DNA of 20,156 nucleotides from a virus. A program made the position numbers and the translations under genes. Below, piece after piece: positions 1 through 20,156 of the stretch; position 1 is the stretch's first letter, and each line of letters starts with the position of its first letter. The notes below the pieces were generated by a model, which saw nothing but the letters and a program-made list of their open reading frames with translations, ran no database searches and was not told the DNA's origin. The DNA is taken from positions 1 to 20,156 of IMG/VR virus record IMGVR_UViG_3300007540_000170. One strand, given 5' to 3'.

Positions 1-1
1 C

Positions 2-40
2 TGATCGCGCTATGTGATCGCGTTATGTGATCGCTACACG
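2..40. repeat. Three tandem 13-bp GATC-containing units
   Basis: Three adjacent 13-bp units start at 2, 15 and 28. The first two, TGATCGCGCTATG and TGATCGCGTTATG, differ at one base. The third keeps TGATCGC and then diverges. Each unit carries a GATC (Dam) site. The whole stretch 1-121 has no supportable gene and is about 55% G+C by hand count of the first two lines, well above the coding part of the window. Its role is unknown: a genome-end or terminal-repeat segment, a protein-binding array or an origin element are all possible. No DnaA-box consensus was recognised. Confidence 0.75.
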
Positions 41-121
41 AGCAGCCGCGCACAGGTGATGCGGGCTTTCTTGGTGTTTTAGCGCGCATTATGCGTAGGA
101 AAAAGGGCGCAGCAGAAAGGG

Positions 122-151
122 TTGACACCGAAAATCCAATGTGCCTTTAAT
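122..151 (+). promoter_or_regulatory. Sigma70-like promoter of the first gene
   Basis: A perfect -35 hexamer TTGACA at 122-127 is followed after an 18-bp spacer by TTTAAT at 146-151, which matches the -10 consensus at five of six positions. The nearest gene starts at 212 and has its own Shine-Dalgarno sequence, so a transcript starting near 158 would have a leader of about 50 nt. This is the best host-type promoter I found in the window and fits an early promoter read by host RNA polymerase at infection. It is called by pattern only. Confidence 0.7.
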
Positions 152-211
152 GGAAATGTCTCGAAAACGGGGCAATCAAATCAACATACACAACTCCAAA
201 GGAGCATACAT

Positions 212-697
212 ATGACAACTTCACAAACTTTGAATGAAATTCAAGCTACTCCCAAGCAGTACTTTGGCCTAGCAGGTAAGTTTGCTTACCTCCTCTGTGA
301 ATCTCAAGAGATTCCACAGGTTAAATTTTCCATCATCCGAAAGCGAGTCTTGGGAGTTTTATACTCCCAGTTTCCGGCTTCATCACTTAGCCGTGGGAAA
401 GCTCAAGAGCTTTTCGAGACAGCTAAAATCCCTGCTTTCTTGACCAAACAGGTCAAGGTTGAAGACATGAAGGGAGCTAAAGCTCCGGTCAAGGTCAAAG
501 CAGTTAAGAAAGTAACTACCAAGAGGGTAGCTAAAGCTAAAGTCACTCCGAAGCCTAAAGCTGCTGTTAAAGCAGCGGCAAAGCCAACGGAATTAGAAGC
601 ACGTATGACCTTCGTAGAAGGTGAGATCAGCAGAATGTCAGAAGATGTTCTGACTATCAAGTCAGGTCTTGAAACTCTAATCGAAAGATTAGGGTAG
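212..697 (+). CDS. Histone-H1-like Lys/Ala-rich protein with C-terminal coiled coil
   Basis: This 161-residue protein has three parts. Residues 1-85 look globular. Residues 87-124 are a low-complexity basic segment rich in Lys, Ala, Val and Pro with AK, VK and PK repeats, like the tails of histone H1 and bacterial H1-like nucleoid proteins. Residues 127-160 have heptad-like spacing that suggests a coiled coil. The start at 212 is preferred because AAAGGAG lies just upstream; a TTG at 122 in the same frame falls inside the promoter. The gene has its own promoter and terminator, so it is a separate, probably early and strong transcription unit. The tail suggests non-specific nucleic-acid binding, for example coating phage or host DNA. 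That is inference from composition; no family was recognised. Confidence 0.85.
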   Translation: MTTSQTLNEIQATPKQYFGLAGKFAYLLCESQEIPQVKFSIIRKRVLGVLYSQFPASSLSRGKAQELFETAKIPAFLTKQVKVEDMKGAKAPVKVKAVKKVTTKRVAKAKVTPKPKAAVKAAAKPTELEARMTFVEGEISRMSEDVLTIKSGLETLIERLG

Positions 698-707
698 ACT
701 TTACAGT

Positions 708-737
708 CTCAGGAGGGCTACGGCCCTCTTGAGTTTT
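708..737 (+). terminator. Intrinsic terminator after the H1-like gene
   Basis: An 11-bp stem (708-718 with 723-733, one G-U pair, GC-rich centre) closes a TACG tetraloop and is followed at once by TTTT at 734-737. It begins 11 nt after the stop codon of the H1-like gene. This is a convincing Rho-independent terminator that isolates the first transcription unit from the genes downstream. Confidence 0.9.
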
Positions 738-776
738 ATAACTACGTTCCCTGACCCTTTAAGAGTATCTAAACAT

Positions 777-965
777 ATGATTTATTTAAATATTTTATAT
801 TATACCCTAAACCCTTTATGGGTTTTGGCGAGTTACACTAACTTTAGAACCGTAAGAAGAAGAGAAGAGATTTACAAAGAAACTAATTTAGTTAGAATTA
901 AATGCTTTAAAGTTTTAAAAGGTAGTAAAACTTATCACTTTAGAAGGCGAAATAGTATTATTTAA
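777..965 (+). CDS. Possible small basic protein, doubtful
   Basis: This open frame encodes 62 residues from the ATG at 777. The first part is hydrophobic and aromatic, and the second half is strongly basic with RRREE and FRRRN stretches. No Shine-Dalgarno sequence precedes 777, and a later TTG at 826 could instead start a shorter, wholly basic protein. In favour: its stop codon lies seven bases before a hairpin repeat copy, as the stops of two better small genes do (1590 and 3079). Against: poor start context, no recognised family, and AT-rich sequence in which chance frames are less expected but possible. It is otherwise the only coding candidate between the terminator at 737 and the gene at 1050. 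Confidence 0.3.
   Translation: MIYLNILYYTLNPLWVLASYTNFRTVRRREEIYKETNLVRIKCFKVLKGSKTYHFRRRNSII
809..826 (+). other. Short hairpin in the early gap
   Basis: A 6-bp stem of AAACCC with GGGTTT around a 5-nt loop is followed by one more T before the sequence becomes GC-containing. It could be a weak attenuator or simply a chance palindrome. An AT-rich TATATTATA tract lies just upstream at about 796-804 and resembles a -10 element, but I could not pair it with a convincing -35. Confidence 0.25.
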
Positions 966-971
966 TATTAT

Positions 972-1024
972 TTAAAAGATTTAAAAGGTCTTTTACAGAG
1001 TGAAAGACCTTTATAAATCTAAAA
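972..1024 (+). repeat. Hairpin repeat, copy 1 of 3
   Basis: This 53-bp block is repeated exactly at 1587-1639 and partly at 3075-3117. Its core is a perfect 10-bp inverted repeat, AAAGGTCTTT and AAAGACCTTT, separated by the 9-nt loop TACAGAGTG, and followed by TATAAA. It lies after a stop codon and 25 bases before the start codon at 1050. It could be an RNA-processing (RNase III-type) site, an attenuator or a promoter. TTTACA and TATAAA occur in it but only 14 bases apart, short for sigma70. It is not a classical terminator because no run of T follows. Confidence 0.9.
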
Positions 1025-1049
1025 AGCCGCCAAGCCAAGGAGAATTAAT

Positions 1050-1253
1050 ATGTTAGTAGAACGTAAGTCTGTTATTTCAGGACAAGTTAATACAATGTCT
1101 CTACCGATCACAGTAGAGCATTTAGATAATTATTATTTGAAAGGTATGCTGCTTCAGGATGCCTTCTCAAATCTCTTGCCAAGCCAAAGAGAGTTTATTA
1201 AAACTGGTATCACTTCTAAAGAGTGGGACAGCCTGTTTGGAGGTGAAGAATGA
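1050..1253 (+). CDS. Conserved small phage protein with REF..TGIT..EWD motif
   Basis: This 67-residue protein has a good Shine-Dalgarno sequence (AAGGAG, nine bases upstream). Its C-terminal half, with a glutamine-rich start, REFIKTGIT and EWDSLFG, matches from memory a small uncharacterised protein common in marine and enterobacterial podoviruses and siphoviruses. It has no signal peptide or membrane segment. It is followed by a gene overlapping at ATGA, so the two are probably translated together. The function is unknown. The hairpin repeat just upstream would lie in its 5' leader. Confidence 0.8.
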   Translation: MLVERKSVISGQVNTMSLPITVEHLDNYYLKGMLLQDAFSNLLPSQREFIKTGITSKEWDSLFGGEE

Positions 1254-1435
1254 AAGCATATATTAAAGTTAAGAATATCTATGGAGTAGATAAGATTTAC
1301 CCTGATTGTGAGGTTTCTAGGTCACTTGTAAATCTTATGAATACTAAAACTATCCCACTTGAGAAAGTCTATTGGATTAGACAGTTAGGTATTGAGTTGG
1401 AGCAACGACCTGTAGAGTTAAAAGAATTATTATAG
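1250..1435 (+). CDS. Conserved small phage protein (KVKNIYG..IYP type)
   Basis: The start ATG overlaps the stop of the previous gene by 4 nt, indicating translational coupling. The 61 residues begin with a short beta-strand-like stretch, KVKNIYG then IYP, followed by a helical part. I recall the same arrangement (xVYGNxxIYP, then a Leu- and Thr-rich helix) in small uncharacterised proteins of many phages. It is soluble and mildly charged, without cysteine pairs or known catalytic motifs. The function is unknown. Confidence 0.75.
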   Translation: MKAYIKVKNIYGVDKIYPDCEVSRSLVNLMNTKTIPLEKVYWIRQLGIELEQRPVELKELL

Positions 1436-1446
1436 GAGTGTATATC

Positions 1447-1590
1447 ATGATCAAATATAGGATAAATCGTAGACATACTGTCAGGGTTAGAAAGATAGTA
1501 TTTAAAAAACTCCCTAGCAAATTACATTTTGCTAAGTTTGTTAGGACTATTGGCTCTGGTTACAGAGTTGTTTATGTTAATAAATATTAA
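1447..1590 (+). CDS. Small very basic protein (47 aa)
   Basis: A TAGGAG sequence eight bases upstream of the ATG and a clean open frame support this 47-residue gene. It is strongly basic: about fifteen Arg and Lys against no Asp or Glu, with Tyr- and Val-rich strands near the C-terminus. The composition suggests binding to nucleic acid or to an acidic protein such as a host polymerase subunit, but that is inference. The stop codon lies inside the first bases of hairpin repeat copy 2. No family was recognised. Confidence 0.65.
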   Translation: MIKYRINRRHTVRVRKIVFKKLPSKLHFAKFVRTIGSGYRVVYVNKY

Positions 1591-1639
1591 AAGATTTAAA
1601 AGGTCTTTTACAGAGTGAAAGACCTTTATAAATCTAAAA
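1587..1639 (+). repeat. Hairpin repeat, copy 2 of 3
   Basis: This block is identical over 53 bp to 972-1024, including the 10-bp stem, 9-nt loop and TATAAA tail. It begins on the stop codon of the basic protein gene and ends 12 bases before the ATG at 1652, so the next gene's Shine-Dalgarno AAGGAG starts on the last bases of the repeat. Exact identity between non-coding copies suggests either recent duplication or strong functional constraint. Confidence 0.95.
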
Positions 1640-1651
1640 GGAGACGGCACA

Positions 1652-1858
1652 ATGTTGGTGTTCAATTACCCTAGTAAAAAGAATATGAAAGAACAGTTGG
1701 GATCGCCACTAGTTTATATAGAGACTAGTATTTTTGGAGAAGAGTACCGCAGAGATGGTGTATTAGTAGGAGCTAATAGACCTCACATAACAGGCCAAGG
1801 CAGAGAATTCTTTGCTGAAGTCACCATGAAAGATGGTCTAATCAAATCAGTTAAATAA
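1652..1858 (+). CDS. Conserved small phage protein (FNYPSKK type)
   Basis: This 68-residue protein is preceded by AAAGGAG. It has an N-terminal FNYPSKK, a central ETSIFGEEY and a C-terminal ITGQGREFF followed by VTMKDG. I recall this pattern as a small, uncharacterised but widely conserved protein in marine podoviruses and siphoviruses. It is predicted soluble, with alternating strands and no cysteines. It opens the gene group after the second hairpin repeat. The function is unknown. Confidence 0.8.
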   Translation: MLVFNYPSKKNMKEQLGSPLVYIETSIFGEEYRRDGVLVGANRPHITGQGREFFAEVTMKDGLIKSVK

Positions 1859-1874
1859 AAATAGGAGCAGCACA

Positions 1875-2090
1875 ATGCTAAATAGTTTGAGTTTTCACCG
1901 TATCAAAGATGTTGAAATAAAAACCTACACCGATGAAAAATGGATAGATCTTGTCATAAGAAATGGCGAGGGTGAAAACTTTACTTTCTGTATGTTTGCA
2001 GTAAATACAGTGGGCAGAAACCAGCTATTACGACAGCTTAGTGATGGAGCTATAAGGGCTCTATTTGAGGCAAAAGATGAACATAGATAG
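1875..2090 (+). CDS. Hypothetical protein
   Basis: Seventy-one residues, starting at an ATG with TAGGAG eight to nine bases upstream. The predicted character is mixed alpha/beta: beta-like strands in the first 45 residues, then a helix ending in charged residues. No family was recognised and no catalytic motif stands out. The end overlaps the next start by 14 nt in another frame. Confidence 0.7.
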   Translation: MLNSLSFHRIKDVEIKTYTDEKWIDLVIRNGEGENFTFCMFAVNTVGRNQLLRQLSDGAIRALFEAKDEHR

Positions 2091-2268
2091 ATTTGAAGTA
2101 GCCGAAGTAGATTTTAATAAAAACATTGTGGTGTGTTTCTACCCTAAGGGTGGAAGGACAGTGTACGGTGACGTTGTTGTGTTCGATTCACTGGACGCTA
2201 TAGGAACTATATTCCTGCCACTAGAAGCCACATACTTGTTAGTTGCTAGACCAGAGGGCCATTCATAG
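2077..2268 (+). CDS. Hypothetical protein
   Basis: The chosen ATG at 2077 has GAGG six bases upstream, inside the previous gene. An in-frame TTG at 2065 is less likely. The 63-residue product is rich in beta-branched residues, with a KGGRTVYGDV turn, suggesting a small beta-barrel or sheet protein. No family was recognised. It overlaps the previous gene by 14 nt and is followed 12 bases later by the GP88-like gene. Confidence 0.65.
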   Translation: MNIDRFEVAEVDFNKNIVVCFYPKGGRTVYGDVVVFDSLDAIGTIFLPLEATYLLVARPEGHS

Positions 2269-2280
2269 GGAGCAATACAG

Positions 2281-2910
2281 ATGATAAAAGTAAAAAATGT
2301 TTTAGCAACGCCGAAGTTTTCAAAGACTTCGGCAATGCCGGGGATTAGCTGGTCACTTGAAGCTAAGGCTACTTGCCCCGGTTCATTGGATTCTAATGGT
2401 GGTTTAGTAGCTGCCTGTTCAACCTGTTATGCTGCTAAAGGGTTTTATAATATGCCCACTGTAAAAGCTGTGAGAAAACATAACAAAGAAGATTGGCAAT
2501 CTGATGATTGGATAGATGTGATGGTAGCAGAAGTTGACACTGTTAGATACTTCAGGTGGTTTGACAGCGGTGATTGCTATCACATTGATTTAGCTAAGAA
2601 AATACTGGAGGTTATGAAACGTACTCCACATACTAATCATTGGTTTCCTACCAGACAGCACAAGTTTGAGAAGTTTTTACCTGTTCTCAAAGAGATGCAA
2701 AGCTTGGATAATGTTGTAGTTCGTTGGTCTTCTGATGGTATCAATGGAGAAATCATTGAAGGTGATTGTACTTCTACAATAGTTCAGGATTGGAGCCAAG
2801 CTCCTGTTGATGTTAAGAAGTGTAGTAAGCCTGATAACGATGGAAAATGTGGTAGCTGCCGAAGCTGTTGGGATAAATCAACTAAGACTGTTGCCTATCT
2901 ATGGCACTAA
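2281..2910 (+). CDS. GP88-like Cys-rich phage protein
   Basis: The 209-residue product has the features I associate with the phage 'gene product 88' family: an N-terminal MPGISWSL, TCPG with C32, CSTCYAAKG with C46 and C49, then RWFDSGD near residue 92, and TPHTNHW followed by TR near 116-125. The C-terminus has another cluster, C181, C190, C193 and C196, in a CxxCxxC arrangement. Nine cysteines with this spacing suggest zinc or iron-sulfur binding. The family's activity is not known to me. An internal ATG in another frame is a shadow. The gene belongs to the early block, so a host-directed role is possible but not shown. Confidence 0.8.
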   Translation: MIKVKNVLATPKFSKTSAMPGISWSLEAKATCPGSLDSNGGLVAACSTCYAAKGFYNMPTVKAVRKHNKEDWQSDDWIDVMVAEVDTVRYFRWFDSGDCYHIDLAKKILEVMKRTPHTNHWFPTRQHKFEKFLPVLKEMQSLDNVVVRWSSDGINGEIIEGDCTSTIVQDWSQAPVDVKKCSKPDNDGKCGSCRSCWDKSTKTVAYLWH

Positions 2911-2920
2911 GGATACTAGT

Positions 2921-3079
2921 ATGTCTAATTCGTTTGATAAAAATAAATTTACCGCTCAACTCCATAAAGATATGGAGCAGTATTTTAAAAAAGGTAATTC
3001 AATTACCAAGCTTCCAATGTCACCTGAGATTGTGAAGATGCGAAAAGATATTAATAAAAAGTTTTTTACTAAGTTTTAA
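2921..3079 (+). CDS. Small hypothetical protein (52 aa)
   Basis: AAGGAT overlaps the stop codon of the GP88-like gene and lies six bases before this ATG. The 52 residues are charged and Lys-rich (FDKNKF, QYFKKG, KDINKKFF) with probable helices and no cysteines. Its stop codon is inside hairpin repeat copy 3. A longer frame through 2807 has no good start and overlaps the previous gene, so I reject that extension. The function is unknown. Confidence 0.6.
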   Translation: MSNSFDKNKFTAQLHKDMEQYFKKGNSITKLPMSPEIVKMRKDINKKFFTKF

Positions 3080-3117
3080 AAGGTCTTTTACAGAGTGAAA
3101 GACCTTTATAAAACTAA
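3075..3117 (+). repeat. Hairpin repeat, copy 3 of 3
   Basis: Positions 3075-3112 match copies 1 and 2 exactly. After one mismatch at 3113, CTAA also matches. The 10-bp stem occupies 3079-3088 and 3098-3107, and the loop is the same TACAGAGTG. The block begins on the stop codon of the previous gene and ends 11 bases before the next ATG, partly overlapping its Shine-Dalgarno sequence. The shorter identity than between copies 1 and 2 shows that the hairpin itself is the most conserved part. Confidence 0.93.
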
Positions 3118-3127
3118 GGAGCCGACC

Positions 3128-3388
3128 ATGACCACCGACGAAAACGATACTATAGAGCTTATACTAGAGGAAGCAGAAGAAGCACGTTTACAAATAGCGG
3201 CGATGTTTGATCGAATAAAAATGAATCCTATAATAGGGGCCGTTGCTTTGGCTACCTTGCTGCATCAGGTTAAACATGAATTAGAAGAAGATGAACACGA
3301 TTTCGTAGAAACGCTATCTTCTTTTTGTACTAAAGCTGTCGATGTTGCAATAGATCTAGATAGAATTGATGAGGGAGTAATGCACTAA
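3128..3388 (+). CDS. Acidic helical hypothetical protein
   Basis: The ATG at 3128 is chosen over an in-frame GTG at 3095, which is inside the hairpin loop; AAGGAG lies about eight bases upstream of 3128. The 86-residue product is very acidic: the N-terminal 25 residues contain many Glu and Asp, and ELEEDEHD follows near residue 52. Predicted mainly helical with a hydrophobic segment near residues 34-45 that is too short and mixed for a sure membrane span. An acidic, small early protein could mimic DNA or bind basic host proteins; this is speculation. No family recognised. Confidence 0.7.
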   Translation: MTTDENDTIELILEEAEEARLQIAAMFDRIKMNPIIGAVALATLLHQVKHELEEDEHDFVETLSSFCTKAVDVAIDLDRIDEGVMH

Positions 3389-3460
3389 TGAATAAGCAAG
3401 ACCAAGAGGAGAACAATGATATTTAATTAACCTACATTCACTTGATTGAGGTAAATAAAC

Positions 3461-3610
3461 ATGAGAAACAATACAATAATCTGCACAGCAAAAGACCTTG
3501 CAGCTATTGTTGCAGGGTTAGTCAGAGAAGGAGTCACATTCGAAGTGGTAAAAATAGACTATCATTTATTGGAAGATGCTTACGAAATTGTTCTAACTGG
3601 CGGGTATTAA
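3461..3610 (+). CDS. Conserved small phage protein (LAAIVAGLVREG type)
   Basis: This 49-residue gene has TTGAGG upstream of its ATG. The motif DLAAIVAGLVREGVTFEV, followed by a short strand ending in LTGGY at the C-terminus, is one I recall from small uncharacterised proteins of roseophages and related marine phages. The helix is amphipathic and hydrophobic but short and flanked by charges, so a cytoplasmic protein is more likely than a membrane one. A longer frame at 3442-3678 on the same strand is a shadow of this gene. Confidence 0.75.
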   Translation: MRNNTIICTAKDLAAIVAGLVREGVTFEVVKIDYHLLEDAYEIVLTGGY

Positions 3611-3631
3611 AAACCAATACAGGAGAAAGTA

Positions 3632-3979
3632 ATGAACGACAATTTAGATGGAAATACCGCAGCACTAAATGCTTATGAGCTTGAGCAAGATCGTCTTTAT
3701 TTAACTGCTGAGATTGCAGCCGATGACAAAGAGATGCGGCTTGATGACTTGGTTCTTGCCGAAATTGAAACGGATGGCGTTATAGCTCTGGAGGCAATAG
3801 GCACAGAGGCAACTCTGGAATCTATTAACCATTTTAACAAGAAATTGAAAGAAGCATTGATGGAAGCTATTCAGTGTAAAGGCTCCAACGCTCAAGACCT
3901 TGCGGATAAAGACTTGGGAAAGATATTCAGAGAACTAACATATGAGTACATCGCACACTCAATGGAGGATTTGATATGA
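3632..3979 (+). CDS. Acidic helical hypothetical protein
   Basis: CAGGAG precedes the ATG at suitable distance. The 115-residue product is acidic and mostly helical, with a coiled-coil-like run near residues 15-60 (ELEQDR, AADDKEMRLDDLVLAEIE) and a second helix near 68-95. One cysteine, no known motif. The 3' end carries GGAGG, the Shine-Dalgarno sequence of the next gene, and its stop overlaps the next ATG by 4 nt. The function is unknown. Confidence 0.75.
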   Translation: MNDNLDGNTAALNAYELEQDRLYLTAEIAADDKEMRLDDLVLAEIETDGVIALEAIGTEATLESINHFNKKLKEALMEAIQCKGSNAQDLADKDLGKIFRELTYEYIAHSMEDLI

Positions 3980-4112
3980 AAGCCACTAACTGGCACTCAG
4001 AGACAATGAATCGCTTCAAGACACTATTACAACTTCTTGTTTTGATAGGGCTAGAGAAATAGCAAATGAAATGGCAGAGGATATATTTAATGAAAACAAT
4101 AATTCATGTTAA
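3976..4112 (+). pseudogene. Small gene apparently split by a 1-nt frameshift
   Basis: A strong start (GGAGG seven bases before ATG 3976, coupled by ATGA to the previous gene) opens a frame that ends after only 28 codons at 4062. The -1 frame continues with a protein-like acidic helix (FDRAREIANEMAEDIFNEN) to a stop at 4112, but has no ATG, GTG or TTG start of its own. Joining the two near the codons for MNRFK and DTITTS would give a natural 45-residue protein, as if one G were missing near 4021. I see no classical slippery heptamer. A true mutation, a sequencing error and an unusual recoding event all remain possible. Confidence 0.5.
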
Positions 4113-4305
4113 TCAGCACAACATCAGGGCTAATGCTAAAGGAGCTAACAAGCCTGTGCTAACTGTGAAGACTTACAAATCAAACACTTACTGTAATCGT
4201 GTTAAGTTTGTAGATGGAGAGCTAAAGTATTCGCCTGACAAACCATTGTCATGTGGTGCTAAAGTTTGGATAGAAACTAATGAGCCTGTAGAAATACTAA
4301 ACTAA
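4090..4305 (+). CDS. Conserved small phage protein (HVNQH..SCGA.VWIET type)
   Basis: The ATG at 4090 is preferred over 4066 because it matches the N-terminus I recall for this family, IIHVNQHNIRAN. The rest, with PVLTVKTYKSN, then YSPDKPLSCGAKVWIET at the C-terminus, is also family-typical. The 71-residue protein is widely seen in marine and other phages as an uncharacterised protein. It is probably a small beta-rich domain. Its start lies inside the end of the frameshifted reading frame, suggesting normal coupling in relatives. Confidence 0.82.
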   Translation: MKTIIHVNQHNIRANAKGANKPVLTVKTYKSNTYCNRVKFVDGELKYSPDKPLSCGAKVWIETNEPVEILN

Positions 4306-4315
4306 GGAGCAACTT

Positions 4316-5194
4316 ATGAGCAATGTAATAGATATGTATTCACTCGGTTTCGGCTATGGTGATGCTGATTTTGATATAGAAACCCGTCCCTTATTTCACA
4401 AATCATGGGATGATGTCAACATGCCAGTTAATAAAAGAGCTATAGTCAGAACCGATACTGATGAGTGTCTCGGTGTTGTTGGCCCTAAGTATAAGCCAAT
4501 AAATCATAAAGAAATGATAGCCCATCAGAGGCTCATGATTATGAGGAGTGATCTTGATACTAAGAATCTAATTGAGTCTATTGTTACTGATCGTAACGGT
4601 GCTAGATGTTATGTAAAGCATACCTTACCCAACCAGTTTTTAGAAACTCCAGATGGTGACACTGCTGCCTTGAGTTTCTTAGGAGTTAATAGCTTTGACG
4701 GTCTGTTTAGTTTCATGATGTCAGCCGGTGCCAGACAGTCAGTCTGTATGAATGGACAGATATTTACAGAAGGTAGCTCTACCATATATAAGTCTAGACA
4801 TACTCAACAGTTAGATATCCATAAAGGTTCTAGGATTGTTGGCAAAGGTCTAGAGGTAATGATGCAGCAGAATGAGCTATGGAAGATATGGTATAAGACT
4901 GTCCCATCTCACGAAATTATTAAGTCTATATTTGCTGCCACAATTAACGGCGATCCTCTTGATGAAAAGACAGGGAATAATAAAAACTATATACAGCTTT
5001 GGAAGTTGTATGAAGATGTTTATAAGCCTCGTCAAGGTGCAAATCTATGGGCAGTTTATAATGCTCTAACCCACTGGGCTACACATTGCCAGCCCTCTAG
5101 GAAGAGTTCATCCATTATATCTTTACAGAATCGCAGAGCTAATAAAGTTTCTGAGGTTATTTCTAATGATCATCTGTTTCGTAAGGCAGCATAA
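4316..5194 (+). CDS. DUF932 family phage/plasmid-like protein
   Basis: The 292-residue product has the layout of DUF932 (phage/plasmid-like protein, TIGR03299 type): an N-terminal region naming a paired test of own gene copy (AIVRTDTDECLGVVGPKYKPI, residues about 42-62 in parts), a central strand-rich core with FLGVNSFDG, and SVCMNGQ near 142 followed by helical C-terminal residues. Such proteins are common in phages and plasmids beside replication or recombination genes. Their activity is not established. Length fits the family. AAGGAG lies just before the ATG. The next gene starts on the last base of the stop codon. Confidence 0.82.
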   Translation: MSNVIDMYSLGFGYGDADFDIETRPLFHKSWDDVNMPVNKRAIVRTDTDECLGVVGPKYKPINHKEMIAHQRLMIMRSDLDTKNLIESIVTDRNGARCYVKHTLPNQFLETPDGDTAALSFLGVNSFDGLFSFMMSAGARQSVCMNGQIFTEGSSTIYKSRHTQQLDIHKGSRIVGKGLEVMMQQNELWKIWYKTVPSHEIIKSIFAATINGDPLDEKTGNNKNYIQLWKLYEDVYKPRQGANLWAVYNALTHWATHCQPSRKSSSIISLQNRRANKVSEVISNDHLFRKAA

Positions 5195-5364
5195 TGGTTA
5201 ATGATTCTACATTAGCTGATCTCATTTCTCTTAGGGATGCCCTTATTGGGTGTCCCTTGGAGTCTAATGAGGACATCTTGTTTTTTAATCATCTGGATGA
5301 AGTAATTTATTATATTGAGGAGCGAAAACAAAATGGAGAGACAGAAGTTTTACGATCAGATTGA
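5194..5364 (+). CDS. Small acidic hypothetical protein (56 aa)
   Basis: TAATG coupling to the DUF932 gene and a full open frame support this 56-residue product. It is acidic in the middle (ESNEDILFF, HLDEVIYYIEE) and probably two helices. No separate Shine-Dalgarno sequence is obvious beyond AAGG in the preceding gene end. It overlaps the next gene by 32 nt, more than usual here, which lowers certainty a little. The function is unknown. Confidence 0.6.
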   Translation: MVNDSTLADLISLRDALIGCPLESNEDILFFNHLDEVIYYIEERKQNGETEVLRSD

Positions 5365-5578
5365 CAATTGGATAGCATATAATTTTATAAAAATTGATGC
5401 GCCTGTTCCACAAGATAGCTTTATACGTAGCTTTCTTTTTTTTGTAGAAGATGAGTTTTCAAGTAAAGCTACTACAGATAAAGGTAGGTTTATGCCTTGG
5501 GAACAGGTCAGTGGAGATGAGTTAGATGATTTGCTACCTAAAATATTTACAACATACTTAAATGTAAGGAGCTTATAA
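5333..5578 (+). CDS. Hypothetical protein
   Basis: The ATG at 5333 has GAGGAG about ten bases upstream, within the previous gene; an in-frame TTG at 5315 is unlikely. The 81 residues are aromatic-rich, with a run SFLFFVEDEF near the middle and a helical acidic C-terminal half. No signal peptide or clear membrane span. No family recognised. The stop is shared with the next start (TAATG). Confidence 0.7.
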   Translation: MERQKFYDQIDNWIAYNFIKIDAPVPQDSFIRSFLFFVEDEFSSKATTDKGRFMPWEQVSGDELDDLLPKIFTTYLNVRSL

Positions 5579-5799
5579 TGAAAATAAAAGATGAACTAGA
5601 AAGGCAAAGAGAAATGCAGGAAATGGGTATGACAAAATGGAGAACAGATAGTATCTATAATCCAAGACATGTTGTTACTCAACAGGAGAAACTAGATTAT
5701 GAACCTTTACCTTTATGGGTATGGGGATTAATTTTATGGGGAAGTATGTCTTTAATTGTGGGTGCTTACTGCTTGGTCTTCTTAGGAGAGTTGCTATGA
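5578..5799 (+). CDS. Single-span membrane protein
   Basis: This 73-residue product has a charged N-terminal region (residues 1-42, with two Met- and Glu-rich helical turns) and one clear hydrophobic segment at about 46-70 (WVWGLILWGSMSLIVGAYCL). The charged N-terminus suggests it faces the cytoplasm. Small one-span phage proteins may act on host membrane proteins or serve in lysis, but this one is far from the lysozyme. It starts by TAATG coupling and overlaps the next gene by ATGA. Confidence 0.72.
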   Translation: MKIKDELERQREMQEMGMTKWRTDSIYNPRHVVTQQEKLDYEPLPLWVWGLILWGSMSLIVGAYCLVFLGELL

Positions 5800-6032
5800 A
5801 AGAAATAGATCACTCAGCAGCTAATGAGATAATAAGTGAGTTCTTAGGCTCTAAAAACATGACAATCAGTAAAGCATTAGAAACTATATACGAGTGTGCT
5901 GATTACGATCAGGATGAGAATGTAGCTAGAGATTGGGAAAGAGCTATGTCTTATATTGCTTATCAGCTAGGCGTAGTCTTTGATGAAGACACCGAGCAAT
6001 GGGTAACTGCTGATGAGGGGCATCCGGTATGA
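5796..6032 (+). CDS. Acidic hypothetical protein
   Basis: The start at 5796 gives ATGA overlap with the preceding gene and has TAGGAG about ten bases upstream. The 78-residue protein is acidic and helical (DYDQDENVARDWERA) with a C-terminal FDEDTEQWV. No cysteine cluster other than one Cys, no known motif. Longer same-frame versions from 5715 overlap the membrane protein and are rejected. Function unknown. Confidence 0.68.
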   Translation: MKEIDHSAANEIISEFLGSKNMTISKALETIYECADYDQDENVARDWERAMSYIAYQLGVVFDEDTEQWVTADEGHPV

Positions 6033-6559
6033 ATATATTCTATCTAGATCGTGACCCTGTAACCTGTGCTAAACAGCACTGTGATAAGCATATAGTCAAA
6101 ATGATTTTAGAATATGCACAGTTACTATCTACAGCCCATAGAGTTCTCGATGGTGCTGAACATTATGAAGCTTCTGATCGCACTGGTCGTATGATTAAAC
6201 GCTTTTGGCTTGAAAAACCTAAAGATAAACTGTACCAAGCCACACATATTCACCATCCTTCTGCCATATGGTGTAGAGAAAATATAAGTAATTACATATG
6301 GTTGTCTGATTTATTTGTAGCTTGTTTAAAGGAGTACACATATAGATATAATAAAACTCACAAGTGTTCAGAGCTTAAAGAACTATTGCTTGAGCCGCCA
6401 GAGCATATTACTATAGGTGCATTTTTCCCACCCACTTTAGCAATGCCAGATGAACATAAGGTTTCGGATTGTAACATCGAGTGTTACCGAAACTATTACC
6501 ATACGAAACACTTTGCTAAGTGGACTAACAGACCTATACCGGAGTGGTTTAATGCCTAG
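6029..6559 (+). CDS. Conserved phage protein with CDKHIVKM motif
   Basis: The 176-residue product begins MNIFYLDRDPVTCAKQHC, then DKHIVKMILE and QLLSTAHRVLDG. Near residue 95 comes THIHHPSAIWCREN with SNYIWL, and then EYTYRYNKTHK. I recall this combination (CDKHxVKM, NHPxAxWxR, EYxYRY) in an uncharacterised protein family of cyanophages and other marine phages. The conserved Cys, Asp, Lys, His and Trp residues suggest an enzyme, possibly acting on DNA or nucleotides, but I know of no proven activity. It is coupled to its neighbours by ATGA and an 8-nt overlap. Confidence 0.78.
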   Translation: MNIFYLDRDPVTCAKQHCDKHIVKMILEYAQLLSTAHRVLDGAEHYEASDRTGRMIKRFWLEKPKDKLYQATHIHHPSAIWCRENISNYIWLSDLFVACLKEYTYRYNKTHKCSELKELLLEPPEHITIGAFFPPTLAMPDEHKVSDCNIECYRNYYHTKHFAKWTNRPIPEWFNA

Positions 6560-6737
6560 TAATTATACACAACATCAGTTAATGAAGTTACTTCCGGTAA
6601 AAACCAATAAAGAATATGATGATCATTTATTAAATAAAAAGTATTTTGCTTTGTGGTACAAGGCACACAACAAGGAACATCAAGATGAAAAAACATCTAG
6701 ACTTAAAAGATTTTTTACTTTCTCCAAAGATGAGTGA
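6552..6737 (+). CDS. Small basic hypothetical protein (61 aa)
   Basis: The ATG at 6552 overlaps the previous stop by 8 nt and has GGAG upstream in the preceding gene. The 61 residues are basic and His-rich (YTQHQLMKLL, KAHNKEHQDEK, LKRFFTF), and look helical. No family recognised. Its 3' end overlaps the next gene by 53 nt if that gene starts at 6685. Confidence 0.6.
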   Translation: MPSNYTQHQLMKLLPVKTNKEYDDHLLNKKYFALWYKAHNKEHQDEKTSRLKRFFTFSKDE

Positions 6738-6978
6738 CAGAGCTACAACTTGGTATTACTACGAAGGATGGAGGCTCTGTGAGATTAGTATAGGCAGTAA
6801 GTTTATTCATATAAAACCTTTGTTTGGAGGTTATTCAAAAAAGAAAATAGGTATACGAAAGGGTAGAGGCATATTAAAAGATATGTATTGGAGGGCTGCT
6901 AGATGCGATGCTTTCTTTAAAGCTTTGGGTGAAGGAAAGAAACGTAAGCCTAGAAACTGGGAGAAACTTTATGCCTAG
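6685..6978 (+). CDS. Basic hypothetical protein
   Basis: I chose the ATG at 6685 because AAGGA lies seven bases upstream. The alternative ATG at 6730 would give 82 residues and an 8-nt overlap, in line with the other junctions, but has no Shine-Dalgarno sequence. The product (97 residues from 6685) is aromatic and strongly basic: TTWYYYEGWRLC, then SKKKIGIRKGRG and KKRKPRNWEK. It could bind nucleic acid. No family recognised. Confidence 0.65.
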   Translation: MKKHLDLKDFLLSPKMSDRATTWYYYEGWRLCEISIGSKFIHIKPLFGGYSKKKIGIRKGRGILKDMYWRAARCDAFFKALGEGKKRKPRNWEKLYA

Positions 6979-7417
6979 GAAACTATATGAGACTAAGCAA
7001 TCTTTAGATGCTGAAAAGAATTTTGCTAAAGACTTACAGAAATATTTTAAAGTTAATTTAAAAAAACTACCTATGCAATATAGCTTAGACTTCGTAGCTA
7101 TAGATACTAAAAATTATAAGCCTAAGTTCTTTTTAGAACTAAAAGAACGTAGATGTAAACGTATTACTTATCCTACTTATATAATATCTTTATCTAAATT
7201 CCTGAAAGCTAAAGAGATTTATAGATCTTTAAATATGAATACCTACCTCTGTGTTAGATGGGCAGATGCTAGTGGTTATATTTGTCTCAATGATATTGAG
7301 GATGATAATATTGACATTACTATGGGAGGTCGTTATGATCGAAACGATTGGCAAGATGTAGAGCCATTGTTAACTATTGACATTGGAAAATTTATAATAA
7401 TTGGAGACACTGAATGA
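6971..7417 (+). CDS. Putative PD-(D/E)XK-like nuclease domain protein
   Basis: The 148-residue product has a pattern expected of a small PD-(D/E)XK fold: a helix at residues 11-26, then LDFVAID with D40 and a second strand ending FFLELKER with E56 and K58, and a later strand near 91-98 (TYLCVRWAD). The D-x15-E-x-K spacing is compatible with a metal-dependent nuclease core. Nothing else in the sequence names a family, and some phage proteins with this fold are inactive. Starts 8 nt inside the previous gene; GAGAAAC lies upstream. Confidence applies to the gene; the nuclease idea is weaker. Confidence 0.6.
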   Translation: MPRKLYETKQSLDAEKNFAKDLQKYFKVNLKKLPMQYSLDFVAIDTKNYKPKFFLELKERRCKRITYPTYIISLSKFLKAKEIYRSLNMNTYLCVRWADASGYICLNDIEDDNIDITMGGRYDRNDWQDVEPLLTIDIGKFIIIGDTE

Positions 7418-7704
7418 ATACAGATAATCTTGATCCCTTCTCAGATATAAAAGAATACTTCACAACTCTAAAGGATGCAACAATTAATGGATCAATAAAG
7501 GCCAAGGTATTAATGCTAGGGGGAGGACTGTTTATACTAGGGTTCTATGCCTTTGCTATTATGCTACTGGCAGAGATCGTTGAGCTGATGGATTTACAAA
7601 GCCGAACAGGTATGTTACCATCTACTATCGAGAACGTAGTGCTTGCCTTTCTGTTTTGGGCAGGTCACAGATATTTTTACAACAAAGCTAAAGAGGAGCT
7701 ATAA
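7414..7704 (+). CDS. Membrane protein with two predicted spans
   Basis: This 96-residue product has a hydrophobic span at about residues 32-56 (GGGLFILGFYAFAIMLLAEI) and a weaker one at about 74-86 (VVLAFLFWAGH), with a charged N-terminus and a basic C-terminus. Two spans of this sort occur in class II holins, but it lies in the early or replication block, 10 kb from the lysozyme, so a holin role is only a possibility. It is coupled by ATGA to the previous gene and carries the Shine-Dalgarno GAGGAG of the next. Confidence 0.72.
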   Translation: MNTDNLDPFSDIKEYFTTLKDATINGSIKAKVLMLGGGLFILGFYAFAIMLLAEIVELMDLQSRTGMLPSTIENVVLAFLFWAGHRYFYNKAKEEL

Positions 7705-7705
7705 A

Positions 7706-8134
7706 ATGGCTATAGTACAAGGTACTGCTTACTGGGCTAGCATTAAACGCCCTAATACAACCTATGAACCAGTGTACAGTGTCAACCTTGTGGTTGATGA
7801 GGAGACTGCCTCGGATTTTAAACGCCGAGGATTTACAATTAAAGATATGAATGAAGGCCCTGCCATTATCATTAAAAGAAAAGTGAACGGTGGGCCAAAA
7901 GGAACTAGAGAGCCTCCTAAACTTTATGATCGAATGAAGAATGAGATTGATGTAGAAGTTGGTAATGGTTCTAAGGTCAAAGTTTCCTATCGTGAGTGGG
8001 AGATGGACAGAGGTGGGCAACATTATCAAGGGCTAGAGTTTATAGCCTTACAGGTTTTAGACCTAGTCCCTTACTCTAGTGGAGGAGGAGCCGATGAGTT
8101 TGATATAGAAGAATCACTTGAGGATGAACTATGA
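7706..8134 (+). CDS. Single-stranded DNA-binding protein candidate
   Basis: The 142-residue protein has the traits of marine-phage ssDNA-binding proteins: a beta-rich N-terminal domain starting MAIVQGTAYWASIKRPN, then YEPVYSVNLVVD, a basic Lys/Arg segment near 54-75, and a Gly-rich linker leading to a strongly acidic tail (residues 130-142, ending EDEL). The acidic tail corresponds to the T7 gp2.5 C-terminus, which contacts polymerase and helicase, but lacks a terminal Phe. Position just before primase-helicase and polymerase supports the call. GAGGAG lies nine bases upstream. Direct homology to T7 gp2.5 is not obvious by eye. Confidence 0.78.
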   Translation: MAIVQGTAYWASIKRPNTTYEPVYSVNLVVDEETASDFKRRGFTIKDMNEGPAIIIKRKVNGGPKGTREPPKLYDRMKNEIDVEVGNGSKVKVSYREWEMDRGGQHYQGLEFIALQVLDLVPYSSGGGADEFDIEESLEDEL

Positions 8135-8412
8135 GTATATTCAAGACTGACAATGGAGACTTCGATGTCTCCAAGATGTCTTTAGAAAACCAACGTAACT
8201 TTGAATTAGCTCAGTATCTGATAATTGATATAGAATCTTTGTCAAAAGATATTCAAACCAAGAAGGCTGCACTTGAGTACTTTAAGTTACAGCTAGGCAC
8301 TGAATGTAATGATGATACAAAGGCCATATATAAAAGAACTAGGGATGAAGATGGTAAGTTTATTGCCGACAATCCCGACACTCCTGAGGATGAGGCTTGG
8401 ACTATAGATTAA
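8131..8412 (+). CDS. Hypothetical protein after the SSB gene
   Basis: Ninety-three residues, coupled by ATGA to the SSB gene. Residues 20-50 form a probable amphipathic helix or coiled coil; the C-terminal third is acidic (DNPDTPEDEAW). It lies last before the terminator at 8430, which makes it the end of the early/SSB transcription unit. A role with the SSB or the replisome is a guess from position. No family recognised. Confidence 0.68.
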   Translation: MSIFKTDNGDFDVSKMSLENQRNFELAQYLIIDIESLSKDIQTKKAALEYFKLQLGTECNDDTKAIYKRTRDEDGKFIADNPDTPEDEAWTID

Positions 8413-8429
8413 TTGTGTGCTGTTGATTT

Positions 8430-8457
8430 GGGGGAGTTTAGGCTCCCCTTTTTTTTT
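8430..8457 (+). terminator. Intrinsic terminator upstream of the replication operon
   Basis: A stem of GGGGAG with CTCCCC (8431-8436 and 8443-8448) and a 6-nt loop is followed by nine T residues at 8449-8457. This is a textbook Rho-independent terminator. Only 11 bases separate it from the ATG of the primase-helicase, and those bases hold the Shine-Dalgarno AAGGAG. Any promoter for the next operon must therefore lie upstream of the terminator, or the terminator is leaky or overridden. Confidence 0.92.
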
Positions 8458-8468
8458 AAGGAGCAAAA

Positions 8469-10112
8469 ATGACATTTATTAAAACACATTTACCCTGCCC
8501 TGAATGTGGTGGCAGTGACCCAGCATCTTTGAATGATGATGGCTCAATGTATTGTTTTAGTTGTGATAAGTTAATTCCCAATCATGACAGCAGTATCTCA
8601 CCCACACCAGTAGAATTTAAAACCTACAAAAATAATTCCGTTAATACATCCGATGGTTCTTTCAACGCTCTAACAGATAGAAGTATTTCTCTTAGTACTG
8701 CTAAGAAGTATGGTGTTAAATCTATTCTTAACTCTAAAGATGAAATAGATACTCACATCTATCCCTACTACAACGTCAATGAGATAGGTGCTTATAAACT
8801 TAGAGATGCTAAGAAGACATTCTTCTGGCAAGGGTCTTCAGTTGGCACTGGGCTGTTTGGTCAGCAGTTATTTCAAGAAGGAGGCAAGTACATTACTATC
8901 ACTGAAGGTGAGTGTGATGCTATGGCAGGGTATGAACTGCTAGGATCTAAGTGGCCTGTAGTCTCTCTGAAGAATGGTGCTGGCGGTACAGTCAGAGATA
9001 TAAAAGCATCTCTAGAGTTTTTAGAAAAGTTTGACAAAATTGTTATTAACTTTGATAGCGATACTCCGGGTAGAGAAGCTGCCAAAAAGGTGGCTAGGTT
9101 ATTTACTCCGGGCAAAGCCTTGATCATGAGTCTCCCTGAAGAGTTTAAAGATGCTAATGATATGCTACGTAATGGTAATCACAAGGCATATACTACATCT
9201 TGGTGGGCTTCTAAAACCTATACCCCCTCTGGAATCATGAGTGCCAAAGATGTTATGGCTAAATATCATGATCGCCCCGAGAAGGAATCTATTCCTTATC
9301 CTTGGCATGGACTAAACGATAAGCTGTATGGACTCAGAACCGGAGAGCTTGTTACCGTGACAGGTGGTACTGGCCTAGGTAAATCTAGTATCACCAGAGA
9401 ACTAGAACACTGGCTGATTAAAAATACTAAAGACAATGTAGGTATTATTGCTCTCGAAGAGGATTACTATAAGACTGCTGACTGCCTTGTATCTATTGAA
9501 GCTAACACTAGATTATACATTGACCACATTAGAAAAGAATACCCAAAGGAAAAGCTAGATAGTATGCTATCAAATCTCTTTGGAGATGATCGTGTTTGGA
9601 TTCATTCACACTTTGGGTCTAACGATATTGATGAGATCTTTGCTAAAGTAAGATACATGATTGTCGGTCTTGATTGTAAGTGGGTAGTAATAGATCACTT
9701 ACATATGCTACTGTCGGCTAGTGCCGAAGGGGATGAACGCAGAACGATAGATACAATTATGCACAAGCTCCGCTCTATAGTTGAAGAGACGAATGCAGGT
9801 TTAATATTGGTATCTCACCTCAAGAGAATTGAAGGCAACAGAGGCCATGAGAATGGAGTTGCTGTTAACCTCAGTCACCTTAGGGGTTCGCAGTCTATAG
9901 CACAGCTCTCAGATTGTGTACTAGCCTTAGAACGTAATCAGCAGTCTGATGATCCTAATGAAGCCAACACTACCCATGTTAGAGTATTGAAGTCTAGGTA
10001 TACTGGGGATGTAGGCATGGCAACCCATCTTACTTACGACAAAGAAACAGGAAGGCTGGCTGAAGTAATTGACTATGAAGATGACTTTGAAGATGCGGAA
10101 GAAGCACTATGA
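8469..10112 (+). CDS. T7 gp4-type DNA primase-helicase
   Basis: This 547-residue protein unwinds the phage fork and makes RNA primers. Domains in order: zinc-binding primase domain with C10, C13, C29 and C32; TOPRIM catalytic region with EGECD (E146) and DSD (D196-D198); RecA/DnaB-type helicase with Walker A GGTGLGKSS (K305), Walker B ending VVIDH (D409) and a VSH motif at 448-450. The C-terminus is acidic (DYEDDFEDAEEAL), as in T7 gp4, where it contacts the polymerase. Length is close to T7 gp4 (566). Unlike T7 gene 4, I see no internal start that would give a helicase-only form. Overlaps the polymerase gene by ATGA. Confidence 0.97.
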   Translation: MTFIKTHLPCPECGGSDPASLNDDGSMYCFSCDKLIPNHDSSISPTPVEFKTYKNNSVNTSDGSFNALTDRSISLSTAKKYGVKSILNSKDEIDTHIYPYYNVNEIGAYKLRDAKKTFFWQGSSVGTGLFGQQLFQEGGKYITITEGECDAMAGYELLGSKWPVVSLKNGAGGTVRDIKASLEFLEKFDKIVINFDSDTPGREAAKKVARLFTPGKALIMSLPEEFKDANDMLRNGNHKAYTTSWWASKTYTPSGIMSAKDVMAKYHDRPEKESIPYPWHGLNDKLYGLRTGELVTVTGGTGLGKSSITRELEHWLIKNTKDNVGIIALEEDYYKTADCLVSIEANTRLYIDHIRKEYPKEKLDSMLSNLFGDDRVWIHSHFGSNDIDEIFAKVRYMIVGLDCKWVVIDHLHMLLSASAEGDERRTIDTIMHKLRSIVEETNAGLILVSHLKRIEGNRGHENGVAVNLSHLRGSQSIAQLSDCVLALERNQQSDDPNEANTTHVRVLKSRYTGDVGMATHLTYDKETGRLAEVIDYEDDFEDAEEAL

Positions 10113-11854
10113 AATCATTAATTTTTGATATTGAAACAGATGGGATAACAGATGTAAGTGTTATCTGGTGTATCTCTGCTGTAGATTTAGATAGTAATAC
10201 TGTGTATGAGTTTGGCCCTAGTCAGATAGATGAAGGGGTCAAGCTACTACAACAGGCTGACAAGCTTATCGGTCATAATATTATTAACTATGATATACCT
10301 TGGATAGACAGGATGTGTGGCGTTGACCTATCAGATAAAAAACTGGTAGATACTTTAATCATTTCTAGATTGTTCAATCCAGTACGTGAAGGAGGTCATA
10401 GCCTTAAACAATGGGGTGAGTCGGTAGGCTTCTCTAAGAGTGGGTATGATGACTTTACAGCCTATAGTCCTGAAATGATGGCAAGATGTACCAGCGATGT
10501 TATTCTAAACAAGAAAGTTTATTTTGAACTACGCAAGGAAGCTGCGGGTTTCTCGAAACAGTCTATAGATATAGAGAATAAAGTTGCCCACATCCTGAAG
10601 GAACAGGAAGAACATGGCTTCTTGTTTGATCAGAAGACGGCATCTATTTTACTGGCAGAACTGAATGAAGAAGTTGAGATAGTAACTGCTGAAGTTAAGA
10701 AGCGATTCAAACCTAAGGTAGAAAGAATAGAAATATTCAAACGTCTAACCAAGTCAGGCAAAGTATCGAAGATGGGCGAAACTTTACAGGGTAAGGGACT
10801 AAGACTTACAGAAGATGATCACAAGGAAATAGCTAGTAAAGGATCTATCATACGTGAGAAAAGAATAGAGTTTAATCTAGGCTCACGCAAACAGATAGGA
10901 GAATATCTAAAAGAGTTTGGGTGGAAGCCCAAGAAGTTTACCCCAACAGGTCAGCCAATGGTTGATGAAAAGATATTATCTAATGTAAAAGGAATACCAG
11001 AAGCAGCACTGATAGGTAACTATTTGATGCTTCAGAAACGTATCTCACAGATAAATGCATGGTTCAAGGAGCTAGAAAAAGATGGCAGAGTGCATGGATT
11101 TGTTAACCATAATGGTACTGTTACTGGTAGAATGACTCATAGGAACCCCAACATGGCTCAAGTTCCAAGCTGTTCCGCTCCTTACGGTAAGGAATGCAGA
11201 GCTTGTTGGGTAGTTCCTTCTAAACATAAACTAGTAGGCATTGATGCTAGTGGTCTTGAGTTAAGAATACTTGCTCACTATATGAATGATGAGGGATTTA
11301 TAGATGAAATTCTCAACGGAGACATACACACAGCTAATCAAAGACTTGCAGGTCTTGAATCAAGAAATCAGGCAAAGACATTCATATATGCACTCATATA
11401 CGGAGCCGGAGATGAAAAGATTGGCACAGTGGTTGGAGGAAGCAAGAAAGACGGCAAAAGACTTAGAGACACTTTCCTCAATAATCTGCCATCATTTAGA
11501 ACTCTTATCGCTAAAGTATCGAGAGCTGCAACCAGAGGTTTCCTCAAAGGAATAGATGGTAGAAAAATAAAAGTTAGATCCCAACACAGTGCATTGAATG
11601 CCTTGTTACAGGGAGGAGGTGCTATCGCAATGAAGCAGGGATTGATTCTGTTTCATGAAAAGATACAGAAGTATAATGCTGTTGTAGTGGGCAACGTCCA
11701 CGATGAATGGCAAGTAGAAGTACCAGCCCAGTATGCAGAAGAAGTAGGGAGGGTAGGTGTTGAGTGTATTATACAGGCAGGTAAAGATCTAGAACTTAAC
11801 TGTCCCTTAGATGGTGAATATAAAATTGGAGATAACTGGAGTGAAACACATTAA
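10109..11854 (+). CDS. Family A DNA polymerase (T7 gp5-like)
   Basis: The 581-residue replicative polymerase carries a 3'-5' proofreading exonuclease (FDIETDG with D7 and E9; GHNIINYD with D62; D130 in the third motif) and polymerase motifs A (IDASGLELR, D379), B (RNQAKTFIYALIYGAG, R419, K423, Y427) and C (VHDEW, D532). Tyr427 is the equivalent of T7 Tyr526 and E. coli Phe762. The protein is about 120 residues shorter than T7 gp5 (704). Much of the difference precedes motif A (D379 against D475 in T7), which suggests the thioredoxin-binding insertion is absent. Coupled by ATGA to the primase-helicase gene. Confidence 0.97.
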   Translation: MKSLIFDIETDGITDVSVIWCISAVDLDSNTVYEFGPSQIDEGVKLLQQADKLIGHNIINYDIPWIDRMCGVDLSDKKLVDTLIISRLFNPVREGGHSLKQWGESVGFSKSGYDDFTAYSPEMMARCTSDVILNKKVYFELRKEAAGFSKQSIDIENKVAHILKEQEEHGFLFDQKTASILLAELNEEVEIVTAEVKKRFKPKVERIEIFKRLTKSGKVSKMGETLQGKGLRLTEDDHKEIASKGSIIREKRIEFNLGSRKQIGEYLKEFGWKPKKFTPTGQPMVDEKILSNVKGIPEAALIGNYLMLQKRISQINAWFKELEKDGRVHGFVNHNGTVTGRMTHRNPNMAQVPSCSAPYGKECRACWVVPSKHKLVGIDASGLELRILAHYMNDEGFIDEILNGDIHTANQRLAGLESRNQAKTFIYALIYGAGDEKIGTVVGGSKKDGKRLRDTFLNNLPSFRTLIAKVSRAATRGFLKGIDGRKIKVRSQHSALNALLQGGGAIAMKQGLILFHEKIQKYNAVVVGNVHDEWQVEVPAQYAEEVGRVGVECIIQAGKDLELNCPLDGEYKIGDNWSETH

Positions 11855-12128
11855 ACACGAACCAAACAGGGTAGGTGATCTAGGAGAATACTATGCTATC
11901 ACATGGTTATGGGATAATGGTTATCATGTCTTTAAAAACTGTGGGTGTACAGGCCCTATAGATATAGTAGCTCTTTCACCTGAAGGAAAGGTAACGCTCA
12001 TTGATGTTAAGTCTTACAAAGACAGTAGGCTATCATCGAAATCAGAATTACAAAAAAAACTGGGTGTACAGTACTTACACTATAACTCAAAGACGCGGAA
12101 GTGCCGCTTTGTGGAGCATAAGATATGA
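11841..12128 (+). CDS. Small PD-(D/E)XK nuclease, resolvase-like
   Basis: I start it at GTG 11841 (GGAG nine bases upstream, 14-nt overlap with the polymerase gene) rather than at ATG 11811, which would overlap by 44 nt. The 95 residues hold a compact PD-(D/E)XK core: VGDLGEYYA with E16, CTGPIDIVA with D41, and LIDVKSY with D55 and K57, then a basic strand. This pattern occurs in archaeal-type Holliday-junction resolvases and in small endonucleases of the PDDEXK_5 kind. In the replication operon it could trim or cleave branched or host DNA. Exact substrate unknown. Confidence 0.82.
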   Translation: MKHIKHEPNRVGDLGEYYAITWLWDNGYHVFKNCGCTGPIDIVALSPEGKVTLIDVKSYKDSRLSSKSELQKKLGVQYLHYNSKTRKCRFVEHKI

Positions 12129-12979
12129 AGTCATTACAAAATATAGTAGAAGATATATATGAAAATCTAAAGCCTCTCTGCAATGGTGAGTCCTTAGATA
12201 TATCAGAAGAAGAGATAGATAAGTTTGGCGAGGATATGAAAAACGTATTACGTCATTGGGCCAGACCTACTGCCAGAGATTCATCTTTTAAATTGAGAAT
12301 GTCTAACGTAGGTAAGCCCTCCCGTCAGTTATGGTATGACAACAAATCAGAAAAATCTTCTTCCCTTTCTCCCAGCACGATGATCAAGTTTTTTTACGGC
12401 CATATTCTCGAAGAAGTAGTTCTTCTGTTGGCTAGGCTTTCGGGTCATGATGTAACAGATGAGCAGAAGGAAGTAGAGATCAATGGAGTTAAAGGACATA
12501 TCGACTGCAAAATAGATGGTGAAGTTGTAGATGTAAAGACTGCATCCTCATTTGCCTTCAAGAAGTTTAGACATGGTACACTACCTGATGATGATCCTTT
12601 CGGTTACATTGCACAGATCTCTGGCTATGAACAGGCAGAAAAAAGTAGTCATGGCGGTTTCCTAGCGATTAACAAAGAGACAGGTGAGCTTGCTTTTTAT
12701 GAGCCTGATGAGCTTAGTAAGATAGATACTAAGAAACGTATCGTATCTCTCAAGAAAATATTAAAGTCTAATAGCCCTCCCTCAAAATGCTATCCTGATC
12801 TACCCGAAGGAGCGAAAGGAAACATGAAACTTAATCGTGGTTGTTCCTACTGCCCTCATAAGTTCATATGCCATTCTGATTCTAATAATGGCGAGGGGCT
12901 TAGAGGATTTAAATATGCCAAGGGCGTTACTTATTTCACAAAGATAGTCAAAGAACCTAATGTGGAAGAGATATTATGA
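12125..12979 (+). CDS. RecB/Cas4-like PD-(D/E)XK exonuclease with Fe-S-type cysteines
   Basis: This 284-residue protein has the RecB-family nuclease motifs: GHILEE with E96, GHIDCKIDG with D127, VVDVKTAS with D136 and K138, and QISGY with Q164 and Y168. The C-terminal region carries C222, C240, C243 and C249 (GCSYCPHKFIC), as in Cas4/AddB-type nucleases that hold a 4Fe-4S cluster. It sits where T7 has gene 6 exonuclease, so it probably degrades host DNA and removes primers. In Cas4/AddB the first cysteine lies before the nuclease core, while here the residue at that place looks like Ser66, and C222 may substitute. Coupled by ATGA on both sides. Confidence 0.88.
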   Translation: MKSLQNIVEDIYENLKPLCNGESLDISEEEIDKFGEDMKNVLRHWARPTARDSSFKLRMSNVGKPSRQLWYDNKSEKSSSLSPSTMIKFFYGHILEEVVLLLARLSGHDVTDEQKEVEINGVKGHIDCKIDGEVVDVKTASSFAFKKFRHGTLPDDDPFGYIAQISGYEQAEKSSHGGFLAINKETGELAFYEPDELSKIDTKKRIVSLKKILKSNSPPSKCYPDLPEGAKGNMKLNRGCSYCPHKFICHSDSNNGEGLRGFKYAKGVTYFTKIVKEPNVEEIL

Positions 12980-13224
12980 ATGGTAGAAAAAGTAAATTAG
13001 CGAGAAGGCTTGCTAAAGACCTAGCATTTGGATGGCTTAAAACTCTAGTCTCTTCAGAAGAAGCAGAGAAGATAACTCAAGATAACTTTATGGATCTCAT
13101 GCCTACACAGACCCATATCATGAATGAAGGACAGATGCGTTTGATGCCTAATACCTACAGGTGGTTTATTAAACAGGTCAAAACATCTGGAGTGGATCAT
13201 ATAAATGATAGAAAATTTAGATAG
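12976..13224 (+). CDS. Hypothetical protein
   Basis: Eighty-two residues, coupled by ATGA to the exonuclease gene. The N-terminus is basic (NGRKSKLARRLAKD) and the C-terminal part has NTYRWFIKQVK. A basic NGRK start occurs in several small phage proteins I remember from replication regions, without a known role. The sequence suggests a helical, possibly nucleic-acid-binding protein. Overlaps the next gene by 20 nt. Confidence 0.68.
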   Translation: MNGRKSKLARRLAKDLAFGWLKTLVSSEEAEKITQDNFMDLMPTQTHIMNEGQMRLMPNTYRWFIKQVKTSGVDHINDRKFR

Positions 13225-13375
13225 TATTGATCTAGTAGATTTGATTATAATGACTAGTGAATTCCTGTTATCTAATAACGCCGACATTGCTGAGATTCCT
13301 GATGCCGTTATTGAAAGAATCTGTGATCTTACTGACTATGAGTTAGGCTTTAGACTTGAGAGTACAATACATTGA
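13205..13375 (+). CDS. Small acidic hypothetical protein (56 aa)
   Basis: GGAG lies 12 bases before the ATG at 13205 and the frame is open for 56 residues. The product is acidic and Leu/Ile-rich (ENLDSIDLVDLIIM, ERICDLTDYELGF), probably three short helices. Its stop codon TGA overlaps the TTG start of the endonuclease I gene by 4 nt, the same coupling pattern used across the operon, which supports a real gene. No family recognised. Confidence 0.65.
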   Translation: MIENLDSIDLVDLIIMTSEFLLSNNADIAEIPDAVIERICDLTDYELGFRLESTIH

Positions 13376-13884
13376 CAAAAGCAAAGATCAGGAAAGGCTA
13401 CAGAAAAAGCAGGGTAAAACGTCCTGTAGAAAAGAACGTACCTACTAGTTATGATTCCATTTGGGAGTACACTTTGCATAGTGGTCTTCTTAAAAATTGG
13501 AAACATCATGACCGGAAGATCCCTTACACAGTTAACCATGTCTATCATCCAGACTTTAGCAAGAAGGTAGGGCGCAAGACTTATCTTATAGAAGCTAAGG
13601 GCCGCTTTTGGGATTACTCAGAATACAATAAATATATCTGGATAAAAAAGATGCTTCCTCCTAATGTGGAATTAGTATTTCTTTTCGCTAATCCTAACGC
13701 TCCAATGCCTCAGGCTAAAAGACGCAAGGACGGAACCAAACGAAGTCATGGTGAATGGGCAGGAGCTAATGGCTTCAAATGGTATAGTGAAGAAAGTATT
13801 CCAGATGATTGGGTAGATATGGAGTACCGTGAAAGCGAACAGTTTAAAGAAGAGTATTATGATATAGATAAGGAGCAAGAATAA
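13372..13884 (+). CDS. T7 gp3-type endonuclease I (Holliday junction resolvase)
   Basis: The 170-residue product resembles the T7 endonuclease I family, which cleaves branched and mismatched DNA and helps degrade the host chromosome. Catalytic residues line up as E32 (IWEYTL), D61 (YHPDF), E74 and K76 (IEAKG), with RFWD next, as T7 has KGLWD. The C-terminal part also follows T7: a short positive segment, SHGEW, then a Gly and FKWY, and SIPDDWV. The start must be TTG 13372, since an in-frame stop at 13357-13359 and no ATG or GTG lie between. It overlaps the upstream stop by 4 nt. The basic N-terminal 20 residues are an extension. Confidence 0.92.
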   Translation: MTKAKIRKGYRKSRVKRPVEKNVPTSYDSIWEYTLHSGLLKNWKHHDRKIPYTVNHVYHPDFSKKVGRKTYLIEAKGRFWDYSEYNKYIWIKKMLPPNVELVFLFANPNAPMPQAKRRKDGTKRSHGEWAGANGFKWYSEESIPDDWVDMEYRESEQFKEEYYDIDKEQE

Positions 13885-14186
13885 TGATTGAGAACACAAA
13901 AGTCACAGATAACGATCCTGTGAATAGTCCTACCCATTATAATTCAGGCAAGCTTGAGTGCATCGAGGCTATGGAAGCCATGCTTAACCCTGAGGAGTTT
14001 ATAGGTTACTTGAGGGGCAACAGCCTAAAATACAGATGGCGTTTCCGCTACAAGAATGGCATAGAAGATTTATATAAAGCACGATGGTACGAGGACAGAC
14101 TTATTAAGTATATAGAAAAAAATGGATGTAAAGTAAAAGAGGAACCTTACCTCGATTATTTAAAGGATCATTATAATGACAACTAA
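13884..14186 (+). CDS. DUF3310 protein
   Basis: The 100-residue protein has the DUF3310 signature: DPVNSPTHYNSGKLECIEAME, then FIGYLRGNSLKYRWR, and GIEDLYKARWYEDRLI (each quoted in part). The family is widespread in tailed phages, often annotated loosely as a nucleotide kinase, but no activity has been proven to my knowledge. Location between endonuclease I and nrdA fits a role in nucleotide or DNA metabolism. It starts by TAATG coupling and overlaps nrdA by 11 nt. Confidence 0.9.
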   Translation: MIENTKVTDNDPVNSPTHYNSGKLECIEAMEAMLNPEEFIGYLRGNSLKYRWRFRYKNGIEDLYKARWYEDRLIKYIEKNGCKVKEEPYLDYLKDHYNDN

Positions 14187-16080
14187 AATTGGTGTACAAG
14201 ATTATAAGGGAATTAAAATAGATTATTCCCGTGAAGAGTTACTTGGTGATTTTGCAATCGCCACGTTAAAAGATAGATACCTCTGGGCTGATGAAGAACA
14301 TGCTCAAGAGGCTTTCGCAAGAGCATCTATATTTGGAGCAACTTATAATGAAATTACTGACTATGCTTTGGCACAACGGCTTTATGACTATAGTAGCCTA
14401 CTCTGGTTTATGTTTAGCACTCCTATCCTTAGCAACGGGGGTACCAGCCGTGGCCTTCCTATCAGTTGCTTTCTTAATTATGTTCCTGATTCCCGTCATG
14501 GTTTATCTACTCACTATGATGAGAACATATGGCTTGCAAGTGGAGGTGGAGGCATTGGTGGATATTGGGGTGCTGTTCGCAGTAACGGCGTGGATACTTC
14601 TAACAGCAGTAAATCTACTGGTTCTATTCCCTTCATGCATGTAGTTGACAGTCAGATGTTAGCCTTCAATCAGGGAGTTACCCGAAGAGGAAGCTATGCT
14701 GCCTATATGAATATCTCTCACCCGGAGATTGAAGAGTTTATATCTATGCGTAAGACAACAGGCGGGGATATAAATAGGAAATGCTTGAACTTACACAACG
14801 GTGTTAACATCACCAATGATTTCTTAGATGCTGTAAAACGTGATGACGATTGGAGACTTATAGATCCTAAAACTAATACTGCAATTAAGACTGTATCTGC
14901 TAGAGATCTTTGGTGGCAGCTTATATCCACTAGGGCCGAAACAGGTGAGCCTTATATAGTTAATATAGATAGATGTAATGAAAGTTTACCTGATGAGCAA
15001 AAAGCATTAGGGCTTAGTATCAAACAGAGTAATCTATGTTCTGAAATTACATTAGCTACAGATGAAGAACGTACCGCTGTATGCTGTTTGTCCAGCGTTA
15101 ATCTAGAACACTTTGATGCATGGTCAACATTAGATACCTTTATACCTGATCTAATTACAATGTTAGATAATGTGATACAACATTTTGTAGGTTATGTTGT
15201 AGGTGATTGGCCTGTACAAAATGAGTATATGATAAACAAACCTTTAAACTTTCCAGAGTTTAAGAATTGCTGCGACCCTGAAAAGATTGGCTATTCAAAA
15301 GCGGCCTATTCAGCTTACCGTGAAAGATCTTTGGGTCTAGGAGCTATGGGTTTTCATAGTTATTTACAGGCCAAGGGAATACCTTTTGAGGGTATGTATG
15401 CTGCCTCCTTCAATCACAAATCTTTTTCTCTTATTAAAGATCGGGCTTCTGCTGCTTCACGTATATTAGCTGAAGAAAGAGGAGAGGCTCCTGATATGAT
15501 AGGTAGTGGTAGAAGGAATGCCCACCTCATGGCTGTAGCTCCTAACGCCTCTAGCTCTATTATCTGTGGTGGTACTAGTCCTTCTATTGAGCCAGTAAGG
15601 GCCAATATTTTTACTCATAAGACTCTCTCTGGAAGCTTTAAAGTTCAGAATAAATATCTAGATGATGTTCTCCTTGAGCTATACCCCGACAATACTAAGC
15701 GAAAGAAAATATGGAAAAGCATAGCAGAGCATCAGGGTTCGGTTCAGCACCTTGATCTACCTGATAGTGTTAAAGAAATATTTAAAACAGCAGATGAGAT
15801 AAATCAGATATGGATTGTAGAACATGCCCATCAGCGGCAAGACTACATCTGCCAGAGCCAGAGCGTCAACCTATTCTTTATTCCTCCTAAGGCTACGGAG
15901 CCTCAAGAAGTACATGATGAGTATCTCCAGTATATTAATGATGTACACTGGGCGGGTGCCAAGAACTTAAAGTCTATGTACTATCTCAGGTCAGACGCAG
16001 CAAGATCTGCTGAGAATGTAAACATTAAGATTCCTCGTATCAACCTTTCTGAGGGGGAGTGCCTAAGCTGTGAAGGCTAA
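14176..16080 (+). CDS. nrdA: Class I ribonucleotide reductase, alpha subunit
   Basis: The 634-residue large subunit reduces ribonucleotides to deoxyribonucleotides with the beta subunit encoded at 16448. Catalytic residues are present: redox C98 (PISCFLN), N286, C288 and E290 (SNLCSE), the second redox Cys among C303/C304, the radical-path pair Y602-Y603 and the C-terminal C629 and C632 (GECLSCEG). The catalytic Cys comes about 150 residues earlier than in E. coli NrdA and the N-terminus is short, so the ATP-cone activity domain is missing and dATP feedback inhibition is probably lost. AAGGA precedes the ATG. A hydrophobic frame inside (14291-14644) is a shadow. Confidence 0.97.
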   Translation: MTTKIGVQDYKGIKIDYSREELLGDFAIATLKDRYLWADEEHAQEAFARASIFGATYNEITDYALAQRLYDYSSLLWFMFSTPILSNGGTSRGLPISCFLNYVPDSRHGLSTHYDENIWLASGGGGIGGYWGAVRSNGVDTSNSSKSTGSIPFMHVVDSQMLAFNQGVTRRGSYAAYMNISHPEIEEFISMRKTTGGDINRKCLNLHNGVNITNDFLDAVKRDDDWRLIDPKTNTAIKTVSARDLWWQLISTRAETGEPYIVNIDRCNESLPDEQKALGLSIKQSNLCSEITLATDEERTAVCCLSSVNLEHFDAWSTLDTFIPDLITMLDNVIQHFVGYVVGDWPVQNEYMINKPLNFPEFKNCCDPEKIGYSKAAYSAYRERSLGLGAMGFHSYLQAKGIPFEGMYAASFNHKSFSLIKDRASAASRILAEERGEAPDMIGSGRRNAHLMAVAPNASSSIICGGTSPSIEPVRANIFTHKTLSGSFKVQNKYLDDVLLELYPDNTKRKKIWKSIAEHQGSVQHLDLPDSVKEIFKTADEINQIWIVEHAHQRQDYICQSQSVNLFFIPPKATEPQEVHDEYLQYINDVHWAGAKNLKSMYYLRSDAARSAENVNIKIPRINLSEGECLSCEG

Positions 16081-16318
16081 AACACTTGTAGAAGTTAAAT
16101 GGGATGATGCTTGGACTGACTTTCAGGACGTTGAGGTGTCGAGAGCAAAAAAACTAAAGCCCATACCAAGAACCACAGTAGGATGGTTGGTAGAAAATAA
16201 TAGTGATTGTGTTGTATTATGTACAGATTACTATGACAAAGATAAATCAATAATAAACACGCCTATTGTTATTCCAACAGGAATGATTAAATCTTTACAT
16301 AAATATGAAGTCATATAG
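16070..16318 (+). CDS. Small hypothetical protein between nrdA and nrdB
   Basis: The start is GTG 16070, inside the last codons of nrdA, with GGGGGAG about eleven bases upstream. The 82-residue product begins with strands (TLVEVKWDDAW, then DVEVSRA), followed by TTVGWLVENN and a CVVLCTDYYD strand. The pattern recalls small beta-rich phage proteins with a conserved V.W.DA and T.G.....N motif, function unknown. Position suggests a nucleotide-metabolism link, but this is only context. Confidence 0.75.
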   Translation: MKAKTLVEVKWDDAWTDFQDVEVSRAKKLKPIPRTTVGWLVENNSDCVVLCTDYYDKDKSIINTPIVIPTGMIKSLHKYEVI

Positions 16319-16451
16319 GTATTGTAATTGTGGATTTAAAATGATGGAGGTCTTAACCTATGACGAGGATGACCCACAAAAGAAGGTACAGCATAAAGCT
16401 TGGCAGTGTCCCTATTGCCGAAACCGTATAGAAGATAAGGAGAAAAAGTGA
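16305..16451 (+). CDS. Zinc-ribbon mini-protein (48 aa)
   Basis: Forty-eight residues with C7, C9, C35 and C38 (YCNCG and CPYCRNR), a compact zinc ribbon with an acidic linker. It starts at an ATG 14 nt inside the preceding gene and ends overlapping the GTG start of nrdB by 4 nt, so it is locked into the nrd operon. No clear Shine-Dalgarno sequence; translation probably depends on coupling. It may bind nucleic acid or a protein partner. The protein is below the size usually annotated automatically. Confidence 0.72.
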   Translation: MKSYRYCNCGFKMMEVLTYDEDDPQKKVQHKAWQCPYCRNRIEDKEKK

Positions 16452-17410
16452 GTTTACTATCAACACGCGATTACTATAAACCTTTTGACCACCCTTGGAT
16501 GTTTGATTACTATTTCCAACAGAACCAGATGCATTGGTTCCCTGAGGATGTACCTCTACACAACGATGTAAAAGATTGGCAGGATATGACAACTGCTGAA
16601 AAGAATTTACTTGTGCAAATCTTTAGACTTTTTACCCAATCAGACGTTGATGTGGGTAAAGGATACGTAGATAGGTACATGAGAATCTTTAGAAAGCCTG
16701 AAGCCTGGATGATGATGGGTTCATTTGCCAACATGGAATCGATACACCAACACGCCTACAGCCTGTTACTAGACACAGTAGGTATGCCAGAGACAGAGTA
16801 TAAAGCTTTTGCAGAGTATGAGGAGATGGCCTCTAAGCATGAGTATATCAATGACCTGAAGATTTCCAAGACAGATAAAAAGTCTATTGCTAAGAACCTT
16901 GCCGTATATAGTGCCTTTACAGAAGGACTACAGTTGTTCTCAAGCTTTGTAATACTGCTTAACTTCCCACGTTTTGGTAAGATGAAAGGGATGGGACAGA
17001 TTGTAAGCTATAGCATTAAGGATGAATCCCTACACGTTGAGGCTATGACCAAGCTATTCAGGGAGTTTATACAAGAGAATTTAGATATATGGACTGATGA
17101 GTTTAAGAAAGAAATCTATCAGTCATGTAGAGATATGGTAAACCTAGAACAGAAGTTTCTTGATTTGGTATTTGAACTTGGTGACATCCCCGGCCTAACA
17201 CGCAAAGAGATGTCGGACTATGTTGAATATATTGCAGACCGCAGACTGCTTCAGCTTGGCCTAAAGCCTAACTACAAAGTAAAAGAGAACCCCTTAGATT
17301 GGTTAGATGATGTGCTAGGCGTTGAGCATCAGAACTTTTTTGAAGGCAGAGCTACCGCATATATGAAAGCCGGACTCAGGGGTAAGCAAGAAGGAATCAC
17401 TTTCTCGTGA
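16448..17410 (+). CDS. nrdB: Class I ribonucleotide reductase, beta subunit
   Basis: The 320-residue small subunit houses the di-iron tyrosyl-radical site. Ligands and radical residue are recognisable: D66, E97, H100 and Tyr104 in the ExxHxxxY pattern (ESIHQHAY), E159, and E193 with H196 (KDESLHVEA). Spacing resembles NrdF-type subunits more than E. coli NrdB. The start is GTG 16448, with AAGGAG five bases upstream and a 4-nt overlap with the zinc-ribbon gene. Residues 301-320 form the C-terminal tail expected to bind the alpha subunit. It works with NrdA encoded at 14176. Confidence 0.96.
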   Translation: MSLLSTRDYYKPFDHPWMFDYYFQQNQMHWFPEDVPLHNDVKDWQDMTTAEKNLLVQIFRLFTQSDVDVGKGYVDRYMRIFRKPEAWMMMGSFANMESIHQHAYSLLLDTVGMPETEYKAFAEYEEMASKHEYINDLKISKTDKKSIAKNLAVYSAFTEGLQLFSSFVILLNFPRFGKMKGMGQIVSYSIKDESLHVEAMTKLFREFIQENLDIWTDEFKKEIYQSCRDMVNLEQKFLDLVFELGDIPGLTRKEMSDYVEYIADRRLLQLGLKPNYKVKENPLDWLDDVLGVEHQNFFEGRATAYMKAGLRGKQEGITFS

Positions 17411-17634
17411 AAAAAGGTAATATTGTTTCTATGGCAGTTCAGCTAGGAATTGATGGTAATATATACTGTGAGTTCGCTGAACTTCCTTTTGAAGAAATAG
17501 AAAAAGTATTTAAAAATAAATACGAAGCCTCTTTAATAAAGACTATTCATACGTTTATGAATAAGAAATTTAAAGAGTCTTCGATTTCTTTAGAAAAAGA
17601 AATGCAAGCAGTTACTGCTACCATAGTTAAGTAG
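17407..17634 (+). CDS. Hypothetical protein at the end of the replication operon
   Basis: It starts at GTG 17407 by GTGA coupling to nrdB and encodes 75 residues. N-terminal strands (NIVSMAVQLGIDG, YCEFAEL) are followed by a helical Lys/Glu-rich C-terminal half. No family recognised. It is the last plus-strand gene, and its 3' end overlaps by 8 nt the 3' end of the lysozyme gene on the other strand. Confidence 0.68.
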   Translation: MKKGNIVSMAVQLGIDGNIYCEFAELPFEEIEKVFKNKYEASLIKTIHTFMNKKFKESSISLEKEMQAVTATIVK

Positions 17635-18040
17635 GATATTCATTAGTACGAATCATAGCGGCTATTTCTGTAGCCCTATTCCCTACTTGATCAGCCCATC
17701 GAGATCTCAAAAATTCATCGGCTGCTTCTGTGTACTTACGCTGAGACATAAAGTCTAAGGCTTTGACAAAAGTAGCTAGCCTTGGAACCCCCATATTAAA
17801 TGCTAGATTCAACAGGGCATCCTTCCTAGCTCCTTCTAAATACTTATAGAAATAAAATCTTTCGGTTAGCTCTTCATGAAAGTTTTGTATGTCATTCTTC
17901 AGGAGGTATCTGGCCTCATCTTCACTGATGCCACAATCTTCTAAGTTTCTACCCACACCGATAGTTAATTTATTTGAAGTACATCGGTAAGGTTCAAGTT
18001 TTAAACCTTCATGTCTTATTAGTAAATCAATCAGCCCCAT
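17627..18040 (-). CDS. T4-type lysozyme (GH24 endolysin)
   Basis: The 137-residue product is a muramidase that cleaves the glycan chain of peptidoglycan for lysis. The N-terminal pattern is that of T4 lysozyme: E11 (RHEGLKLEPY), then position 20 and T26 (LTIGVGRNL). The middle acid, Asp20 in T4, is Cys20 here; D20C variants of T4 lysozyme are known to remain active, so this is probably functional. The C-terminal helical domain (ARKDALLNLAFNMG, then RSRWADQVGNRA) is intact. There is no signal peptide, so a holin is needed. AAGG lies five bases before the ATG, inside the upstream gene's end (14-nt overlap). Confidence 0.95.
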   Translation of the reverse strand: MGLIDLLIRHEGLKLEPYRCTSNKLTIGVGRNLEDCGISEDEARYLLKNDIQNFHEELTERFYFYKYLEGARKDALLNLAFNMGVPRLATFVKALDFMSQRKYTEAADEFLRSRWADQVGNRATEIAAMIRTNEYPT

Positions 18041-19328
18041 AAAGCCTTTCCCTTAAAAGATTTTCATAGCCTTCATCATCCAGATGAGTAACAGCAATCC
18101 AAGCGTGAGACATCTCATCACCAGTACGGCTTCCACCTACCACCCACTGATCAGGATCAGGGTTATTAGGGTTATCTTCTGTGTTGTCGTACCATTGTTT
18201 TACTACCATTACTTCTCCTGCAAGCAACAAGGGAGCCTCTGAGGGGCTGTATAGATGACTGTGGTGCCAAGTAGCACTCCAATTAGATATCTGACTGACG
18301 GGTCTTGTACGTCCTGTAAGGGGGCTAAATATCTCTAGTGAAGCAGCATTCATACGAAGATGACCGTGGGGCTGGAAGCTATCTATCCTGACAGGGTGAT
18401 CAAAGCTGTGAAACCCTTGTGTCATAGTGTAACCATTAGGAGGAATAATTAAATGTCCATTCTCATAACCATCCCTTAGAGGATAGAGCTTTAAGTCTTG
18501 TTGATAGACATCGTTGTTAGCTTGATAGTCTTCTTCATGAAACCATAAACCAATCTCTACCACATTATCTTTAATCATGTTCCCTTCTGCTGTGGCTCCT
18601 ACACCACCGGGAAACATATGGATATCCCAACGCACCAAAGAGTTAGCAGGGAAAGTACGGCACACTCCTTGAGGCATTAATTCACCCCACTTGCCCATAG
18701 CATATTCAGTCAACTGACCATACTGCTGCAGCTCTCCTTCATCATCATATACATATACATCTGAGTTAGCGTGATGAACTACAGCCGCTGCATCACCCCT
18801 AGGCTTAACCTGTACAGCTTTTATACAACGTGTTTCAGCTAATTGAGGATCTACAAACTCCTTGCTCCATAGGTCATTGCCAGTAGCAGGGATGTCGTAG
18901 GATGAAGAAGGTATGATAAGGTCAGGACTACCAAACTCTGGCTCAAAATTCCAAGATTCTAAACTAGGTAGGGCAGGAGGCTGAACAACTGTATCTCGAC
19001 TACCATAAGGAGAACCAGAGTTTACCCAGTTCACAACAGTTTCTATTTGATCTTGTGATAGTCTCCAATCTCCTTCAAGGTTTTGAATGCCTATATGATC
19101 ATCATAAGCATAAGGGGGCATCTCTCTATTAGCTACCTTATGGGAAATTAAAGGAGACCAAGGTCTTACCTGTTCATAAGTCTCAAAAGACATAGGGCCT
19201 ATACCGCCTTCCCTGTGGCAGACAACACAGTTATTATTTATTATACTTGCTACCGTATCGACATATGTATCATCGGCTTGAGCCGCCGTAGCTAGTCCCA
19301 TACAAACAGCTAATAAAGTCTTTTTCAT
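18027..19328 (-). CDS. Secreted cytochrome c plus PHM-like copper monooxygenase
   Basis: The 433-residue product has a Sec signal peptide (MKKTLLAVCMGLATAAQA), a small cytochrome c domain with the haem site C34-V-V-C37-H38, GPMSF (M46) and REMPPY (M70) as possible axial ligand region, and a large C-terminal domain. The latter shows the copper ligands of peptidylglycine alpha-hydroxylating monooxygenase: H185-H186, H237, H321-x-H323 (QPHGHL) and M406 (TGDEM), plus NPNNPDP. It would act in the periplasm after host haem attachment and oxidise an unknown substrate, the haem perhaps supplying electrons. ATG 19328 follows AGGTGG and is one base after the lipoprotein stop; TTG 19343 is rejected. Phages are not known to me to carry such a gene. 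Confidence 0.88.
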   Translation of the reverse strand: MKKTLLAVCMGLATAAQADDTYVDTVASIINNNCVVCHREGGIGPMSFETYEQVRPWSPLISHKVANREMPPYAYDDHIGIQNLEGDWRLSQDQIETVVNWVNSGSPYGSRDTVVQPPALPSLESWNFEPEFGSPDLIIPSSSYDIPATGNDLWSKEFVDPQLAETRCIKAVQVKPRGDAAAVVHHANSDVYVYDDEGELQQYGQLTEYAMGKWGELMPQGVCRTFPANSLVRWDIHMFPGGVGATAEGNMIKDNVVEIGLWFHEEDYQANNDVYQQDLKLYPLRDGYENGHLIIPPNGYTMTQGFHSFDHPVRIDSFQPHGHLRMNAASLEIFSPLTGRTRPVSQISNWSATWHHSHLYSPSEAPLLLAGEVMVVKQWYDNTEDNPNNPDPDQWVVGGSRTGDEMSHAWIAVTHLDDEGYENLLRERLYGAD

Positions 19329-19329
19329 A

Positions 19330-19500
19330 TTACCACCTATCAAATAGTTGATCCGCAGAGCAGTGAGGCTGTGATCTACAGTCTCTAAGATTCATCTGAA
19401 ACAATTCCTCAGGCATAGTGTTAGGAAACTCTATAGGAAAATCGTAGTTCGATGTTGAACAGCCAGTTAAAATAAGTAATGCACATAGTGAGTATTTCAT
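19330..19500 (-). CDS. Small lipoprotein, possible outer-membrane spanin
   Basis: This 56-residue gene has a typical lipoprotein signal peptide: MKYSLCALLILTGC with the lipobox LTGC, so the mature protein would begin at C14 and be about 43 residues, anchored in the host outer or inner membrane. C41 and C47 may form a disulfide. Residue +2 is Ser, which favours outer-membrane sorting. Size and closeness to the lysozyme fit an o-spanin (Rz1-like), although it is not very proline-rich and no i-spanin is visible. The alternative is an accessory of the cytochrome protein, whose gene starts one base after this stop. Confidence 0.78.
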   Translation of the reverse strand: MKYSLCALLILTGCSTSNYDFPIEFPNTMPEELFQMNLRDCRSQPHCSADQLFDRW

Positions 19501-19502
19501 AA

Positions 19503-20156
19503 TTATCTTAGATTGTATGCAAAACTACCAGATTCTACTTTATCTAGATCGTTCACATTAAATACTAAATCTTCTCCATATATTAAAGGTTTCCCTTCAG
19601 CTAATTTTTTACTTGTGTTGTAATAGGCTAGTGCCAGTTTAGTTTTTGCATCTTCTTCGTTTTCTGCCACATCTCTTAGATTAGCACCGTATGCATTATT
19701 AACCATATCTAGTTTTTCAGTATTAGGGTTTTCTCTAAAAAACGATTGGCCTATTTCCTTTGCCTGAAGTAAAGGATCTTTAAGCGTAGAGCCATGCTTG
19801 TATACTAGGTAGGCATGATTTAAAGCATTGAAGGCTTCTTCATCAGCCCCCGAACCAAACTTCCCGAACCCTGCTTCATCAGTAGGTATCATAGATCTTT
19901 GAGGTATTAGGCCCTGTTCAGCAAATTGATTTACTAAACGAACAACTTCTTTTTCATGAGCGCGTTGCTGTTCTGCACCAAAGCCTAAAGCTTCGGCTCC
20001 AGCCGTAAGAGTTTTATTAAATATCTTTTTTAATACGCCGCCGTCTGCAAAGTCGGCTCTATCAAGTTCTGCTATCCTTTCTTTTCTTTCTAATAGCAGC
20101 TCTTTTAATTCTTCAGTATCACCATTTGCTTTTGCCGTGGCTATCATCTCTTCGTA
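19503..20156 (-). CDS. C-terminal part of a phage protein, cut by the window edge
   Basis: The frame is open to the right edge (codons for Tyr, Glu and Glu precede the first Met at 20147), so 217 codons of a longer gene are probably seen. It is acidic and helical. A segment near the middle contains NALNHAY, and after about 40 residues DMVNNAYG, a pattern resembling His/Asn motifs (NAxxHAY, DxxNN) I recall from uncharacterised domains in phage virion and toxin-like proteins. No firm family. Its stop lies two bases before the lipoprotein ATG, so the minus-strand genes form one operon. A virion or tail-associated role is a guess. Confidence 0.75.
   Translation of the reverse strand, partial: YEEMIATAKANGDTEELKELLLERKERIAELDRADFADGGVLKKIFNKTLTAGAEALGFGAEQQRAHEKEVVRLVNQFAEQGLIPQRSMIPTDEAGFGKFGSGADEEAFNALNHAYLVYKHGSTLKDPLLQAKEIGQSFFRENPNTEKLDMVNNAYGANLRDVAENEEDAKTKLALAYYNTSKKLAEGKPLIYGEDLVFNVNDLDKVESGSFAYNLR

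Follow-up and report, generated by a model that had tools for sequence, protein, structure and literature searches.

Copper enzymes of the PHM/DBH type (Pfam Cu2_monooxygen/Cu2_monoox_C) act in animal hormone processing. They are secretory proteins built on a double jelly-roll that carries two separate copper sites, the CuH site with the ligand pattern HH..H and the CuM site with HxH..M, and in rat PHM the residues R240, N316 and Y318 hold the peptide carboxylate. Pseudohongiella and other marine Gammaproteobacteria encode cytochrome c-PHM-like proteins. Among the auxiliary metabolic genes of phages psbA is a known case. Viral amoC, nirK and norB have also been described (PMC8115048).

Here we analyze a gene, termed A, that lies in a 20,156-nucleotide stretch of viral DNA (IMG/VR record IMGVR_UViG_3300007540_000170; "the window" below). 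A preliminary description made from the letters of the window had read this gene as a phage-borne cytochrome c fused to a PHM-like copper monooxygenase. Gene A shares with PHM/DBH the double jelly-roll, the two separate copper sites and a (predicted) secretory location, but it is only 9–15% identical to these enzymes and the counterparts of R240, N316 and Y318 are replaced. Unlike them it is viral, is fused to a cytochrome c domain and has two conserved cysteines (168 and 223) and a WHHSH motif of its own. The likeness to the gammaproteobacterial proteins is far closer, with homology over the full length, the same domain order, the same ligands and 66–79% identity. As with psbA, amoC and nirK/norB, A is a host-derived redox enzyme under selection in marine phages, whereas, unlike those known genes, it unites haem c with the fold of a dicopper monooxygenase in a single protein predicted to be exported.

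Results

Gene A and its haem domain

The features of the locus are collected in Table 1. The gene A frame is open exactly from 19328 to 18027, just as first described, and a Shine-Dalgarno-like AGGTGG lies immediately 5' of the ATG. The N-terminus is hydrophobic in 127 of 132 viral copies of A by a crude pattern test. The cytochrome c matches of gene A in Pfam are weak and score below cut-off (best E 2.4e-3); PF13442 is matched by 66 of the 72 members of the alignment of viral and bacterial relatives. The CxxCH motif and Met70 are invariant in all 71 family members having the haem domain, and equally so across 37 viral orthologues and 24 sampled bacterial ones. With CxxCH, an axial Met and a predicted export signal, the N-terminal domain has at the level of sequence the hallmarks of a class I c-type cytochrome. 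No family corresponding to gene A was found in PHROGs or NCBIfam.

Table 1. Positions of gene A, its predicted functional elements and the adjoining genes in the window
Feature	Coordinates	Strand	Evidence
Probable C-terminal part of large virion protein upstream of A	19503..20156	-	open at window end
Lipoprotein-like ORF, 56 aa, LTGC lipobox, 1 nt before A	19330..19500	-	sequence; context
Gene A, predicted secreted cytochrome c - PHM/DBH-like copper protein, 433 aa	18027..19328	-	ORF, alignment, AlphaFold2 model and Foldseek
Signal peptide (predicted), residues 1-18, MKKTLLAVCMGLATAAQA	19275..19328	-	sequence; N-terminus low pLDDT
Monohaem cytochrome c domain, residues 19-110	18999..19274	-	PF13442 E 2.4e-3, PF00034 E 5.6e-3
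CVVCH haem c attachment motif, residues 34-38	19215..19229	-	sequence
Met70, probable axial haem ligand	19119..19121	-	invariance
PHM/DBH-like double jelly-roll copper domain, residues about 124-416	18081..18959	-	Foldseek PDB matches 1-30 all DBH/PHM
His185-His186, two of the three CuH ligands	18771..18776	-	invariant in 72/72 members
His237, third CuH ligand	18618..18620	-	invariant in 72/72 members
His321-x-His323, CuM ligands	18360..18368	-	invariant in all A and all viral B
Met406 in TGDEM segment, third CuM ligand	18111..18113	-	invariant in 72/72 members
Phage lysozyme/endolysin	17627..18040	-	PF00959 5e-15; phrog_7 4.7e-20

Fold and ligands of the copper domain

The structure of gene A was modelled by AlphaFold2 on the alignment of 72 viral and bacterial relatives (mean pLDDT 87.4, pTM 0.85). 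The best 30 PDB matches of this model in Foldseek are DBH or PHM only, each with a probability of 1.00 (E 2.8e-11 to 3.3e-8), while the first match that is neither DBH nor PHM has a TM-score of 0.15. Against PHM the model reaches moderate TM-scores of about 0.6, normalized to the length of PHM. The separately modelled paralogue B (see below) has DBH/PHM as its top 31 PDB matches. A structural library of viral proteins contained no real relative of the gene A model (best TM <0.3); weaker Foldseek matches to viral capsids reflect the common jelly-roll fold and not kinship. PDB sequence searches with A, with the 72-member alignment and with B found no PHM, which was retrieved by the structure model alone. 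In Pfam the window protein has no copper-monooxygenase match, and Cu2_monoox_C is matched by 13 of the 72 family members (best E 5e-4). The profile evidence for A itself falls below threshold; the assignment of the copper domain is based on the model and on the conservation of the ligands.

All six predicted copper ligands are kept in the 37 viral and 24 bacterial orthologues of A. The signal peptide, the CVVCH motif and the ligands H185, H186, H237, H321, H323 and M406 had all been named in the preliminary description; each is present, and a loss of ligands is nowhere seen among these 61 viral and bacterial sequences, in which they are invariant. The proposed fusion of a cytochrome c to a PHM-like domain is likewise borne out by the DBH/PHM matches of the predicted model and by the weak cytochrome c match. 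In 16 of 17 bacterial redoxin-cytochrome-PHM paralogues the HxH of CuM is replaced, mostly by R and N, with CuH and the haem kept (L117:6615-8354 on the minus strand and its relatives are of this kind); judged from their residues, these paralogues without the CuM HxH are probably non-hydroxylating members of the family.

The residues that would contact a peptide differ. Counted from the ligands, the A counterparts of PHM R240, N316 and Y318 are Q319, H408 and W410, which are invariant in A. By fold and copper ligands gene A looks like a PHM-type monooxygenase, and by its peptide-binding residues it does not look like PHM proper, so that a peptide, one of the substrates first considered, has become a weaker option. 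Cys168, Cys223 and the WHHSH motif (residues 354-358) are features of A that are missing in B.

The gene A slot in the window's phage

The DNA polymerase of the window is 49% identical to its counterpart in Pelagibacter phage HTVC115P, and by sequence the window's phage is an HMO-2011-like podophage. In a 52-kb relative (G001) a terminase, a portal and a capsid protein (57.5% identical to that of HTVC115P) are encoded, as is, upstream of A, a virion protein of 1,800 aa. Gene order is similar to that of HTVC115P (HMO-2011-type) up to the RNR, but the slot that holds Hsp20 and small genes in HTVC115P is occupied in the window by the lipoprotein-like ORF, A and the endolysin. Elsewhere the window encodes a cysteine-rich phage protein of the GP88 family (2281-2910; PF17338, E 6e-31) and, beside the replication genes, a PDDEXK_14 endonuclease (6908-7417) and a small NERD/Holliday-resolvase-like protein (11811-12128).

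In the window's clade the genes run from the virion protein through the 56-aa lipoprotein-like ORF and A to the endolysin, with RNR next on the opposite strand. An ORF of 56–62 aa occupies the same position upstream of A in most contigs of this clade, and in contigs identical to the window it is preceded by a protein of about 1,600 aa. The start of the endolysin overlaps the end of gene A by 14 nt in the window, and an overlap of 14–20 nt recurs in at least 20 contigs with A identities of 80–100% (A is identical or nearly so to that of the window in 4 of the 20). In the window's clade gene A is a phage gene. The earlier claim that the genes around A belong to a phage and not to host DNA holds in at least 20 contigs and extends to unrelated phage lineages; the suggested search of marine viral genomes for the same fusion with phage neighbours yielded at least 20 contigs with the same slot and 257 related stretches.

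Distribution of A, its paralogue B and a small cytochrome c

The 257 IMG/VR stretches that encode relatives of A are redundant records and do not amount to a count of phages; A is absent from all 50,697 isolate phage records searched. The carriers include podophages, T4-like phages and jumbo phages. In the T4-like phages A and B adjoin gp21/gp22/gp23-like, UvsW- and UvsY-like genes, of which gp23 was named by a family match and gp21, gp22, UvsW and UvsY by eye from sequence, and the gp23 of these phages shares 70% identity with its counterpart in Methylophilales phage Melnitz and 69% with the one in HTVC008M. The gp23 family is found above cut-off in 5 of 27 tested A-holding records, one of them of 340 kb, and in many other phages A lies near a gp23 capsid gene, Hsp20-like or tail genes.

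B is a second cytochrome c-PHM paralogue, about 27% identical to A (e.g. L054:11259-12488), with relatives in at least 88 stretches of the viral collection. Most phages outside the window's clade carry it directly downstream of A. By the unbiased count, made over loci retrieved by A alone, B comes after A in 30 of the 37 non-RNR loci having enough downstream sequence and in only 2 of the 25 RNR-bearing loci, which are the window's kind. In 23 loci a small class I cytochrome c accompanies A or separates it from B. Six loci have an ORF of about 233 aa that joins a redoxin-like part to a cytochrome c, and in five of the six a PHM-like ORF of about 315 aa stands on its own (as at L034:11611-12309 and 12947-13897; also L031 and L033). 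Sequence comparison identifies these two ORFs as B split in two by gene fission in one phage group, the pair matching one three-domain bacterial protein. A flavin/ferredoxin-reductase-like ORF (L194:19189-19914) and an IscA/HesB-like ORF (L186:3140-3514), both recognized by eye, recur in phages with A and B.

Ancestry and selection

The bacterial relatives of A that were found, at 66–79% identity, all come from genomes of Gammaproteobacteria or unclassified Proteobacteria. Trees of A and B were built by a quick method with SH-aLRT support only. The tree of 83 A proteins, of the kind that had been proposed as a check, places 30 of the 31 viral rows in a single clade (SH-aLRT 96) that is nested within the bacterial sequences. 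The remaining viral row, L043, branches among bacteria; L043 and L045 are short IMG/VR contigs with A and no recognizable phage gene near it, and may be host DNA filed as viral. A single viral clade nested in gammaproteobacterial A genes points to one old capture followed by spread between phages. Viral B, including the split form, also forms a single clade (SH-aLRT 98), to which the nearest proteins are bacterial redoxin-cytochrome-PHM proteins of about 560–595 aa at 49–54% identity; compared with this bacterial counterpart, phage B has lost the N-terminal redoxin-like domain or is divided into two genes. With a single capture, spread across lineages and a second paralogue, the picture is stronger than the one first put forward.

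Between viral A genes dN/dS is 0.055–0.072 (three pairs with unsaturated dS), indicating strong purifying selection. The GC3 of A is 0.33, equal to that of the phage genes, whereas bacterial A genes have a GC of 0.46–0.63. Host-derived, carried in phage genomes and under selection, A has the sequence attributes of a phage auxiliary metabolic gene.

Bacterial neighbourhoods

In bacteria, genes of the cytochrome c-PHM-like family are arranged in tandem and accompanied by genes for dehydrogenases and transporters; phages have them in late operons, as A alone or A plus B. A GMC oxidoreductase and the Gluconate_2-dh3 protein that partners it often come next after the bacterial A arrays, and a cupin, a transporter-like gene and two secreted proteins also accompany these arrays. 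The GMC oxidoreductase/Gluconate_2-dh3 neighbourhood would fit an alcohol made by A and then oxidized by the dehydrogenase. Three donor-type genomes (G031, G032 and G033) have 16–36 B-like and 5–16 close A-like matches each.

These Pseudohongiella-type genomes (loci L087, L117 and L101, respectively) also have 11–19 PAL-like propeller genes per genome, which match 3fvz (E 2e-23); PAL is the lyase partner of PHM. In G031 a PHM-like gene is found no more than 10 kb from 7 of the 19 PAL-like genes, where chance would give 1.5, and in G032 6 of 12 have one nearby, again with 1.5 expected (a rough binomial on counts made by hand); in G033 co-location is not above chance. The excess in two of the three genomes is a lead towards a possible PAL partner. 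No PAL-like gene is clustered with A in the viral loci.

Discussion

The identity of gene A is firm, and its activity and role are what we infer. We consider it fairly probable that A is a periplasmic, cytochrome-fed, O2-dependent monooxygenase that serves as an auxiliary metabolic enzyme, with a substrate that is probably not a peptide. The product of A, a gene that lies among the late genes of lytic marine phages, would be exported to the host periplasm; haem c would be attached by host machinery, and copper would load the PHM/DBH-type domain. The haem domain would replace ascorbate by passing electrons from the host periplasmic cytochrome pool to CuH, while CuM would activate O2 for C-H hydroxylation, the target being some small molecule or a component of the surface and probably no peptidylglycine. 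A small cytochrome c beside A, or between A and B, is what would be expected if electrons arrive by cytochrome, although the cytochrome domain of A could instead draw electrons out of the copper domain. Phage ancestors acquired A, and in many phages also B, from gammaproteobacteria like Pseudohongiella, in whose genomes the family is greatly expanded. What a phage would be likely to gain is a periplasmic oxidation route (for carbon, nitrogen or electrons) that is kept open as host synthesis shuts down. A dN/dS of about 0.06 together with the 257 viral stretches argues that A is in use. The slot of A within the late operon, beside the endolysin or after a gp23 capsid gene, also speaks for this reading.

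A more tentative extension concerns a mobile periplasmic oxidation cassette of A, small cytochrome c and B that several marine phage lineages may have in common. Possibly its two haem-copper monooxygenases and their carrier make up a phage-made electron chain, fed by host respiratory cytochromes, that hydroxylates an abundant marine compound during infection.

The cytochrome c domain, with the additional small cytochrome c found between A and B, would also suit an electron relay if A were a redox protein and not a hydroxylase, its haem and copper moving electrons to O2 or away from copper, as an electron sink or respiratory modulator. The 16 of 17 bacterial redoxin-type paralogues without the HxH ligands of the O2-activating CuM site imply that non-hydroxylating members of the family probably exist. 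However, viral A, viral B and bacterial A keep all three CuM ligands, which a plain electron carrier would not need, and we regard this alternative as rather unlikely. A different role is suggested by the position of A in the window's clade, where a lipoprotein-like ORF and the endolysin flank it and frames overlap, namely an alteration of the cell surface or periplasm for the phage cycle, either as superinfection exclusion or as preparation of the envelope for lysis. This seems improbable, as the neighbours of A in many other phages are gp23, Hsp20-like or tail genes and not lysis genes, and the chromosomal genes most closely related to it have dehydrogenase, cupin and transporter genes as neighbours rather than genes for envelope biogenesis. 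Bacterial copies of up to 79% identity, and L043 and L045 as examples of the few IMG/VR records that may be host DNA, would be in keeping with a host passenger gene or a host/phage misassembly, but such an origin is rejected for the window's clade by the endolysin junction repeated in 20 contigs, the phage-like GC3 and the strong purifying selection, and with T4 gp23 and A in the same record in 5 of 27 cases it is very improbable overall.

A search of open-licence PubMed Central papers turned up no account of a PHM, Cu2_monooxygenase or ascorbate-dependent monooxygenase in phages, in agreement with the preliminary description, whose author knew of no phage system with this enzyme. As far as searched, A would add a dicopper, O2-dependent, haem-fused enzyme class to the known gene content of phages, and by its predicted location it would work beyond the cytoplasm, in a compartment in which few metabolic genes of phages are active. 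A single capture from marine gammaproteobacteria followed by spread over podophages, T4-like phages and jumbo phages suggests an advantage that is both strong and general. Gene A also draws notice to an uncharacterized family with 16–36 copies per genome in Pseudohongiella-type bacteria, the substrate of which may be approached from either the phage or the bacterial side.
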